Part shown: in pieces, positions 1 to 64,000 of the stretch
How the letters are laid out: each line of letters opens with the position of its first letter
Position numbering within the stretch: position 1 is the first letter of the stretch
NCBI GenBank assembly: GCA_016185945.1
Contig: JACPMR010000010.1
Location: 1-64,000, forward strand
DNA from: Candidatus Woesearchaeota archaeon
Lineage (GTDB): Archaea > Nanobdellota > Nanobdellia > Woesearchaeales > GW2011-AR4
Direction: 5' to 3'
Length of the DNA: 64,000 bases
Position numbers and translations under genes: made by a program
The notes under the pieces: generated by a model
Databases searched by the model: none
What the model saw: only the letters and a program-made list of their open reading frames with translations
Told to the model about the DNA's origin: nothing

Positions 1-1
1 A

Positions 2-97
2 GAATTGCTAAAGAGAATCGATAAAGGTTATAATGTTGACGTTTCAAAAATTGATGAGGAAATTGACGATTTTCTGAAAGAGCATAATGTTGTTTAA
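2..97 (+). CDS. C-terminal end of an unknown protein (cut by window edge)
   Basis: An open frame enters from the left edge and stops at 95-97. It encodes about 31 residues rich in Lys, Asp and Glu, ending DFLKEHNVV. The start lies outside the window, so the family cannot be named. The charged helical tail would suit a small regulator or antitoxin, but that is only a guess. It is the only forward frame open to the edge. Confidence 0.4.
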   Translation, partial: ELLKRIDKGYNVDVSKIDEEIDDFLKEHNVV

Positions 98-212
98 GTT
101 ATTTTCGTTTAAACAAAAATCAGTCTAAAATTAGCAAAAAATAAATACTTGCACGTTTATCGTAAAAGAAAACTAGAGCATAAAAGGGTGGGCATTGCGA
201 CTAAGGATAGAT

Positions 213-230
213 GCTCGGCGGGAGCATAAT
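213..230 (+). repeat. 18-nt repeat with small hairpin, copy 1
   Basis: GCTCGGCGGGAGCATAAT occurs here and again at 1350-1367 in the same orientation. With the preceding T it can fold as TGCTC-GGCGG-GAGCA. Similarity continues loosely for about 24 nt downstream in both copies. Copy 1 lies 13 nt before a short open frame. Confidence 0.6.
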
Positions 231-242
231 TTTCATTTATAG

Positions 243-371
243 ATGATAAAATCATTAATTTTGGATAAGTCGGTGGAGCATTACACAAAATTGTTGGGTT
301 CTCCAATTGAGCTTTTGATAGAGAATCAATATAGAGACAGAATGGAAATAATTATTAGAGAAAAGTATTAA
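243..371 (+). CDS. possible 42-residue hypothetical protein
   Basis: An ATG frame at 243 encodes a small protein beginning MIKSLILDKS and ending with stop TAA at 369-371. It has alternating charged and hydrophobic residues but no motif I recognise. It sits just after repeat copy 1 and shortly before the next small membrane frame. No convincing ribosome site is visible. Apart from this frame and the repeat, I see nothing else in 98-395. It may be chance coding. Confidence 0.25.
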   Translation: MIKSLILDKSVEHYTKLLGSPIELLIENQYRDRMEIIIREKY

Positions 372-395
372 TAGAGTAAGTTCGAGATTAAATAA

Positions 396-716
396 ATGAA
401 ATTCAAATATACTCTGATTGCGTTTATTACTGGATTTATTTATGCTATTGCATCTGTTATTGTCTTTTTTACAAATCCAGATTTGCTTCTCGCTGGACAA
501 TTAAAAAATCCCATCACAATTATTATGTATCCAGTCTTATTTTTAGGTGTTATGCCTTCATATGAGGTAATCAGTTCTTTTGGTTGTTATCAGAAAGATT
601 GTTTAGGAGCAACAGCTTTTGCGACACCTTTTGCAACTATAATTTAATTTACAATTATTGGATTAATAGTGGATTTTATACTATTCAAATTCCATAAAAA
701 TCTAATCAATAACTGA
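396..716 (+). pseudogene. small membrane protein interrupted by an in-frame TAA
   Basis: The ATG at 396 opens a hydrophobic frame (MKFKYTLIAFITGF...) that stops at 645-647. The same frame then continues for 22 codons with another membrane-like segment, FTIIGLIVDFILFKFHKN, ending TGA at 714-716. With read-through it would be a protein of about 106 residues with about four membrane helices. The second half looks like the natural last helix plus a basic tail, so a nonsense mutation or sequencing error is likelier than two genes. I do not recognise the family. Confidence 0.35.
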
Positions 717-803
717 GATTTACTACCCGACACTTAACAATCGAAGATTAACCAATATCCCAAAAAAGAAACCTTTTTATAATTGAAGTATTATTTTAGA
801 AGT

Positions 804-956
804 ATGGAAACAATAACAATACCTAAAGCTGAACTAGAACAATTACAAAAAGAATTGGAAATACTTAGGAATTCAAGCTTATACAAAAGGCTATTAGATT
901 TTGAAAAGAATATTGCTGAAGGAAGAAGATTTACAAGAAAAGATTTAGGATTTTAA
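804..956 (+). CDS. putative antitoxin of a type II toxin-antitoxin pair
   Basis: This 50-residue protein starts METITIPKAELEQLQKE and ends RRFTRKDLGF. Short archaeal proteins with this layout (an N-terminal 'tIPk' strand, a long helix, a basic 'RkDLGF'-like tail) are commonly found beside RelE/ParE-type toxins, where they act as antitoxins. A TATA-like stretch at 774-782 lies about 25 nt upstream, suggesting a leaderless transcript. The gene overlaps the 3' end of the toxin gene on the opposite strand by 12 nt, so the pair is convergent rather than in the usual operon. The role is inferred from size, composition and the neighbour. Confidence 0.55.
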   Translation: METITIPKAELEQLQKELEILRNSSLYKRLLDFEKNIAEGRRFTRKDLGF

Positions 957-1268
957 ACTTCTTGCTTTTAGTCTCACCTTTTCTATTGTACTCTGTTGTC
1001 TTTCTTGACTAGTTTTCATATCAAATTCAAAAATATAAATTTCATCTGTTTGTCTCTTATGCTTGAAATATAACCTAATAGGTGGGTGCTTATTTTTGAT
1101 TTCGTAGATAAATAATTGTGAATCTAGCAAATCGCCTGCATCAGCTCCAGAATATTCTAATTTATCAAGCATTTTTGTCAGAATATTTTTAATATGTTGA
1201 TTTTTAGCAACTTTTTTGAGTTGCTTAATTATAACATCATCAAAAACAAGAGTGTATTTCTTTTCCAT
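945..1268 (-). CDS. RelE/ParE-superfamily toxin-like protein
   Basis: Starting at ATG 1268 (MEKKYTLVFDDVIIKQLKKV) this gives 107 residues with the small RelE/HigB-like layout: an N-terminal strand, two helices, then strands containing IRLYFKHKRQTDEIYIFEF and a basic C-terminus. RelE-family toxins cut mRNA at the ribosome. The frame is open further upstream to 1394, but that part crosses an intergenic repeat and lacks the fold, so 1268 is preferred. It faces the small antitoxin-like gene 3' end to 3' end. The family call rests on pattern recognition, not on a search. Confidence 0.6.
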   Translation of the reverse strand: MEKKYTLVFDDVIIKQLKKVAKNQHIKNILTKMLDKLEYSGADAGDLLDSQLFIYEIKNKHPPIRLYFKHKRQTDEIYIFEFDMKTSQERQQSTIEKVRLKARSLKS

Positions 1269-1349
1269 ACCAGATTGAATATAGCAAATGATATTTAAAA
1301 CTAGTGAATTTATACTAAAAATCCCCAATTTTTCACAAAAACATATGTA

Positions 1350-1367
1350 GCTCGGCGGGAGCATAAT
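1350..1367 (+). repeat. 18-nt repeat with small hairpin, copy 2
   Basis: Second copy of GCTCGGCGGGAGCATAAT, identical to 213-230 and in the same orientation. It lies between the lipoprotein gene and the toxin gene, on the 5' side of the toxin. The two copies bracket the interrupted membrane gene and the toxin/antitoxin pair. Confidence 0.6.
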
Positions 1368-1407
1368 CTTTAGTTTATTATTGATAATATCCAAAAATTT
1401 TTAATAT

Positions 1408-2787
1408 CTACCTTACATATATCTTAGCATTTTCCGTAAACCCATTTACCTGGGCATCGGTTTTGTCCGGAAACACTTCTATTTTTAATTTTCTGTCTTC
1501 AAGCATTTGCAGCAATGCAACACCTAAAATATTGTTACCATTTTTTATCTTTAGGCCCTTAACTAAAGTTTTGTAATTCCATTCCTTATCCCTATCATAA
1601 TATCGGTAATCAACTAATTCATATTTTATTAAGCCAGTGTCAACATCCACTTCATCTGGCTTAGGGGCATTGCCTTTAACACCAAACTGCTGGGCTTTTC
1701 CTTTAAAGGTGCCAACAGAAAATAGGATGTGTTCTGGGTCTATGCTGTCATAAACAATTGCCAAATGGTCTGCCCAATACCGTTCTTGATTCAAGCCATT
1801 CCAGCCATTTGTATTTTCCCTAAACCAAGTTCCAATAAGTTTGCCGTCAATATCATAATCAATAAACCCGCCTTCTGGCTTGGCTGTTCTCAAGCTTTTA
1901 GCAATAAGCTGGCTTTTTAGAGGCTCATTAAAGTAGTTGAATGGGTCTTGAATATGAAGTCTCTGTGAGAAATATTTGTAACTTTCAGGCTCAATTAAGT
2001 TAATAGTAATTGTATTATCAACAACATTAAAATCGACATTGTTATCAAACCATCCAATAATTTCTCCTGCCTTGACAGGGACATTTACGCTTTTGTACTT
2101 CCCAAACTCTGGAGCCACTTCCATAAGTTTATCTGAAAGTATGTCTATGTGGATAAAGTACGTTGAAATTGAACATGTATGTTCTATAGTTAAACGATAG
2201 TCATCAAAAGGCTCAAAATCTCTGTCGCCCTTAAATGATCCCATATGCTGAATTTCCTTAACAATTCCATCAGCAGGAGCATAAACTTCAATTGTTGGCT
2301 TATTGTTGTTAAAATTTTGATAATACTGGTGGTCAATCGGGGCAACATGCTCTCCATGCAAACTCCCCATTGGCTCGATATGGGTTATTTTTTCCAAGTT
2401 TACAGGAGGATAGTCAAACATAATTGCACCATCTGAACAGGTTGATTCTTGTTGAGAAGCACCTGACCAAGTTTTTTGATAATCTTTGGGAACAGAAGAC
2501 TCTGGAAAAATGCTCTTACATCTTTTACACATTTCTTTTCCTTGAGCAATAGGAATTATATTACAATCAAGAGGCCATTCTTCTTGCTGGCAGATTGATT
2601 TAAGTGTTTCATCTGAAAGCTCGTCTGTTGATTGAGGTCTTTTTTCAATAGGGATTTCTTTAGATTCCGCAGTTTTTTTAATTTTGGTATCATCAGATTT
2701 TTCAAGTTTCATATCTTCTTTTGGAGCGCAACTGCTTATAAAAATAAAAGAAACTACTAGGAATAAAAACAACAACCTCTTTTTCAT
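1408..2787 (-). CDS. lipoprotein with degenerate M23 (LytM)-like domain
   Basis: The start at 2787 gives a 459-residue protein. It begins MKKRLLFLFLV and has a lipobox-like ISSC at about residues 17-20, so it is probably exported and lipid-anchored. A TATA-like TTTATATA on the minus strand about 25-30 nt upstream supports this start. The middle holds HGEHVAPIDHQYY, VYAPADGIVKEI and YFIHIDIL, which resemble the metal and barrel motifs of M23 peptidases. The second motif is HID rather than HxH, so zinc peptidase activity is doubtful. A cysteine-rich stretch (about residues 65-110) precedes this. The function is unknown, probably in the cell envelope. It is divergent from msrA. Confidence 0.6.
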   Translation of the reverse strand: MKKRLLFLFLVVSFIFISSCAPKEDMKLEKSDDTKIKKTAESKEIPIEKRPQSTDELSDETLKSICQQEEWPLDCNIIPIAQGKEMCKRCKSIFPESSVPKDYQKTWSGASQQESTCSDGAIMFDYPPVNLEKITHIEPMGSLHGEHVAPIDHQYYQNFNNNKPTIEVYAPADGIVKEIQHMGSFKGDRDFEPFDDYRLTIEHTCSISTYFIHIDILSDKLMEVAPEFGKYKSVNVPVKAGEIIGWFDNNVDFNVVDNTITINLIEPESYKYFSQRLHIQDPFNYFNEPLKSQLIAKSLRTAKPEGGFIDYDIDGKLIGTWFRENTNGWNGLNQERYWADHLAIVYDSIDPEHILFSVGTFKGKAQQFGVKGNAPKPDEVDVDTGLIKYELVDYRYYDRDKEWNYKTLVKGLKIKNGNNILGVALLQMLEDRKLKIEVFPDKTDAQVNGFTENAKIYVR

Positions 2788-2883
2788 AATAAGGTTTTTA
2801 ATTTGATATTTCATATATAAAGATTGTTGATTTGGGCTTAATTCGGGAAAAACTATAAAAACTAGCTTAACTTGAATTTCTCC

Positions 2884-3369
2884 ATGCCAAAAACAAAAAC
2901 GCAATTAGCAACCTTTGCAGCAGGATGCTTCTGGGGAATAGAGTATAAGTTCAATCAAGTAAAAGGGGTTGTAAATACTACTGTCGGCTATACAGGAGGG
3001 CATTTCAAGAATCCAAGCTATAAGGATGTCTGCTCTGATGAGACAGGGCATGCGGAGGCAGTACAGGTTGAATATGACCCAAAACAAGTTACTTACGAGC
3101 AGTTGCTTGATGTTTTCTGGAGTTTGCATGACCCGACACAATTAAACAGGCAAGGACCCGATTTTGGCAGCCAATACAGAAGCGCGGTTTTCTACCACGA
3201 CGAAGAGCAGAAAAAAGCAGCTATTAAGTCAAAAGAAAAGTTGGGAAAATCCGGCAAATACAAGAAGCCTATTGTTACAGAGATAGTGCCTGCATCAACT
3301 TTTTATAAGGCTGAAGAATATCATCAAAAGTATTGGCTGAAAAATAAGAATTATGTGTGTCATATTTAA
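2884..3369 (+). CDS. msrA: peptide-methionine (S)-S-oxide reductase
   Basis: MsrA reduces methionine-S-sulfoxide in proteins, repairing oxidative damage. The hallmark AAGCFWG places the catalytic Cys at residue 15, and [28 protein letters not shown] and SQYRSAVFY follow in the usual order. The 161-residue length is normal for a single-domain MsrA. The start at 2884 is chosen because a TATA-like ACTATAAAA at 2852-2860 lies about 25 nt upstream, predicting a leaderless mRNA; a TTG at 2872 in the same frame is less likely. Near the C-terminus there is a YVCHI Cys that could act in resolving the disulfide. Confidence 0.95.
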
Positions 3370-3448
3370 ATTAAAAGATTGAAATAACATAAACATTGAC
3401 AATAAAAATAATTCAATAAAACAACACTAAAAATAATTTAAACAAATA

Positions 3449-3498
3449 ACGAGAGCGACTTTTAGATTTCACAAGGTTAAGAAAGTAATCCGCTTTTA
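3449..3498 (+). ncRNA. family B hairpin element, copy 1
   Basis: The 50-nt segment begins ACGAGAGCG and ends CGCTTTTA. It folds as GAGAGCG/CGCTTTT, then ACTTT/AAAGT, with a loop containing TTTCACAAGG. A homologous element at 29422-29478 keeps both stems with changed bases (inner stem TCCTT/AAGGA). It lies in a gene-free stretch between msrA and the alkyltransferase gene, upstream of a family C copy. Its function is unknown. Confidence 0.5.
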
Positions 3499-3535
3499 AT
3501 GTTTAACTTAATTGTTTAATGAAATAAATAGGCGA

Positions 3536-3607
3536 GGCAAAAAGCCGCTGTTGTGAGCGAGTTCGCAACGAGCTCACTCGCATGTCACTGGCAGGGAAAT
3601 TTTTGCC
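3536..3607 (+). ncRNA. family C structured element, copy 1
   Basis: The outer stem GGCAAAAA (3536-3543) pairs with TTTTTGCC (3600-3607). Inside is a conserved core hairpin: GTGAGC (3553-3558) pairs with GCTCAC (3572-3577), closing GA-GTT-loop-AAC-GA with opposed GA dinucleotides. CTCGCATGTCAC follows. Two other copies (38294-38360; 5556-5639 minus strand) keep the core but have different, still self-complementary outer stems. An open frame runs across this region into the alkyltransferase, but the structure argues that it is untranslated leader. Confidence 0.6.
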
Positions 3608-3672
3608 GAGCACTAGAATTTGGCGAAGCCATATTGAAAATTAAAATTTTAAGTCAAATTAAACAAATCAAA

Positions 3673-3999
3673 ATGCCACCAAAATCCTTCAATGAAAAAA
3701 TCTACAAATTGTTAAAGAAAGTTCCAAAAGGGAAAGTAACAACATACAAGCTTCTTGCAGAAGCGCTTGGCACAAAAGCTTACAGGGCAGTGGGGCAGGC
3801 AATGAGATGTAATCCTTATGCTCCCGAAGTTCCATGCCACAGATGCGTGAGTTCTGACGGCAAAATTGGTGGCTTTTCCGGCAGCATTGACCCAAACAGC
3901 AAGGAAGTCAGGAGAAAGATGAAAATGTTAAAGGGGGAAGGGATTAAAACAAAAGGTAATAAGATTGTGGATTTTGAGAAAGTTGTATGGATGGATTAA
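3673..3999 (+). CDS. methylated-DNA--protein-cysteine methyltransferase-like (Ogt/MGMT C-terminal domain)
   Basis: The 108-residue protein consists of only the DNA-binding and active-site domain of the Ogt/MGMT family, which transfers alkyl groups from O6-alkylguanine to its own cysteine. The active site PCHR has Cys55, followed by GKIGGFSG. The helix-turn-helix segment GKVTTYKLLAEALGT and the conserved Asn in CNPYAP are present. The N-terminal ribonuclease-like domain of full-length Ogt is absent. Such short forms are either minimal alkyltransferases or relatives of ATL proteins; the intact Cys favours the former. The start at 3673 excludes the structured leader at 3536-3607. Confidence 0.85.
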   Translation: MPPKSFNEKIYKLLKKVPKGKVTTYKLLAEALGTKAYRAVGQAMRCNPYAPEVPCHRCVSSDGKIGGFSGSIDPNSKEVRRKMKMLKGEGIKTKGNKIVDFEKVVWMD

Positions 4000-4005
4000 A
4001 AAATT

Positions 4006-4326
4006 ATGAAAGCTTCACAACAATACGAATCGGAGTTTAGACTAATTCGCAGAAAAATAGAAGAAGGAGCCTATGGATTAGCTCTTTATAGGCTAGTGCT
4101 ACTGCAATCTTCGGCAATATCAAATGAAGATGTTAAAGCTATTAAGGCTGCTAATGATTTAGAAGCTCTTATTAGAAGGATTATATGGCAAGATTTTTCA
4201 AAGATTGCCTTGGAAAGAAGATTAATAGTAACCCCAGAAAATTTGAGAATGTTAATGGAGGAGCATTCTCGCCATTACATAAGATATATGGCTCTAGTTT
4301 CAAGTAACTTGAGCAAAAAGTATTAA
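4006..4326 (+). CDS. hypothetical helical protein, 106 residues
   Basis: It begins 6 nt after the alkyltransferase stop, so probably the same transcript. The sequence is mostly helical and charged (MKASQQYESEFRLIRRKIEEG ...), with no cysteine cluster, membrane segment or nucleotide-binding loop. I do not recognise the family. It is convergent with the TFB gene, 14 nt apart. The context gives no clear role, although co-transcription with a DNA repair gene is possible. Confidence 0.55.
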   Translation: MKASQQYESEFRLIRRKIEEGAYGLALYRLVLLQSSAISNEDVKAIKAANDLEALIRRIIWQDFSKIALERRLIVTPENLRMLMEEHSRHYIRYMALVSSNLSKKY

Positions 4327-4340
4327 AGCAAATCAAAAAC

Positions 4341-5267
4341 TTATCTCTTCTTCTTTTTCTTCGTCTTCTTTATCTCGCTTTCCAGGTCAAGCTCGTCAAG
4401 CAGCTCCTTGTACCTGTTTCTAATGGTAACTTCTGTCACTCCTGCCACATCTGCAACTTCCCTTTGGGTTCTTTTCTCGCCATGCATCAATGCGCTCACA
4501 TACAATGCAGCTGCAGCTATCCCTGTAGGCCCTCTTCCAGAGGTTAGTTCTGCCTTTTGGGCCTGCTCAAGAATCTCTATGCTCTTGCTTTGAGTTTCTG
4601 CGCTTAGCTTCAATGCTGATGCAAATCTTGCGATGTAATCTGCCGGATTGCTAGGCAAAATTGTGATGCCAAGCTCTCTTGTGACAAATCTGTAAGTTCT
4701 GCCGACTTCCTTCTTCTCAATTCCAGATGCCTCGCTTAGCTCGTCAAGAGTTCTAGGCACATCATGCCTTCTGCAGGCAGCATATAAAGCGCCTGCTACA
4801 ACACTTTCCATGCTTCTTCCCCTGACAAGCCCTCTTTGGACTGCTAGAGTATAAATCCTTGCGCTTTCCTCTTCAACTGATTTAGGCAATTTTAAATAAG
4901 AACTTACTCTCTTTAATTCTGCCAATGCAAGCTTTAAGTTTCTTTCAATGGCAGTGCTTATTCTGTATTGCCATTTCCTTAACCTGAAGAACTTGTTCCT
5001 GTCTTTGCCGCCAAGTCTTAGCAAGTCAGCCTTCTGCCCGACTTCTGTTCCCAAGCCCTGGTCATATTGAGTGTAGGTCATTGGAGCTCCTGAACGTCTC
5101 CTTTTTTCGCCATCTTCACTATCAAATTCCCTCCATTCCTGTGAGAAGTCAACCATCTTTTCTTCGATAACCAGTCCGCAATCCCTGCAAATAATCTCGC
5201 CCCTATCCCTATTCCAAGAAAGGCTTGCTCCGCCGCATTCAGGGCATTTCTTTACAAGTTCTGGCAT
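4341..5267 (-). CDS. tfb: transcription initiation factor IIB (TFB)
   Basis: TFB bridges TBP on the TATA box and RNA polymerase in archaea. An N-terminal zinc ribbon (Cys8, Cys11, Cys27, Cys30) precedes a B-reader/linker region with GEKRRRSGAPMTYTQYDQGLGT, then two cyclin-like repeats (about residues 110-200 and 205-300), including GRSMESVVAGALYAACR and GRGPTGIAAAALYVSA. The 308-residue length is typical. The ATG at 5267 follows a clear ribosome site, GGGTGAT, 4-5 nt upstream. The C-terminus ends in a poly-lysine tail. Confidence 0.97.
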   Translation of the reverse strand: MPELVKKCPECGGASLSWNRDRGEIICRDCGLVIEEKMVDFSQEWREFDSEDGEKRRRSGAPMTYTQYDQGLGTEVGQKADLLRLGGKDRNKFFRLRKWQYRISTAIERNLKLALAELKRVSSYLKLPKSVEEESARIYTLAVQRGLVRGRSMESVVAGALYAACRRHDVPRTLDELSEASGIEKKEVGRTYRFVTRELGITILPSNPADYIARFASALKLSAETQSKSIEILEQAQKAELTSGRGPTGIAAAALYVSALMHGEKRTQREVADVAGVTEVTIRNRYKELLDELDLESEIKKTKKKKKR

Positions 5268-5555
5268 TTTGTATCACCCTTGCATAGTGTTGTTTATAAT
5301 GGCAAAATTTATAACCCCTTTTAACCCCCAATGACAAAATTTAAATATGGAACATATCGATTTGTGATAAGATTTATAAAGAAGTAGAAAGAAGTTATAT
5401 ATAAAGGTTTCGGTTTTAAAGCAATAGAATTCGTCGATATTATCATTTAAACGCAATCACTGCGGGGTACCCAGATCATAATGCTGTTATTGGGTCGCAT
5501 GATGGTCGGTTTAGATTAATTCAATGAATTAAAAAATTTCAATCAAAAACCTGAG
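5268..5555. other. TFB upstream region and structured gene-free DNA
   Basis: No convincing gene lies here. 5274-5456 is AT-rich and should hold the TFB promoter on the minus strand. 5462-5498 folds into a hairpin with ACCCA (5469-5473) pairing TGGGT (5491-5495) and flanking GCG pairing CGC. Downstream come a family C copy and a family D copy, so 5460-5670 could be one RNA of about 200 nt or several elements. I could not match it to SRP RNA or RNase P RNA. Confidence 0.35.
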
Positions 5556-5639
5556 ACATGGAAAGCGAGCCTGCGACATGCGTGCGAGCTTGTGAGCACG
5601 CTCACAAGCAACAGCTTTCCTCACAGGCAGGTCCCATGT
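5556..5639 (-). ncRNA. family C structured element, copy 3 (minus strand)
   Basis: Read on the minus strand, the core TTGTGAGCG...AGCTCGCACGCATGTCGC matches the family C cores at 3536-3607 and 38294-38360. The core stem is GTGAGC/GCTCGC (one G-U pair). The outer stem is GGAAAGC/GCTTTCC (5614-5620 with 5560-5566), flanked by ACATGG/CCATGT. The outer stem sequence is unrelated to those of the other copies yet still pairs. The same DNA also contains a perfect 22-nt palindrome (10-nt arms, 2-nt spacer). Confidence 0.5.
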
Positions 5640-5670
5640 GCTTTCCTAACAACAATGGGTGCCTCCTACA
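5631..5670 (+). repeat. family D element, copy 1
   Basis: A 40-nt segment closely similar to 62241-62280. Both hold CCCATG(T/C)GCTT, a short A/C-rich loop, then AATGGGTGCC; CCCAT and ATGGG form a stem in each. Here it ends 6 nt before the start of the Trm112-like gene, so it could be a leader structure. An ATG inside it would give only a six-codon frame. Confidence 0.45.
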
Positions 5671-5676
5671 GATAAA

Positions 5677-5886
5677 ATGCCAAAAAATAAGCAAAAAAAC
5701 ATTGAAGAGCCAATACCAAAGGACTTATTTGATATTCTAGCATGCCCTTTGTGCAGGGGAGATTTGGAGTATACAAAAGACAAGAAAGGGTTAATTTGTG
5801 CTGGCTGCGGGGCAAAGTATCCTATAGAGGAGGGGATTCCTGTTTTGCTGCCGCCTAAGGGGAAATCATTAAAATATTATCAATAA
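5677..5886 (+). CDS. Trm112-family zinc-finger protein
   Basis: The 69-residue protein has CPLC (Cys23, Cys26) and CAGC (Cys41, Cys44) zinc knuckles in the context LFDILACPLCRGDLEY and KYPIEEGIPVLLP. These are the hallmarks of Trm112/UPF0434 proteins, which stabilise and activate several methyltransferases acting on tRNA, rRNA and release factors. The ATG at 5677 is used because it leaves the hairpin upstream in the leader; an in-frame ATG lies at 5659. It stands alone just before tRNA-Ser. Confidence 0.8.
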   Translation: MPKNKQKNIEEPIPKDLFDILACPLCRGDLEYTKDKKGLICAGCGAKYPIEEGIPVLLPPKGKSLKYYQ

Positions 5887-5918
5887 ATTTATATTATTCA
5901 AGAAAACCTTTTTCTTAT

Positions 5919-6018
5919 GCCGCGATCGCATAACCTGGCATTGCGACAGCCTTGAGTTAATGATTAATAGAAAGCTGTTTCCCTTCGGGGTATCCCGGTT
6001 CAAATCCGGGTCGCGGCG
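5919..6018 (+). tRNA. tRNA-Ser(TGA) with 16-nt intron
   Basis: The acceptor stem GCCGCGA/TCGCGGC with G73, D stem GCA/TGC, anticodon stem ACAGC/GCTGT, long variable arm CCC-TTCG-GGG and T stem CCCGG/CCGGG are all complete. The loop reads C-T-TGA-G, giving anticodon TGA at 5953-5955. An intron of about 16 nt (5957-5972) sits at the canonical 37/38 site. A TATA-like stretch lies near 5886-5894. The 3' end is 1 nt from the stop of the convergent AMP phosphorylase gene. Confidence 0.93.
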
Positions 6019-6019
6019 T

Positions 6020-7504
6020 TTATCCCACCACAAAAACCTCGTTACTTTTAGCAACATCTTTGGCATAATCCAATGCATGCATGCTTTCAGAATAAATGGT
6101 AAAAAGTTTTTCTCCTCTTTTAACCCTGTCGCCAACGTGCTTGTAAAGGTAAATGCCGGCCCCTTTGTCGCGAGGAGCGCCTGCAATCCTTGCAATCCTT
6201 GAAACGAACAAATTGTCAATATGCCTCACAATTCCGCTTCTTGTTGATGATACATCATAAGAATGCCTGCCAATCTTGATATCCTCTGCTGCAACCTCTT
6301 TGCCGCCTTGTGCCTTGATTATCTCAACCATTTTCTGATAAGCTTTGCCTGAATTAAGAATTTGGAGAGTTTTCTTGTAGCCGTATTTGACTCCAATCAT
6401 GCCGAATATATTTGAACACATCATAAGGCATTTTTTCTCCAAATCAAGAGGCCTTTTAGGGTCCCTTTTAAGCAGCCATAAGATATCTCTGGCTTCAAGA
6501 GCAGGCCCTATACCGTTCCCTATCGGTTGTGTGCCGTCTGTAATCAGCACCCTTACTTTTTTATTCAATCTTTTGCCAATTTTATTGAATTCCTTCTTCA
6601 ACCTCAAAGCCTCAACAATATTCTTGACTTTTGAGTCTTTGCCGACAGGAACATCAATCAGAATATGTGTGCTTGAAACAGAATGTTTTTTTGCCATTAT
6701 GGAAGCAAGCAATTGGCTTTCTGCATCTATCTCGAGAGGCCTTTCAACTGCAATTATCTTGTCATCTGCTGGAGCTAAATTCAAGGAGCCTCCCCATACA
6801 ATGCAGCCCTTTGTTTTAAGAACTATGTCCTTCATCCTTTTGATTGGAAAGGTTACGTCTGCAAGAACTTCCATTGTATCTGCTGTGCCAGCAGGGCTTG
6901 TTATCGAGCGCGAGCTTGTCTTTGGCATGTGGTAACCGGCAGCAGTCATAATCGGCACAATAACCAAAGTTGTCCTGTTGCCCGGAATTCCTCCAATCGA
7001 ATGTTTGTCAATAACAGGGTACTTTTTTAATTTCAAAACATCGCCATGCTTTACCATTGCCTTTGTAAGCAAGATTGTTTCTTCTGTTGTCATGACATTT
7101 GTGTAGCAGGCTGCGACAAAATAGGTAAGCTCAACTGCACTAAGCTTGTTGTGCACAATATCCCAGACAATCTGGTCTATCTCGTTTTTTGTCAGCTTTT
7201 GGCCGTCCAACTTTTTCTTGATGTAATCAATGGAAAGCGGCTTGCGGGCGATTACAATATCAACTACATCATTATTTTTCAATTTTAAAGAGATTATCAC
7301 CTCTTCAAATACCCCAATCCTGCCTTTTGGGACAACTTTGTTGCTCTCTGCAATGTCGACAACAACTGTTTCAATCTTGCCTCTTTTCTTTATCTTTATC
7401 CTGTCCATTACATGTAAGTCAAGCATAGCTGCGTCTTGATGATTCAGCACTGCAATCAAAGGTCCTCCGCTTGAGATGTCAATGTCCTTGACTTTTAGCT
7501 TCAT
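6020..7504 (-). CDS. deoA: AMP phosphorylase (archaeal thymidine phosphorylase family)
   Basis: It converts AMP (also CMP, UMP) plus phosphate to the base and ribose-1,5-bisphosphate, the entry to the archaeal nucleoside-monophosphate salvage route that ends in type III RuBisCO. The 494-residue length and an N-terminal extra domain of about 80 residues distinguish it from bacterial thymidine phosphorylase. Visible motifs are the KHSIGGIPGNRTT phosphate loop, SSRSITSPAGTADTMEVL, and a C-terminal barrel-sandwich region with GDRVKRGEKLF. It is followed 7 nt upstream by a permease gene on the same strand. No RuBisCO is seen in this window. Confidence 0.92.
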   Translation of the reverse strand: MKLKVKDIDISSGGPLIAVLNHQDAAMLDLHVMDRIKIKKRGKIETVVVDIAESNKVVPKGRIGVFEEVIISLKLKNNDVVDIVIARKPLSIDYIKKKLDGQKLTKNEIDQIVWDIVHNKLSAVELTYFVAACYTNVMTTEETILLTKAMVKHGDVLKLKKYPVIDKHSIGGIPGNRTTLVIVPIMTAAGYHMPKTSSRSITSPAGTADTMEVLADVTFPIKRMKDIVLKTKGCIVWGGSLNLAPADDKIIAVERPLEIDAESQLLASIMAKKHSVSSTHILIDVPVGKDSKVKNIVEALRLKKEFNKIGKRLNKKVRVLITDGTQPIGNGIGPALEARDILWLLKRDPKRPLDLEKKCLMMCSNIFGMIGVKYGYKKTLQILNSGKAYQKMVEIIKAQGGKEVAAEDIKIGRHSYDVSSTRSGIVRHIDNLFVSRIARIAGAPRDKGAGIYLYKHVGDRVKRGEKLFTIYSESMHALDYAKDVAKSNEVFVVG

Positions 7505-7510
7505 TTTAAC

Positions 7511-8548
7511 CTAAAAATAATTTTCAAGCTCTGCTTTTTCCTCTTCATAAATGTCAATGAAAGTCATAAGAACTGCAAGCATGACAGGACCCAAAATAAG
7601 CCCTATAAACCCAAAAAGATTAAGTCCGCCTAAAACTCCAAGAAGCACCAAAATTGGATGCACCCTTGCCTTATCTCCTATTAACTTTGGTTTTAGGATG
7701 TTGTCAATGCTGCTTATTATCAGTGTTCCATAAATAATAAGTCCTATCCCTCTTACGATTGAAGAGTTGTCGCTTTGAAGATAGCCAATAAAAATCAGGT
7801 TCAATGCTGCTGGCAGCCATATCACACCTGTTCCAACATAAGGGATTAAAGCGAAAAGTATTGTAATAAAACCCCATAGTATAGGGGACTGCACTCCAAA
7901 AATGATAAAACCCACACCTGCCAAGATTCCCTGAACAACAGCCACTGAAAGGCTGCCGTAAAACACGCCATATGTCACATTGCGGAACTTCTCGAACACG
8001 TGCTGCTTGTGCAATTCTTTCATTGGAAGTATCTTTCTCAACCTGTCAGCCATTTTCTCGCCGTCTTTGAGAGAGTAGTACACTACAAAAATCATCACTA
8101 AGAAGTTTATCAGCATTGAAGGTATTGATGCAACAAAATTCGAGACGTTGCTTATTATGAAGTTGGTAATCTTTTCAATAGTTAATTGAATATAGTAATC
8201 CAAATTTTGGTTTGGCAGGAAACTAACTAGTGAATTTATCGCACGGCAAGAAAAGGCTTTTTCGTCCTTACACATAATTTTTATGAAATTAGAGCCAAGG
8301 TTCTGCTGGTTCAAGGTTCTGTAAGTTGAATACGCCTCCGTTGACAATACGCCGAGCACTATGACTGAAGGTATTGTAACTAACAAGACAATAAAAACAG
8401 CTATGAGAAATGACGCAACATTCTTGTTTTTAGTATGCTTTAATACTTTTTTATATAAAGGATATGACAAATAAGCAATTATTACACCTGTGATAAAGGC
8501 TGGCAAAAAAGGTTTTGTAATAAAAAAAGCAAGCAGCAAAATTGCCAT
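7511..8548 (-). CDS. AI-2E family transporter (PerM-like permease)
   Basis: 345 residues with seven or eight membrane helices: LLLAFFITKPFLPAFITGVIIAYL at the start, a pair at about 60-80, SMLINFLVMIFVVYYSLKDGE in the middle, and glycine-rich C-terminal helices FALIPYVGTGVIWLPAAL and GGLNLFGFIGLILGPVMLAV. The central 'YYSLKDGE' and C-terminal 'P..GT...W.P' patterns are typical of the AI-2E/PerM/YdiK family, whose members export varied small molecules or act as antiporters. The substrate is unknown. It is 7 nt from the AMP phosphorylase start, so probably co-transcribed. Confidence 0.85.
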   Translation of the reverse strand: MAILLLAFFITKPFLPAFITGVIIAYLSYPLYKKVLKHTKNKNVASFLIAVFIVLLVTIPSVIVLGVLSTEAYSTYRTLNQQNLGSNFIKIMCKDEKAFSCRAINSLVSFLPNQNLDYYIQLTIEKITNFIISNVSNFVASIPSMLINFLVMIFVVYYSLKDGEKMADRLRKILPMKELHKQHVFEKFRNVTYGVFYGSLSVAVVQGILAGVGFIIFGVQSPILWGFITILFALIPYVGTGVIWLPAALNLIFIGYLQSDNSSIVRGIGLIIYGTLIISSIDNILKPKLIGDKARVHPILVLLGVLGGLNLFGFIGLILGPVMLAVLMTFIDIYEEEKAELENYF

Positions 8549-8618
8549 AAATAATACGGAAAAGAATATCCTGGGGTAAAGCTTTGATTTGATGTTCTCA
8601 CCAATTTTTTATATTTTA

Positions 8619-8803
8619 TGGGCCTGACCAGATTTCCACCAACCTTTTGAAAAAAGCTTGACTAAAACCATGCAATGTGGAATTTCACTCCGTTCAACTC
8701 CACGGAACTGTGATTCGCAAGCGGTTGGAATTTGAACTGGTGACCTTCGCCGTTCCAATTTGCAATTGTCGAGGCGATGTCATAGCCGCTAGACCACAGG
8801 CCC
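8619..8803 (-). tRNA. tRNA-Val (anticodon probably GAC) with two introns, one in the T-loop
   Basis: On the minus strand the acceptor GGGCCTG (8803-8797) pairs with CAGGCCC (8626-8620), with A73 at 8619. The D arm GTC-TAGCGGCTAT-GAC, variable loop AGGTC and T stem ACCAG/CTGGT match the tRNA-Val at 59370. The anticodon stem TCGCC/GGCGA encloses 21 nt; removing a 14-nt intron (8753-8766) at 37/38 leaves TCGACAC, anticodon GAC but with C33 instead of U33. A second insertion of about 98 nt (8632-8729) splits the T-loop after TTCAAAT; its ends TTCCAACC and GGTTGGTGGAA pair. A TATA-like box lies at about 8832-8840. Confidence 0.8.
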
Positions 8804-8848
8804 AATAAAGAAAACTTGTATTAGTAAAGTGTATAAAAAGGTTTTGAA

Positions 8849-9145
8849 TCAAACAGTAACCAACAACTTAGAATTCCCGCAATAGAAATAGCTTCTCGCA
8901 TTAGTTAAATTAAGATATTTTTTCAATCTATTCAACTGCTTCTTTGCTTTCAGAATCCTGTAAGAACATTTCACCTCATATAAATCCAGCCTGTTGCCTT
9001 TTTTTGCTATTATGTCAATCTCTCCCAGAGAACGCTTTGAATGTTTGACAGGAACATTCACAGATATAGAATCATAATTGCCCTTGATTTTGTTAGTTAG
9101 CTCCAGAACATACATGTCGTGTTTGGATAATTTAACTCTTTTCAT
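8849..9145 (-). CDS. YraN/UPF0102-like PD-(D/E)XK nuclease family protein
   Basis: The 98-residue protein carries LGEIDIIAKKGNRLDLYEVKC, matching the E..D...(D/E)xK core of the UPF0102/YraN and archaeal Holliday-resolvase-like nuclease fold, including GEID, a following strand and EVK. The usual N-terminal helix before GEID is short but present (MYVLELTNKIKG). DNA or RNA cleavage is possible but not shown for most family members. The ATG at 9145 is chosen over a TTG one codon upstream. It is divergent from scpA; the spacer holds promoters for both. Confidence 0.6.
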   Translation of the reverse strand: MKRVKLSKHDMYVLELTNKIKGNYDSISVNVPVKHSKRSLGEIDIIAKKGNRLDLYEVKCSYRILKAKKQLNRLKKYLNLTNARSYFYCGNSKLLVTV

Positions 9146-9245
9146 CAAAACACAAGAAAAACTGCGAAGACTTGTTTATATAGTTTTTGTTTAGTCATCA
9201 AACAACAAATAAATTTATATACTATAAACCCTAAAATTTTCCAAA

Positions 9246-10007
9246 ATGGATCCTCACGACAGAATCTTTAACATACTATTCTCAAAGACAGATGAAATCA
9301 CTTGGCAGAGCATAATCTATGAGCTTGTAAATAACGAGCAGATGGACCCTTGGGACATAGATGTTAGCATTCTGGCTCAAAAATACATAGATATGCTCAG
9401 AACCCTAAAACAGCATGATTTCAGGGTTTCTGGCAAGGTTTTATTGGCAGCAGCCATATTGCTCAAGATGAAATCAAACAAGCTTGTCGGCGAAGATTTA
9501 AGCGAGCTTGACAGGCTGCTTATTGGCGTTGAAGAGCAGATAGACGAGCTTGGATTTGAGGAAACCAGCCAGATTCCAAAGCTTGATGAAATACCGACAT
9601 TGATACCAAGAACGCCTCAGCCAAGGAAAAGAAAAGTTTCAATTTTTGACTTAGTTGAAGCGCTTGAAAGGGCTTTGGAAGTAAAAAAAAGGAGATTGCT
9701 GCATTCCATACCCCCGCTTAACTTGGAAGCGCCAAAAAAGAAAAAGGACATTACAATGATTATAAGGGAGGTATACGGCAGGATTAAGTCATTTTTCATA
9801 AGCGCATTAAGTGGCAAGCTTACTTTTTCAAAATTGTTGCCTTCTGAATCAAAGGAAGACAAGGTTTACACTTTTATTCCTTTATTGCATCTGGCGCAGC
9901 AGGACAAAATCGAGCTGGTGCAGGAAACGCCTTTTGGGGAAATACAGGTTTTGCTGAAGAAGAAGGAGGAACAGAAGGTAGAAGAAAAAGATGTTGTTAA
10001 TGGTTAG
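9246..10007 (+). CDS. scpA: segregation and condensation protein A
   Basis: ScpA is the kleisin subunit that links the heads of the SMC dimer in chromosome condensation. The 253-residue protein shows the family's N-terminal region (EQMDPWDIDVSILAQKYI, and VSGKVLLAAAILLKMKSNKL), an acidic linker, and the C-terminal winged-helix region including FSKLLPSESKEDKVYTFIPL and LLHLAQQDKIEL. A strong TATA-like AATTTATATACTATAAA about 25 nt upstream indicates a leaderless transcript starting at the ATG. No smc or scpB gene is in the window. Confidence 0.9.
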   Translation: MDPHDRIFNILFSKTDEITWQSIIYELVNNEQMDPWDIDVSILAQKYIDMLRTLKQHDFRVSGKVLLAAAILLKMKSNKLVGEDLSELDRLLIGVEEQIDELGFEETSQIPKLDEIPTLIPRTPQPRKRKVSIFDLVEALERALEVKKRRLLHSIPPLNLEAPKKKKDITMIIREVYGRIKSFFISALSGKLTFSKLLPSESKEDKVYTFIPLLHLAQQDKIELVQETPFGEIQVLLKKKEEQKVEEKDVVNG

Positions 10008-10019
10008 ATTATAAATTAA

Positions 10020-10562
10020 ATGATTAATATAACTTATCTCGTTTTAATGATTTTAATTATTCTATTTGCGATTTTCTATTCCAATTTAGATAAAATTAAA
10101 GCGAATTTTTTAAGCATTTTCTACTCCAAGCGTTTGAAAGGCAAATATGTAAAAATTTGTCCTAAATGCGGCTCTACAGATACAAAAACTGATTTTTCAA
10201 ATCCTGTTGTTTGGGCTTATGGTACAACTGTAAAGTATAAATGTAATTCATGCTGGCATTTAGGTGTGTCATTTCCAGAAGTTTTGCAAAATAAGATTAA
10301 CAATTATAAAAAAGAATTAAATAAGAAAATTAAAGAAGGTAAACATACCTATAAAAGAGAAGATTTAATAGACGCCTCAACAGGATTTCTAGCATTTATC
10401 AATGACTTTTTAGGGTTTTTAATTGGGATAATGATAATAGTAGTTATGGGTGCATTATATTTTGTCTATAAAGATATATTCACATCCATCGGTTTAGTAA
10501 CCACAGGAATTTTTGTTATTTTATTAATGCGCGGACTTCTAAAAAGTTTTACAAAGTCCTAA
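10020..10562 (+). CDS. membrane protein with zinc ribbon
   Basis: 180 residues. An N-terminal helix (YLVLMILIILFAIFYS) is followed by a basic stretch and a zinc ribbon CPKCGSTDTKTD ... YKCNSCWHLG. Two C-terminal membrane helices follow (FLGFLIGIMIIVVMGALYFVY and IGLVTTGIFVILLM). The ribbon most likely faces the cytoplasm between helices. The ATG lies 13 nt after the scpA stop, so it is likely co-transcribed. I do not recognise a named family. Confidence 0.6.
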   Translation: MINITYLVLMILIILFAIFYSNLDKIKANFLSIFYSKRLKGKYVKICPKCGSTDTKTDFSNPVVWAYGTTVKYKCNSCWHLGVSFPEVLQNKINNYKKELNKKIKEGKHTYKREDLIDASTGFLAFINDFLGFLIGIMIIVVMGALYFVYKDIFTSIGLVTTGIFVILLMRGLLKSFTKS

Positions 10563-10588
10563 AATGAAACATTCAAGCAATTTATATA

Positions 10589-12883
10589 CTAACTTTCCTC
10601 CAACGCATTCTCCTTAAACCACTTATAAAATCTTATAAGTCCTGTTCTTAAATCAACACTTGACTTATATCCAAGATTAGTTTTTATTTTTGTCAAATCA
10701 GGGCATCTTCTTCTTGGCTCGTCTTTTGGGTAAATGGTAGGATAATCTATAAACTGGACTTTCACGCCGTTATTGAAAACTTCGCTTGCAATCATGTCAG
10801 CAAGCGCTTTCATGTTGATTTCATCATTGTCGTTGCCTACATTGTAAACTTCTCCATTATGCCCGGAAAGAAGCACCTTGAAAAATCCAATTACAGCGTC
10901 TGTTATATAGCAAAAAGTCCTTGTCTGGTTGCCTTTGTCATGCACTGTAAGATTTTTGCCATGGCAGCCCTGGCTTATAAATGTTGGAATAACCCTGTAA
11001 TCAGTCCCTTTCATCCCAGGCCCAAATACATTAAATGGCCTTACTATTTTGACAGGAGTTTCATGCACTTTGTAATGAGCCATGCATATTGTTTCACCAA
11101 TCCTTTTGGATTCATCATAGCAGCTTCTGTCGCCTGTTGAAGATACATTTCCCTTATATGCTTCAGGAGTGGGTATAAAATTAGGATCAGGATCCCCATA
11201 AATCTCGCTTGAGCTGAAATACAGCAAGCTCTTTGATTTCTTCTTTCTTGCAAGCTCAAGAGTATTTTTGATGCCAAACACTGTGCCTTCTATTGTCTCT
11301 ATTGGGTATTGCTTGTAATATACAGGAGAAGCAACTCCTGCTGCGCTTATTATGTAATCAACATCACCTTCAACCTCAATTGGATTGCAGACATCATGGA
11401 TTACGAATTTTATATGCTCGCTGTCTGTTTTCTTCAGCAAATTATTCTGCTTGCCCACAAGATGGTTGTCTATTGATATTACCTTGCAGGGTATTTTAAG
11501 GTATTTGCTGTTCAGCTTGTCTATAGTAGCAACAACGTAGCTGCCAATAAATCCAGAGCCGCCTGTGATAAGCAGGGTTTTACCTTCCAACTTATTTGCA
11601 AGCGAATTTATCGCCTCGCAAATGATTGTTAAATCCTGCTCAACAATTCCGCTTACAATCTGCGGCACAGGAACTGGGATTATAAATTTGTCAAAATCAG
11701 GCAATTTTTTGGTTATTGCATCTGCAAAATTCCAGGCAAGAATCAATATATAATCAGGACTTTTCTTTGAAAGCTCAGAGGAACTTACAACTGGTATGTG
11801 CTTGCCAGGCGTATATAATCCTTGCTTCCATTGGCTATCATCAACAATATAATCAATTATATCTGTACCAATATCAAAATAATTAAGCAAGGTATTTGCT
11901 TTTGCAGCAGCACCATAGCCAACAATTTTCTCGCCATGTGATTTAAGGTTTTTCAAAACCCCAAGCAGTAATTTCTTGTTTCTTTCGATTTTTTCTGCAA
12001 ATTTTTTGTAAGTGGAAATATCATCGAGATGCGCCTTGCTCTCTTCTTCAAGAAATTTATCCATTTCTTTTGTTTTTTTATGCACACCACTCTTTTTCTG
12101 CACAAAAACCCTCAAAGAGCCGCCATGTGTATCAGTTTTATCAACATCAAAAACCTCCATGCCTAGCCGTTCCATAAGATTGATCATTGTTTTCAATGTG
12201 AAATATGAGAGGTGCTCATGGTAAATTGTGTCGAAAAGATTTTTTTCAAGCGTATCTTTGAGATAATAAACTTCAATTAAAAAAACTCCATCATCAGCAA
12301 GCAATTCCTTTATGCCTTCAACAAAACCGTCTAAGTCGTCCACATGCGAGAAAACGCTTGTTGCAGTAATGACATCTGCCTTGCCCCTTTTCTTTGCAAT
12401 ATCTTTAGCAACTTCAGGCGAGAAAAAAACAGGCAGTGTTTCAATCCCGTTTTTTGAAGCCGTCTCAGCTATTTTTTCAGCCGGCTCAATGCCGAGCACC
12501 TTCATCCCCATTTCCTTAAACGGCTTGAGCAAAATCCCGTCATTGCTTCCTATATCCACAACCAAAGAGCCATTTTGAAGCTTGAATTTCTCGACTACCT
12601 TTCCAGCAAGCTCCATGAAATGATTTACAAATACAGGAGAGGTGGAGGAAACATAAACGTAGTTTCTGAACAGCAATTCAGGATTTACGACATCAACAAG
12701 CTGCACAAACCCACAATCATTGCAGAAATAAACTTCAAGAGGAAAAATGTTTTCTGTCTTTGAAAGCTCTTCTTTCTTCAAGAAAGCATTTGCAGGCGGC
12801 ATAGAGCCAAGAGATATGACTTTCTGAAGCTGCATAGACTTGCATATCCTGCATGATTTATTCTTCTTTATAAGTTCCTGCAT
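10589..12883 (-). CDS. fusion: sugar C-methyltransferase plus NAD-dependent sugar epimerase/dehydratase
   Basis: The 764-residue protein joins two enzymes. Residues 1-430 match NDP-sugar C-methyltransferases: a zinc-binding N-terminus (Cys11, Cys14, Cys54, Cys57), a SAM-binding VDIGSNDGILLKPF, and a C-terminal Rossmann-like part with VVGYGAAAKANTLLN. From about residue 430 an extended SDR begins, with TGGSGFIGS for NAD, FSSSEIYGDP, the catalytic Tyr/Lys in SCYDESKRIGE, and RPFNVFGPGM, as in UDP-glucuronate decarboxylase-like enzymes. Both halves look intact. Together they would make a branched or modified nucleotide sugar for glycans. The cupin gene upstream is co-directional (8 nt away). Confidence 0.85.
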   Translation of the reverse strand: MQELIKKNKSCRICKSMQLQKVISLGSMPPANAFLKKEELSKTENIFPLEVYFCNDCGFVQLVDVVNPELLFRNYVYVSSTSPVFVNHFMELAGKVVEKFKLQNGSLVVDIGSNDGILLKPFKEMGMKVLGIEPAEKIAETASKNGIETLPVFFSPEVAKDIAKKRGKADVITATSVFSHVDDLDGFVEGIKELLADDGVFLIEVYYLKDTLEKNLFDTIYHEHLSYFTLKTMINLMERLGMEVFDVDKTDTHGGSLRVFVQKKSGVHKKTKEMDKFLEEESKAHLDDISTYKKFAEKIERNKKLLLGVLKNLKSHGEKIVGYGAAAKANTLLNYFDIGTDIIDYIVDDSQWKQGLYTPGKHIPVVSSSELSKKSPDYILILAWNFADAITKKLPDFDKFIIPVPVPQIVSGIVEQDLTIICEAINSLANKLEGKTLLITGGSGFIGSYVVATIDKLNSKYLKIPCKVISIDNHLVGKQNNLLKKTDSEHIKFVIHDVCNPIEVEGDVDYIISAAGVASPVYYKQYPIETIEGTVFGIKNTLELARKKKSKSLLYFSSSEIYGDPDPNFIPTPEAYKGNVSSTGDRSCYDESKRIGETICMAHYKVHETPVKIVRPFNVFGPGMKGTDYRVIPTFISQGCHGKNLTVHDKGNQTRTFCYITDAVIGFFKVLLSGHNGEVYNVGNDNDEINMKALADMIASEVFNNGVKVQFIDYPTIYPKDEPRRRCPDLTKIKTNLGYKSSVDLRTGLIRFYKWFKENALEES

Positions 12884-12890
12884 TGTAGGA

Positions 12891-13274
12891 TTAAACTATC
12901 TTTATTCTAACTGTGTCGTCTTCATAGGCTTGTTGGTGCCTTGATTCTGTTGCCAGAGCCAAAAATTCAGAATCCTCAAGAAAGCGCATAGCATGCAGAG
13001 TCATTGGAGGCGTGTAAACCAACTCCCCTTTCTTGACAATTACGGATTCCTTTTTGCCTCCTTTTAAAGTCTGTTCTGTGTATTCCATGCTTCCTGAAAC
13101 CATATACACATAATGCGAGTCCTTCTTGTGGTAGTGATTTGCCCTGACAGAGCCCTTCTTGCTAGTTATAAGCAGAACACTCTTTATCGAGGTCTTGCCG
13201 TCATCAAGCAACTTGAATATCTCTCCCCTTGCATCGACAAAATCAGCAGACACTTTTATGACTTTTATTGCCAA
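12891..13274 (-). CDS. cupin-fold sugar isomerase/epimerase-like protein (WxcM type)
   Basis: A single double-stranded beta-helix domain of 127 residues with the cupin metal motif RANHYHKKDSHYVYMVSGSME and the second motif PPMTLHAMRFLED. The N-terminal 'D.RGEIFKL.D' is typical of dTDP-4-keto-sugar ketoisomerase and WxcM-like cupins. A strong ribosome site GGGTGGT lies 4 nt before TTG at 13274, which is therefore taken as the start. It sits directly before the methyltransferase-epimerase fusion, which supports a role in nucleotide-sugar synthesis. Confidence 0.7.
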   Translation of the reverse strand: MAIKVIKVSADFVDARGEIFKLLDDGKTSIKSVLLITSKKGSVRANHYHKKDSHYVYMVSGSMEYTEQTLKGGKKESVIVKKGELVYTPPMTLHAMRFLEDSEFLALATESRHQQAYEDDTVRIKIV

Positions 13275-13393
13275 AGATACCACCCTTAAGCCATGTAAAA
13301 CTAGCCCTTATCTTTTAAGCTTTTTGGTTTGGATATATGATTGAAATAAGCAAATTATTTAAATAACTTTCCTGTTGCTTAGCGCTGATTTTG

Positions 13394-14095
13394 ATGAAAT
13401 ACAATCTTTCAGTTATAATACCCGTATATAATGAAAAAGGCACAATTAAAAAAATAATTAAAAAGGTCGGAGCTGTTAAACTGCAGAATTGTGCAACAGA
13501 AATAATCATTGTGGATGATTTCTCAAAAGACGGCACAAGGGAGGTTATAAAAAATTTAAGAGGCAGTTACATAAAGATTTTCCAGCCTAGGAACATGGGA
13601 AAAGGCGCTGCACTCAAAGCAGGAATAAAGGCAGCAACAGGCAATTTTATAATTTTCCAGGATGCGGATTTGGAATATGACCCAAATGACTACAAAAAAC
13701 TTCTAAAGCCGATAATTGGGGGCAAATCAGCCATAACATTTGGCTCAAGATTTCCCAAAAAATCAGGCGTGCTGCCAAAAAAAAAGACAATGCATCCTCT
13801 ACATTGGGTAGGAAATAAATTCCTCACTTTTCTTTTCAATCTTTTGTATGGGACTAACCTGAGTGATGCAGAGCCATGCTATAAGATGTTCAAAAGCGAA
13901 GTGCTTAAAAGCGTAGATGTGGAAGCAGACAGATTCGAGTACGACATAGAGCTAATGTGCAAGATTGTCAAAAAAGGGCACAAAATATTGCAGATGCCTA
14001 TAAACTACCATCCCAGAAGCTTTGAGGAAGGCAAAAAAATAAGCTGGAAAGACGGCATTATGGCAGGTTGGACGATGATTAAGCATAGGTTTTAG
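13394..14095 (+). CDS. GT2 family glycosyltransferase (dolichol-phosphate mannosyltransferase-like)
   Basis: The 233-residue protein shows the GT-A fold motifs [42 protein letters not shown] and [10 protein letters not shown], where DAD is the metal-binding DxD. The absence of C-terminal membrane helices and the GSRF/H..GN.FLT.LFN region match DPM1-like transferases that load a sugar from a nucleotide onto polyprenyl phosphate. The ATG at 13394 is the start (a TTG precedes it). A TATA-like ATTATTTAAATAA lies about 30 nt upstream. It is divergent from the cupin/methyltransferase operon. Confidence 0.9.
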
Positions 14096-14180
14096 AAAAT
14101 GACATTAATTATTGGACATTTGTGTCATTTTCTAAGATAGTTAAAGACATAATAAATTGTCCTGAAATTTGTGTCTTTTA
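14095..14180. other. two adjacent hairpins with complementary loops
   Basis: GAAAATGACA (14095-14104) pairs with TGTCATTTTC (14123-14132). AAAGACA (14143-14149) pairs with TGTCTTT (14172-14178). The loops are alike in composition and contain GGACA (14114-14118) and TGTCC (14158-14162), which are exact complements. The first may terminate the glycosyltransferase transcript; the second precedes the promoter of the GNAT gene. Confidence 0.5.
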
Positions 14181-14235
14181 CTATTTTTTGGTTAAATTTT
14201 AAAATAGTAACTAATTTCTGACTTCTTAGTAGTAT

Positions 14236-14868
14236 ATGGAAAAGAAAGAACAAACTATAACAATAGAGCTAGTTAGTGGTAGTGAACTTGAACAGAGACT
14301 TAGCGCTGTACAGTTGACTCAGCTTGAGAGGCTTCTGTCAATATATTTTCAGGAAGTATCTAAAATACAACCATTTCTGATTGATATTGATTCACCTAAA
14401 GGGATAAAAGATGTCTTGCGTCAACTGAATGCATTGGAAAGAAGAAGGCTCCATTCCAGAGACTTATACTTTATTGCTTTTGAAGGTGATTTGATTTATG
14501 GATTTGTTAGTTTCAATGGCAAGAGAGATTTACTGCAGGAAACTCATTTAATGGTGGATAGAGCATATCGTGGAGGATTAGGAACAAAACTTAGGATGGC
14601 CCTCTTTAGCTATGGCAAAATCCATGGCCATCAAGAAGCAATACTTTATAATGTAACACCTAAGGCTTATAGGACTTTCCTCAATGCCGTAAGGCTAATG
14701 GCGCTTCCTTGGGAAACAGAATTCGAGGTTAATGGAAAGATTCACAAGAATGTAGCCTCTGATGAGTATGGTGCTTTAATGGAACGGGCGTTAGAAAGCA
14801 GAGTGCATTGCGAGTCTGTTTGTAGGGCTTTTCTAAGACAAGACTATAAGCATGTACTCCAAAGATAA
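14236..14868 (+). CDS. GNAT-family N-acetyltransferase-like protein
   Basis: 210 residues. The central part has the GNAT order: a strand with LYFIAFEGDLIYGFVSFNG, then ETHLMVDRAYRGGLGTKLRMALF, in which RGGLGTKL resembles the acetyl-CoA pyrophosphate loop (Q/R-x-x-G-x-G/A), then an Asn-containing LYNVTPKAYRTFLN. The N-terminal 75 residues are helical and not recognised. The substrate is unknown. The gene has its own upstream AT-rich promoter region and no clear operon partner. Confidence 0.6.
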   Translation: MEKKEQTITIELVSGSELEQRLSAVQLTQLERLLSIYFQEVSKIQPFLIDIDSPKGIKDVLRQLNALERRRLHSRDLYFIAFEGDLIYGFVSFNGKRDLLQETHLMVDRAYRGGLGTKLRMALFSYGKIHGHQEAILYNVTPKAYRTFLNAVRLMALPWETEFEVNGKIHKNVASDEYGALMERALESRVHCESVCRAFLRQDYKHVLQR

Positions 14869-14913
14869 TATAAAACCCAAATCTTTTTAAACACTTCTTT
14901 ATTCTGGAACAGC

Positions 14914-15903
14914 ATGGGTGGTATCTTGGACAGGAGGCATTTCAAGCTAATATCAGGCACAGCCAACAAAAAACTGGCTGATGAAGTATCCAAAATCCTG
15001 AAAATTCCGCTGACGCCTGTGGAAATAAAGAGGTTTCATGACGGCGAGATATACTGCAGGGTGCTTGAAAGTGTGCGTGGCTGCGATGTTTACATAATAC
15101 AGCCAACATCTCCTGATGCAAGTTTGCATTTGATGGAGTTATTGATATTAGTTGATGCACTCAAAAGGTCTTCTCCTGACAAAATAACAGCAGTCATTCC
15201 TTACTATGGCTACTGCAGGCAGGATAAGAAGACAAAGCCAAGAGAACCCATTACAGCAAAACTAGTTGCAAACATGATTGCAACAGCAGGAGTTAATAGG
15301 GTTATAATGTTTGATTTGCACGTTGCTCAAGTGCAGGGATTCTTTGACATACCGAGCGACAACCTTGATGTGATACCTTTGTTTGCGGACTATATAGCAG
15401 ACAAGAAACTAAAGGACATTGTTATTGTAAGCCCTGATGCAGGCGGTGCAGCAAGGGCAAGGGCATTTGGCAAAGTGCTGAATGCACCAATAGCAATAGT
15501 TGACAAAAGAAGGCCTGAGCAGAATGTTTCTGAGGTTGAGAACGTGATAGGAGATGTTAAGAGCAAGACAGCTTTTTTGGTTGATGACATAATTGACACA
15601 GCCGGCTCAATAACAGAAGCTTCAAATATCCTGTTGAAATTTGGCGCTAAAGAGATTTATGCCCTTGCAACACACGGCGTTTTGTCGAATCCGGCAATAG
15701 AGAGGATAAGCAACTCAAAAATCAAAGAAATTATCATCACAAACACAATAGAGATACCAATTGAAAAAATGGCAAGCAAGCTTAAAGTCATATCAATAGC
15801 CCCATTGTTGGCAGAAACAATAAAAAGAACCCACGAAGGGCTGCCGATGGGAATTATTTATGAAGAAATGTATAGAAGACTTGAAAGGAAAATAAAAAAA
15901 TAG
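14914..15903 (+). CDS. prs: ribose-phosphate pyrophosphokinase (PRPP synthetase)
   Basis: It makes PRPP from ribose-5-phosphate and ATP for nucleotide synthesis. Motifs present: FHDGEIYCRVLESVRGCDVY, the ATP-site region YYGYCRQDKK, the flexible DLHVAQVQGFF, VSPDAGGAARA and the PRPP-binding VDDIIDTAGSI. The 329-residue length is slightly longer than the classical archaeal type. A TATA-like CTTTTTAAA is about 25 nt before the ATG (leaderless). It is followed 1 nt later by prefoldin alpha and then ftsY, probably one operon. PRPP links to purD in this window. Confidence 0.95.
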   Translation: MGGILDRRHFKLISGTANKKLADEVSKILKIPLTPVEIKRFHDGEIYCRVLESVRGCDVYIIQPTSPDASLHLMELLILVDALKRSSPDKITAVIPYYGYCRQDKKTKPREPITAKLVANMIATAGVNRVIMFDLHVAQVQGFFDIPSDNLDVIPLFADYIADKKLKDIVIVSPDAGGAARARAFGKVLNAPIAIVDKRRPEQNVSEVENVIGDVKSKTAFLVDDIIDTAGSITEASNILLKFGAKEIYALATHGVLSNPAIERISNSKIKEIIITNTIEIPIEKMASKLKVISIAPLLAETIKRTHEGLPMGIIYEEMYRRLERKIKK

Positions 15904-15904
15904 C

Positions 15905-16324
15905 ATGGTAGAAGACAAGGAAAAAAAAGCCCAGGAACTTTATATGGAATTCCAGGTAATTGACAAGCACATCAAGCAGCTGCAGCAGCAGCTGGAACTT
16001 GTGACTAGCCAGTTTATGGAGCTGAATGCAACAAACCGCACTTTGGACGAATTCACAAAAATTGAGGTTGGAAAAGAGATATTCGTGCCTTTAAGCTCCG
16101 GCATATTTGCAAAGGCAAGCATAAAAGACAGCTCAGAACTGCTTGTGAATGTAGGCGCAAATGTAGCTGTAAATAAAGACATTCCCTCGACAAAAAAAAT
16201 CATACAAAACCAGATTGAAGAGGTAAAAAAGGTGCAAAAGCATATGGTTGAGCAGTTGGAAAGAATGACAACCCATGCCGCACAACTCGAAAAACAATTG
16301 CATGACTTGGTTTCGGAAGGTTAA
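15905..16324 (+). CDS. pfdA: prefoldin subunit alpha
   Basis: Prefoldin is a hexameric chaperone that passes unfolded proteins to the thermosome. The 139-residue protein has two long coiled-coil helices (residues 5-50 and 95-138) around a central beta region that includes FVPLSSGIFAKASIKDSSELLVNVGANVAV, the alpha-subunit signature. The heptad pattern is clear (IKQLQQQLELVTSQ). The ATG is 1 nt after the prs stop. The gene order pfdA-ftsY is common in archaea. Confidence 0.93.
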   Translation: MVEDKEKKAQELYMEFQVIDKHIKQLQQQLELVTSQFMELNATNRTLDEFTKIEVGKEIFVPLSSGIFAKASIKDSSELLVNVGANVAVNKDIPSTKKIIQNQIEEVKKVQKHMVEQLERMTTHAAQLEKQLHDLVSEG

Positions 16325-16345
16325 ATTTCTTTGCTTTTTAATAAA

Positions 16346-17617
16346 ATGTTCAAATTCCTCAAAGAAAAGCTGAAAAGCGCTATATCGAAGATTTCTGAAG
16401 GCGTTGAGAAAGAGGGCAAAGTAGAGGAAAAAATAATTGAAAAGCCGGTTGAGGAAGCCAAAAAAGAGGAGAAAGGATTTTTTGCAAAATTAAAAGAAAA
16501 GTTTATTGGAAAGGAAGAGAAGAAAGAAGGGGGCAAAATAACAGAAAAAGAAGAAAAATCAGGGATTAAAGAAGGAATAACACCTAAAATTGAAGTCAAA
16601 AAAGAAGAAAATAAAGAAAAAGAACATAAAAAAATAGGGCATCCAAATGCCAAAGAAGAAACAAAGCCAATAAAAAAAGAACAAGAAATCAAAGAAAAAC
16701 CTAAAGAAGAAGCAAAAATAATTGATGAACACAAAAAAGGATTTTTCGAGGCGATAAAAGAGAAAATAGTCACGACAAAAATCAATGGAGGGCAGTTTGA
16801 AAAGCTATTCTGGGATTTAGAATTGGCTTTGATGGAAAACAACGTTGCTGTTGAGGTTATTGAGAAGATAAAGAATGATTTGAAAGAACAGCTTGTTGAG
16901 AAGCCAATCAAAAGGACAAGGGTTGAGGAAACAATTGCAACGACATTAAAGGGCTCAATCGAGGGCTTGTTTCAAAATAGTAACATCGACCTAATCCAAG
17001 AAATAAAAAACAAAAATGAAAAGCCGTATGTAATTGCTTTTTTCGGCATAAACGGCTCTGGCAAGACGACAAGCATAGCAAAGATTGCCAATATGCTGAA
17101 AGAAAAAAGCATTTCTTGTGCTTTGGCTGCATCAGACACATTTAGGGCTGCATCAATAGAACAGCTAGAGCACCATGGAAGCAAAATAGGAATAAAGGTA
17201 ATCAAGCATACTTATGGCGCAGATCCTGCTGCTGTTGCATTTGATGCAATAAAGCATGCAAAGGCAAAAAACATAGATGTTATTTTGATTGACACAGCAG
17301 GAAGAATGCACAGCAATGTTAATCTCATCGACGAACTTAAAAAAATTACAAGAGTGGCAAATCCAGACTTGAAAATATTTGTCGGAGAAAGCATAACCGG
17401 CAATGACTGCGTTGAGCAGGCAAAAACTTTCAACGAAGCTGTTGGCATCGACGGCATAATTCTGGCAAAAGCAGACATCGACGAGAAAGGAGGCGCTGCG
17501 GTTTCTGTCAGCTATGTAACAAAAAAGCCGATTTTGTTCTTAGGCACAGGACAGAAATATAGTGATTTGCAGCCATTTGATTCTGAGATTGTAATAAAGG
17601 GTTTGGGGCTGGCTTAA
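16346..17617 (+). CDS. ftsY: signal recognition particle receptor FtsY
   Basis: A 423-residue SRP receptor GTPase that docks the SRP-ribosome complex at the membrane. Residues 1-130 are an extremely Lys/Glu-rich A-domain (membrane contact). The N domain and G domain follow: P-loop FGINGSGKTTSIAKIA, SDTFRAASIEQLE, LIDTAGRMHSN and ILAKADIDEKGGAA. It ends in KGLGLA. The ATG at 16346 is preferred over a TTG five codons upstream. Its partner SRP54 is at 48806. Its last 4 nt overlap the 3' end of the convergent helicase fragment. Confidence 0.95.
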   Translation: MFKFLKEKLKSAISKISEGVEKEGKVEEKIIEKPVEEAKKEEKGFFAKLKEKFIGKEEKKEGGKITEKEEKSGIKEGITPKIEVKKEENKEKEHKKIGHPNAKEETKPIKKEQEIKEKPKEEAKIIDEHKKGFFEAIKEKIVTTKINGGQFEKLFWDLELALMENNVAVEVIEKIKNDLKEQLVEKPIKRTRVEETIATTLKGSIEGLFQNSNIDLIQEIKNKNEKPYVIAFFGINGSGKTTSIAKIANMLKEKSISCALAASDTFRAASIEQLEHHGSKIGIKVIKHTYGADPAAVAFDAIKHAKAKNIDVILIDTAGRMHSNVNLIDELKKITRVANPDLKIFVGESITGNDCVEQAKTFNEAVGIDGIILAKADIDEKGGAAVSVSYVTKKPILFLGTGQKYSDLQPFDSEIVIKGLGLA

Positions 17618-18276
17618 TAAAACTCAACCTTCCCATCCAAATAGATCCCTTTATGTAGCTTTACAGGGCGCCATTCATCAACAACCAAATCTGCGCCAAG
17701 CCATTCCGCAAGCTCCTCTGCATTGCCTATTGTTGCGCTCAAGCCGATTATCTGCACGTTTTTGAGAAGTTCTTTTAGTATCGTAATCAAAATTTCCAAT
17801 GTCGGACCTCTTTCTGGGTCGTTAAGCAGATGTATTTCATCTATTATCAATGTTGAAATGCTGTTTGCCCATGGCGCATGATGCCTAAGCAGAGAATCCA
17901 TTTTCTCAGATGTTGTGACAATCAGATCATAGTCAGCGAGATAATGGTCTGCCGAGTCAATATCGCCAATGGACAATGCAATTCTTGCAATTTTATCATA
18001 TCTTTTCTTGAAATCCCTGTATTTTTCAGATGCAAGCGCTTTCAATGGAACAATGTAAATGGCTTTTCCTTTGCCTTCTAATATCGACTTCAAGGCAGCA
18101 AGCTCTGCTATCAGTGTCTTTCCGGACGCGGTTGGGGTGCAAACCAAAAGATTTTTGCCTTCAAGAAGTCCCTTTTTAACCGACTTTTCCTGGGCAGGCC
18201 TTAACTTTGTGATTTCCTTATCAAGAATCTCATAAAGTTGATTTGGTATATCGTTTTTTATTGTTTTTAGTTCCAT
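17614..18276 (-). CDS. Hel308/Ski2-like helicase remnant (RecA1 domain only)
   Basis: The 220-residue frame contains the first RecA domain of an SF2 DNA helicase: Q-motif region LRPAQEKSVKKGLL, Walker A TPTASGKT, Ia VPLKALASEK, Ib TTSEKMDS, DEIH (motif II), and SAT (motif III) followed by WRPVKLHKGIYLDG. Full Hel308 is roughly 700 residues; everything after the first domain (RecA2, winged helix, ratchet) is missing. The stop falls inside the 3' end of convergent ftsY, so the missing part is not downstream. It could be a pseudogene, a split protein or a domain-only ATPase. Confidence 0.8.
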   Translation of the reverse strand: MELKTIKNDIPNQLYEILDKEITKLRPAQEKSVKKGLLEGKNLLVCTPTASGKTLIAELAALKSILEGKGKAIYIVPLKALASEKYRDFKKRYDKIARIALSIGDIDSADHYLADYDLIVTTSEKMDSLLRHHAPWANSISTLIIDEIHLLNDPERGPTLEILITILKELLKNVQIIGLSATIGNAEELAEWLGADLVVDEWRPVKLHKGIYLDGKVEFY

Positions 18277-18404
18277 GCAGAAAAATATTATTAATTCATT
18301 TTTAAAGGTTTTTAATGCTTTTGATTTAAAATACCTAGAAAATCTTTAGATTTTTCTTTGATTGTGATAAAAATTTATAAATCAATCAATAAAAATTAAT
18401 TAAA

Positions 18405-18836
18405 ATGAAGCCATTAACGCATTTGTTTGCATCAGCAATTATAGCTGCTGCGCTATATCCTATGTTTGGTTGGAAGGCGATTCTTGTAGTTGCAAGTGGA
18501 TTTTTGATAGACATAGACCATTATCTTTGGTACATATTTAAACACAAAAATATCAATATTATCGACTGCTACCAGTATTATATAGACGGGCTTGACAAAG
18601 AAAAATACAAGAAAAATTTGGGTATTCTGCTTATTTTCCATACCATAGAATTTCTTTTGATAATGACAGCTTTATCTTTTTACAGCGATTTATTTTTGTT
18701 GTTTACAATCGGCTTGCTTGCCCATTATTTGCTTGATTTGATAGCAATATACAATCTTGCAGGGCATTTAATAGCAAACCACTCGGTAATTAACTGGCTT
18801 TTAAATAACAAGATCGAAAAAGCATCGAAAATCTAG
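18405..18836 (+). CDS. membrane-bound metal-dependent hydrolase-like protein (DUF457/YdjM type)
   Basis: 143 residues with about four membrane helices and conserved polar residues: PLTHLFAS near the N-terminus, GFLIDIDHYLWY, FHTIEFLL and LAHYLLDLI. The spread of His and Asp residues within helices matches the YdjM/DUF457 family of predicted membrane metal-dependent hydrolases. The substrate is unknown. A TATA-like AATTTATAA at 18373-18380 about 25 nt before the ATG indicates a leaderless mRNA. It stands alone before galT. Confidence 0.7.
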   Translation: MKPLTHLFASAIIAAALYPMFGWKAILVVASGFLIDIDHYLWYIFKHKNINIIDCYQYYIDGLDKEKYKKNLGILLIFHTIEFLLIMTALSFYSDLFLLFTIGLLAHYLLDLIAIYNLAGHLIANHSVINWLLNNKIEKASKI

Positions 18837-18881
18837 GTTTCCACAAGCTTTAAATACCCGATTCTTGAGTAAATAAACAAA

Positions 18882-19820
18882 ATGGGAATATTAAGAAGGG
18901 ACTACATTATTGGTAGGTGGGTTTATTATGCCGTTTCAAGAAAAAAAAGGCCAAGAGAGTTTAAAAGCGCTGAAATCAGAGACAATGCAAAATTATGCTT
19001 TTTCTGCCCGTGGAACACGCATTTGACTCCTCCGGAGATCGGAAGAGTTGAGTACAAAGGCGGCTGGAAACTGAGATGGTTTCTTAACAAATTTCCTGCA
19101 GTTGAGAAAAAAGGCAGCCACAAAATAAAATCAAAAAAATATTTTGCAGAAGGCCCTTCCTACGGAGTGCATGAAGTAATTGTTGAAACCCAGCATCACA
19201 AGTCACAGCTTGCTGACTTGCCTGTCCAGCAGATAAAAGAATTGTTTGATGTATATAAAGTAAGGATACGTGAATTAAGCAAACTTAAAGGCATAAAATA
19301 CGTCGACATTTTCAAAAATCACGGCAAAGATGCAGGTACTTCATTAATCCATAGCCATTCGCAAATCATGGCACTGACCCAAGTGCCAAATTTGCTTAGG
19401 GAAGAAGCAGAGGCTGTTAACAAATACAAAAAATGCCCATATTGTAGTATAATAAAGCTTGAAGCAAAATCAAAAAGAAGAATATTCGAGACAAAGAATG
19501 TGATTGCATTTGCGCCTTTCGCATCAAGATTTAACTATGAGGCATGGATTTTTGTCAAGCAGCACAAAAAAACAATGGAAGAGCTTGAAGAATATGAAAT
19601 GCAAGATTTAGCTCTGGCTTTAAAGAAGATTTTGGTTAAATTAAAGAAAATAAATGCATCATACAACTTTTACTTGCATTATTCCCCCCAGAAAGAAAAC
19701 CTGCACTTCCACATTGAAGTAACTCCAAGAATGGCAACCTGGGGCGGATTCGAGCTTTCAACAGACGCAATAATCAATTCTGTGCTTCCAGAAGATGCTG
19801 CAAGATTTTATAGAAGATAA
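18882..19820 (+). CDS. galT: galactose-1-phosphate uridylyltransferase family protein
   Basis: A HIT-superfamily nucleotidyltransferase of 312 residues. The active-site motif is LIHSHSQI, in place of the classical HPHxQ, inside GKDAGTSLIHSHSQIMA. Zinc-type pairs CFFC and CPYC and a C-terminal HYSPQKENLHFHIEVTPR (second HxH) are present. It would exchange UMP between UDP-glucose and a sugar-1-phosphate, feeding nucleotide sugars to the glycosyltransferases nearby; the real substrate may differ. A TATA-like box about 25 nt upstream gives a leaderless start. It is convergent with apgM, 1 nt apart. Confidence 0.88.
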   Translation: MGILRRDYIIGRWVYYAVSRKKRPREFKSAEIRDNAKLCFFCPWNTHLTPPEIGRVEYKGGWKLRWFLNKFPAVEKKGSHKIKSKKYFAEGPSYGVHEVIVETQHHKSQLADLPVQQIKELFDVYKVRIRELSKLKGIKYVDIFKNHGKDAGTSLIHSHSQIMALTQVPNLLREEAEAVNKYKKCPYCSIIKLEAKSKRRIFETKNVIAFAPFASRFNYEAWIFVKQHKKTMEELEEYEMQDLALALKKILVKLKKINASYNFYLHYSPQKENLHFHIEVTPRMATWGGFELSTDAIINSVLPEDAARFYRR

Positions 19821-19821
19821 T

Positions 19822-21078
19822 TTATTGTTTATCAAAAATCCCTATAATTTCCGGCATTACCTCTAAACCATTCAGAGTTCCTAATGAACCTTTAGCGCAA
19901 TCAATTTCACTAAACTTTTCCACATTATCTGGTTTTATGTTATTGCCAGCAATTAGCATTGGAACAGGGTCTGCAGAATGGGCTTTATCGGCACAAGGTG
20001 TCGCGTGATCTCCCGTCACCACAACAATGGTATTTTTTAAACTAATTTTATTTAACAATGGCCCAAAATAAAATTTATCTATCTCTTCAATTGACTTCTT
20101 TTTCCCCTCAAAGTCACCGTCATGCCCAAACAAATCAGGGCCTTTAATATGGATGTAAAGGCAAGTGAATTTATTCATTGTTGAAAGAGTTTTTTTAACT
20201 CTGGTTGGATAATCTTTTTTTGTAAATGTGGGCAATGGCAAATCCATAACCTTCATTCCGCACAATTTTCCAATTCCAATCTCTAGTGGCATATCAGCTA
20301 GAATAGCCCATCTTTTATTGTACTTTTTTGAGATGTTATAAAGCTTCGGCACTTCATTGCCCGCATCCCTTGAAAGTATTACATTAGCTTTTAGTTTGCC
20401 TTGTTTTTCCCTATTTTTATTTACCGGATGGTTTTCTAAAATTTCCTGCGATTTTTTCGTGAATTCATTAAGAAGTTCTGCGCTGAGCTCTGCGCCTTTT
20501 TCTAAAGCTTGCGATTTCATTACAATTTTTGGATAATCTTTCAGGGCTTCTGCAATTCCGCCACGCATTCTGTAAGCCGGGTCAGTGTTTGATATATTAG
20601 CAGAAAGCTTTTGTTTTGATTTAATAATTAAGACAGCCCTGTGAGCAACACTTGGCTTGAATATAAAGCTGCCTTTGCTTAATCTTACATTTTTATTTAT
20701 GGCATTTGCAAGCTGTGCCGCTTCTTCACTTGTTAAATTCCTTCCAACTCTTCTGTCAACAAGCTTGTTGCCTTCTGCTGTTGCAAAATTGCACCTCAAG
20801 CCAAGCATACCGTCTTTAAAATTAACTCCAGTGCCAATTGCTTCTAAAGGGCCTCTGCCGCCGTGCATTTCAACAGGATAGCCAAGCAAAGATAAAACTG
20901 CAGAATTCGACTCTGGAGCAATGCCGGGCGTTACATATACAAGCCCGTTGATGCCATTTTTTGCCAGAAAATTCAAACTTTTCAAATTCTTATTTTCTAG
21001 GGGAGTTTTATTCCCGAATTTCTCGCTTCTTATATCTCCAATTCCGTCTAAAACAATGAAAAGAAGGTTTTTTGGCAT
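19822..21078 (-). CDS. apgM: 2,3-bisphosphoglycerate-independent phosphoglycerate mutase, archaeal type
   Basis: It interconverts 3- and 2-phosphoglycerate. It is an alkaline-phosphatase-superfamily enzyme of 418 residues. Motifs: LFIVLDGIGDIR (first metal Asp), APESNSAVLSLLGYPVEMHGGRGPLEA (with the catalytic Ser after ES-N), HIKGPDLFGHDGDFEGK and VTGDHATPC (metal ligands). The ATG at 21078 lies 1 nt after the enolase stop, so the pair is translated from one mRNA. Frames extending upstream into enolase are ignored. With eno it covers two successive glycolysis/gluconeogenesis steps. Confidence 0.94.
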   Translation of the reverse strand: MPKNLLFIVLDGIGDIRSEKFGNKTPLENKNLKSLNFLAKNGINGLVYVTPGIAPESNSAVLSLLGYPVEMHGGRGPLEAIGTGVNFKDGMLGLRCNFATAEGNKLVDRRVGRNLTSEEAAQLANAINKNVRLSKGSFIFKPSVAHRAVLIIKSKQKLSANISNTDPAYRMRGGIAEALKDYPKIVMKSQALEKGAELSAELLNEFTKKSQEILENHPVNKNREKQGKLKANVILSRDAGNEVPKLYNISKKYNKRWAILADMPLEIGIGKLCGMKVMDLPLPTFTKKDYPTRVKKTLSTMNKFTCLYIHIKGPDLFGHDGDFEGKKKSIEEIDKFYFGPLLNKISLKNTIVVVTGDHATPCADKAHSADPVPMLIAGNNIKPDNVEKFSEIDCAKGSLGTLNGLEVMPEIIGIFDKQ

Positions 21079-21079
21079 T

Positions 21080-22345
21080 TTACAACCTAGCAAATTTTGC
21101 CTTATTCCCCAACTCTTCCTCAATCCTTAGCAATCTATTGTACTTTGCTGTCCTTTCACTTCTTGTTGGTCCAAATTTGAACTCTTTGACAGATGTTCCA
21201 ACAGCAAAATCTGCAGCAAATGTGTCTTCTGTTTCTGCTGCCCTTTGAGATAATATTGTATTAAATTTATTTTCTTTAGAGAATTGAATAGCCATAATTG
21301 TCTCGGTCACTGTCCCAATTTGATTTAGTTTTATCAAAGCAGAATTTGCTGCTTTTAATTCAACTGCTTTCTTGATTCTTTTGATATTTGTAACTAATAA
21401 ATCATCTCCAACGATTTGTATTTTGTCTCCTAATTTTCTATTTAGTCTTTGCCAGCCATTCCAATCATCCTGAGCAAGCCCATCCTCAATAGAGATTATA
21501 GGGTATTTTTCAACCCAATTACTATATAAATCAATCATTTCATCTGAAGTGAGTTTTATTTTTTCTTTTTTTAGATTATATTTGCCATTTTCATAAATCT
21601 CAGAACTTGCTGAATCTAAAGCAATGGACACTTGTTTAAAAGAATAACCTGCTTTTTCAATAGCTTTGGCAATCAACTCAACAGCCTCTTCATTGCTGTT
21701 TAGATTGGGTGCAAATGCACCTTCATTACCCACATTAGTGTTATAACCTTTAGATTTTAAAACTCTCTCAAGGCAATGGTAAACTTCAATGCCATATCTT
21801 AAAGATTCTCTAAAATTTTTTGCCCCTTTTGGCAATATCAGAAATTCTTGAAAATCAGTTGAATTGTCAGCATGTTTGCCACCTTCCAATACCACTAACA
21901 TTGGATCTGGAAGCATCAATTTTTTTGAACTTGCTAATTTTTGAATATACTCATAAATTTGCTTATGAGAACAAATAGCGCCTGCCTTGCATGCCGCCAT
22001 AGAAACAGCAAGAATAGCATTAGCTCCTAATTTTGATTTATTTTCCGTACCGTCTAATTCAATCAGAATATCGTCTATTTCCCTTTGCTTTCTGCAGTCG
22101 ACTCCAATTAATTTTTTCGCAATTATTTTATTCACATTATTGACGGCTTTAAGAACTCCTTTGCCAGAATATCTCTTATTGTCGTTATCCCTTAATTCAA
22201 GTGCCTCATGAATTCCTGTAGAGGCGCCGCTTGGCACGATTGCCTTGGCACAGCACGACTTTGTTATTAAATCAGCTTCAATAGTCGGATTTCCTCTCGA
22301 ATCAAGAACTTCCCTTGCTTTAATTTTCCTTATTTTAAAGTCCAA
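21080..22345 (-). CDS. eno: enolase
   Basis: It converts 2-phosphoglycerate to phosphoenolpyruvate. Motifs in order: AREVLDSRGNPTIEAD, GASTGIHEALELRD, NVGNEGAFAPN, ALDSASSEIY, ISIEDGLAQDDW, QIVGDDLLVTN and SQRAAETEDTF (the usual SHRSGE-T is altered to SQRAAE-T). The catalytic Lys is in ALIKLNQIGT. The start is taken as TTG at 22345 because GGGTGGT lies about 5 nt upstream and this leaves the normal short N-terminus (421 residues). The His-to-Gln change in the SHRSGE loop is uncommon. Confidence 0.95.
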   Translation of the reverse strand: MDFKIRKIKAREVLDSRGNPTIEADLITKSCCAKAIVPSGASTGIHEALELRDNDNKRYSGKGVLKAVNNVNKIIAKKLIGVDCRKQREIDDILIELDGTENKSKLGANAILAVSMAACKAGAICSHKQIYEYIQKLASSKKLMLPDPMLVVLEGGKHADNSTDFQEFLILPKGAKNFRESLRYGIEVYHCLERVLKSKGYNTNVGNEGAFAPNLNSNEEAVELIAKAIEKAGYSFKQVSIALDSASSEIYENGKYNLKKEKIKLTSDEMIDLYSNWVEKYPIISIEDGLAQDDWNGWQRLNRKLGDKIQIVGDDLLVTNIKRIKKAVELKAANSALIKLNQIGTVTETIMAIQFSKENKFNTILSQRAAETEDTFAADFAVGTSVKEFKFGPTRSERTAKYNRLLRIEEELGNKAKFARL

Positions 22346-22406
22346 AAAAACCACCCTTTTAATTAAAAACAAGAAAAATGGCTGTATTTAAAGATTTCGG
22401 ATTGAG

Positions 22407-23207
22407 TCACCCAATATAATCCACATCCTTGCCAAGTCTTTTCTGCAGCCTTCTCAGGGCTAACTGCTTTGTCACTTCGCTTAATTGCTCTGTTTTTTTG
22501 ATTATCTCGCTTTCAATGTCCTTTATCTCCTTGTCCAGCTTGTTGATGTCAAGATTCAATCCAAGATTTTTGTTTAAAATCCTTAGGATTTCTTTTGCGC
22601 CTTTGATGCCAAGGTACATTGGATGCCCGTAAGTTTCTGCCAAAAAAGATATTGCTTCAATATTCCTTCTTGAAGCAAGCCCGAGCAACAATCCGGAAAC
22701 ACCGACAATAGGACCAACTACCCCATAAAGGTTATTGCTCACCAAATCGCTTTTATACTTTTGAATTATTTTTTTCGAGTTGCCGGTGCAATAAACCTTC
22801 GGCTTTTTTGGGATGTCTGTTAGCCCAATGCCTCCCAAGGTTATGACTTCTTTCCCGTTAAACTTCTGCACTATGTCAAGGATTTTCTCTGAAAACTCGT
22901 AGGAGCTTATCTCGTCAACAGGCTGAACATCGCCTCCAAGCAGCAACAAATCTTTTTTGCCTTTCAATTCCTTGTAAAAAACCTCAACGAGTGGCAGCTC
23001 TACTAAGTTATCCTCATTTACAAATACAGAATGAGGAAAGGTATATGATGTTATCTCATACAATTTCTTTGCATTTAGTTCATCGATAAGAAAATCAACA
23101 GCAACTTTGCCGACATTGCCTATGCCTGGCAAACCTTCTATGAAAACGGGGTTATTCAATTTTGGCAATTTTGAAAACTGCATAACTTTCCAGTAACTGT
23201 CCCTCAT
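22407..23207 (-). CDS. PAC2-family (proteasome assembly chaperone-like) protein
   Basis: The 266-residue protein shows the PAC2 fold signature FIEGLPGIGNVGKVAVDFLI near the N-terminus, then LLLLGGDVQPVDEISSYEF, GGIGLTDIPKKPKVY and GPIVGVSGLLLGLA. A C-terminal coiled coil (residues 215-260) follows. Archaeal PAC2 proteins are related to eukaryotic proteasome assembly chaperones, and this gene commonly ends the L44e-S27e-aIF2alpha-Nop10 cluster, as here. The ATG overlaps the nop10 stop (ATGA), indicating coupled translation. Confidence 0.88.
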   Translation of the reverse strand: MRDSYWKVMQFSKLPKLNNPVFIEGLPGIGNVGKVAVDFLIDELNAKKLYEITSYTFPHSVFVNEDNLVELPLVEVFYKELKGKKDLLLLGGDVQPVDEISSYEFSEKILDIVQKFNGKEVITLGGIGLTDIPKKPKVYCTGNSKKIIQKYKSDLVSNNLYGVVGPIVGVSGLLLGLASRRNIEAISFLAETYGHPMYLGIKGAKEILRILNKNLGLNLDINKLDKEIKDIESEIIKKTEQLSEVTKQLALRRLQKRLGKDVDYIG

Positions 23208-23377
23208 ATCAAATCCCTTTTGCCGTAATCCTCAAGTTTTGCTCTCCTCCTGTAAGAGCTGAATTTGTCGTCTGGAGTGTATTTTAAAGGCTTTGCAGAC
23301 AGGGTATTGCTGCCGCAGCTGCACACCTCCTTCATCGTGTATTTGTTGCAATTTGAACATTTAAAAATGTGTTTCAT
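23204..23377 (-). CDS. nop10: H/ACA RNA-protein complex protein Nop10
   Basis: A 57-residue protein beginning MKHIFKCSNCNKYTMKEVC. The N-terminal zinc-binding loop (Cys7, Cys10, Cys19, Cys21) and the conserved LKYTPDDKFSSYRRRAK segment identify Nop10, a core part of the archaeal H/ACA pseudouridylation particle. The start overlaps the aIF2-alpha stop by 4 nt (ATGA), and its stop overlaps the PAC2 start in the same way. The length is usual for archaeal Nop10. Confidence 0.93.
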   Translation of the reverse strand: MKHIFKCSNCNKYTMKEVCSCGSNTLSAKPLKYTPDDKFSSYRRRAKLEDYGKRDLI

Positions 23378-24153
23378 GATGATTCGCGTGCAAATTCCGC
23401 TGTTCCCGCATTTTTTGTAACATTGTTTACTGCGCTTTCAACAGCATCACTGATAATTTTTTCAGCTTCTTTGTAGTCAGAAGCCTTTACCATGAACCTG
23501 TATGTTCCGGAGCCAAGATAGCTTATGCTGATTCTGCCTTTTGCAGCGTGCTCAGCCTTTTTTAACGATTCTTTTATTATGTCTATGCCGTTTGGAGCGA
23601 ATATCATAATCTTCAGCTTTCCAGTAATCTCGACCTCTGTGGGCTTTATTCTTTGCTTTATTGTGTCGTCGATAATTTTCAAGTGCTTTTTATCAATCCC
23701 TGACTTTTCCAACACGCTTTCGTCTTTGGATGCTTCCTCAAAAAATTCATGCAGAAAGCCATAATTTTTTATTTTTTCCAAAATTTCATTGTACAACTGC
23801 TCGGTTTTCAGCCCTATTTTCCCCGCTGCAATCTCGACTATCTTTTCGGCATTCTGCTCTTTTTTGATTTCATCAATCTTTCTCCTTTTTTCAGACTCAT
23901 TAACCCTTCTTAAAGACAAATCTATGTAGCCTTTTTCCTTGTTTATTCTTAAAATCTTGCATACAACTTTCTTCCCTTCCTTTACAAAATCCCTTATGTT
24001 CCTTATTCTTCCTGGAGAAACTTCTGAAATGTGGATTAAGCCGCCTTTGCCATATTCGTCTAAGTCGACAAATACAGAATGGAATTGCACGCTTGTAACT
24101 GTGCAAAGAACCAATTCGCCTTCTTCTGGAAAGCCCTGTTTCTTGAAAAGCAT
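23374..24153 (-). CDS. translation initiation factor 2 subunit alpha
   Basis: aIF2-alpha is part of the heterotrimer that brings initiator tRNA to the ribosome. The 259-residue protein starts with an S1/OB domain (FPEEGELVLCTVTSVQFHSVFVDL; KGGLIHISEVSPGRIRNIRDFV; GYIDLSLRRVNESEK), a helical middle (residues 90-170), and a C-terminal alpha-beta domain (TEVEITGKLKIMIFAPNGID; ISYLGSGTYRFMVKASDY) that contacts the gamma subunit. It lies 7 nt from the S27e gene and overlaps nop10. Confidence 0.94.
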   Translation of the reverse strand: MLFKKQGFPEEGELVLCTVTSVQFHSVFVDLDEYGKGGLIHISEVSPGRIRNIRDFVKEGKKVVCKILRINKEKGYIDLSLRRVNESEKRRKIDEIKKEQNAEKIVEIAAGKIGLKTEQLYNEILEKIKNYGFLHEFFEEASKDESVLEKSGIDKKHLKIIDDTIKQRIKPTEVEITGKLKIMIFAPNGIDIIKESLKKAEHAAKGRISISYLGSGTYRFMVKASDYKEAEKIISDAVESAVNNVTKNAGTAEFARESS

Positions 24154-24160
24154 TTTTTGC

Positions 24161-24346
24161 TTATTCCAATACCTCCAAAATTCTGGCTTTTATCCTGCTT
24201 TTGCCTCCTGTAGGCTCTGCAAGTGTCTTGCCGCAAACCAAGCAGGCCACTTTTGTAGCTGTTTTTCCAAAAGTTATCTGCTCATTTTTGCATTTTGGGC
24301 ATCTAATCTTGATAAACTTGCTTGTAGGATCCCTTATCTTTACCAT
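24161..24346 (-). CDS. rps27e: 30S ribosomal protein eS27
   Basis: A 61-residue zinc-finger ribosomal protein with [21 protein letters not shown] and [18 protein letters not shown]; the C2-C2 zinc site and the PTGGK tail are the family signature. A strong ribosome site GGAGTGGT precedes the ATG by 6 nt. It begins the S27e-aIF2alpha-nop10-PAC2 run. Its usual neighbour L44e is 1.7 kb away, across an inserted opposite-strand gene. Confidence 0.95.
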
Positions 24347-24445
24347 TTTAAACCACTCCTTAATTTTTAAGTAACTTTTATATGTTTATATACCTTTCCC
24401 TTTGCAGGATAATGAAGATTGAATACAATTTTGGAAGGGTTCAGG

Positions 24446-25828
24446 ATGTTAAAAGATAAAAATAAGCTGGCATATGGTTTTTTTCTTCTATTTGTAGCTG
24501 CGTTTATCCTTATTGTTTTAAGGGGCTTAAAAACAGCACAACCAGGGGACGAGAATGTTTATTATTATATGGGTAGATTAATAAGTGAAGGAAAAATTCC
24601 TTATAAGGATTTTTTTTACGCCCACCCGCCATTGCACATCTATCTGATAGCATTTATTTATAAGATATTTGGGTTTAATATTGTTGTTTTCAAGTTCTTG
24701 CCTATGCTTGCAACTATGATGTCTGCATTTTTTGTCTTTAAGATTGCAAAAGAAAAATTTGGCAGTACAGAGGCAATAATTGCTTCTCTGTTGTTTATTT
24801 TCAGTTATGGTGTGATGTTCAATTCAGTCTTCTCTTTCGGAGTTGATGTTGCAACAATGTTCTTGGCTATCGGATTTTACCTTTTGTGGAATAAAAACAA
24901 CTATGTTTTGGCTGGCGTATTGTTTGGGCTTGCAGGAGTGACTAGGCTGCTGGCTTTAGTTCCAATAGCAATAATATTGGTGTCAACCTTGTTGTCAAAC
25001 AAAAAACATTTCATAAAATTGTCGTCGGCATTTTTGACTATTTTTCTGCTAGTCAACGGCATTTTTGCCTTGCTGTTTGGAGCACAGTATTTAACGCCGG
25101 TTTATAAATACCATACACTAAAAAGCTTTGGCTATAAGGAAAACTTCAAGGAGTATCTAGACATTATAAAGTTAAACTGGATTTTATTTTCATCTGCATT
25201 TTTGCTTGTTTTTGTTAAGGATAAAGAGTCAATAAAATTTCCTTTAGTTATTTCAATTTCTTATCTTATTTTTTTGGCTGCGTTAAACAAACTTTTTGGA
25301 TTTTACTTCGTTGTTGTGTTTCCATTTTTGGCTGTCATTGGAAGCTATAATGTTGCAGGTATTTTCAGAAATCCGAATCTGTCAAAAAAATTGCTTGTTC
25401 CAGTTTCTGTAATATTATTGCTAGTCTTTTTTTGGAATCTGTTGTCGGATTTGATGTTTTTGCAGAAAATAGGTTTTTCCGGCTTTGAGAGGGGCAGAGA
25501 TTTGGCAGATTTTATAGATTCAAATTCCGATAAAGATACGTTGCTTTTTGGCGACGACTCCGTTGTTCCCCTGCTCGCGCTTATGACAGGCAGAAAAATA
25601 GCTTCAGATTTTGTGGATACAAACAACCAGATTTTTATTTCCGGAGTAAAGAATTTAAATGAAGTTTTGGGGAGTTTAAAAGGGAAGGACACTCTGTTTA
25701 TAGTAAGAAGTGCTCAAGGTTTGTCTTATTTTGACGAAGTAAAATCATTGTTAAGCAAAAACTGCGAGTTTTTAAGCCAGTTTCATGATAAAACAGAAGG
25801 CGATTATTTGGTTTATAGGTGTGGTTGA
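24446..25828 (+). CDS. membrane glycosyltransferase, PMT/ArnT (GT39-like) family
   Basis: About 460 residues with roughly ten membrane helices. After the first helix comes DENVYYYMGRLISEGKIPYKDFFYAHPPL, which matches the acidic first loop and 'HPP' of PMT-type lipid-linked sugar transferases. A C-terminal extracytoplasmic region follows (ERGRDLADFIDSNSDKDTLLFG). It probably moves a sugar from polyprenyl phosphate to surface protein or lipid. The ATG at 24446 is preferred; an upstream TATA-like TTTATATACC at about 24386 fits. The gene sits on the opposite strand between L44e and S27e. Confidence 0.8.
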   Translation: MLKDKNKLAYGFFLLFVAAFILIVLRGLKTAQPGDENVYYYMGRLISEGKIPYKDFFYAHPPLHIYLIAFIYKIFGFNIVVFKFLPMLATMMSAFFVFKIAKEKFGSTEAIIASLLFIFSYGVMFNSVFSFGVDVATMFLAIGFYLLWNKNNYVLAGVLFGLAGVTRLLALVPIAIILVSTLLSNKKHFIKLSSAFLTIFLLVNGIFALLFGAQYLTPVYKYHTLKSFGYKENFKEYLDIIKLNWILFSSAFLLVFVKDKESIKFPLVISISYLIFLAALNKLFGFYFVVVFPFLAVIGSYNVAGIFRNPNLSKKLLVPVSVILLLVFFWNLLSDLMFLQKIGFSGFERGRDLADFIDSNSDKDTLLFGDDSVVPLLALMTGRKIASDFVDTNNQIFISGVKNLNEVLGSLKGKDTLFIVRSAQGLSYFDEVKSLLSKNCEFLSQFHDKTEGDYLVYRCG

Positions 25829-26017
25829 AAAATTAATCTCGAGAATATTTTAATTCAATAAGATTATTCAAACAATATCGAGAACGGCCTTTGGATTGAT
25901 TTTTATTAAACAAAAAAAATCAAAAAATAACGAGAGCGCCCTTTTTCAGCATAGTCTAGATATTGTTTGAAGTTTCTTGATTATTGTTTTTGCATTAGAA
26001 TTATTCTTAATATTTAA
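25829..26017. other. AT-rich spacer with family B-like motifs
   Basis: No gene is seen. ATCGAGAACGGCCTTTGGATT (split here as ATCGAGAACGG and CCTTTGGATT, 25877-25897) and AACGAGAGCGCCCTTTTT (25929-25946) resemble the 5' arm of the family B hairpins at 3449 and 29422, but I could not find matching 3' arms. They may be degraded copies. The spacer separates the convergent ends of the glycosyltransferase and L44e genes. Confidence 0.3.
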
Positions 26018-26326
26018 TCACTTGAACTCTATCTTTTTTGCCCTGAAGCCCTTTCTTTGTATGTGCATCTTCTTGCAAACCTTGCATTCATACCTCAAAT
26101 CGGTTTTTTTTGTTGCTTTCTTGCCAGTCATCTTGAACTTGCTTATGGCGGGCTTTGAGTATCTGCCCATGTTGCCCAAACCCCGAGCCTGTCCTCTTTT
26201 TCTGGCTCTTATTTTTGAGCCGTAAGTCAAGCTGCTGGGGTTTTTTTTCTTCGTAATTGAAACAGTATGCTCTGTGTGCTTCTTGCAGTATGGGCAATAC
26301 CTTTTGACAGTTTTTGGAAATTTCAT
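26018..26326 (-). CDS. rpl44e: 50S ribosomal protein eL42 (L44e)
   Basis: A 102-residue zinc-containing ribosomal protein. It has YCPYCKKHTEH near the N-terminus, a basic middle (KIRARKRGQARGLGNMGRYSK) and YECKVCKKMHIQRKGFRAKK at the C-terminus, the family's two Cys pairs. L44e sits by the E site of the large subunit. In many archaea it heads the operon with S27e, aIF2-alpha and nop10; here that operon is interrupted. Confidence 0.95.
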   Translation of the reverse strand: MKFPKTVKRYCPYCKKHTEHTVSITKKKNPSSLTYGSKIRARKRGQARGLGNMGRYSKPAISKFKMTGKKATKKTDLRYECKVCKKMHIQRKGFRAKKIEFK

Positions 26327-26392
26327 GGAAAACAGAATTCTAATATGATTTAAAAAGCTTTCTATTTAATTTGTCGTCGACAAATTTATGGG

Positions 26393-27028
26393 TTATTCTT
26401 CTTTCATTTCTTCAGCTTTTCCCCTGCTGATAAGCACTTCCGCAACCTCTGCCGGCAGATTTGCAATATCTTCACCCTCAAAAGGGCCGTATTCCTCAAG
26501 CTCGGGACCTACAAATTTCGGAACATGCGTAATAAACCTCACAAGCTTTGTGGGTTTTTTGAGCTCCAGCGCAGTCCTGAAATCCCCTTTTGGCTTTTTG
26601 TCTTCCATTGGCGGCATAAAGGGCATCTTTTCATTAAGGACGCTGTAAAGGATTGCATCTCTATACGTGTCAAAAAGATTAGTCAAAGCATCAAAGACGA
26701 CCCTCTCCTCTTTGAGAAGAGAGGAAGTGTCCATCAAATTTGATTTTGTCCTGCTTTTATCCAAAGCCAAACTTATAATCTTTTTCTCTCTTCTTTCATA
26801 AAGCTCTTTCAGGATTTTGTATATGTTTTCAAGCTGTCTTTCTGTCTTTCTCATTTCCTCCTGCGCAAATGCAGAGTCTCTAGCTTCCAAAATCTTCTTC
26901 TTGTCTTTGATATAGTTGATTATATCGCTGAAGAAAGCTGGCTCCAGCTTTTGCAAATCAGGCTTTTCCCTCTCTATTTTCAGAAGCTCAAAAAGAGTTT
27001 CATATGTTATAACAACCTCTTGCACCAT
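26393..27028 (-). CDS. DNA replication factor GINS, Gins15/Sld5-like subunit
   Basis: GINS joins MCM and Cdc45/GAN in the replicative helicase. The 211-residue protein has an N-terminal helical A-domain (TYETLFELLKIEREKPDLQKL, then a long helix pair) and a C-terminal B-domain with VRFITHVPKFVGPELEEYGPFEGEDIANLPAEVAEVLISRGKAEE, which is characteristic of archaeal Gins51/15. A GGAGG site lies 2 nt before the ATG. It is transcribed in the direction of L44e, 66 nt away. Confidence 0.88.
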   Translation of the reverse strand: MVQEVVITYETLFELLKIEREKPDLQKLEPAFFSDIINYIKDKKKILEARDSAFAQEEMRKTERQLENIYKILKELYERREKKIISLALDKSRTKSNLMDTSSLLKEERVVFDALTNLFDTYRDAILYSVLNEKMPFMPPMEDKKPKGDFRTALELKKPTKLVRFITHVPKFVGPELEEYGPFEGEDIANLPAEVAEVLISRGKAEEMKEE

Positions 27029-27123
27029 TTCCTCCCCCGAAAGCCGAATTATGGCATGCCATTTAAATAATTTTCCTCAAATTTGACGATATCTTTTTAA
27101 AATTCAAAGCCATACTACAGCTT

Positions 27124-28347
27124 ATGGCAGAGCTAGTATTCAAGGACTTAACCTTTGAGAAGGATAAGGATAAGATTAAGATTAGTTTCCTTAGATTGTT
27201 TTATACATATTTGGATGACGAGGCCATTAAAAAAATAGCCCCGTTTGAGATAAATAAGAATTCCATTATATTCAAGAACGTCTCAGAGCACAGCGCCAGA
27301 AAAAAATTCGAGTTTCTTTTGTACAACTCATTTAAAAGTTTAAAAAACCGGCTAAACAACAAAAAAACGATATACGTCCATCAATCATCCGGCATTCCGC
27401 TTATTGGAACAAACTACTTTGGGTTGATTGATAGGGGCACTAATATAATTGAGGTCAAGCCGATAACAAGCTGCAATATAAGCTGTATTTTCTGCTCTGT
27501 TGACGAAGGCCCGTACTCAAGAAGAAAAGTTGATTTTGTCGTTGAGAAAGATTATATAGTTAATGAATTCAGAAAAATCGTCGGGTTCAAGCAGGGCAAC
27601 AACATAGACGCCCATATAAACTCCCAGGGCGAGCCAACCCTTTATGCGGATATGGTGGAATTAGTAAATGGTATAATGTCAATCAAAGGAGTAAAAACAA
27701 GTTCGATAGACACAAACGGCACTTTGCTAAGCAAACAGCTTGTAGACGAACTTGCAGAAGCTGGCTTGACTCGCATTAATCTGTCGCTTAATGCCTTAGA
27801 TCCGGAAAAAGCAAAGCATCTTGCCGGCTATCCATATAACTTGAACAAAGTACTTGAGATTGCAAGGTACATTCCAACAAAAATGGACCTGATAATAGCG
27901 CCTGTGTGGATGTCTGGCTACAACGATGAGGAAATCCCGAAGCTTGCAAAGTTTGCAGAAGAAATAGGAGCGGGCAAGAACTGCCCGCCAATAGGAGTGC
28001 AAAACATGCTTAACTACAGGTTTGGAAGGAACCCAGTTGAGTCAGCGCCAATGGAGGAATTCTACAAAAAAATGAAGGAGCTGGAGAAAAAGCACGATGT
28101 AAAGCTTATTTTTGACAAATCCGCTTTTGATGTAGAAGAGTTGCCTGAGCTTCCAAAGCCGTTCAGGAAAGGGCAGGTTATAGAAGCAGAGATTGTTTTG
28201 CCAGGCAGGATAGGCAACGAGATGCTGGCAGTTGCTAAAGACAGGTTAATCTCTGTGCCGGATTGTAATAAGGAAATAGGCTCAAAAGTCAAATTAAAAA
28301 TAAAAAGAACAAAGCACAATATCTTCTTGGGGGAGTTATTGAATTAA
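27124..28347 (+). CDS. radical SAM protein with C-terminal TRAM domain
   Basis: 407 residues. CNISCIFC at about residue 117 is the CX3CX2C iron-sulfur site; it is followed by SVDEGPYSRR, the INSQGEPTLYADMVELV region and TNGTLLSKQLVDEL, as in radical SAM enzymes. The last 60 residues (RKGQVIEAEIVLPGRIGNEM ... GSKVKLKIKRTKHNIFLGEL) form a TRAM-like RNA-binding domain, suggesting an RNA substrate. I cannot name the reaction. A TATA-like box near 27088-27100 lies about 25 nt upstream. A GT2 gene follows after 1 nt. Confidence 0.82.
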   Translation: MAELVFKDLTFEKDKDKIKISFLRLFYTYLDDEAIKKIAPFEINKNSIIFKNVSEHSARKKFEFLLYNSFKSLKNRLNNKKTIYVHQSSGIPLIGTNYFGLIDRGTNIIEVKPITSCNISCIFCSVDEGPYSRRKVDFVVEKDYIVNEFRKIVGFKQGNNIDAHINSQGEPTLYADMVELVNGIMSIKGVKTSSIDTNGTLLSKQLVDELAEAGLTRINLSLNALDPEKAKHLAGYPYNLNKVLEIARYIPTKMDLIIAPVWMSGYNDEEIPKLAKFAEEIGAGKNCPPIGVQNMLNYRFGRNPVESAPMEEFYKKMKELEKKHDVKLIFDKSAFDVEELPELPKPFRKGQVIEAEIVLPGRIGNEMLAVAKDRLISVPDCNKEIGSKVKLKIKRTKHNIFLGELLN

Positions 28348-28348
28348 A

Positions 28349-29369
28349 ATGGATAGAATACCCTCTCTAAGTTTGTGTATCGTCACTAAAAACGAAGAAA
28401 ATCATTTAGAGCAGTGCTTGAATAGTGTAAAGAATATAGTTGATGAAATCATTATTGTAGATACAGGCAGCACAGATAGAACAAAGGAAATTGCAAAGAA
28501 GTTTGGCGCAAAAATATATGATTTCAAATGGATTGATGATTTCAGTGCTGCTAGAAACGAATCATTAAAACATGCAACAAAGAAAACAACTGATTTCCGA
28601 TGAGAATTGCGTTGGATATTACATAACAATAAGAACTTACGCCGATGATTCTACAGCATCTGGCTGGGTTTCCTCAAAGGATGACCACTACAAGGAAAGC
28701 AAGGCATCTTCTGGGTGGTTTACTACCAAACTAATAAGATTGTTCAGGAATGACAAGTCAATAAAGTTTGATGGAATTATTCATGAAACAATTGACTCTT
28801 CTATAAAGAACTTTGGCAATGTCAAAGACGCGCTTTTCCCGATACATCATTTTGGCAGGATTAAGCCAAAAAAAGATGAGTCTAAGAAGGAGCTCTATCA
28901 TAAACTCGGAGAGCTCAAAATCAGCCAGAAAGGAGACTTTCATGCCTACTACCAGCTTGGAATTCAAGCTCAGGAAGCAGTGAATTATGATGAAGCAATT
29001 GAATTACTCAAAAAGTCAATTGAGCTGAACCCCAATTATTTTAAAGCATGGCTTAATCTTGGAGCATCATATTTGAAAGTAGGTAGCCTATTGGAAGCAG
29101 AAAATGTGTTGAAACAAGCGGTTTTGCTCAACTCTTCCGATTACTCAGCCCATAACAATCTTGGAATAGTGTATTCAAGACTGAATAAGCCAGAACTTGC
29201 AATCAAAGAATTCTTAACAGCGTTAAGATTGAACCAAAAAAGCGCAAATACATACTTTAATCTTGGCTTGGCATTTGACAGCATTGGAGCAAAAGACAAA
29301 GCATACAAGTTCTTTGAAAAGGCAATTGAGCTTAACCCTAAATATAAGGAAAAGGTTAAATTGGAATAG
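28349..29369 (+). pseudogene. GT2 glycosyltransferase-TPR protein, broken after codon 78
   Basis: The first frame (28349-28603) encodes the GT2 start: LSLCIVTKNEENHLEQCLNS, VDTGSTDRTKEIAKKFGA and DDFSAARNESLKHAT. It then runs off in the wrong frame to a stop. The rest continues in another frame to 29369: LISDENCVGYYITIRTYADDS, GWFTTKLIRLF and HETIDSSI, followed by five or so TPR repeats. About 20-25 residues that normally carry GDW..L.DADE (the catalytic DxD) are missing at the junction near 28582. The same break occurs in the paralogue at 32648. Either both genes are dead or the assembly lost a shared segment. Intact, it would add sugars to surface glycans. Confidence 0.8.
28442..28582 (+). 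repeat. 141-nt identical direct repeat, copy 1
   Basis: Positions 28442-28582 are identical base for base to 32738-32878, in the same orientation. The block covers GT2 codons from VDEIIIVD to NESLKHATK. The flanks differ: upstream the genes are only moderately similar, and downstream they diverge at once. Both genes are broken exactly where the block ends. Confidence 0.9.
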
Positions 29370-29421
29370 GATTTTTACAATATATAAAATTAAAATCAAC
29401 AACAAAAATATTAATCAACTA

Positions 29422-29568
29422 ACACGAGAGCGTCCTTTGAATCACACAGGTAAAGAAGGAAACCCGCTCTTGTAGAAAGTACTATCAACCTCAAAGATAG
29501 AGTACAACTGTCCAACTGTCCTGAGCAGGGTTTCCATATCACCCTATGCCAGATACTGGGAAGCGACG
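29422..29568 (+). ncRNA. composite RNA: family B hairpin copy 2 joined to family A 3' domain
   Basis: The 5' part (29422-29478) is a family B hairpin: ACGAGAGCG pairs with CGCTCTTGT and TCCTT with AAGGA. A second hairpin follows with GTAC/GTAC and ATC/GAT arms (about 29479-29506). The 3' part, TCCTGAGC...GGGAAGCGACG (29519-29568), matches the 3' domain of family A at 36082, 52841 and 56625. A T-run follows, as expected for an archaeal terminator. It lies between the broken GT2-TPR gene and the S-layer gene. Confidence 0.55.
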
Positions 29569-29667
29569 TTTTTGGTTGAAATTTTTGGTATTAGCAAATG
29601 CAATATATAAGAATTCTAAATAGCCAAAATCAAAACAAAAAGAAAGAAAAATAAGGGTTTTAAGCCC

Positions 29668-32337
29668 TTAAGCTGTCTTAGCTGCTGGTGCAGCAACTGT
29701 CAAGACGTTGTTTACCTTCTTGACTTCTACTTTCATGCCTTTTAATTGGCCTTTGTAGTCAGCATAGTTTGCTACAACCTGTGCTGCATTTCTTGTGTCT
29801 AATGCTGAGTAGCCTGCTACTAGCATTGCCACATTGCCATTGGTGTGCTCCCATAACTCAACTTTACCAACACCTGGCTCAAATCCTGCAGTGCAATCAG
29901 CTGGGTTGCCCATTACTGTTGCAGCAGCTGCGTTAGCACATGGTCCGCCTACAAGTATTGCATTCTGTGCTTTTACATCAGATACTTCTGAAGCCAGCTT
30001 TGCAGCTCCAACCTGAATTCTTTGGAGTGTTACCGCCTCTGAAGTTGTCGCACCTACTTCGCTGAATGAAGCACCCTTAGCAGTTATGTATACAAGCGCT
30101 TCTCTCTGCTTGTTTGGAACCTCAATTGTAAGTAGTTGAGGTGCGCTTGTTGGTGTTTCATATGTCCAGAAGCTACCATAGCTGTCATAACCATACGCTA
30201 TGTTTGTCTTTCCGCTTGGTGTTCTAAACGCAAATCTCTTTGTTTCACGTGTTGTGTCCTGAATCAACCTTACTTCTGCAGATGATGCTGTTATGTTAAA
30301 TCTCATAACAGTTGCTGCTAGGGTTTCTGTGCTGTCTCTTGCTGCGCCGTCTCTGCTTTCATCTGGTATTCTAAAGGTGACATACACAATGTCTGATGTA
30401 TCATCACCAGGTTGTCCTTGTGTTCCTGTCTCGTTTGTGACGTTTATTTCCATGCCATTCTTTGTTGTTATTACTATAGGCGCTGTAACAAAAGTATTGT
30501 TGCCACCACCAATTGTACCATTCCTTGTTGAAGCAATAGCACCGCTTGCATCAAGGTCAACTAAAATTCTGAAGTCATTATCCCTTATTGAGGTGTCGTT
30601 GAAAATTTTAAAGTCAGAGCCGCCTACCTTTAAGGTTGCTAGTTCACCGCCTTGTGTTTGGTTAGGACCTACTACTGTCAATGACGATGCAGTGCTATAG
30701 GTCTGCTCAAGCGTCTTTCCGCTTCCTAGGTCTTTGAACTTCAGCAATGGGTTGTCATTAGTTACCTTGTCTGCGCCTTTATACTGCAATACATAAGTTG
30801 GCCTTTCCCCTCTCTTACGGGAAGAGCCGCTGTCAGACAAGACAATGTAATCATCCTTGCTAATGGTTCTGTTCTCCTTGTTTATCAAGGCTCTTGAGCC
30901 GTCCTGCTCACCAAATCTAATGTCTGAACCACTTGGTGTTTTAGCAATTGACAAAGCAACCTTGTTGCCTCCGCCATCTTGAAACTCTAACCTGTATTCG
31001 CTTGAGCCGCTAGTTGTTATTTTGACTTTCTCTATATCAGCTGTTGACAATCCTCTGTACTCAATGTCCCAGTTGCTTGTGAACAAAACTTCTGGCTCTG
31101 CTGTTGTTCCGCCTGCAGCCTTAATAGCTGCGCTTAACTTGCCGCCTGCTGGAACGAAGTAGTTGTCGTCAGCAGACATATTAATGTGTACTCTGTTTAT
31201 CCTAAATGTGTTGCTGTCATCACTACCTTCAATTGTTACAAGCGCATCATCAATTGTGTTATCATCCACTTTTAGTGCATTTGTAGAGACCACGTCTGTA
31301 ACATTTGTGTCCTTTAGCTCAACCTTCTGTGCACCAATGAAGAATGTTGCACTGTGGATGCCTCCAGCATAGTCTTGATACAAGATGTCAGTCACTCCAA
31401 CTGTTGTGCCGTCTGATAGCTTGTCAGTGTCGCCATCCTTTAACTTCCTTGTTGTTTGTCCATTTATGGTAAATTGTGCTTCGTCTGTGTCAACGAAGTT
31501 TAGTGTCACTTCATAATCGTTTCCGCTGATTGTATATGTCTTTGTCTGCTTTTCGAGCAATGTATCCTTTCCTGCTCCACCCATTAAGGTTAATACTACA
31601 TTGCCACCGCCTGTTGTCGTTCTTTTTGCAGTTACAATGGTGTATTTCTTGCCAAACATTGTAATATCAACATCCTGCATGTCTGTCAAGAACAAGCCAG
31701 TTGTTGATGCTGAACCACTTGAGTCATCAACATCGCTTTCAAGAGCTGTTGTGAACTCAAGCAAATATCTTCCAATCTCCCTTCCTGATTTGAAGTAAAG
31801 ATAATCTGCTAAGATATCTGTGTCGTCATCTTCTGTGTAAAGAACATAACCACTATCCATGTTTCTTTCTGCTGGACCCCCTAATAGGTACAGGTATTGG
31901 TTATATGGTGAAGTTGCTTTGCTGTTTGAAACCTGTCCTGAATCAAGAGCTTTTAAGTCTCCCTTTTGAATGAATGATGTAATGTTGCTTAATAGCTCTC
32001 TGTGTATACCGCCTACTGCCAAGTCCTCGCCTAGCTCTAGCTTCTTTGTTGATGTCTTGGCTTGCCACGCATCGCCTTCAACTGTAACAGCTCCGGGTGT
32101 TGTCACTACAGCTTTCTTTGTTGCTGCAAACTGCAAGCTTGAAATTATGTCAGAAATACCAATGACGTCTTCTGCAGCAGCCTTGTCGCCTACGACTATA
32201 ACGCCGCTGAATTTGCCATCTTTCACGAATGGTGCTGGGTAATTAGCCAAATCCACTGCTCCAAATACTGAGCCGCTTAACATTACAGCTCCTGTACCTA
32301 GCGCAATTATCCTCTTTATTGCTTTTTGAAATCTCAT
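29668..32337 (-). CDS. S-layer protein
   Basis: The 889-residue exported protein begins MRFQKAIKRIIALGTGAVMLSGSVFG, a signal peptide with a basic start and hydrophobic core. VDLANYPAPFVKDGKFSGVIVVGDKAAAEDVIG is the N-terminal S-layer motif of the Methanococcus/DPANN type; at the C-terminus NAILVGGPCANAAAATV and GYSALDTRNAAQVVANY match the S-layer C-terminal domain. The middle is rich in Asp, Thr, Ser and Gly, with few Lys/Arg-rich patches. It should form the cell's surface lattice. A strong GGAGGTG ribosome site precedes the ATG by about 9 nt and the long AT-rich upstream region suggests a strong promoter. The flanking GT2 genes suggest glycosylation. Confidence 0.9.
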   Translation of the reverse strand: MRFQKAIKRIIALGTGAVMLSGSVFGAVDLANYPAPFVKDGKFSGVIVVGDKAAAEDVIGISDIISSLQFAATKKAVVTTPGAVTVEGDAWQAKTSTKKLELGEDLAVGGIHRELLSNITSFIQKGDLKALDSGQVSNSKATSPYNQYLYLLGGPAERNMDSGYVLYTEDDDTDILADYLYFKSGREIGRYLLEFTTALESDVDDSSGSASTTGLFLTDMQDVDITMFGKKYTIVTAKRTTTGGGNVVLTLMGGAGKDTLLEKQTKTYTISGNDYEVTLNFVDTDEAQFTINGQTTRKLKDGDTDKLSDGTTVGVTDILYQDYAGGIHSATFFIGAQKVELKDTNVTDVVSTNALKVDDNTIDDALVTIEGSDDSNTFRINRVHINMSADDNYFVPAGGKLSAAIKAAGGTTAEPEVLFTSNWDIEYRGLSTADIEKVKITTSGSSEYRLEFQDGGGNKVALSIAKTPSGSDIRFGEQDGSRALINKENRTISKDDYIVLSDSGSSRKRGERPTYVLQYKGADKVTNDNPLLKFKDLGSGKTLEQTYSTASSLTVVGPNQTQGGELATLKVGGSDFKIFNDTSIRDNDFRILVDLDASGAIASTRNGTIGGGNNTFVTAPIVITTKNGMEINVTNETGTQGQPGDDTSDIVYVTFRIPDESRDGAARDSTETLAATVMRFNITASSAEVRLIQDTTRETKRFAFRTPSGKTNIAYGYDSYGSFWTYETPTSAPQLLTIEVPNKQREALVYITAKGASFSEVGATTSEAVTLQRIQVGAAKLASEVSDVKAQNAILVGGPCANAAAATVMGNPADCTAGFEPGVGKVELWEHTNGNVAMLVAGYSALDTRNAAQVVANYADYKGQLKGMKVEVKKVNNVLTVAAPAAKTA

Positions 32338-32647
32338 CTTATAAACACCTCCAAGTGTTTTAGTTTTTTATCGTATAATATTGTTGATGAATATTATACT
32401 ATATTATACTATATAGCAACGCCTCTTATAGAAGCGTTCTTGACAACTGATTTATTATTATCCATATTTAAAGTTTTTGGTATTATTACATACTAAAACA
32501 TATATATTTTAGTATATACTCCTATTTTTGTGTAGGAAAATAAATGGTATTGATATGATGTTTATAATTGTTTTGTTTGTTTTCAATATTGCAATGCTTA
32601 AGCAGACGCAACAACATTTAAATATGAACAACAAAAACCCAAATCCA
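32338..32647. promoter_or_regulatory. divergent promoter region between S-layer and GT2 genes
   Basis: About 310 nt without a supported gene. For the S-layer gene (minus strand) it holds GGAGGTG next to the start, then several overlapping TATA-like stretches around 32360-32420. AACGC (32419-32423) pairs with GCGTT further on to make a small hairpin. For the GT2 gene (plus strand) CATTTAAATAT at 32615-32625 lies about 25 nt before ATG 32648. Longer upstream starts for the GT2 gene cross these signals and are rejected. Confidence 0.45.
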
Positions 32648-33837
32648 ATGCCAAAGCCAACAATATCCCTTTGCATAATGACAAAGAACGAAGAGAGATA
32701 CCTAGAGCAATGCCTAAATAGCGCCAAAGACATAGTGGATGAAATCATTATTGTAGATACAGGCAGCACAGATAGAACAAAGGAAATTGCAAAGAAGTTT
32801 GGCGCAAAAATATATGATTTCAAATGGATTGATGATTTCAGTGCTGCTAGAAACGAATCATTAAAACATGCAACAAAGTAAATACAATTAATGATTTAGT
32901 TAATGATAAGGAAAATGACGCATTTATGTTTCTTCAAAAAAACTATACCAACGATTCGTCGATTGCAGGATTTGTTGCCGAAGAGCACAAAAAAGGCAAC
33001 AAAACTTATTCTGGGTGGTACGGCTCATTGATAGTGCGGCTTTTCAAGAACAAAAAGGGATATGAGTTTTTAGGAACAGTTCATGAGCTTGTCGAGCCGT
33101 CAATCGAGGCAAAAAATGGCAAGATTGCTGTAACAAATCTTGCGTTGCACCATTATGGCAACGCAGAGCCCGAAGTTGTAAAGAAAAAAAGGGAGTATTA
33201 TCTTGAGCTTTGTAAGAAGAAAGTAAAGCATAATCCAGATGCAGACTCCTATTTTGAACTTGGGGTGTTATACAAGGAAAATGACAACGAGAAAGAAGCA
33301 GTCAAATCATTCAAGAAAGCAATTGAACTTAATCCAAAGCATAGCATGGCTTTTTATGAATCGGGAGTGATTTATGAGCAGCAAAAAAACTATGATGAGG
33401 CGATAAAGCACTATACAGAGTCGTTGAGGATAAAAGAAAACAGCGAGGCATTCCAAAGCTTGGGTGTTTGTTATCTAAAAGAGGGGATGCTGAAGGAGTC
33501 TTACAGAAACCTTGCTAAGGCAATGCTCTTAAATCCAAACAAATACACTATTTATAATAACCTCGGCGCTGTTCTGGAAAAGCTTGGCAATTATGACTCT
33601 GCTGTACAGATGCTGGAAATAGCAACAAAGCTTAATCCAAAAAATACAATCGGTTTCTACAATCTTGGAGTTGTTCTTGATAAAAAAGGTGATTTTGGCA
33701 ATGCCATTGGTGCTTATGAAAAGGCAGTTGAGCTTAAACACCCCAAAAGCGAGGAAATTAAAAAAAGGATAAAACAATTGAAGAGAATAATCACAAGTCT
33801 TCCAAGCTATAGGTATGGAGTTAAGATGGGTGGGTAA
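32648..33837 (+). pseudogene. GT2 glycosyltransferase-TPR protein, broken (paralogue 2)
   Basis: The frame from 32648 (MPKPTISLCIMTKNEERYLE) runs through VDTGSTDRTKEIAKKFGA and NESLKHATK to a stop at 32879-32881. The remainder continues in another frame from about 32881: TINDLVNDKENDAFMFLQKNY, SGWYGSLIVRLF, HELVEPSIEAKN, then six or so TPR repeats to 33837. The segment with the catalytic GDW..L.DADE (about 20 residues) is missing at the junction, as in the paralogue at 28349. The start is set by a TATA-like box about 25 nt upstream. It flanks the S-layer gene on the other side. Confidence 0.8.
32738..32878 (+). repeat. 141-nt identical direct repeat, copy 2
   Basis: Identical to 28442-28582 and in the same orientation. 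The two copies bracket 4.3 kb holding the TPR half of the first GT2 gene, the composite RNA, the S-layer gene and the start of the second GT2 gene. Recombination between them would delete this block. Confidence 0.9.
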
Positions 33838-33882
33838 AAATAGTAACCCTTAAATACTAGGATTTCCTACTATCTTAGTACT

Positions 33883-34137
33883 ATGTCAATCACAAAAGTT
33901 ACAAGGAATTACCAGATAACTGTGCCACGAGACATTAGAGAGCAGGCTAAAATATCAGAAGGCGACAAACTAGTTATAACAATGGAAAACGACGAAATTA
34001 AGATGAAGAAATTTGATGAAGATGTTTTTAAGAAAGCATTCGGAAGTTGGAGGAATGCAGGCATTAAGGATTCTGTTAAATGGGTTAGAGACATAAGAAA
34101 AGGTTGGGAGAAAAGGAGAAAGCGATTAGGCTTATGA
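33883..34137 (+). CDS. vapB: VapB-type antitoxin, AbrB/SpoVT fold
   Basis: An 84-residue protein with the swapped-hairpin AbrB motif TKVTRNYQITVPRDIREQAKISEGDKLVITMENDEI at the N-terminus, then a helical, basic tail that would wrap the toxin. It represses its own operon and neutralises the VapC next to it. CCTTAAATACT at about 33848-33858 is a TATA-like box about 25-30 nt upstream. Its TGA overlaps the vapC ATG. Confidence 0.88.
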   Translation: MSITKVTRNYQITVPRDIREQAKISEGDKLVITMENDEIKMKKFDEDVFKKAFGSWRNAGIKDSVKWVRDIRKGWEKRRKRLGL

Positions 34138-34517
34138 ACAACATTGTTTTAGATACAGATATTTTTGTAGATTTCTTAAGAGGTTTTGAAAAAGCAAAAA
34201 GATTTTTTGAAGAAATAAAAAAGGAAAATTATGTTATATATTTTTCTGCTGTTACAGAAACTGAGTTGATTAGCGGAAATGAATGCAACAAAATTGAAAG
34301 AAAAGCGGAAATACTAAACATATTAGTAAATTTTAATAAAGTTTTAGTTTCTAATGAAATTGCTATTAAAGCAGGCGATTTTAGTAGAATTTACAATGTC
34401 GAGACAGCCGATGCCATAATAGCAGCTACTACTTTTGTTATAAAAGCAGATTTAGTCACGAGAGATGTAGAAGATTATAAAAGAATTAAGGAGATAAGAT
34501 TGAAAGTTCCTTACTAA
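34134..34517 (+). CDS. vapC: VapC-type toxin, PIN-domain ribonuclease
   Basis: Starting at ATG 34134 the 127-residue protein begins MNNIVLDTDIFVDFLRG, with the first catalytic Asp in LDTDI. AVTETELISG supplies the conserved Glu, and ETADAIIAATTFV plus LVTRDVEDYKRI supply the later acidic residues of a PIN nuclease. VapC toxins cleave tRNA or rRNA. The start is chosen because ATGA overlaps the vapB stop; the frame is open 30 nt further upstream. Confidence 0.9.
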   Translation: MNNIVLDTDIFVDFLRGFEKAKRFFEEIKKENYVIYFSAVTETELISGNECNKIERKAEILNILVNFNKVLVSNEIAIKAGDFSRIYNVETADAIIAATTFVIKADLVTRDVEDYKRIKEIRLKVPY

Positions 34518-34607
34518 ATTCTAATTCTAATCGAGCATTTAAAATGATACTACTTAAGAATAGAAAAATTTAAAAAGGAAGATAAATTTCTTAACCTTAG
34601 AGAAATT

Positions 34608-34914
34608 ATGCCAAAACATTACGTAGTTAAAACACATTTTATTTCTAATTTTTTACCTATGATAGAAGAGGCACTCAGAGTACTAGGAATCGAACATTAT
34701 CTTCTGACTGATGGCCAAATTGTTGGAAGAGCACGTGTACCATTACCTGGGGGGTTTAGTAACTCCAGCTGCTAGTCCTCGTTCTGCTGGAGACATAAAA
34801 ATTCTTGAAGTAATTGTATCCGAATCGCAACTAGATCCATTAGTGAAGAAACTAAAGTCAGAGCTATATACACGTATATGGCATCATGAAGTAGATGGTT
34901 CATTTCCTTACTAA
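34608..34914 (+). pseudogene. hypothetical protein with possible ferredoxin-like (P-II/CutA-like) fold, frameshifted at a G6 run
   Basis: The ATG at 34608 opens MPKHYVVKTHFISNFLPMIE ... RARVPLPGG and stops at 34773. One base out of frame, the sequence continues LVTPAASPRSAGDIKILEVIVSESQLDPLVKKLKSEL to 34914. The change of frame falls in six consecutive Gs (34749-34754); removing one G restores a protein of about 101 residues. The strand-helix-strand pattern with KILEVIVSES-type strands resembles small P-II or CutA-like proteins, but I cannot assign it. A sequencing error is quite possible. Confidence 0.5.
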
Positions 34915-35034
34915 TAAATTTCTTCAAAATAAGAATCTTTATCTCTGTTAATAATAAAATCGACTCTTTAACCCTCCAAAATCTTATAAAACGTATACTC
35001 ACTATCGTTCGTGACTTTCTACAAAATCGAACTT

Positions 35035-35886
35035 CTAACCTTCAAGGATTTTGTAGAAAGTATCAAATATCGGCGTATCTGTTATCGCAAGATGATAATC
35101 AATGTTTAATTTGTTGCATGCCTCTTCTATCTTTGCGCAATGCTCGTCAAGCTTCTGCTGGTAATCCATCCTTAATCTAGGGCTTACGAAAGTCCTTAGC
35201 ATGCCTTTTGTTTCGCTGTCAATTAATTTCATGTCGCCTTCCATTTTCATTTCTTTTTCAACCCTGTCAAACACTTGAATAATCTTTATCTGATGGTCCC
35301 CCAAAAAGTACAGCGCTTCTCTAATCTCGTCTATATTTACTAAAAAGTCAGAGGCAATGACGAGCAAGGACTTGCTTCCAATTACTTTCTTATATTGCTT
35401 GATAGTATCAAGAAGCTTTGAATAACCTTTTGGCTTTACCGAGTTAAGGTGCTGTACCATTGCCGCAAGATGGCTCATCCCCCTTCTCGGCTGGAAAATC
35501 TCAAGCGTATCCGCAAAGGTAGAGAACTGGAACTTCTCGTTTTCCCTCAATGCAAGATACGCATAGCCAACTCCAATCATTGAAGCATAATCAAACTTGC
35601 TTATCGGCCTGCCAAATCCCATTGAGGCGCTTCCGTCAATTATTATATGCACAACCAGATTTCTTTCCTCTTCGTAAGCTTTGATATATAAGTCATCTGT
35701 TCTTGCATAAACTTTCCAGTCAATTAATCTTATGTCATCGCCAGGAGCATAAATTCTGTAATCTTTGAATGTAAGCCCTCTGCCTGTTGCCATCGAGCGT
35801 CGAGGGCCTGCCAAGTTTGAGGTTACTCTTTTCTTGACTACTAGATTAAATCTTGTTAGTTGGTCGAGGAATGTGGTGTCGAGCAT
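35035..35886 (-). CDS. DUF58 protein with von Willebrand-like domain
   Basis: 283 residues. The DUF58 signature GRGLTFKDYRIYAPGDDIRLIDWKVYARTDDLYIK is followed by a von Willebrand A-like domain with HIIIDGSASMGFG (metal-site DxSxS) and LLVIASDFL. DUF58 proteins work with MoxR AAA+ ATPases, in many cases to insert metals or assemble membrane complexes. MoxR is the next gene upstream on this strand but is separated by 327 nt that include a family A RNA on the opposite strand. Confidence 0.88.
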   Translation of the reverse strand: MLDTTFLDQLTRFNLVVKKRVTSNLAGPRRSMATGRGLTFKDYRIYAPGDDIRLIDWKVYARTDDLYIKAYEEERNLVVHIIIDGSASMGFGRPISKFDYASMIGVGYAYLALRENEKFQFSTFADTLEIFQPRRGMSHLAAMVQHLNSVKPKGYSKLLDTIKQYKKVIGSKSLLVIASDFLVNIDEIREALYFLGDHQIKIIQVFDRVEKEMKMEGDMKLIDSETKGMLRTFVSPRLRMDYQQKLDEHCAKIEEACNKLNIDYHLAITDTPIFDTFYKILEG

Positions 35887-35971
35887 TTTATTTGGTTATT
35901 TTAATTTGTTTAGATTCTGTCTTATTTCAATTTCAATCCGCCTTCGGCAAAAATTTTGATATTAACTTATT

Positions 35972-36130
35972 ATTTCAATCCGTCTGCGACGCATTTTACT
36001 GCGCGTCGGCACTCTGCTGTGGAGGTTCCTTGCTTTTGTGCTCCCCCTCCGCGCCTATGCATTGAAATAGTCAGGCAAACATTCCTGAGCTGGGTTCCCA
36101 TATTACCTATGCAGATATTGGGAAGCGACT
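35972..36130 (+). ncRNA. family A structured RNA, copy 1
   Basis: Fold visible in the sequence: P1 ATTTCAAT (35972-35979) with ATTGAAAT (36061-36068); P2 CGTC/GACG (35981-35991); P3 GCGCG (36001-36005) with CGCGC (36050-36054), closing a GGAG/CTCC hairpin; then a 3' domain TCCTGAGCTGGGTTCCCA ... TTGGGAAGCGAC. The other copies keep each helix with changed bases. A partial duplicate of the 5' end (TTTCAATCCGCCTTCGGC, 35931-35948) lies upstream. It is in the spacer between MoxR and DUF58 genes, which run the other way. Confidence 0.7.
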
Positions 36131-36213
36131 TCGTTGATTGAATTGAATTTGTTATATTTATTTTTGAAATTGTATTGGTTATTTTTCATTGAAATTCTTT
36201 TTATTCCAATCTT

Positions 36214-37149
36214 TTATTTCACCTTATCCAAAATCATCTTTATCGCATCGTCTTTTGACATGCCTTTTCTTTCTGCCTCAAAGTTCAGGATTAGCCTGTG
36301 CCTTAAAATAGGATAAGAAAGCATATTTAAGTCGTCGTTGCTGACATGATTCCTGCCCTGTATCAATGCCCTTGCCTTCGACGCCAAAATCAAACCAATT
36401 GAAGCTCTTGGAGACGCGCCATACTGTATTATTTCTTTTTGCTGCCTTGTCGCAAGCACTATCTTCACTGCTCTTTGCTTTATGTCGTTTGCAATCGGCA
36501 CTTGCCTTGTGAAGCCCTGCAATGTTAGTAAATGGTTCTTGTTCAGCAAAACCTTCAGTCTAAAGTCTTTTGCTTCTGCAGTATACCTGTCAACAATCTG
36601 CAGCTCCTGCTCGTACGTGGGATAATTAACGCTTATCTTCAGCAAAAATCTGTCAGCCTGCGCTTCTGGCAGCGGATAAGTGCCTTCCTGCTCGATGGGG
36701 TTTTGCGTTGCCAATACAAAAAATGGCAAGTCCAGCTTGAATGTTTGGGTACCTACAGTAACCTGTTTTTCCTGCATTGCCTCAAGCAAGGCAGATTGCG
36801 TCTTTGGGGTTGCCCTGTTGATTTCGTCTGCAAGCACGACATTTGCAAACACAGGCCCTGGCTGGAACTTGAACTGCCTTTTGCCGCCTGATTCCTCTAT
36901 TATATAAGTGCCTATTATGTCACTGGGCATCAAGTCAGGAGTGTTCTGTATCCTGCTGAACTTTAAGTCCATGAGCTGTGCAAGAGTCCTCACAGTCAGG
37001 GTTTTTGCAAGTCCGGGATAGCCTTCCAGCAATGCATTTGCATCGCACAAAATTGATATCAGAATCTGCTCAACAACATTCTCCTGCCCTACGATAACCC
37101 TGCCTACTTCCTTCTGCACCTCGTCAAAAATCTGCTTGTAATTTTTCAT
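36214..37149 (-). CDS. MoxR-family AAA+ ATPase
   Basis: 311 residues, a single AAA+ domain: Walker A LLEGYPGLAKT, Walker B VVLADEINRATPKTQSALLEAMQE, sensor 1 ATQNPIEQEGTYPLPEAQ.DRF, and a C-terminal lid ending in GMSKDDAIKMILDKVK. MoxR ATPases act as chaperones with von Willebrand-domain partners, which are encoded around it here (DUF58 and two large membrane proteins). GGTGAT lies 3 nt before the ATG, a textbook ribosome site. Confidence 0.95.
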   Translation of the reverse strand: MKNYKQIFDEVQKEVGRVIVGQENVVEQILISILCDANALLEGYPGLAKTLTVRTLAQLMDLKFSRIQNTPDLMPSDIIGTYIIEESGGKRQFKFQPGPVFANVVLADEINRATPKTQSALLEAMQEKQVTVGTQTFKLDLPFFVLATQNPIEQEGTYPLPEAQADRFLLKISVNYPTYEQELQIVDRYTAEAKDFRLKVLLNKNHLLTLQGFTRQVPIANDIKQRAVKIVLATRQQKEIIQYGASPRASIGLILASKARALIQGRNHVSNDDLNMLSYPILRHRLILNFEAERKGMSKDDAIKMILDKVK

Positions 37150-37346
37150 GAAATCACCTCAAAATTTTTTGATTTGAATTTTTAGTATTAATTGCTGCTC
37201 TCTTTTTTATTATTTTTTAATTTTTGCTTTAAAGGCGTTTTACTTTCTTCACTTGCGGATATAAAAATCGCTCTTTGTTTTTATTGATTGAATCCATTGT
37301 TGGTTTATTCTAATTGTTGTTTTAGTGACTTATTTTTAGTTGTTAT

Positions 37347-37436
37347 CGTAAATTGCGGTAATTGGTTTAATAAATAGCCGCAATTTACGAGATAGACAAT
37401 TGCGTGTAAATATAATAAATCAACGCAATTGTCTAT
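37347..37436. other. two consecutive perfect inverted repeats in the vWA-MoxR spacer
   Basis: CGTAAATTGCGG (37347-37358) pairs perfectly with CCGCAATTTACG (37378-37389). Two nt later ATAGACAATTGCGT (37392-37405) pairs perfectly with ACGCAATTGTCTAT (37423-37436). The 12- and 14-bp stems share ATTGCG. They sit between the last vWA-cluster gene and MoxR, so they may terminate or attenuate transcription there. The rest of 37150-37471 is AT-rich with no gene seen. Confidence 0.6.
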
Positions 37437-37471
37437 ATCTTGTCTTTTATACTATTTTCAAACAACAAATT

Positions 37472-38236
37472 TTAACCTTCTGCCAATTTTTTAAAGTAAT
37501 TCTTAACCAGTTCCTGCTGCTCCTGGGGGATATTTTCCTCGTAAGCAGCCGTTTCCTTCACCGTAAGCTCTTTTGGAAATGTAACCTCAAACTTTTGCTG
37601 CTGCACATCACCTTGCTCTCTGACGTTCACCCTGAAATCAACCGGCTTTATCCTTATGTTCAGTTCTTTGTCGCCGAGCTTTGCAACATCCTGCTTGCCG
37701 TAAATGTCGTCGCTTGTGTTAAGCTTTGTAGCCACAAAATTTCCCACTCCTTTCGGGCCTTCGAATATGTCCGGAACCTTTTTCTTTGCGAATTCAATCA
37801 GCTTGAGGTTCAATGTTGTAGCGAATATGATTAAAAATGAAAGCAGCATCACTGTAAAAATTTTGTAGGACAATGTCTTCGGATTGATGAACAAAGACAA
37901 GCCGACATTTTTCATCTCGCTTGTCACTTCATATTCCAGCTCCTCAACAATTGGATTTTCCAAGTTAACATTATCGGCAGCTGTCCTCAATTTTTCCCTT
38001 AAAGGGGAATATTTACTTTCTATAATACCGGGCTTGTAAGATTTGAAGCTTATGTAGGAATAAAACCCAAGGTAAAGCAGCGCAGGTATCAAAGCAAACA
38101 AAGGACGTAAATCAAAAATTGACAATATTAAGTAAAACACCAGGAAAACTATAGTTGTATTTACAATGTTCTCGAATAGTATCATCTCGTTCAATGTCCT
38201 GTTGATTTCCCTGATTACATTTGCAAATTGTTTCAT
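37472..38236 (-). CDS. membrane protein of the MoxR/vWA cluster
   Basis: 254 residues starting MKQFANVIREINRTLNEMIL at 38236, where GGTGAT lies 6 nt upstream. Membrane helices at about residues 25-70 (IVNTTIVFLVFYLILSIF; LFALIPALLYLGFYSYI) and 120-145 (KIFTVMLLSFLIIFATTL). The C-terminal 100 residues are soluble and acidic or mixed. I do not recognise a named family; similar helical membrane proteins occur beside MoxR/vWA genes in DPANN genomes, which is the only hint of function. Confidence 0.65.
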   Translation of the reverse strand: MKQFANVIREINRTLNEMILFENIVNTTIVFLVFYLILSIFDLRPLFALIPALLYLGFYSYISFKSYKPGIIESKYSPLREKLRTAADNVNLENPIVEELEYEVTSEMKNVGLSLFINPKTLSYKIFTVMLLSFLIIFATTLNLKLIEFAKKKVPDIFEGPKGVGNFVATKLNTSDDIYGKQDVAKLGDKELNIRIKPVDFRVNVREQGDVQQQKFEVTFPKELTVKETAAYEENIPQEQQELVKNYFKKLAEG

Positions 38237-38293
38237 GTCAAAAATCACCGTATTTTTCACTAGTTCTTCTTGCTTTCGCAAAATTATCTAGTG

Positions 38294-38360
38294 ATTTTTG
38301 AGTCAATTGTGAGCGAGTTCGCTTAGAACGAAGCTCACTCGCATGCGACTGCTCAAAAAT
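38294..38360 (+). ncRNA. family C structured element, copy 2
   Basis: The outer stem ATTTTTGAG (38294-38302) pairs with CTCAAAAAT (38352-38360), continued by GTC/GAC. The core hairpin has GTGAGC pairing GCTCAC around GA-GTTC-gctta-GAAC-GAA, then CTCGCATGCGAC. The core matches 3536-3607; the outer stem is completely different in sequence but still pairs. GCAAAATT/AATTTTGC can extend it outward. It lies between two minus-strand genes of the vWA cluster, read on the other strand. Confidence 0.6.
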
Positions 38361-38395
38361 TTTGCAATGTTTCAAGTATATAAAAATTTTTGACA

Positions 38396-38899
38396 TCAGC
38401 AGCTTGCCTCCTCTGCGTCCGCCTTGCTTTTTAGGCAGTCAATTTGCGCCTTAAATTTTGTGACATCTGATTTCAGATTTATAACCTGCCTGTTCAGTTC
38501 TTGCGCAAGCTGTATCTGGGCAGTCAACTGGCTTTTTGTGTTTGTCAATTCTGCAGTGGTTGCCGCCAAACTTGACTTGGTGCTTGCCAATTCCAACTCA
38601 AGCTTTTTCTTGTCTGATTCAAGCTGGTCTCTTTCTCCTCTTACATCTGTAAATTTCTTGCTCAAGTCTTCTTCCCTCTGTTGCCTTAATTGCAATTGAA
38701 TGCTTGTTTCATTAAGCTGTCCGCGCTTTGACTCAAGCTCTTTGCCAACAGATTCAAGCTCCTTAAGTTTTATCTCAAAGCTTTTTGAGACATTCTTAAA
38801 CGTCGTCTGGTAATAAACTGTGAAACCGCTGAACATGAGCAGGGCTGCGGCTATCAAAAGAAGCAATACAAGATTAACGTCTTTTTTCATTGCTGGCAT
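38396..38899 (-). CDS. coiled-coil membrane-anchored protein
   Basis: 167 residues: an N-terminal membrane helix (VNLVLLLLIAAALLMFSGFTVYYQ) followed by an almost continuous coiled coil (residues 35-155; repeated Leu/Glu/Lys heptads such as LELELASTKSSLAATTAELTN split over several turns). Two cysteines lie at the end (IDCLKS, EEASC). It is probably a structural or spacer subunit on the outside of the membrane. The gene lies 1 nt from the large vWA gene, so co-translated. Confidence 0.7.
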   Translation of the reverse strand: MPAMKKDVNLVLLLLIAAALLMFSGFTVYYQTTFKNVSKSFEIKLKELESVGKELESKRGQLNETSIQLQLRQQREEDLSKKFTDVRGERDQLESDKKKLELELASTKSSLAATTAELTNTKSQLTAQIQLAQELNRQVINLKSDVTKFKAQIDCLKSKADAEEASC

Positions 38900-38900
38900 T

Positions 38901-41366
38901 TTATTTTCTCTCCAAATTCTCCCTGTACCTTCTTATTGCTATCTCAGTTAAAAACAGCAGCATTGCAATAATAGCAAACGGCCACCTGTAATCTATTGAG
39001 TCGATTTTTATTCTTTTCGATTTTGCCTTGACAAATTCTATGATTCCTTTTGTGTCACTCGGGTCAAAAACCTTGCCGCCTGTTTTCTCGACAAGTGTTG
39101 TAAACTCAGGATTAATGCCCAGGTTTGCGTATTCGTCATTATAGTTAACGGCAAATGTTGCTCCCAAAAGCTCTTTGTAGCCTGTGGCTTTAGGAGTATA
39201 AGGCGCTGAATACAGATTTGTGTCTATCTTTGCAAAAGCAAGCCCCTCGCCTTGAGGCATCTCTTTTGTTATTACATTAACGCTTGTGGATTTTCCCAGA
39301 ACAGTGTCTCTTGCAGTCACGTCATAAGATTTTTTTCTTCCCAAATCTCCTATTGCCCAGTTTATGCTTTTTGATATAAGCTTTGAATTTTTCTTGTTGA
39401 GCAAGTCGCCTGCCCACTTCAGTCCGTCATCTGTTGTTAATGTCACAACTCTTCCAAGCCCAAAGCGCCACACTACAAGTATGGGAATATTCTTATGGGT
39501 TGTGACAAGCATTCTTGCAGCAGGCTTCGGGACAGCATAATTGTAGCCTGATACAGTTGCGTGCATCTCGTCCAACCCAAGCGTTATAAAGTGGGTTGTG
39601 TCGATAGGAACAAGCGTGTTATAGAATTCCTCCCCTTTTGTTTCATCCTTGTCGCCGAACTGCACTTTCAGCTTGTTGGAAGCATCTGCCTTATAATAAA
39701 TTCCTTCCCCAAGCGCAGCCATATTTGCCAAGAACAGGTTGTTTTCAGTCGCCAAATCGTCTGTTTCTGTACCGACGCCAACAACAAAGACTTTGACACC
39801 AAGCACATTTACCCTTCTTACAGTTTCCAATGTGTCATCCCTTAATTTTTGATAAGTAGTCTTGCCATCGCTGATGAATATGATGTTTTTGCTTCCTCCC
39901 ACCTTACTCAACATTTGAAAACCTCCCTGAATGCCTATATCAAAGCAGGATTGCCCGTCAAATTTCAAACGCGAAATCTTGTCTTTGAGCTCTTTTTTGT
40001 GCTCTTTTAGCGGCTTTATTTCGGCAATAGTCCAAGCCTGACAAGGTGTGTGCCCGAATGCAACTGCCCCGACATTGTTTTTCTCACTTAGGCTGTCAAC
40101 AACACTTAACGCCAGCGCCTTTTCAACTGCAATGTAATCCTCTGTTCCATGGGATATGTCAATTACAATAACAATGTTAATGTCGCTTTTGTTTTGCTCT
40201 TCTCCTGCGCCGATTTTTACAGGCAGTAGGGTTTCAAGAAGCGTGCCTTTGTAACCTCCCCTGTCAAATGACTGCTCGCCGCCGATGAAAATCAAGCCAT
40301 TGCCGTCTGAAACATAATCGCTTAACGAGTCCATGTAAGGGGCTATTTTTGATGCCCTAATGTCGTTTAATATTACTGCCATATAGTTGGACAAGTCACC
40401 CTGCAAAGAATTCCTCACGTCAAGCTCGTATATCCTGCCGAGCTCCTGCGCCAAAGGTGAGTTTTTTTCTGTTACGTAAAGAACCTTTGGCCTTGGCACT
40501 ATCTTTATGCTTTTGTAAAAGACATTGTTGTTTTTGAAATAGTCCTCGCTTCCAACTTCAAGAAGCTTTGCTGTCAGCTTGTGGTATTCCCCTTCGGGAA
40601 ATTTTTTCGAGAAAGCGAATGCTTTTGAAGTGTCGCCTTGCTCTTCCATTACAAGCATTGTATCATCGATTGTTACCTGCAGGGTATAGCGTATTTTTTT
40701 GCCGACAACAGAAACCCTGACTACAAAATCGCCTTCTGTGTCTTTTATCAGATCAGGAGGGCCGTCAATTGTCACGCCAACATCATTGTTTACTGACTCC
40801 ATTTTCAATGCGCTGACAGATGAATTGACATTGGTTGCGAAGAGCATTATGTCTCCCAATAATTTGCCCTCATTGTTTACTCCGTCAGTTATCACCATGA
40901 CATTGTCGTTGCCTTCAATATTGTTCAAAATCCCATTCCCTATAGTGGAGTGCTCGCCGCTTGCAATAGTTCTTATGTTTACAGGTATGGAGCCCTCCAG
41001 CTTCTTGTAAAGCTCATATGCAATGCTTGGGTTGTATAGCACCATTGAGCTGGAGTTGTCAACAAGGATTGTCAGTCTTGGGTCGCCAGGCACAGTTTTG
41101 CTCTCAAGCACAAATGGCGACGCAATTGCGGTAAGCAAAAATACAAAAGCCAAGCTTCTCAAAGCCATCACTAACTTCCTGTCGGTTCTCTTTGACTTCA
41201 GGTACGCTTCCAGCTCAAACCTGTTGCCGAATTTGACAAAGGTTTTTCTTGTAAACCAAAAAATGAATAGTACGACTGGTATAATTGCTATAAGCACATA
41301 GTAGTACCTGACGCAATATTTTGAAATGCAATAAATCTTTGTGTAATCGGGGATGATGAATGCCAT
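38901..41366 (-). CDS. large membrane protein with von Willebrand A domains
   Basis: 821 residues. N-terminal helix (YVLIAIIPVVLFIFWFT), a second near residue 75 (FVFLLTAIASPFVL), then LTILVDNSSSMV (vWA metal site) and, at about 400, INIVIVIDISHGTEDY with a degenerate metal site, followed by SKNIIFISDGKTT. A class I glutamine-amidotransferase-like segment, with DGNGLIFIGGEQSFDRGG, lies between them, and a membrane helix lies near the C-terminus (FAIIAMLLFLTEIAI). The layout matches BatA/BatB-like surface vWA proteins paired with MoxR and DUF58. Confidence 0.8.
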   Translation of the reverse strand: MAFIIPDYTKIYCISKYCVRYYYVLIAIIPVVLFIFWFTRKTFVKFGNRFELEAYLKSKRTDRKLVMALRSLAFVFLLTAIASPFVLESKTVPGDPRLTILVDNSSSMVLYNPSIAYELYKKLEGSIPVNIRTIASGEHSTIGNGILNNIEGNDNVMVITDGVNNEGKLLGDIMLFATNVNSSVSALKMESVNNDVGVTIDGPPDLIKDTEGDFVVRVSVVGKKIRYTLQVTIDDTMLVMEEQGDTSKAFAFSKKFPEGEYHKLTAKLLEVGSEDYFKNNNVFYKSIKIVPRPKVLYVTEKNSPLAQELGRIYELDVRNSLQGDLSNYMAVILNDIRASKIAPYMDSLSDYVSDGNGLIFIGGEQSFDRGGYKGTLLETLLPVKIGAGEEQNKSDINIVIVIDISHGTEDYIAVEKALALSVVDSLSEKNNVGAVAFGHTPCQAWTIAEIKPLKEHKKELKDKISRLKFDGQSCFDIGIQGGFQMLSKVGGSKNIIFISDGKTTYQKLRDDTLETVRRVNVLGVKVFVVGVGTETDDLATENNLFLANMAALGEGIYYKADASNKLKVQFGDKDETKGEEFYNTLVPIDTTHFITLGLDEMHATVSGYNYAVPKPAARMLVTTHKNIPILVVWRFGLGRVVTLTTDDGLKWAGDLLNKKNSKLISKSINWAIGDLGRKKSYDVTARDTVLGKSTSVNVITKEMPQGEGLAFAKIDTNLYSAPYTPKATGYKELLGATFAVNYNDEYANLGINPEFTTLVEKTGGKVFDPSDTKGIIEFVKAKSKRIKIDSIDYRWPFAIIAMLLFLTEIAIRRYRENLERK

Positions 41367-41530
41367 TTTAGGTTTTTTAAATTTTTAGTTTTTATTAAAT
41401 ATGTTTATTTTCTATTTTAATTCCATCCGCCTTCGGCATGTCGATAAATTCCAAAGGAATTTTGTGGACCACAAAAGCTTTGCTTTTGTCGGTTTCGATG
41501 AATCTTCGATTTGCGATGAATTTTACAAAT
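41367..41530. other. hairpin-rich spacer between the two vWA genes
   Basis: No gene. Consecutive small hairpins are visible: GCCTTCGGC (41429-41437), AAATTCC/GGAATTT (41447-41463), TTGTGG/CCACAA and AAAGC/GCTTT. The first, in the context TTCCATCCGCCTTCGGC, resembles the 5' end of family A. The spacer splits what otherwise looks like an operon. Confidence 0.45.
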
Positions 41531-43405
41531 CTATATATCACCTCTTCTTTTTATGTATATGAATTCAGTAGTCATGAACAAAAATGCCAACAGCAAAATC
41601 GTAAGCTCCAAGTTAAAATCGTGCTCTTTGGCTTGTCTTTCAAGCAGTTTCTCCCTTTCCTTATGTGCCTCAACCTTTGACGGCAGATTAACATCAGACT
41701 CTTTCTCGTCAATAAGATTGACTGCAAACCTTTTGTTGTCATACTCGTAAATACCAGAATAGTCCATTAAGAGTTTTGAGGTTGTGAGGCTTGACGAAGG
41801 CGTCTTTACTTTCTGCTCCTTTATCGTCGCAATTCTTCCAGTCTTATGATTGAAGTCCTTTATGTCCTCTGCGCCTACCATGAAGTTTATTATGGAGTTC
41901 CAGAATATGGGGTAGCTTGGCAGAGTCTTGAAGTCGCTTGCCTCGTCCAGAATACCATAAAATACAACCTTCCCCCTTTTCTTTTCGCCATAAACTATCA
42001 AGGAAGTTTTGTCATCAGCAGATGCAAATGTTACTGTGCCCTTTTTTGCTTCTGCCCCGAAGTAGGACGCAGCTGTCGTGAAGCATCTCTCTTTCTCAAA
42101 CTGCTTGGTTATCTGGTTTATGGTTTCAACGCAAATCTTTGTGGGCTTGTTTATTTTGTTCTTCAGCTCGACATTGAGCAGTCCGCCCATCCTTATCTCC
42201 TTCAAGTCCTCCTGTGCAGCTATTATCAAATTTCCGCCATTGTCAACATAATCTTCTATGTCTTCAAATGTGCCAGGCACAATTCCGTCCCTTTTATTTA
42301 CGTTGTTTATTTTGTAAACTATTATAATATCGTGTTTGTACGGCTCTATTTTTTGCTTCTTGCTGTTTATCGTGAGGACTGGAGGATACACGACATTCAG
42401 CTCAATGTCTTTTGCAGCTTCAAGCGCGTGCTCAAGGTTGCTGTTTTTTTCATTTGTGATGAGCAGCACAGAATTTTTTACTTTTGGCGGAGTGGCGATA
42501 TAAGCGACATCGTCAACCTCCAAGTCATCTTTTGGCTCCAGCTCTACTTTTGAAATGCCGAATGGCGTGTCGAAAATAAAATTTTCAATGGAGTTTGAGG
42601 CTATTCTGACGCTTGTCTGCGTTATAACCTTGCTGTCCTTTGATATTCTTATTGTTCTTTGCACCGGCTCATTGTTGAAGTTTTTTACATACACCTTAGT
42701 GTTGTACTTTGCAACTTCCAGCTTTATGACGCCTACATTTTTTGCATTATTCGATACATCAACAAACTCGGCTATTTTATCCTCTGACAACAGAGTGGCT
42801 TTCACGACTTCTATGTCAGGGCCTTCTGTGGCAAGGAAATCGCTGAATACAATAATTCTGCCTGGCTTATCGCCAAGTATGTCCTTTGCAAGAAGCAATG
42901 CATCGCCAAGATTTGTTGTTGTTGCTCTTGGCTTTATTTTGGAAAGCACATCAAGAGCAACATCTGTGTCCTCGTTTTCCAGAGCTATTAACGGCACGTT
43001 CTCAGCCATTATTATGCTGTTCCTTCCGCTTAGAACTTTCTTTGCCATTTCCACAGCTTTGTCAAATCTTGAAACTCCCTTTTCCTTTGCCTGCATCGAG
43101 GCGCTTACATCCAAAATAACCACTGTGTTTTCCAAAGTCACGTCATAGTTTAATGTCGCATAAGGCGCAGCTGCGACAAGCGCCAAGCCCAAAATCGAAA
43201 GCAGCTGCAATAAAAAAAGTAAGTTTGTCATTAATTTTTGAAAAAAGGCATATTGCTTCGATCTTTTGTTGTCCTGCATTATGAACATCAGGGAGGGGAT
43301 TATCTTGTCTTGCGGTTTTGGGCGCCTCAAGTAAAGAATTATGAAGATAATGACGCCTATCAAAGCCCACAATCCAATCGGCCTTTGGAATGGAAGAGCT
43401 ACCAT
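41531..43405 (-). CDS. BatA-like membrane protein with von Willebrand A domain
   Basis: 624 residues beginning MVALPFQRPIGLWALIGVI with N-terminal helices typical of the BatA/'aerotolerance' family, then RRPKPQDKIIPSL and a second helix pair (LLFLLQLLSILGLALVAAA). The vWA domain has TVVILDVSASMQAKEKG (intact DxSxS), TNLGDALLLAKDIL and IIVFSDFLATEG. A C-terminal helix (LTILLLAFLFMTTEFIYIKRR) anchors it. It probably starts the vWA-MoxR cluster, 10 nt after the AbrB-like gene. Confidence 0.82.
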   Translation of the reverse strand: MVALPFQRPIGLWALIGVIIFIILYLRRPKPQDKIIPSLMFIMQDNKRSKQYAFFQKLMTNLLFLLQLLSILGLALVAAAPYATLNYDVTLENTVVILDVSASMQAKEKGVSRFDKAVEMAKKVLSGRNSIIMAENVPLIALENEDTDVALDVLSKIKPRATTTNLGDALLLAKDILGDKPGRIIVFSDFLATEGPDIEVVKATLLSEDKIAEFVDVSNNAKNVGVIKLEVAKYNTKVYVKNFNNEPVQRTIRISKDSKVITQTSVRIASNSIENFIFDTPFGISKVELEPKDDLEVDDVAYIATPPKVKNSVLLITNEKNSNLEHALEAAKDIELNVVYPPVLTINSKKQKIEPYKHDIIIVYKINNVNKRDGIVPGTFEDIEDYVDNGGNLIIAAQEDLKEIRMGGLLNVELKNKINKPTKICVETINQITKQFEKERCFTTAASYFGAEAKKGTVTFASADDKTSLIVYGEKKRGKVVFYGILDEASDFKTLPSYPIFWNSIINFMVGAEDIKDFNHKTGRIATIKEQKVKTPSSSLTTSKLLMDYSGIYEYDNKRFAVNLIDEKESDVNLPSKVEAHKEREKLLERQAKEHDFNLELTILLLAFLFMTTEFIYIKRRGDI

Positions 43406-43415
43406 TTTGTTAATT

Positions 43416-43616
43416 TCACTTCTTTTTTTTCTTGAATATAAAATTTACTAGTTCTTTCGGGTTAACCAAATCCTTAACCAATATCAACATATCATTAAAC
43501 TCGTACCAGAATACTTCTGAATCCTTGCCTATCTTCAAGTCCTGCCTTGCCTCCTGCGGCAGTGTCAATTGCCCCTGCCTTGTCAGTTTCGCCTTGCCTA
43601 TAAATTTTGGTTCCAT
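43416..43616 (-). CDS. AbrB/SpoVT-fold small protein
   Basis: 66 residues: FIGKAKLTRQGQLTLPQEARQDLKIGKDSEVFWYEFNDMLILVKD is an AbrB-type swapped-hairpin DNA-binding domain; the tail is KKKKK. No toxin gene is next to it; instead it leads into the vWA-MoxR cluster after 10 nt, so it may regulate that cluster rather than be an antitoxin. That role is inferred from position only. Confidence 0.75.
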   Translation of the reverse strand: MEPKFIGKAKLTRQGQLTLPQEARQDLKIGKDSEVFWYEFNDMLILVKDLVNPKELVNFIFKKKKK

Positions 43617-43743
43617 TATTACTTTTAATATTTTTAATAAAAATAATACTAATTTTAGATTCTTTAAAATTATTATTTATAAAGGTTTCGGTTTTGATAT
43701 AAAAAGAAAGCTTTAAATATAAGTTCCATTTTTGGTTGATAAT

Positions 43744-43830
43744 ATGAGAAGTGCGATTTTGTCGTCAATAATGGAGTTTTTCTACACAACCTTAACTACT
43801 TCTACAACTACAACAGGCACAACAGCCTAA
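43744..43830 (+). CDS. leaderless 28-residue microprotein with Thr-rich tail
   Basis: ATG 43744 opens MRSAILSSIMEFFYTTLT followed by a run of Thr, Ser and Gly to TAA 43828. It has a TATA-like TTTAAATATAA at 43711-43721, about 25 nt before the ATG, and a T-rich run after the stop, so it looks like a complete transcription unit. The N-terminal half is amphipathic or hydrophobic. No homologue is recalled. It could also be a short noncoding RNA gene. Confidence 0.4.
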   Translation: MRSAILSSIMEFFYTTLTTSTTTTGTTA

Positions 43831-43918
43831 AGCTGTTTGCATTGTATAAAGTTTAATTTTTCTTTTTTTAAAATTATTCAATAGAATATATAAATCAAAC
43901 ACAAGCAAAAATCAAAAA

Positions 43919-45844
43919 ATGCCAAAAATCAAAATAACACTGCCGGATGGAAGCGTTAGGGAGTATAAGAAAGGGATTACAGCAGGAGATATAGCTTTTG
44001 ATATAGGAAAAAAACTCGGAGAAGATGCATTAATTGCAAGAATAAATGGCAAACTGAAGGACTTGTTTATTCCTATAAATGAGGATTCGGCTTTGCAAAT
44101 TATTACTTACAAAGACAAAGAAGGCATTGAAGTATTCCGCCACTCCACAGCCCATCTTCTTGCGCATGCTGTTGTTGAGCTTTTTCCGGAAGCAAAGCCC
44201 ACAATAGGGCCTGCAGTAGAAGAAGGTTTCTACTACGATTTCGGCGTAGTGTACCATTTCACTCCTGAAGATTTAGTCAAGATAGAGCAAAGAATGCACG
44301 AGATTGTGAAAAAAGACTGCAAAGTTGAGAGGATAGATATGACAGAAAGCGACGCAAAAAGAATTTTCAGGAGTAACAAGTACAAAATTGAACTGGTAGA
44401 AGAATTCCACAAGGCAAAGATGCCGATTAGCGCTTACAGGCAAGGAAATTTTATTGATTTATGTAGGGGCCCTCACATTGCCGACATTGGAAAAATAAAT
44501 GCATTCAAGCTGACAAAAGTAGCAGCAGCTTACTGGAGAAGCGACCCAAAAAATGACCAATTGCAAAGAATTTATGGCATAAGTTTTCCTGAAAAAGGAA
44601 TGCTTGATGCCCATTTGAAACAAATTGAAGAGGCAGAAAAGAGGGATCATAGGAAACTCGGCAAGGAACTTGAATGGTTTAATTTCTTTGAAGATTCTCC
44701 AGGCGCTCCGTTCTTCTATCCAAAAGGTACAATTATTTACAATCAATTGATAAATTTCATTAGGGAGGAATACAAGAAAAGAGGGTACGATGAAGTCGTT
44801 ACCCCTCTGCTTTATGAAAAATCACTCTGGGTCACTTCAGGGCATTGGGAGCATTTCCAAGAGCATATGTTCATATTAGAATCGGAAGGGAAAGAATATG
44901 CGTTAAAGCCAATGAACTGCCCATCACATGTTTTAATCTACAAAACAAAATCAAGAAGTTACAGAGATTTGCCATACAGGATTGCTGATTTTGCGTCATT
45001 GCACAGGAACGAGCTTTCAGGGGTTCTTTCCGGCTTGACAAGAGTCAGGAAAATGTCGCAGGATGACGCGCATATATTCATAACGCCAGAGCAAATAGAG
45101 GAAGAAATTTTCAGAGTGCTGGATTTTACAAATTATATCTACAAAGAGGTTTTTGATTTTGAGTACAGTGTTGAATTAAGTACAAGGCCTGAAAAATTTA
45201 TGGGAAATATTAATGACTGGAACAAAGCAGAAGAAGCCCTGAAAAAAGCGCTCGAAAAAAAGGAAATAAAATATGAAATCAAATCAGGGGAAGGAGCTTT
45301 TTATGGGCCAAAAGTTGACTACCACATTAAGGATGCAATCGGAAGAAGCTGGCAGCTTGCAACAATTCAGCTTGACTTTCAATTGCCAGAGAGGTTTGAC
45401 GCGACTTACGTCGGGGCAGACAACTCAAAACATATAGTTGTGATGATTCATCGAGCTTTACTTGGCTCAATTGAAAGGTTCATTGGAATCTTGGTTGAGC
45501 ACTATGCAGGCAGGCTTCCTTTATGGTTGGCGCCCGCTCAGGCTAGAATATTGACTGTTGCCGACAGGTTTGAGAGTTACGCCAACAAAGTAAAAGAAAA
45601 ATTTGAGAAAAATAATTTAAGGATTGAAGCTGATTTTAGGGCAGAAAGCGTCGGCTATAAAGTAAGAGAAGCACAGGCGCAAAAAATCCCATTAATCCTG
45701 ACTGTTGGCGAGAAAGAAGAAAAGAATGGAACTGTTGCATTAAGAACTCTTGACAACAAGGTTTATTTTGACGTCAAGATTGACGATTTGCTTAAAAAGG
45801 CAGTGAAAAATATTGAGGAGAGGAAAGTTAGGTTTGAATTATAG
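43919..45844 (+). CDS. thrS: threonyl-tRNA synthetase, bacterial-type
   Basis: 641 residues. An N-terminal TGS domain (MPKIKITLPDGSVREYKKG), the second-domain editing region (HSTAHLLAHAVVELFPEAKP; the HxxxH and later FIDLCRGPH ligands), the class II core (motif 2 around FASLHRNELSGVLSGL; zinc ligands in LKPMNCPSHVLIYK; motif 3 in IHRALLGSIERFIG) and the C-terminal anticodon domain. A TGS-containing form is the bacterial/eukaryal architecture, seen in many DPANN archaea rather than the standard archaeal enzyme. A TATA-like AATATATAAAT lies about 25 nt before the ATG. Confidence 0.96.
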   Translation: MPKIKITLPDGSVREYKKGITAGDIAFDIGKKLGEDALIARINGKLKDLFIPINEDSALQIITYKDKEGIEVFRHSTAHLLAHAVVELFPEAKPTIGPAVEEGFYYDFGVVYHFTPEDLVKIEQRMHEIVKKDCKVERIDMTESDAKRIFRSNKYKIELVEEFHKAKMPISAYRQGNFIDLCRGPHIADIGKINAFKLTKVAAAYWRSDPKNDQLQRIYGISFPEKGMLDAHLKQIEEAEKRDHRKLGKELEWFNFFEDSPGAPFFYPKGTIIYNQLINFIREEYKKRGYDEVVTPLLYEKSLWVTSGHWEHFQEHMFILESEGKEYALKPMNCPSHVLIYKTKSRSYRDLPYRIADFASLHRNELSGVLSGLTRVRKMSQDDAHIFITPEQIEEEIFRVLDFTNYIYKEVFDFEYSVELSTRPEKFMGNINDWNKAEEALKKALEKKEIKYEIKSGEGAFYGPKVDYHIKDAIGRSWQLATIQLDFQLPERFDATYVGADNSKHIVVMIHRALLGSIERFIGILVEHYAGRLPLWLAPAQARILTVADRFESYANKVKEKFEKNNLRIEADFRAESVGYKVREAQAQKIPLILTVGEKEEKNGTVALRTLDNKVYFDVKIDDLLKKAVKNIEERKVRFEL

Positions 45845-45859
45845 TTTTAAAAGTTTTTC

Positions 45860-47860
45860 TTAATTCCCAAAATCTAAAACTTTTAATCTCTCCAATTTAT
45901 CCAAATCATTAAGTTGCAATCTATTGTCTGACAAAGTGTATAAAACATTTTCTATGTAAAGGCTTCTTTTTATTGACGAATCTCCTCCAAAATAATAGCC
46001 GCTTTTCTTAAATGCCTCATCATCATCGTAATGAGTTACTCTCCCTCTTAAATCAAATCCATCTTCAAGAGTTATGTCATAGACATAAGCCCCTTGGAAT
46101 GTAAATTCTCCATATTGGTAAGGACTACTTCTTTCACCTTTTATTTCTGCAAGTGTAATTGGAATTACTAACAAGCTTTTATCTTTGTCAAAAAGAAAAG
46201 CTTTATGGTCTCTTAATACAGGACTATCTGTTCCTCTGTCACCAATAACAACTTTATACATTTCAATTGGATGTTCTACATCGCTTACATCAAATATTGC
46301 CATTTTAATTCCTCGATACCATGCAAAGTCAATTTCTCTTTGTTGCTTGAGATTTTCGTCTGCTTCCACTGTATCTTTGCCAATTCCAATCAGATGAGTT
46401 TCATCGTAAGGATGTATGTAATCAGAATAGCCTGGAATTTTTAATTTTCCTAAAACAGAGGGTTTTTCATGATCAGACAAGTCAATCACAAACAATGGGT
46501 CAATCTTTTTGAAAGTGACAACATACCCTTTTTTGCCCATAAACCTTACAGAATAGATTTTTTCGCCAGGCGCTAAATCTTCCAAAGAGCCAACAACTTT
46601 TAGAGCTTCATCAAGCACATACACATTATTGCTAGATTTTTTGTTTCTATCCCAGACTTCACCTATTGTTGTTGCAATTCTAAAATGATTATCAAATTCG
46701 TCCATTGAAAACTGGTTTAGGATACGACCCTTTACTTCACCTGTGCCTAAATATTTAATCTTGCCGTTATCTAATGCAAATTTTGTTATAATTGTTTTCT
46801 CAGCAGAATCTTCTGTCAATTTTCCAAATTCATTATATCTTGACCAAGTAGTTTGAGCAATGTACAGGTTTTCGAGAGATGCATAAACATTTTGTCCACT
46901 GCCTACAATGACCTCTTTTTCTATCGCTTTGTTTTCATTACTCATTGATATTGATGCAATTGTAATAAAGTTATTAGCTTGGATAGGTTCGATATAACCA
47001 ATTTCAGTGCATTTTGAGATTGGATTAAAATCTTTAAATTCTTGATTATTACCTTTGCTCTCTCTGTATAACGGAATAATATTCTCGCAAGAAGAATTCT
47101 CTTTATAATAATGTGGATAGGAATTTACAACAAAATAAACATCAGGGCCAATTTTTCTTGATGTTAAATAATTTCCTTCAAAATCTACTGTTCTTAATAA
47201 CTTAGGATTTTCTTTGTCTGAAATATCGTATAACTTTACTGACACAGCTCCTACATATCGTGGGTAAGGTACTGCTCTTATTGGCTCCCCGATCCTTACA
47301 ACTGGTTCATCAAAGTTATAATTTGAATAACCAAAAAGAAGTAATCTATTATTATGAATAAATAACTCATTTGGCACAAAATTATTTAATTTTGTAGTTG
47401 AGAGTGTATCAACATCACTAGCTGGATAAGCTTTTACAATAACAAGGTTGCTTTTTGCAATTGTATAAATGTAATCTCCATCTGTTTTTATTATGTCGGC
47501 TTCATCAACTCCCGCTACTTGAATGTTTGTTTCTGAAAAATCTCTTGTTGAAGATGCTTGCACCGATGCTTGCTCAGCAACTGCAAGTGTTTTTGCTACT
47601 CGCGGTGACAAGGTTTCTGCGAATATCTCTCTTCCTTGTGTTCTAGCTTCTTCAAAAGCTTTAACAAGCTCTTCTCCTGACTTAAATCTAGGAAGGTTAT
47701 CAATTTTTTTATTATTTGGTTTAATCTCTATTTTAAATTCTGTAATATTATTTATTTTTGGGTTTTCTGGTTGTTTAATTTCTATTTCACGAGCACTTAA
47801 AATAAATAAAATTGATAAAACAAATATAATACTGAAAATGACTTTATTTTCAAATCTCAT
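45860..47860 (-). CDS. secreted protein with C-terminal beta-propeller domain
   Basis: 666 residues from ATG 47860 (GTGAT precedes it by 4 nt). A signal peptide or anchor (FSIIFVLSILFILSA) is followed by SETNIQVAGVDEADIIKTDGDYIYTIA, the signature of a family of secreted archaeal and bacterial beta-propeller proteins (PF09826-like), then repeated blades such as GSLEDLAPGEKIYSVRFMGKKGYVVTF and a terminal VLYTLSDNRLQLNDL. The function of this family is not established. The next gene upstream on the same strand encodes a membrane-tethered ArsR regulator. Confidence 0.88.
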   Translation of the reverse strand: MRFENKVIFSIIFVLSILFILSAREIEIKQPENPKINNITEFKIEIKPNNKKIDNLPRFKSGEELVKAFEEARTQGREIFAETLSPRVAKTLAVAEQASVQASSTRDFSETNIQVAGVDEADIIKTDGDYIYTIAKSNLVIVKAYPASDVDTLSTTKLNNFVPNELFIHNNRLLLFGYSNYNFDEPVVRIGEPIRAVPYPRYVGAVSVKLYDISDKENPKLLRTVDFEGNYLTSRKIGPDVYFVVNSYPHYYKENSSCENIIPLYRESKGNNQEFKDFNPISKCTEIGYIEPIQANNFITIASISMSNENKAIEKEVIVGSGQNVYASLENLYIAQTTWSRYNEFGKLTEDSAEKTIITKFALDNGKIKYLGTGEVKGRILNQFSMDEFDNHFRIATTIGEVWDRNKKSSNNVYVLDEALKVVGSLEDLAPGEKIYSVRFMGKKGYVVTFKKIDPLFVIDLSDHEKPSVLGKLKIPGYSDYIHPYDETHLIGIGKDTVEADENLKQQREIDFAWYRGIKMAIFDVSDVEHPIEMYKVVIGDRGTDSPVLRDHKAFLFDKDKSLLVIPITLAEIKGERSSPYQYGEFTFQGAYVYDITLEDGFDLRGRVTHYDDDEAFKKSGYYFGGDSSIKRSLYIENVLYTLSDNRLQLNDLDKLERLKVLDFGN

Positions 47861-47931
47861 TTTTATCACAATTTATTGTAATATGTTTGTATATAAATAC
47901 CTGTTTATAACTTCAAATCGATTAGAAGTCA

Positions 47932-48675
47932 TCAATCGAAATTTTTTCTATATGATCTCATAACAAAATAAACAACCAAAGCAAATATCGCACCTATTAA
48001 GAACCACAAAGCAATATTTGACCAAATTGAAGTAGGGGTTGTTAAAGTTTGTGTTGTAACTTCCTGAGGCAGCAAATATTCAGTTGTTTTATTAGTAACG
48101 TTTTGAAGGACTAAAGGTGCTTTAATAGCTTCTTCCTGTGCTTTTTGTACTGCTGCTACTTGAGCAGCAGATGCGGCTTCTTTGATCAATGGAGCTGATT
48201 CAGCAACTTTTTGTGTAATCAGTGTTTCCCTCACTAAAGTTTGTTTCGTTTCTGTGAACATTTTAGTGGCACCCTCATAGACAAAAAACTTCTTGAAATA
48301 TTGGATAACAAGCGCTGCAGCACCTACAATAGGTACAATAGGTAAAATGCTCTTTAGTTTTTCTTTTATTCCAAAAGTCTTTTTTGGGGCTATTATAATA
48401 TACTTATTAGCCAGTCTGTAATGATTTACTTCCTTACCTTTTTCGCTGTAATGAAACTCTTTGACTTGTATCAATCCAGTCTCCATAAGTTGCTGAAGAT
48501 TGTAATGAACAGTCGAGATAGGCAGTCCGAGTTTTTCTGCTAGCTCCGACTCTGTTGCATCCTTGGTTGATAAATATTCCAATATTTTTCTGCAAGATTC
48601 ATTGCTAATAACATTTGAAATCTTCTTTATCTTTGCATCTTCCAAAGATAATAAAAGGAAGTTTTTATTCGCCAT
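47932..48675 (-). CDS. ArsR-like winged-helix regulator tethered to the membrane
   Basis: 247 residues starting MANKNFLLLSLEDAK at 48675; a TATA-like TATATA at about 48699-48706 places the transcript start at this ATG. The N-terminal wHTH (ISNESCRKILEYLSTKDATESELAEKLGLPISTVHYNLQQL; split here for reading) matches ArsR/HTH_20 regulators. A first membrane helix (ILPIVPIVGAAALVIQYF) and a last one (IALWFLIGAIFALVVYFVM) enclose an Ala-rich external linker. It could sense an envelope signal and control the adjacent beta-propeller gene. Confidence 0.8.
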   Translation of the reverse strand: MANKNFLLLSLEDAKIKKISNVISNESCRKILEYLSTKDATESELAEKLGLPISTVHYNLQQLMETGLIQVKEFHYSEKGKEVNHYRLANKYIIIAPKKTFGIKEKLKSILPIVPIVGAAALVIQYFKKFFVYEGATKMFTETKQTLVRETLITQKVAESAPLIKEAASAAQVAAVQKAQEEAIKAPLVLQNVTNKTTEYLLPQEVTTQTLTTPTSIWSNIALWFLIGAIFALVVYFVMRSYRKNFD

Positions 48676-48805
48676 ACAAAGAGAATTAAGATTTCCTTTA
48701 TATATAGTTTTGCATAGTTTCAAATTGGTTTGAAGTTTTAGGCTAATTCTGACCTAGTAACGAAAAACATATATCTTTATAAATAAAAATTCATACCATT
48801 GAATT

Positions 48806-50155
48806 ATGGTCCTAGAAAAACTCGGCGAATCTCTAAAAAACACCCTGCAGAAAATAGCTAAATCTTTGTTTGTAGATGAAAAACTTATTAATGAACTAAT
48901 CAAAGATATACAAAGAGCGTTATTACAGGCAGATGTTAATGTAAAGCTTGTTTTTGACTTGACTGAAAAGATAAAAAAAAGGGCGCTTGAAGAGGAGTCG
49001 CCAAAAGGCTTGACAAAAAAAGAGCAGATAATCAATATTGTGTACGAAGAATTGGTTAGTTTTTTAGGAAAAGAACAACACAAAATAGAAGTCACACAAA
49101 AGCCATTCAAAATAATGCTTATTGGCTTGTTTGGCTCTGGCAAAACTACAACAACCGGCAAACTTGCAAAATTCTATACAAAGCGCGGCTTTAAGGTTGC
49201 ACTTGTCGGCTTGGACATCCATCGTCCTGCTGCAATGGAGCAGATTGAGCAGGTTGGAAAACAAGCTGGAATAAAAGTATTTCTTGATAAAAGAATTAAA
49301 AATCCAACAGAGATATGGAATAAATTCAAAGACGAGTACAAAAATTTTGATGTTCTAATCGTAGATACGGCAGGAAGAGATGCTTTATCAAAGGAATTGA
49401 TTAATGAAATTGAGGAAGTAAATAAGGAAATACAGCCAAATGAAAATTTGCTTGTGATTTCCGCTGACATAGGGCAGGCTGCTCAAAAACAGGCAGAGCA
49501 GTTCCACAAAAGCTGCGGCATAACTGGAATTATAGTTTCAAAGATGGATGGAACTGCAAAAGGCGGAGGAGCTTTGACTGCATGCTCTGTCTCTGGAGCT
49601 CCAATAAAATTTATCGGAATAGGAGAAAAAATTGATGACTTTGAGCAGTTTAATCCTCAAGGATTTGTCGGCAGATTGCTTGGCATGGGTGATTTAGAGG
49701 CATTGCTTGAAAAAGCAAAAGAAGTTATCAAGGTTGAGGACGCAGAAGATTTGGGAAAGAGATTTTTGAAGGGCGAATTTAATTTAATTGACTTGTATGA
49801 GCAGATGGAAGCCATGTCAAAGATGGGCCCATTAAGCCAGATTGTTGAGATGATTCCCGGGTTTTCACAACTTAAACTGCCAAAGGAAATGCTTCAAGTT
49901 CAGGAATCAAAATTAAAAAAATGGAAGATTGCAATGCTGAGCTTTACAAAGAGAGAACTGGAAGAACCCGAAATTGTAGATTCAAGCAGGATAGAGAGAA
50001 TTTCAAAAGGCTCAGGCATTCCATCTTCTGAGATTAGGGATTTAATCAAGCAATATAAACAATCAAAAAAAATGGTGAAGATGCTCAAGGGCAGCAAAGG
50101 CGACCTTTCAAAGATTATGAAGAAGTTCGGGGGAAAGCTGCCGATGGGAGGTTAA
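48806..50155 (+). CDS. signal recognition particle protein SRP54
   Basis: 449-residue SRP GTPase. N domain (residues 1-90), G domain with P-loop LIGLFGSGKTTTTGKLA, VGLDIHRPAAMEQ, VDTAGRDALSKEL and SKMDGTAKGGGAL, then the methionine-containing M domain (MEAMSKMGPLSQIVEMIPGF; GSGIPSSEIRDLIKQY) that binds SRP RNA and signal peptides. It ends FGGKLPMGG. A TATA-like CTTTATAAAT lies about 25 nt upstream. It pairs with FtsY at 16346. No SRP RNA gene was recognised in the window. Confidence 0.95.
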   Translation: MVLEKLGESLKNTLQKIAKSLFVDEKLINELIKDIQRALLQADVNVKLVFDLTEKIKKRALEEESPKGLTKKEQIINIVYEELVSFLGKEQHKIEVTQKPFKIMLIGLFGSGKTTTTGKLAKFYTKRGFKVALVGLDIHRPAAMEQIEQVGKQAGIKVFLDKRIKNPTEIWNKFKDEYKNFDVLIVDTAGRDALSKELINEIEEVNKEIQPNENLLVISADIGQAAQKQAEQFHKSCGITGIIVSKMDGTAKGGGALTACSVSGAPIKFIGIGEKIDDFEQFNPQGFVGRLLGMGDLEALLEKAKEVIKVEDAEDLGKRFLKGEFNLIDLYEQMEAMSKMGPLSQIVEMIPGFSQLKLPKEMLQVQESKLKKWKIAMLSFTKRELEEPEIVDSSRIERISKGSGIPSSEIRDLIKQYKQSKKMVKMLKGSKGDLSKIMKKFGGKLPMGG

Positions 50156-50169
50156 GTTTATTAGATAAT

Positions 50170-50449
50170 ATGTCTAAGAAGTTTTAAGCAAACAAATGAT
50201 TATTCTTTATATATACGACCCTCTGAAATAATTGCTATTAACGATGAATGGCTTTCTAAAGGTAAAGAATACGCGCTTGCCAGTATTAGGGCGAAAATTG
50301 AGGGAGGTATAAAAAATTTGACAGAATATGTGAGAATTATAGACCAAGCACCTCTGCCTGAAGCTCACAAAGCAGCATTAAGAAATATTGCTTGGACATA
50401 TGCTATGGAACTTCAAAAAGGGTTAGAAGGGATAGGTACAAAGATGTAA
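50170..50449 (+). pseudogene. hypothetical protein, frameshifted at a T4 run
   Basis: ATG 50170 reads MSKKF then stops. If one T of the TTTT at 50182-50185 is removed, the frame continues KQTNDYSLYIRPSEIIAIN ... LEGIGTKM to TAA 50447-50449, about 92 residues. The downstream frame is open for about 90 codons without any ATG of its own until near its end, which supports a single gene with one extra base. It is a helical, charged protein; the family is not recognised. It starts 14 nt after the SRP54 stop. A sequencing error is possible. Confidence 0.5.
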
Positions 50450-50476
50450 ATAGAGATTGGTTATTATAATCTTTTT

Positions 50477-51142
50477 TCACTCCAAAAACCTTGGATTAAA
50501 CCTGTCAAACCATTCCCTTTTTTCTATTTCATCAAGCAGATTTGAAAAGCCCAAAGTGGAAGCTTCGCCGTAAACTTCAATCTTTCTGTCAAAGCCGTTT
50601 TTCAATGCATAAAATGCACAGAGTTTGAATCCTGCAGAATTGTCATTAATGATTTCTTCTGGGGCGTAAATCAACTCAATCATTTTTTCCTTTGCATCTT
50701 TGACAGCAGCAATTGTGCTTGTTCCGCTTTCAGAATCTAGATAGGAAATGTAAACCTTATCCAGCAAAGTGTCGAGAAAACTGGCAAATTTTTCAGCATC
50801 GCTTATATCGATTTGGTTGAAATTGGTTTTTCCAACTGATTTCAAGCCAGGGATTCTTGAAGCAGAGTTTGCAAAGAAATCTTTTATGCTTGCTTCTTTT
50901 ACAAGCACTCTTACCTTGTAGCTGTCTATTGTTTTTCTTGTCTTGATTTTTATCCCTTTATACTTTTTATTAAATTTTTCAACTAATTTTTCGAACTTCG
51001 GGATTGAAGTACCCAAGTCATGCCGCGCTTCTCCATAATACCTGTCGATTTCAGCTCCTACTTTAATCATCTGGGCGAAATCTTTTTTGAAGTGATTTAT
51101 GTCTGCCGAGCTGAACTCTAATAGGATGTCATTATTTGGCAT
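50477..51142 (-). CDS. hypothetical protein, 221 residues
   Basis: No membrane segment or signal peptide. It is a mixed alpha/beta, highly charged protein (DINHFKKDFAQMIKVGAEIDRYYG ... KIKTRKTIDSYKVRVLVKEASI) with one Cys near the C-terminus. The KIKTRKTIDSYKVRVLV strands and the LDTLLDKVYISYLDSESG region may form a small domain, but I do not recognise the family. It is divergent from the EndoQ gene, with both promoters in the 73-nt spacer. Confidence 0.6.
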   Translation of the reverse strand: MPNNDILLEFSSADINHFKKDFAQMIKVGAEIDRYYGEARHDLGTSIPKFEKLVEKFNKKYKGIKIKTRKTIDSYKVRVLVKEASIKDFFANSASRIPGLKSVGKTNFNQIDISDAEKFASFLDTLLDKVYISYLDSESGTSTIAAVKDAKEKMIELIYAPEEIINDNSAGFKLCAFYALKNGFDRKIEVYGEASTLGFSNLLDEIEKREWFDRFNPRFLE

Positions 51143-51215
51143 GGCTTAAATATTTTTATTGTATTATTTAAATCTTATGAAAAGTTTTTATAATATAGTC
51201 AATTCCTAGTTTTTT

Positions 51216-52490
51216 ATGAAAATAATCGCTGACTTACAGATACATTCAAGATTCTCAAGAGCTACAAGCAGTTCTCTAAACATCCAAAATCTTGAGAAGT
51301 ATGCACGCTTAAAGGGGCTTAACCTTCTCGGCACAGGCGACTTTACGCATCCAAAATGGCTTGCAGAGTTGAAGCAGGAATTAAAAGAAGATGGTTCTGG
51401 AATTCTTACTTCAAAGTCGGGATTTCATTTTGTATTGCAGGGAGAGATTTCAAACATATACACGCAGGACGGCAAGCAGAGAAGAGTCCATACCCTTCTT
51501 TTAGCAAGAAATTTTGAGATTGTCGAGCAAATCAATGCAGCCTTGCTTAAAAGAGGCAGATTGGATTATGACGGCAGGCCTATTTTCGGATTTTCATGCA
51601 TTGAATTAGTGGAAATGATGAAGGAGATTGATGACGATATTGAAATTATTCCGGCACATAGCTGGACGCCTTGGTACGGAATCTTTGGCTCGATGTCGGG
51701 CTTTGACTCTGTTGAGGAATGTTTTAAGGAGTATTCCGATAAAATCCATGCAATCGAAACCGGTTTGTCGAGCGATCCTGCAATGAACTGGCGGCTTTCT
51801 TCGCTTGACAAATATACTTTGTTGAGCAGCTCGGATGCTCATTCATTTTGGCCGTGGCGCCTTGGAAGGGAGTGCAATATTTTTGACATTGACTGGAGCT
51901 ATGACGATTTATTGCAGGCGATAAGAACAAAAAAAGGCTTTGTCGAGACAATTGAGATGTGGCCTCATGAGGGAAAGTACCATTACACTGGACATCGGGC
52001 ATGCAATGTGGTTTTGTCGCCGAAAGAGGCATTGAAGATTAAGGACATTTGCCCTGTATGCAAGACAAAGCTGACTGTTGGCGTTGCAGAAAGAGTTGAG
52101 CAACTGGCTGACAGGGAAGAAGGGTTTGTGCCAAATCATACAGTTCCTTTCAAGAATTTGATTCCGCTTTCTGAAGTCATTGCAGGAACTGCAGGGCATG
52201 CAGTAAGCTCAAAGCAAGTTTGGGAGGAGTATTACAAACTAATTAATGAGTTTGGAAACGAGTTTGAGGTTGTGCTGAATGCAGAGGAAAAACATCTTAA
52301 AAAGATAACAACTGAAAAAATTGCTGAAAACATCATAAGGAACAGGAACCAAAAAATCCCATTCAAGCCTGGATATGACGGAGTTTACGGAGTGCCGATT
52401 TTTGACGAGGGAAAACTGGAAAAATATAAGGAAGAGAAAGATAAAATTAAAGTGAATGTTGAGCAGAAGGGATTGGATGAATTCTGGTGA
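51216..52490 (+). CDS. endonuclease Q (PHP domain, deaminated-DNA repair)
   Basis: EndoQ cuts DNA 5' to deaminated bases such as uracil and hypoxanthine. The 424-residue protein begins MKIIADLQIHSRFSRATS, the PHP metal motif, followed by GTGDFTHPKWL, QGEISNIYTQDGKQRRVHTLLLA, PAHSWTPWYGIFGSMSG and SSSDAHSFWPWRLGRE, all expected metal ligands. The C-terminal part has a zinc-binding ICPVCKTKLTVGVAERVE, typical of EndoQ. A TATA-like TTTTTATAATATAG about 25 nt upstream gives a leaderless start. Confidence 0.9.
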   Translation: MKIIADLQIHSRFSRATSSSLNIQNLEKYARLKGLNLLGTGDFTHPKWLAELKQELKEDGSGILTSKSGFHFVLQGEISNIYTQDGKQRRVHTLLLARNFEIVEQINAALLKRGRLDYDGRPIFGFSCIELVEMMKEIDDDIEIIPAHSWTPWYGIFGSMSGFDSVEECFKEYSDKIHAIETGLSSDPAMNWRLSSLDKYTLLSSSDAHSFWPWRLGRECNIFDIDWSYDDLLQAIRTKKGFVETIEMWPHEGKYHYTGHRACNVVLSPKEALKIKDICPVCKTKLTVGVAERVEQLADREEGFVPNHTVPFKNLIPLSEVIAGTAGHAVSSKQVWEEYYKLINEFGNEFEVVLNAEEKHLKKITTEKIAENIIRNRNQKIPFKPGYDGVYGVPIFDEGKLEKYKEEKDKIKVNVEQKGLDEFW

Positions 52491-52512
52491 AATTTGTAAT
52501 TTAATTAAAATA

Positions 52513-52661
52513 TCCCCACGGCCGGATTTGAACCAGCGACCTCCCGGGAACGACTGATTCTATTTCATCCCTCGCTTTGTGCTTATGGTCTTAGAACGCA
52601 ACTCTGGCCAAACTTTTAAAGTTTCACAGCCGAGCGCTCCACCAGATTGAGCTACGTGGGG
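52513..52661 (-). tRNA. tRNA reading GTG (His) with 75-nt intron; identity uncertain
   Basis: On the minus strand the acceptor CCCCACG/CGTGGGG with A73, D arm GCTC-AATCTGGTG-GAGC, anticodon stem CTCGG/CCGGG, variable loop AGGTC and T arm GCTGG-TTCAAAT-CCGGC are complete. The loop starts C-T-GTG-A, so a canonical 37/38 intron (52549-52623) gives anticodon GTG. GGCTG at the 5' splice side can pair with CAGTC near the intron end, as in a bulge-helix-bulge. But C1-G72 with A73 and no encoded G-1 is not what archaeal tRNA-His usually shows; these features suit tRNA-Tyr better. Confidence 0.75.
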
Positions 52662-52730
52662 AATAAAGTTGAAATTGGTTTTTTATTTATAAAGATTGTG
52701 TAAAAAGAGAGTATTTGTATTAAATTTATT

Positions 52731-52890
52731 TTTTCAATCCGCCTGCGGCGCATTTTACTGCGCGTCGGCATTATGCTGTGGAGGCAGCATTACTTTGCGC
52801 TCCTCCTCCGCGCAAATTCATTGGGACTGTCAGCGATACTTTCCTGAGCTGGGTTCCCATTCCACCTTTGCAGATGATGGGAAGCGACGT
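52731..52890 (+). ncRNA. family A structured RNA, copy 2
   Basis: P1 TTCAAT (52733-52738) pairs with ATTGGG using two G-U pairs. P2 is CGCC/GGCG. P3 is GCGCG (52760-52764) with CGCGC (52809-52813), enclosing GGAGG (52780-52784) with CCTCC (52802-52806). The 3' domain TCCTGAGCTGGGTTCCCAT ... ATGGGAAGCGACG has TTCCCAT/ATGGGAA paired. A T-rich stretch follows. An AT-rich TATA-like region precedes the 5' end. It is divergent from the tRNA-His gene. Confidence 0.7.
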
Positions 52891-52944
52891 TGTTTGAAAT
52901 TTTTATTATTGTAAATTAATGTTGTTATAATTTTAAAGAATTCC

Positions 52945-54378
52945 TTAACCGCCAACACTGACACGATTAGAATTGGTTATAACAACCTTGTTGCCAACTT
53001 TGCATCTTGCATTTGCAGCAGGCAAGGTAAATTCTCCAAGAATTGCAAGCCTTGATTTCATCCTGTAAGATAAAACTCTTTCATCCCCTGGCTCTAATGT
53101 TTCTATCGTCCATTTGATTATCATTCCTTTTTTAGGATGCTGCAAGACAGCATGCGGTTGCATCGAGCCGATTGAAAGCTCTTTCTCGACATGTGCAATA
53201 TGAGGCAGATTGTCCATAACCTCGATGTTTGTTATCTTGTTCGCACTTCTGTTCTTAACCCTAATGACAACCTTCGCTTCTGAAACGCCGCCCTCGCTTG
53301 TAAGCACGTTTGATATGCCTTTCCTCGCAATAATCGGGCTTCTAAACAGGAAGTAAAGGACTACGCCAGCAATAGCCAATACAAAGATAACAACGATTGG
53401 CCTGTAGTTTTCAGTCGCATAAACCGTCATAGTCTTGTCCTTGCCAAGTTCGATGTTCCAGACAAGATGATAATTATCGCCTTCTCTCTTTGTGCTTGCT
53501 CTCGGCTGTGTTGATGTGAAGAGAGCTTTAAATGGGGAAACTTCCATCGTTGCAACTCCTTTGTAAGAGGGATTATTTGACATTACCTTAATCCCGCTTT
53601 TTACCTTCAAGAAAGATTCCTGTTTCTGCAACTCCTCAAGCGCAACGTACTCCACAACTTCAAACTCATTCACGATTGGATTCACAACCATCCTGCCGTC
53701 CTTGAACACGGCAATAACAAGCCTGTCTTCCTGAGGAGGAGTTATTGCATCGAGTTTCTTGACAACTTCTATTGACTTCTCTTCTTTTGGCCCGAGCGGG
53801 GTATGGGTTTCGTCCTTGAATAGATTGCCCTCGATTTTGATTGTTAGATTAGAGTAATTTATTGGGTTCTGGTTGTTTAAGACAATCTTTATTGTCAATT
53901 CTTCTCTAGGATCAATTTTCTCTGGGAAAATGCTTGTGCTGGTTACAATTGTGGGAATGTAGCCGCCAATCAATGGCTCAGTAGATTTTATGCCTACAGT
54001 AACAGGAACCTTTTGCTCCTGGTTTGCCCTTTCCCTGACAACCCCAATATCCAGCGTATAAGTATCAACTGATGTTATGTACAATGGGTCAACAAATAGC
54101 CTGATTGAGGCAGAGCTTGAGGCTGGCACTTTCAACGTTATCGGATTCTGCAAGGGCTTAGTGTACATGTCCCAGAAAGGATAGCCTGCTTTTTTTATTG
54201 TGAATTCTTCCTCTGTTTCAAGATTGTTTTGAATCGCGATATCAAATTCCGCAAGCTCGTCAACAACAATCCTGTCTTTTATTGCTGTAACCTTGACGTC
54301 AAAGGAAGCGGCATAGGCAGCATTCAGAGTTAGCAGAATCAAAGCAATAAGAATAAAGAACTTGTTCATTTTGCTCAT
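52945..54378 (-). CDS. exported membrane-anchored protein with CARDB-like repeats
   Basis: 477 residues. A signal peptide (FFILIALILLTLNAAYA) precedes Ig-like beta domains with 'D.A.F.I.I.N.L..E..F.I' patterns (VDELAEFDIAIQNNLETEEEF; EELTIKIVLNNQNPINYSNL), a membrane helix near residue 335 (PIVVIFVLAIAGVVLYFLF) and a C-terminal cytoplasmic or external domain with VVIRVKNRSANKITNIEVMD, as in DUF11/COG1470-like surface proteins. GGTGCC lies a few nt before the ATG. It is probably an envelope protein of unknown role. Confidence 0.7.
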   Translation of the reverse strand: MSKMNKFFILIALILLTLNAAYAASFDVKVTAIKDRIVVDELAEFDIAIQNNLETEEEFTIKKAGYPFWDMYTKPLQNPITLKVPASSSASIRLFVDPLYITSVDTYTLDIGVVRERANQEQKVPVTVGIKSTEPLIGGYIPTIVTSTSIFPEKIDPREELTIKIVLNNQNPINYSNLTIKIEGNLFKDETHTPLGPKEEKSIEVVKKLDAITPPQEDRLVIAVFKDGRMVVNPIVNEFEVVEYVALEELQKQESFLKVKSGIKVMSNNPSYKGVATMEVSPFKALFTSTQPRASTKREGDNYHLVWNIELGKDKTMTVYATENYRPIVVIFVLAIAGVVLYFLFRSPIIARKGISNVLTSEGGVSEAKVVIRVKNRSANKITNIEVMDNLPHIAHVEKELSIGSMQPHAVLQHPKKGMIIKWTIETLEPGDERVLSYRMKSRLAILGEFTLPAANARCKVGNKVVITNSNRVSVGG

Positions 54379-54505
54379 TTAAAGGCACCTTTTTTGATGT
54401 TTTTTTGATATTTTTAACTGAGTTACTTATATATAAATCTTTGCTTAGAAGGTTTGAATTAACTACATAGAAAACTTTATATACCAACATCCTCAAAAAA
54501 ATGTC

Positions 54506-55075
54506 ATGAAACCAAAACCAGAACACTTTATTCATTATCCTGAAATACCCACACCTACAGTTTACATCCAATACAAGGGAATTATGGACATGCAGGACAT
54601 TTACGAGTCAATAGCTGATTTCTTCAGGCAGAAAAAATTCAAGTTTTACGAAACACAACAAAGGCTTAGAAGACCAAGCCCTTTTGGAGCTGAAATTGCC
54701 CATAATTTTGTAGCAAGAAGAAAAGTTGAAGACTATTATGAGTGGATTGTCAACATCAACATGGAAACATTTGATATGCATGACATAGAGGTTGTGCTGA
54801 AGAACGGCACAAAGAAAAAAATGACAAAAGGAAGGATTTGGGTGCAGCTGTCCGGAAAGGTTGAAATGGATTACGAAAAACTATGGGAGAAAAGCTCTTT
54901 CTTGGCGCAATTAAAGGGCTTCTACAACAAATACATTGTAAAGAAAAAAATTGAAGGGGTATGGTGGGACGAGCTTTACTACAAAATCGTTTTGAGGCTG
55001 CATACGCTAATCAAAGAGCGCTTGAAGATGGAATCTGAGGGCTTTGAGGCAAGGCATATGAGCGGAGTGCATTGA
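54506..55075 (+). CDS. hypothetical protein, tandem paralogue 1
   Basis: 189 residues, no membrane segment. The pattern VYIQYKGIMDMQDIYESIADFFRQKKFKFYE ... GRIWVQLSGKVEMDYEKLWEKSSFLAQLKGFYNKYI recurs in the next two genes (for example GRIIIIIDGLIEYDLQTKWENHPFLQFLRAMYDNFV), so all three are diverged duplicates. Conserved features are an N-terminal strand, an 'I..FI..+GF' helix, a basic strand region and a C-terminal helical pair. The family is not recognised. A TATA-like ACTTTATATACC is about 25 nt upstream. Confidence 0.75.
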   Translation: MKPKPEHFIHYPEIPTPTVYIQYKGIMDMQDIYESIADFFRQKKFKFYETQQRLRRPSPFGAEIAHNFVARRKVEDYYEWIVNINMETFDMHDIEVVLKNGTKKKMTKGRIWVQLSGKVEMDYEKLWEKSSFLAQLKGFYNKYIVKKKIEGVWWDELYYKIVLRLHTLIKERLKMESEGFEARHMSGVH

Positions 55076-55101
55076 CTTAGAACTTTAAAAAAGAGGTTTT
55101 T

Positions 55102-55629
55102 ATGGGGCATGTAAAAATAATTGTGGACCATGACAAGATAGACTATAGCGGCCCGCTCAGCCTAAGCGATTTGCTTAGGATGATTGAGAATTTCATATGG
55201 GAGCGCGGCTTTGACAAGAAGCAGGACAAGGATTTTGAGCAAAACACCCCCCAAGGAAAATTCATAGAGTGGCAGATCACCCCCTGGAAATGGATAAGCG
55301 ACTACACAAGATACATGATAAAAGTGAGGGTGCTTGGCTACGATTTGGTTAAAACTAATGCGGTAGTGCATGGCAGAAAAACCAAGATTGACAATGGGCG
55401 GATAATCATTATAATTGACGGGCTTATTGAATACGATTTGCAGACAAAATGGGAAAATCACCCTTTTTTGCAGTTTTTGAGGGCAATGTATGACAATTTC
55501 GTGTACAAAGCTTACACAGAAAGGTTTGAGCACATGCTGGTGCATGACATAAATCATCTTCACAACAATATCGAGAAATTTTTGAATGTTTATGGAAGTT
55601 ATGCAGTTGTTTCAAGGCAAGGACCATGA
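55102..55629 (+). CDS. hypothetical protein, tandem paralogue 2
   Basis: 175 residues beginning MGHVKIIVDHDKIDYSGPLS. It shares with its neighbours the segments LLRMIENFIWERGFDKK, the charged strand IRYMIKVRVLGYDLVKT-like region, NGRIIIIIDGLIEYDLQTKWENHPF and a C-terminal helix ending LHNNIEKFLNVYG. It lies 26 nt after paralogue 1 and 6 nt before paralogue 3, so the three form one operon. At the position of the stop in paralogue 3, this protein has Tyr (GLIEYDL). Confidence 0.75.
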   Translation: MGHVKIIVDHDKIDYSGPLSLSDLLRMIENFIWERGFDKKQDKDFEQNTPQGKFIEWQITPWKWISDYTRYMIKVRVLGYDLVKTNAVVHGRKTKIDNGRIIIIIDGLIEYDLQTKWENHPFLQFLRAMYDNFVYKAYTERFEHMLVHDINHLHNNIEKFLNVYGSYAVVSRQGP

Positions 55630-55635
55630 TGCTTT

Positions 55636-56148
55636 ATGGTAGAGCACAAACAGGTTTTGTATGATTTAAGGACAACTTACAATGGACCCTTTGTAGTTGA
55701 GGATTTCTATGCCGAGGTTGAGAACTGGATAAGGGAAAAGGGCTTTGAGAAAGAGCCGAAGAAAAGAATGGAGCATGTCACAAAAACAGGCAAAAAAATA
55801 GAGTGGGTGATTGAGGCGCATCACCACTTGGATGATTTGCACCATAGTGTTGTTGTTTTGAGGGCTTTGATGGACAATATCAAGGAAGTTGCGCTCAAAA
55901 AAGACGGCAAAAAAATAAGGATTAACAATGGGGACGTTTTTGTAAGCATAGACGGCTTTATACAATAGCACGTTCATGGCAGCTTTTTCCAGGTTAAGCC
56001 GATTTATTACTTCATAAGGGCATTGATTGACAAATTTGTATACAAATTCTGGTCTGAGAAATATGACGGAGCAGTGGGCGCTGACTGCCATGACTTGTTC
56101 AAAAGGATAAGGGCGTTCTTTAATGTGCAGAAAATGAAATATCAGTAA
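55636..56148 (+). pseudogene. hypothetical protein, tandem paralogue 3, interrupted by in-frame TAG
   Basis: The frame MVEHKQVLYDLRTTYNGPFV runs to TAG at 55966-55968 after DVFVSIDGFIQ. The same frame continues without shift for 59 codons: HVHGSFFQVKPIYYFIRALI ... CHDLFKRIRAFFNVQKM and TAA at 56146-56148. Both parts align with paralogue 2, and the stop sits where paralogue 2 has Tyr, one base away from TAT or TAC. A nonsense mutation, read-through or sequencing error are all possible; TAG is an ordinary stop elsewhere in this window. Confidence 0.65.
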
Positions 56149-56212
56149 AATAAAATTTCAATAACAACATTTAAATATAATTCTTTAAACCAAAAAAACC
56201 GCCAGGCAATAT

Positions 56213-56413
56213 GCGGGGGTAGATCCTCAAGCAATTGCTTAGGATTCCTTAGAGCGAAGCCTGGTCAAACGCGCAGGACTCAGAAGTGCGAAACTTAAGA
56301 CCAGCAAAAGTGGACACCCATGCTGTAAATGGGATATCCTGTCCCTTAGTGGGTACGAGGGTTCAAATTGCTGCACGCGAGCATGCGTGGGCATGCATGT
56401 CCCTTCCCCCGCA
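56213..56413 (+). tRNA. tRNA-Leu(CAG) with three introns
   Basis: The acceptor GCGGGGG/CCCCCGC with A73, D stem GCG/CGC around AAGCCTGGTCAAA, anticodon stem CAGGA/TCCTG, variable arm TCCC...GGG and T stem GAGGG/CCCTT are all present, but separated by three insertions. Insertion 1 (about 56222-56253, 32 nt) follows position 9 and forms a hairpin with ATCCT/AGGAT and AAGC/GCTT. Insertion 2 (about 56285-56335, 51 nt) is at the canonical 37/38 site. Insertion 3 (about 56369-56400, 32 nt) splits the T-loop after TTCAAAT. Anticodon CAG is at 56281-56283. A TATA-like ATTTAAATATAA precedes it. Confidence 0.88.
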
Positions 56414-56508
56414 TTTATTTTTAAGAGTGATTGCATACTCTCAATTGAATTTTTACTTTTAATTTCTCAATCCGCCTGCGGCAAAAATTCGATATAAATA
56501 TTTTTATT

Positions 56509-56673
56509 ATTTCAAACCGTCGCCTGCGGCGACATTAGTTACTGCGCCTCGGCATTCAGATGTGGAGGCTGCTTTTTTTGCGTTCCTCCTCGGCGCCTAT
56601 CTATTTTTGAATGCCAGCGATACGTTCCTGAGCTGGGCTCCCATACTACATTTACAGATGCTGGGAAGCGACG
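56509..56673 (+). ncRNA. family A structured RNA, copy 3
   Basis: P1 TTCAAA (56511-56516) pairs with TTTGAA (56606-56611). P2 is GTCGCC (56519-56524) with GGCGAC (56528-56533). P3 is GCGCC (56544-56548) with GGCGC (56592-56596), enclosing GGAGG (56564-56568) with CCTCC (56585-56589). A 3' domain TCCTGAGCTGGGCTCCCA ... CTGGGAAGCGACG ends before a T-run. GATATAAATA at about 56491-56500 is a likely TATA box. An upstream partial duplicate of the 5' end lies at 56466-56482. Confidence 0.72.
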
Positions 56674-56781
56674 TTTTTGTTGGTTTTATTTTTTAATGTG
56701 TTTGTTTTAATATTGATTTTTATTTTTATTGTTTAATCTTTCCATAACTTTTAAATACAAACCAAATCCTCAAATGTTAAC

Positions 56782-56899
56782 GCCTCTGTAGCATAGCAGC
56801 TATTGCGTTAGATTTAAGAAATATCTTATATCCGCGAAGCCTTGGTAACTATGCCGACCCAAAAGGCAAAGGTCGGGGGTGCAAATCCCCTCAGAGGCT
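56782..56899 (+). tRNA. tRNA-Thr(GGT) with two introns, one inside the anticodon stem
   Basis: The acceptor GCCTCTG/CAGAGGC with T73 (a threonine feature), D arm GCA-TAGCAGCTAT-TGC, variable loop AGGTC and T arm GGGGG-TGCAAAT-CCCCT are present. The anticodon stem TTGCC/GGCAA only forms when about 29 nt (56810-56838) are removed between TT and GCC, that is between positions 28 and 29. A second insertion of about 16 nt (56848-56863) at 37/38 leaves the loop TTGGTAA, anticodon GGT at 56844-56846. The T-loop has G where nearly all tRNAs have T55. Confidence 0.82.
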
Positions 56900-56944
56900 T
56901 TATATATCAAAAAAATTAAATACTTATGAAAAAGGATGATTGGT

Positions 56945-57622
56945 ATGCTTAAAGAAAAAATTTGGATTAGCCTTTTAATCATACTAATTACCATCCTTGG
57001 TTGTTCTTCTGCTGATAAAACAACAGGAAAAACTATAGCAGCCGAATCAGACATCTACACAGAAAATTTGACCGAAGAACAAGTTGTCCAGCAGGAAATC
57101 CAAATTAACAACACTCAAGAAATTACAGAGCAGGAAATCCAAATTAACAATACAGAAGAGATTGCAGAGCAGGAAATCACTTTGCAAAATGAAACTTCTG
57201 TTGCCGAACAGGAAATAAAAGTTGAAGAATTTAAGTTCAGCCCCACAAGTATTGTGAATACCCAGCACAATATATCGCTTTCGCTTGACGACTTCAAGCA
57301 CGAAATAAAAAGCGTATACTGGGGCAAGATAACAGAAATCACCATGACGGTTTTAAACAAAGGAGACAAACCATTTAAGCCAAAGGTGCTGGTTTTGCTC
57401 TACGATGAGAAAGACTTCAAGGAGGAATGGCTGAAACCTAAGGCAGAAATCCAATTTGAAAAGCAATTGAATGCAGGCGAGCATACCACAAGGCAGGCTA
57501 TTGTAAATATGGCATTTGACGATATTAATCTGACTAAGAATTTTAAGTTGATATTGGTTAATGCGGACGACCCTGGAAACAAGCCGATTGTTGTTGTTGA
57601 AAATGAATTTAAGCCAACTTAA
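56945..57622 (+). CDS. lipoprotein with short tandem repeats
   Basis: 225 residues from ATG 56945, placed 4 nt after GGATGAT; an ATG three codons earlier is possible. The signal IWISLLIILITILGCSSADK has a lipobox-like ILGC. Residues 45-95 hold imperfect repeats of QEIQINNTQEITE (three or four units, mirrored at DNA level around 57087-57180). The rest is a beta-rich domain (LNKGDKPFKPKVLVLLYDEKD; NKPIVVVENEF) that resembles small surface Ig-like proteins. The function is unknown. It is convergent with another lipoprotein gene, 3 nt apart. Confidence 0.65.
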   Translation: MLKEKIWISLLIILITILGCSSADKTTGKTIAAESDIYTENLTEEQVVQQEIQINNTQEITEQEIQINNTEEIAEQEITLQNETSVAEQEIKVEEFKFSPTSIVNTQHNISLSLDDFKHEIKSVYWGKITEITMTVLNKGDKPFKPKVLVLLYDEKDFKEEWLKPKAEIQFEKQLNAGEHTTRQAIVNMAFDDINLTKNFKLILVNADDPGNKPIVVVENEFKPT

Positions 57623-57625
57623 ATC

Positions 57626-58285
57626 TTAGGAAGCCACAACATCACTATCCTGCACGCTGTTAACAGAAACCTGCTCGAACTTGTAGGTTTTTCCGCCTGA
57701 TTCAACCTTTAGCGGAACTCCATAAAAAGTATCCACCCACAATGTTCCTTTGTTTGTCTCAATTTTCCAAGTATTCCTGTCATCAATCACTTCTTCCCCA
57801 ACTTTATTTGCTTGAGCCAAGCCACTAACCAAATCGGTTATTGTAGCTATGTAAGCGTCATCATAAATCAAGTCCTGTTTCTTGCCTTTGTATAAACAAT
57901 GTGCAGCAATGCAATAAGATGCAGCTGTTTTTGCTGTTTTGTCTATGAAAATGGCATCATAAGAGTCAGGTGAGTCTAAGGTTTTAATTTCAAGGTATGG
58001 GTTATATCTTATTTTGCTGCCTTTGACATAAAAAACATAAAAATTATTGCCAGTTTCAGGACCCCTGTATTTGTAAGAGATGCTCTGCACTCTTGTCTTG
58101 TGCTTTTCCAGCAAATCCTTAACTTCTTGTGCTATCTCCTGTTTTTGTTGTGTTGTTGTTTGAGGCTCTTGACTTTCAGTCTTTATTTCAGTTTTTGAAA
58201 TAGTTGGAGGTGCTTCTTTTTGTTGTGGTGCACATGCAATTAGAAAAATTGTCAAAAGAGCCAAGCAAGCAAATGCCTTCTTCAT
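57626..58285 (-). CDS. lipoprotein, hypothetical
   Basis: 219 residues from ATG 58285: MKKAFACLALLTIFLIACAPQ is a lipoprotein signal with IAC as lipobox. A Gln/Glu/Thr-rich linker (residues 22-50) leads to a beta-rich domain with YKYRGPETGNNFYVFYVKGSK, TAASYCIAAHCLYKGKKQDL and a terminal VESGGKTYKFEQVSVNSV, reminiscent of LolA/LppX-like or outer-layer folds, though not clearly assignable. Its two Cys could form a disulfide. It was not extended upstream because the signal starts at this Met. Confidence 0.65.
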   Translation of the reverse strand: MKKAFACLALLTIFLIACAPQQKEAPPTISKTEIKTESQEPQTTTQQKQEIAQEVKDLLEKHKTRVQSISYKYRGPETGNNFYVFYVKGSKIRYNPYLEIKTLDSPDSYDAIFIDKTAKTAASYCIAAHCLYKGKKQDLIYDDAYIATITDLVSGLAQANKVGEEVIDDRNTWKIETNKGTLWVDTFYGVPLKVESGGKTYKFEQVSVNSVQDSDVVAS

Positions 58286-58377
58286 AAATGATTCATTGAT
58301 TAACAAATTTAAATATTTTCCTATCCCGCTCTCCCATTAGAAAACTTTTTATATAACCAATCTAATAAAAACTCCTG

Positions 58378-58863
58378 ATGTCAAGAATAAAGAAAGTAAT
58401 GCTGTCTGATGTGCCGACATTGAAAAAAGAGGCAAAAATAGAAGAGGCAGCCAAATTGCTTGCCCAACGAGGCATGGGCTGTGTGGTTATAGTTGAAAAT
58501 AATTCTCCGATAGGAATCGTGACAGAGCTCGATTTGGTAAGGAATATGGTTTCCAAAGGCAAAAAGCTGAACGAGCCTGTGAGCAAAATAATGGCTTCTC
58601 CAGTCACATCTATGACACCAAACACAAAACTGGACGAAGCATTAAAAATCATTGACACAAAGAAGTTCAGAAAATACCCTGTTGTTGAGAATGGGCAATT
58701 GGTCGGCTTGATAACAAAAAAAGATATTGTCAACTCAATAAGTGATAACGTCAGGCTGCACAGAAACATACAAAATTCTGTTCTTGTGCTGTTCGTTTTG
58801 TTCGAATTTTTTGTTTTTGTGCTTTACAGATATGTATACAAATACCTGCCTTTCGGAGGCTAA
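58378..58863 (+). CDS. CBS-domain protein with C-terminal membrane segment
   Basis: 161 residues with two CBS motifs (VIVENNSPIGIVTELDLVRNM; YPVVENGQLVGLITKKDIVNSI), which usually bind adenosine nucleotides, and a C-terminal membrane helix (VLVLFVLFEFFVFVLY) ending FGG. The membrane tail suggests a regulatory partner of a membrane protein. A TATA-like CTTTTTATATAA lies about 25 nt before the ATG (leaderless). A second CBS gene follows directly, so they may form a heteromer. Confidence 0.85.
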   Translation: MSRIKKVMLSDVPTLKKEAKIEEAAKLLAQRGMGCVVIVENNSPIGIVTELDLVRNMVSKGKKLNEPVSKIMASPVTSMTPNTKLDEALKIIDTKKFRKYPVVENGQLVGLITKKDIVNSISDNVRLHRNIQNSVLVLFVLFEFFVFVLYRYVYKYLPFGG

Positions 58864-58864
58864 A

Positions 58865-59332
58865 GTGATAAAAGTAAGAAACATCATGACGAAGAATGTA
58901 ATAACGATAACAAAGGATTCAAGCATACTTGAAGCCGCAAAGTTGATGACGTCCAAATCAGTAAGCAGCCTTGTTGTTGTTGAAAAGGAAAAGCCGCTTG
59001 CAGTGGTAAGCGAGAGCGACATAATAAATGGAATAGTCTCCAAAAAAATAAAGGTTAAGGATGTTATGGACAAGGAATTCATGACGACCTCGCCGCTTAC
59101 AAGATTTTCTGAGATAGTGAAATCCTTGAGGGAGAAAAAAATCGGGAGATTTCCCGTTGTTGAGAATGAAAAACTGGTTGGTTTAATAACAGAAACAGAT
59201 GTGATAGAAGCAACAAGGGACTTTACAAGGTTCCATCAGATAGTGCAGGAAGTTATATTGACAATCTTTGGACTGGCAACAGCCTTCTTCTTGTTTTACT
59301 TCAGTCCCCTCGGCGCATCAGTTTTTGGTTAG
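58865..59332 (+). CDS. CBS-domain protein with C-terminal membrane segment (paralogue)
   Basis: 155 residues starting at GTG 58865: VIKVRNIMTKNVITITKDSS. The ribosome site GGAGG lies inside the end of the upstream CBS gene, 4 nt before the GTG. Two CBS motifs (VVVEKEKPLAVVSESDIINGI; FPVVENEKLVGLITETDVIEA) and a terminal membrane helix (VILTIFGLATAFFLFYF) mirror its neighbour. The start is not the earlier ATG at 58742, which lies inside the first gene. Co-translation suggests the two act together. Confidence 0.85.
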   Translation: MIKVRNIMTKNVITITKDSSILEAAKLMTSKSVSSLVVVEKEKPLAVVSESDIINGIVSKKIKVKDVMDKEFMTTSPLTRFSEIVKSLREKKIGRFPVVENEKLVGLITETDVIEATRDFTRFHQIVQEVILTIFGLATAFFLFYFSPLGASVFG

Positions 59333-59369
59333 AAAGATATAAATATTGCATAAAAATCAATTGCTCTAA

Positions 59370-59454
59370 GGGCCTGTGGTCTAGCGGTTACAATGCCGCA
59401 AATGACAACACCCTTACACGGTGTAGGTCACCAGTTCGAATCTGGTCGGGCCCA
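59370..59454 (+). tRNA. tRNA-Val(TAC) with 12-nt D-loop insertion
   Basis: The acceptor GGGCCTG/CGGGCCC with A73, D stem GTC/GAC, anticodon stem ACACC/GGTGT, loop CTTACAC (anticodon TAC at 59415-59417), variable loop AGGTC and T arm ACCAG-TTCGAAT-CTGGT are standard. The D-loop is 12 nt too long: CAATGCCGCAAA (59391-59402) is inserted after TAGCGGTTA, compared with the related tRNA-Val at 8619. The insertion is probably a small intron at a non-canonical site. Confidence 0.88.
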
Positions 59455-59457
59455 TAT

Positions 59458-59529
59458 GCGCCAGTGATCTAGTGGCTATGATAGGGCCTTGCCAAGGCTC
59501 TCACCCGAGTTCGAATCTCGGCTGGCGCA
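59458..59529 (+). tRNA. tRNA-Gly(GCC)
   Basis: An intronless tRNA 3 nt after tRNA-Val. Acceptor GCGCCAG/CTGGCGC with A73, D stem ATC/GAT, anticodon stem GGGCC/GGCTC, loop TTGCCAA (anticodon GCC) and T arm CCGAG-TTCGAAT-CTCGG. It is probably transcribed with tRNA-Val. Confidence 0.95.
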
Positions 59530-59539
59530 TTTTATTATC

Positions 59540-60256
59540 TTATAGTCTTTTAGCTATTATTGTAATTGAAAAATCATCTTTAATTGTTTTTATAAGTTCA
59601 TAATTATTTAATTTTAGAAAAAGTTTCAGCTCATCTTCAGTAAAAGCCCTTAATATCTCTTTATTTTTGATAACTTTTGTTTTATTATTTTCTTGTACAA
59701 TGTAAGTTTCGTTCAAATTCCATGTCCAACCACTCTGCAAATTCAATGACTTTTGAGTTATTCTTTTATACCTTCTATTTTGATATTTTGCAGTTTGGAT
59801 AAGTCTTTTACTAAAATTTGTAAATATCATTTGTGCATTAAAATTATCAAATATCAAGATTCCATTTTTCTTTAAATGTCTGTGAACTGACTGTAAGGTG
59901 CTCATTACATCTTTATTTGTTGTTAGATAAGTAAAACTCCTGCCTGTAATTAAAATTGCATCAAATCTATCTTTTAGTTTTAAATTGTTCATATCACCCT
60001 GAACAAATTTAGCTTTTGATTCTACTTCTCGAGCAATTTTAAGCATTTCATTGAATAAATCTAATCCAACATAATTGTACCCATTCTTTAAGAAAAATGA
60101 AGCAAGATTGCCACTTCCACAGCCAATTTCTAATATTTTTCTACATTTGTACTTCTTTAGAAATTTATGGTAGAATTTAAACTCCTTTTTATAATCAAAA
60201 ATAGACTGATACATCTCATGATAAACCCTCGCCAACTTTGAATATAGTTTATTCAT
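59540..60256 (-). CDS. SAM-dependent methyltransferase, class I
   Basis: 238 residues from ATG 60256 (MNKLYSKLARVYHEMYQ). The Rossmann motif I is KILEIGCGSGNLASFFLKNGY, followed by VGLDLFNEMLKIAREVE, FVQGDMNNLKLKDRFDAILITG (motif IV) and LKKNGILIFDNFNAQM. This is the general small-molecule or protein methyltransferase type (Methyltransf_25/11); the substrate is unknown. It starts 4 nt after the stop of the 5-formyl-THF cyclo-ligase gene, forming an operon with it and purD. Confidence 0.85.
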   Translation of the reverse strand: MNKLYSKLARVYHEMYQSIFDYKKEFKFYHKFLKKYKCRKILEIGCGSGNLASFFLKNGYNYVGLDLFNEMLKIAREVESKAKFVQGDMNNLKLKDRFDAILITGRSFTYLTTNKDVMSTLQSVHRHLKKNGILIFDNFNAQMIFTNFSKRLIQTAKYQNRRYKRITQKSLNLQSGWTWNLNETYIVQENNKTKVIKNKEILRAFTEDELKLFLKLNNYELIKTIKDDFSITIIAKRL

Positions 60257-60260
60257 ATTA

Positions 60261-60818
60261 TTAACTACTTTCACACTCAATAACCCTTTCCTCAGTCACA
60301 ATCAAGTCAACTGGCACGTCGTGCATTTCTCTTGGAATTTTATCAACAATCTGCAAATCAAAAGCCAAGCCGATTTTTATTGCTTTTGGAACTCTTCTGA
60401 GAAACCTGTCATAATAGCCAAACCCGTAACCTATTCTGTGTCCTTCTTTGTCAAATGCAATTCCCGGCACTAAAATTAAGTCAATGTTTTTGTAGGCAAT
60501 CTTCATCGCTTCAATCGGCTCAGGTATTTTGAATTTACCGCTTGGAACTAAATTATCAAAATCTATAATTACAGAAGGCTCGATTTCATGATGCACAACT
60601 TTTGGAACAATAACTGTTTTGCTTTTTAGCGCTTCTTTTATCATATCATGAGTGTGAACTTCGCTGCCGAATGAAACAAAGAACATCACTATTTTTGATT
60701 TTTTATATTGTTCCAAATTGAATAAATTATTTTTTATTTTGTTGCTTTTTTCTAGTATTTCTTCTTTAGATAAAGAATTGCGTTTCTGAAGTATTGATTC
60801 TTTGAGTTGGTTTTTCAT
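60261..60818 (-). CDS. 5-formyltetrahydrofolate cyclo-ligase family protein
   Basis: 185 residues. It would convert 5-formyl-THF to 5,10-methenyl-THF using ATP. N-terminal ILQKRNSLSKEEILEKSNKI, then VMFFVSFGSEVHTHDMIKEAL, the substrate region VPKVVHHEIEP and the hallmark RIGYGFGYYDRFLRR (glycine-rich ATP loop) identify the family. It sits between purD and a methyltransferase gene; one-carbon folate chemistry fits with purine synthesis by the purD neighbour. Confidence 0.92.
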   Translation of the reverse strand: MKNQLKESILQKRNSLSKEEILEKSNKIKNNLFNLEQYKKSKIVMFFVSFGSEVHTHDMIKEALKSKTVIVPKVVHHEIEPSVIIDFDNLVPSGKFKIPEPIEAMKIAYKNIDLILVPGIAFDKEGHRIGYGFGYYDRFLRRVPKAIKIGLAFDLQIVDKIPREMHDVPVDLIVTEERVIECESS

Positions 60819-60819
60819 A

Positions 60820-62136
60820 TTATTTCTTTAGAATCTCTTTCATATGCATGACTCTTTTTTCAATCAATTGTTTAGTCCCGATATCTTCCCTATGAAATAA
60901 TTTTCCTTTAATTGATTTTGTTGTCTCTTCTGCTATTTTCTCTGCTTTTTCTAAATTGTCAGCAATGCCCAAACATGCTATTGCCCTTGAGGTTGTTGCG
61001 TACAAGTCATTCTCTTTTTGTTCGACAGAAGCATAGTACATTTTAGCATTTTTTGGGATTTTTCCAACGATAATTTTTTTATTCTTTAAAGGATTATCAG
61101 GATAGCCTTGAGGAACAAGGTATTTGCATACAGTTGCCTTTTTTTGAAACTTTATTTTTATTTTATGCAATTGCTGGCTTATTATTGCTTTGCACACATC
61201 AACAAAACCGGTTTCCATTAATGGCAAAACGTTCATCGCTTCTGGATCGCCGAATCTTGCATTGTATTCAAGCAATTTAACACCATTTTTTGTGACTATA
61301 AGCCCTGCATACATAATGCCTTTGTAATATTGTCCTGTTTCTTTATGTATAGCTTCTGCAACTTTCTGTGTTATTTTCAGCCCGTCTTCAACATCTTTTT
61401 TTGTTAAAAAGGGCAGTAAGTGATTTTCACAAGAATAAGAGCCCATGCCACCTGTATTTGGTCCTTTGTCGCCAACAAACGCCCTTTTATGGTCCTGAAC
61501 TGGTGGAGTTGCAATAACTGATTTTCCATCGGTTAAACATTGTAATGAAAATTCCTCGCCTTCCAATTTTTCTTCAACAATAACAGCTGGATGTGTTTGA
61601 AGAACTTCATTGCAGTAGTTTAATGCCTCTTTTTTTGTATTAAAATGATCGCCTTGAACTTTTACTCCTTTGCCGCCTGTCAATCCGTCTGGTTTTATGA
61701 CGCATTGTTCCAATTCGTCAATAAATTTTTTAGCATCTTCTATATTGTTTTTGTTGAAAATCTCAAATTTTGGATTGCCCTCGATTTTGTATTTTCTCAA
61801 TAGATTTCTCGTAAATGACTTGCTAGTTTCTAATCTTGCAAGATTTTTTGTTGGACCGACTGAAGCAATCCCCAATTCATTTAATAAATCAACAACGCCA
61901 CTATTGAGGGGGTCTTCTGGCCCTATAACTGCAAAGTCCGGTTTTGTTTTTTGGGCAAAATGTTTTATTTTTTGCAAGTCATTGTAATTTCCAATTTCAA
62001 ACTCTTTTGAAAGAGAAACTATGCCTGGATTTTTGGCTTTTAGATAAGAATAAAGAACCGTTTCATTGTTTTTCTTCAAAGTTTCTGCTATTACATTTTC
62101 TCTTGCGCCGTTGCCTATCAATAATATCTTAGCCAT
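60820..62136 (-). CDS. purD: phosphoribosylamine--glycine ligase (GAR synthetase)
   Basis: The second step of purine synthesis. 438 residues from ATG 62136: MAKILLIGNGARENVIAETL. Motifs: VIGPEDPLNSGVVDLLNELGI, an ATP-grasp core with VIKPDGLTGGKGVKV, VIVEEKLEGEEFSLQCLTDG, GPNTGGMGSYS, and EYNARFGDPEAMNVLP. GIGNGARE-type N-terminal loops are slightly varied (IGNGAREN). It heads the purD/5-FCL/methyltransferase operon. PRPP, the pathway's starting material, is made by prs at 14914. Confidence 0.95.
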   Translation of the reverse strand: MAKILLIGNGARENVIAETLKKNNETVLYSYLKAKNPGIVSLSKEFEIGNYNDLQKIKHFAQKTKPDFAVIGPEDPLNSGVVDLLNELGIASVGPTKNLARLETSKSFTRNLLRKYKIEGNPKFEIFNKNNIEDAKKFIDELEQCVIKPDGLTGGKGVKVQGDHFNTKKEALNYCNEVLQTHPAVIVEEKLEGEEFSLQCLTDGKSVIATPPVQDHKRAFVGDKGPNTGGMGSYSCENHLLPFLTKKDVEDGLKITQKVAEAIHKETGQYYKGIMYAGLIVTKNGVKLLEYNARFGDPEAMNVLPLMETGFVDVCKAIISQQLHKIKIKFQKKATVCKYLVPQGYPDNPLKNKKIIVGKIPKNAKMYYASVEQKENDLYATTSRAIACLGIADNLEKAEKIAEETTKSIKGKLFHREDIGTKQLIEKRVMHMKEILKK

Positions 62137-62471
62137 TAATATCAATAAAAACAGAAAATATTGGCTTATTTATAGGTTTTGGTAAAATTGATATTTATTA
62201 CTTTAAAAATCCAATAAAAATTATAATAAAAACAATTTGAGACCCATGCGCTTCCATGAACTTAAATGGGTGCCCCTCATATGAAAGTTGTTTTTGAAGT
62301 AAGCATTTAGAAACCTCACAAATCTTATTGCGGATTTCGTCATTGAAAAAACGATTTAATTCTTTTATATATTTTATATAAAAAGCGATAAGTTTAAAAA
62401 AGATTAAGGCTTACATAAAGGAAAAGGGGTATTATAATTTAATTACTTAAACTATAATCTTTCCCAGTAGG
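62137..62471. other. spacer with family D copy and promoter
   Basis: A family D copy lies at 62241-62280: CCCATGCGCTT ... AATGGGTGCC with CCCAT (62243-62247) pairing ATGGG (62266-62270), similar to 5631-5670. TATA-like stretches at about 62365-62382 and 62430-62440 could serve the gene at 62472. No other gene is visible. Confidence 0.4.
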
Positions 62472-63887
62472 ATGATAGCACAAAATGAAATACAATACTT
62501 TGTAAATCAATTAGTTAGATTAGCCAAAACTATACGTGCATTAGAAGGTAATCCGACTCTTCCTTTAATTTTTTATGGACCATCTAGACACCTCGTAGTA
62601 GCAAGTGAAGATGGAATAACTGTTGCTAAAGCGTATAAAACTTCCCGACAGTGGCTAGATGAAGTTGCAAATCTTCAAATTTTTGCAGAGATTAATAGAG
62701 ACAGAAGCAAAGTACTTGAAGACATTATTGCCCAAGAACTCCCGTATATAGGATTGCCCACTATAGACCCTAGATTAGATATGAGCAGGATAGGGGTAAG
62801 GGAAGAATTTTCACCGATAGCAATATTCTCACCAGTTCAAGGTAAAATACTCTATACCAGAACCAGAGACGGTATTGCCACTTTTGGAGACTATCTATCA
62901 GCTGCAGTTCAAATAGCAAGAATTCAAGAAGAAGGTAAGATTCACAAAGATAGACTTGGTTCAAAGGATGTTGTTAGAAATGCAAAAGATGAAGGCCAAC
63001 CAGAGACATCATATTTCTTAGAGAGATTTCGAGATATTTGTTTAGGGCAGTTAACGAAGTATGGAGAGGTCCAAATTACCCCAGCACAACAACAACTAAT
63101 GATAGTAGATTGGGAGACTTTAGTAGCAGAGCAACTTGTAAGAGCACATAACAAAGGGTTCAATGGTTATTACTTTGACGGACAACCAAGACACCACTTC
63201 ATAGACCCAAGTACTAAAAGAATTGTAAGCATTGATTTTGAGTATAGGATTCAAACTCCAGCATTATTTGGGTTAGCAAGTTTATTATCGTTTGGTTTAA
63301 GTAGAGACGGAGAAACCTATTTAAGTGAAGATGAGCAATTAAATATATTGGACAGGTTTTTATTAGAAATAGAATTTGCACGAGCTATGGGGGATGGTCG
63401 CCCTCTTAAAGATAAAGCAAGAAGAATTCATGAATATGTACAAACAAGAAATGCTCAATATAATGGTAATTTATCTGGTAAAGATGGTGATCAATTCTTT
63501 AGATTCTTAGGGGAAGACGATTTAGACCGTGGAAAAAGGCGGAGAGAAGATTTTTCAGCGCACTGGCTATATGCTTTATTAGATAGGAGTGCTGCATGGT
63601 TAGGGCATAAGGCTCGTTACAGAGCTATAGCTCAACATCTTATTCAGCAAAAAATTCTTGAAAATGAGGGTATTCAATCGGAAATATCTTTACCAGTCAA
63701 ACAAAATACAATTGAACAAATAACCCATTTAACTCAGATACTTTTAATTCTCGAAGGATTACAAAAAGGTACTAAAAATGGGCGTTATGTAACTGACGCT
63801 GCTAAAAGATTATACGACAACTTTAGAATGATTGCAGGGCAGCCATATTTTTCCACAGATGGTTATAGAGCATTAGCCGTCAAATGA
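62472..63887 (+). CDS. hypothetical protein, possible kinase-like (APH-type) fold
   Basis: 471 residues. The middle has FNGYYFDGQPRHHFIDPSTKRIVSIDFEYRIQTPALFGLASLLSF (split: HHFIDPST, then IVSIDFEYR), which resembles the catalytic and metal-binding loops of aminoglycoside-phosphotransferase-like kinases (H.D/N ... IDFE). An N-terminal region with LIFYGPSRHLVVASEDGITVAKAY could be the ATP-binding lobe with Lys. This is fold-level guessing; no clear family is recalled. The rest is helical. It has its own promoter region and no operon partner in the window. Confidence 0.45.
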   Translation: MIAQNEIQYFVNQLVRLAKTIRALEGNPTLPLIFYGPSRHLVVASEDGITVAKAYKTSRQWLDEVANLQIFAEINRDRSKVLEDIIAQELPYIGLPTIDPRLDMSRIGVREEFSPIAIFSPVQGKILYTRTRDGIATFGDYLSAAVQIARIQEEGKIHKDRLGSKDVVRNAKDEGQPETSYFLERFRDICLGQLTKYGEVQITPAQQQLMIVDWETLVAEQLVRAHNKGFNGYYFDGQPRHHFIDPSTKRIVSIDFEYRIQTPALFGLASLLSFGLSRDGETYLSEDEQLNILDRFLLEIEFARAMGDGRPLKDKARRIHEYVQTRNAQYNGNLSGKDGDQFFRFLGEDDLDRGKRRREDFSAHWLYALLDRSAAWLGHKARYRAIAQHLIQQKILENEGIQSEISLPVKQNTIEQITHLTQILLILEGLQKGTKNGRYVTDAAKRLYDNFRMIAGQPYFSTDGYRALAVK

Positions 63888-63950
63888 TTATAAAGCATGA
63901 ATCATTAAAGGACCATTCAAATAAAAAATATTATTCATAATGGTATTTAA

Positions 63951-64000
63951 ATGAATAAGAACCATTACTTCATCTTTATTTGTCTTTTTAGACAAATTTA
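63951..64000 (+). CDS. possible start of a gene cut by the right window edge
   Basis: ATG 63951 opens MNKNHYFIFICLFRQI and stays open to the end. A/T-rich ATAAAAAATATTA at about 63921-63933 lies at a plausible promoter distance. Only 16 codons are visible, so this is weak. 63888-63950 shows nothing else. Confidence 0.2.
   Translation, partial: MNKNHYFIFICLFRQI

Follow-up and report, generated by a model that had tools for sequence, protein, structure and literature searches.

The interrupted class II leucine tRNA gene in the window (the whole stretch of DNA that was analysed, 64,000 nucleotides long) is very probably a working tRNA-Leu(UAA) gene with four bulge-helix-bulge (BHB) introns, which the splicing endonuclease EndA would cut and the ligase RtcB would join, the intron at site 30/31 probably leaving first. 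The exons, junctions, anticodon, BHB cores and comparative conservation, as well as the presence of EndA and RtcB genes, can be read from the sequence, and from these we infer excision in the cell, the assembly of the enzyme and the order of splicing. An earlier note on this DNA had recognised an interrupted class II tRNA-Leu that is complete after removals, and this has been borne out, with exons common to 26 relatives, far from what chance would give.

Source genome and locus

The source genome is a 1.5 Mb MAG in 24 contigs, 90.7% complete. The SRP54 gene in the window places it among the Woesearchaeota, mostly from groundwater, with the nearest relative 90% identical in SRP54 protein, which upholds the earlier view of a multi-intron tRNA outside the Thermoproteales, in a DPANN lineage. 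The gene has been missed by both ARAGORN and Rfam RF00005, which detect other tRNAs within the window. The lineage is rich in tRNA introns: 11 of the 17 class I tRNAs found in this genome are at least 85 nt long. Insertions also occur in Thr-like (56782-56899, plus strand), His-like (52513-52661, minus strand) and Val-like (59370-59454, plus strand) tRNAs of the window; the Thr-like tRNA has two insertions by appearance, and its orthologue in L039 is uninterrupted.

Exon-intron structure and BHB geometry

As listed in Table 1, four introns have been delimited, with splice junctions set by the 26 related genes together with BHB geometry. Their removal gives a complete, intact 86-nt class II tRNA with a long variable arm, A73 and the anticodon UAA, whose first exon is identical or nearly so throughout the relatives.

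Table 1. Features of the tRNA-Leu(UAA) locus, in window coordinates.
Feature	Position	Strand	Description	Basis or remark
Possible promoter	56168..56190	+	TATA-like AT-rich stretch TTTAAATATAATTC	upstream of tRNA gene; sequence reading only
Interrupted class II tRNA-Leu	56213-56413	+	acceptor GCGGGGG/CCCCCGC, A73	
Exon 1	56213..56220	+	acceptor 5' strand and U8, GCGGGGGT	pairs with 3' CCCCCGC
Intron 1	56221..56252	+	site 8/9, 32 nt	fold and homologous introns
Exon 2	56253..56277	+	position 9, D-arm, 5' anticodon stem up to position 30	
Intron 2	56278..56292	+	site 30/31, 15 nt, ACUCAGAAGUGCGAA	homologues and BHB
Microexon	56293..56299	+	ACTTAAG, positions 31-37, anticodon UAA at 34-36	invariant, 27/27 genes
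Intron 3	56300..56335	+	site 37/38 (canonical), 36 nt	
Exon 4	56336..56367	+	position 38, 3' anticodon stem, variable arm, T-arm up to position 59	
Intron 4	56368..56399	+	site 59/60 (T-loop), 32 nt	
Exon 5	56400..56413	+	T-stem 3' strand, acceptor 3' strand, A73	

For scoring, the cut was fixed after the second base of the 3-nt bulge (marked below by a hyphen) and the number of pairs in the 4-bp helix was counted. With the 3-4-3 geometry kept exact, none of the 56 distinct introns falls below three of four central pairs, and 38 of them have all four; for random site pairs in the window the rate is 15.9% for at least three pairs and 2.2% for four, frequencies whose product is not a probability, since the introns are related and not independent trials. 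The four introns of the window gene have 4/4, 4/4, 4/4 and 3/4 central pairs, respectively. Intron 1 has a central helix GGGG/CCUU, bulges GU-A and AG-A and an inner hairpin GAUCCU..AGGAUU. Its 14 distinct homologues all have 4/4 pairs, with a compensatory change to GAGG/CCUC in L143 and L152. The sites named in the earlier note, close to position 9 and within the anticodon loop and the T-loop, were in the right places, its first cut "after position 9" excepted: here the sequence allows two cuts one base apart, of which BHB geometry selects 8/9. Intron 2 has a central helix CGCA/UGCG with bulges GG-A and AA-A; ten distinct homologues all have 4/4 pairs, and 14 distinct relatives lack it. In intron 3 the central helix is CUUA/UGGG, with bulges AG-A and AU-A, and the inner helix is displaced from the 5' bulge by a 4 x 4 internal loop. 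Intron 4 has a central helix UUCA/UGCA, bulges AA-U and UG-U and an inner hairpin CACGC..GCGUG, its one mismatch (U55 x C) being found also in its homologues in L107, L148 and L149; the close relatives L035 and L116 have no homologue. The other 59/60 introns pair 4/4, and a compensatory change from UUCA/UGAA to UUCG/CGAA is seen, the latter helix in L143. As a separate observation, the homologous 32-nt introns of the window, L107, L148 and L149 share GCGAGCATGC, and the presence of such an intron in some congeners and its absence from others points to recent gain, loss or transposition.

Of the checks that the earlier note had proposed, that for BHB motifs has given cores at all four introns, and that for the EndA subunit type one short alpha-like EndA. 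When the whole precursor is folded, not every one of the four BHBs appears. In the intron 2 region the minimum-energy register beats the BHB register by 0.4 kcal/mol, and the minimum-energy fold with intron 2 removed shows the CUUA/UGGG helix and the AUA (3') bulge of intron 3. Taken together, the BHB motifs of the four introns are near-canonical and consistent with a strict enzyme, the inner helix at 37/38 not fully so; given its displacement, some endonuclease tolerance may still be needed there.

Family comparison and anticodon identity

The mature tRNA was searched against 36 family genomes and the matches were then read. The exons are common to 27 genes of one family, namely that of the window and 26 relatives from many genera. 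Automatic splitting at the same junctions gave an 86-nt tRNA with the anticodon UAA in 25 of the 27 genes, L118 and L146 being fitted by hand. The spliced product is nearly constant, while each intron is variably present between species: L039 is without the 8/9 intron, L030, L033 and L105 are without that at 30/31, and L035 is without that at 59/60. Since the introns are present or absent independently, relatives without a given intron confirm that junction. Two further intron sites have been seen in this tRNA gene family, inside the T-stem 5' strand in L118 and in the D-loop in L138, bringing the family to at least six sites.

The earlier note had read the gene as a tRNA-Leu(CAG) with three introns, which would place ACUUAAG within a 51-nt intron. 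This reading looks perfect on energy alone: the outer cut CUCA/UGGG, with bulges GA-A and AU-A, forms a good BHB and leaves a class II tRNA intact, and CUCAGA has been kept in eight related genes. It is overturned by the orthologues. The 14 distinct genes without the 30/31 intron read CAGG-ACUUAAG-intron-AUCCUG, with a plain anticodon loop, i.e., they are straightforward Leu(UAA) genes whose 37/38 intron is canonical (CAGGA-CUUAAG-intron-A-UCCUG when divided at the stem), whereas 12 other genes, including that of the window, have 14-37 nt between CAGG and ACUUAAG. The last bases of this insert are UGCGAA or UGCGAG, and in every case scored it pairs with the exon as a 3-4-3 BHB, with a helix CGCA/UGCG and bulges GG-N and AA-A or AG-A across genes; the BHB of intron 2 itself is perfect. 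ACUUAAG is invariant. The CUCAG taken for the anticodon loop is part of the 15-nt intron 2, and the CAG anticodon is not conserved among orthologues, being absent from those without intron 2 and from the inserts of five genes that have it (L039, L131, L141, L146 and L152). What had been described as a 51-nt intron is resolved into a 15-nt intron at 30/31, a 7-nt exon and a 36-nt intron at 37/38, and a Leu(CAG) identity is very unlikely. With two introns flanking the anticodon microexon, a naive reading of the locus gives the wrong anticodon. A likeness between the tRNA-Leu and tRNA-His introns had also suggested a mobile intron common to both, an idea that was dropped, since CUUAAG is exon.

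Both products could in principle come from one transcript, Leu(UAA) through separate excision of introns 2 and 3, and Leu(CAG) through one 51-nt excision. Both excisions have valid BHBs, with CUUA and CUCA each pairing with UGGG or UGAG, and CUCAGA, as conserved in the eight genes (genera g1 and g10), has the look of an anticodon loop carrying a Leu anticodon. Shared descent, however, explains that conservation, genomes without CUCAGA seem among the matches listed to be also without Leu(CAG), so that no need for it is visible, and the Leu(UAG) tRNA of this genome can read CUG. A dual product is consequently regarded as highly improbable.

A decayed pseudogene or an assembly chimera might be suspected of a gene that standard tRNA finders miss and whose four interruptions are unprecedented in the literature searched. 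Nevertheless, the exons give an intact tRNA and are identical or nearly so in relatives spread over many genera, every intron is found again, at an unchanged position, in independent MAGs, and no other A73 UAA gene has been found among the matches listed for the genome. The appearance of a pseudogene, which the earlier note had named as the outcome that would count against it, is absent, and an origin of this kind is extremely unlikely. A working tRNA-Leu(UAA) gene with four introns is the reading followed below.

Leucine tRNA set

Three other leucine tRNA genes occur in the genome: Leu(GAG) (L013), Leu(UAG) (L248; G000:C3:110317-110476, minus strand), with apparently three introns, and Leu(CAA) (L246; G000:C9:187778), with about three introns, some of them on either side of an anticodon microexon. 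Given these, the window gene fills the UAA slot. In the proteins encoded in the window, the codons UUA and UUG are common. Among the matches listed to the Leu covariance model in this genome and its relatives there is no A73 Leu(CAG), and CAG therefore seems dispensable where absent; tRNA-CAG is missing from some other archaea too (PMC6000648). A proposed division, with genomes having CUCAGA without a separate Leu(CAG) and the others with one, was rejected, as an A73 Leu(CAG) is found in neither group among these matches.

A second class II set has also been observed, with G73, Ser-like variable arms, Leu anticodons (UAA, CAA, GAG, CAG) and T-loop introns. It comprises L197 (two), L198, L199/L020, L200/L019 and L244 in this genome, and L154, L155, L162-L165, L218, L222, L223, L225 and L227-L229 in relatives. 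Often the acceptor stem of these tRNAs is lengthened by a leader/trailer helix containing a 3-nt bulge, and several have degenerate partial copies just upstream. As G73 UAA tRNAs exist (L197, L198, L199), the window gene may not be the only UAA decoder.

A helper segment and the order of splicing

G37, together with the five bases that open the 37/38 intron, forms GACCAG, which is complementary to CUGGUC of the D-arm. The complete six-pair helper occurs in 12 of 12 genes with the 30/31 intron vs 0 of 14 without it (Fisher p = 1e-7, a value that ignores the kinship of the genes). Genera g1, g7 and g8 each contain genes of both states, so helper and intron have appeared or vanished jointly on more than one occasion. 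Substitutions have left the pairing intact (CUGGCC/GGCCAG in L110, CUGGCC/GGUCAG, and UUGGUC/GACCGG in L141), and Leu(CAA) genes with a 30/31 intron have, by eye, CAAAC in the D-arm and GUUUG at the start of the 37/38 intron (L159, L161 and L246). This sequence evidence suggests that the 37/38 intron helps to splice the neighbouring 30/31 intron, and implies that the latter would be removed while the former is still present. Intron 3 GGAACA can also pair with UGUUCC of the variable arm in many genes, though not in all, and no role has been assigned to this pairing.

In the proposed mechanism, the pre-tRNA would fold so that each junction lies in a bulge beside a 4-bp helix of exon and intron 3' end, EndA would cleave each bulge behind its second base, and RtcB would rejoin the exons. 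The 30/31 intron would most likely leave first, because its outer helix consists of D-arm CUGGUC and GACCAG, the last five bases of which lie in the 37/38 intron. Its removal would join the microexon to the anticodon stem, whereupon CUUA could pair with UGGG and the 37/38 intron could be cut.

Splicing endonuclease

Searches with PF01974, PF02778 and self-tblastn have located EndA at one place in the 90.7%-complete genome, as a single short gene of 197 aa with both EndA domains and, by alignment, the catalytic Tyr/His/Lys. The EndA of relatives is likewise one copy of similar length in nearly all with a match, with a single exception. No CSL/ASL insertion is found in the 197-aa protein where the Sulfolobus alpha subunit (2cv8) has one, nor in the proteins of 28 relatives, and no second or fused subunit (beta, epsilon) has been found in the 90.7%-complete genome, where a diverged beta could escape detection. 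The closest solved relatives are the catalytic alpha subunit of N. equitans (3iey_A) and M. jannaschii alpha4 (1a79), with matches of 6e-36 and 5e-31, respectively. EndA is, by its sequence features, alpha4-like, and may assemble as a homotetramer. The endonuclease with broad BHB tolerance that the earlier note had expected finds no support, the only EndA found being this alpha-type subunit without CSL/ASL and the introns having 3-4-3 cores with one mismatched pair.

In the literature, enzymes with CSL/ASL loops are associated with diverse tRNA introns, and alpha4 and alpha'2 enzymes with strictly canonical substrates (PMC12397907, PMC4090602); hosts of the latter two enzymes are reported to have few tRNA introns, single and canonical (PMC4090602). 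An alpha4-like gene in an intron-rich lineage breaks this accepted rule.

An RtcB gene with apparent introns

The tRNA-type intron machinery found in the genome consists of EndA and one RtcB gene (L250; G000:C4:25399-26757, minus strand), which is open only with two insertions (33 and 12 nt) removed. The 33-nt insertion folds by itself into a BHB, and taking it out yields HWGYGFPIGG, while removal of the 12-nt insertion gives SPGGIGFDINCG, both being strings of uninterrupted RtcB relatives. Interrupted RtcB genes occur in 11 of the 30 family genomes with RtcB, i.e., this genome and ten relatives (L263-L265, L267-L269, L271, L272, L274 and L279), at four sites; about 13 of the remaining genomes have an uninterrupted gene, two have intein-like long frames, and the rest are cut by contig ends. 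The interruptions bring in-frame stops or frameshifts, several having lengths that are not a multiple of three, and in-frame stops within RtcB are rare in the wider order. At site D, TGAC/GTCA pairs once the computed cut is shifted by one base, by eye. These insertions are apparent BHB mRNA introns, the removal of which restores conserved RtcB motifs. The two long frames, of ~1000 aa, belong to relatives of intron-bearing genomes (L273 in G002, L275 in G003), and their in-frame insertions are probably inteins.

Up to a 2020 paper, cbf5 was the only archaeal mRNA known to have a BHB intron (PMC7714728), and no RtcB mRNA intron has been described in the open-licence literature searched; the RtcB introns, if borne out, would add to this single reported protein-coding case. 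It is conceivable, though somewhat doubtful, that a self-referring circuit operates here, made up of interdependent tRNA introns and an RtcB ligase that rejoins its own intron-bearing mRNA. If true, it would constitute a feedback control of the cell's tRNA-splicing capacity.

Comparison with known systems

Archaeal tRNA genes have up to three introns according to the tRNAscan-SE 2.0 survey of 2021 (PMC8450103), and neither a four-intron archaeal tRNA nor tRNA introns in Woesearchaeota have been described in the open-licence literature searched. The 36-genome family, in which introns are present or absent, offers a natural experiment on intron gain, splicing order and intron-intron dependence.

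A near likeness is seen in the multi-intron tRNAs of the Thermoproteales, such as pre-tRNA-Glu(UUC) of P. calidifontis and pre-tRNA-Pro(UGG) of P. islandicum (PMC4390854, PMC4090602), in which BHB introns are likewise placed at canonical and non-canonical sites within one tRNA gene; introns at 30/31 and at 59/60 have been recorded before (PMC4090602). The Woesearchaeota gene differs from these crenarchaeal genes in having four introns instead of up to three, in its host, in a single alpha-like endonuclease gene where Thermoproteales lineages have an (alpha-beta)2 enzyme, and in an outer helix apparently provided by the neighbouring intron. ARMAN (Micrarchaeum), with an epsilon2 endonuclease, is likewise a DPANN lineage with diverse non-canonical tRNA introns (PMC12397907), but neither a three-unit epsilon enzyme nor an ASL has been found in the present genome. 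The M. jannaschii and N. equitans proteins share with this EndA a short single-unit subunit and the same catalytic Tyr/His/Lys positions; N. equitans alpha, however, needs a beta partner, and none has been found in this genome. The gene thus belongs to a known kind, that of BHB introns in archaeal tRNA, with the highest intron count in the literature searched, a microexon for the anticodon and what appears to be a helper intron; the enzyme type of its lineage is unexpected for such introns.
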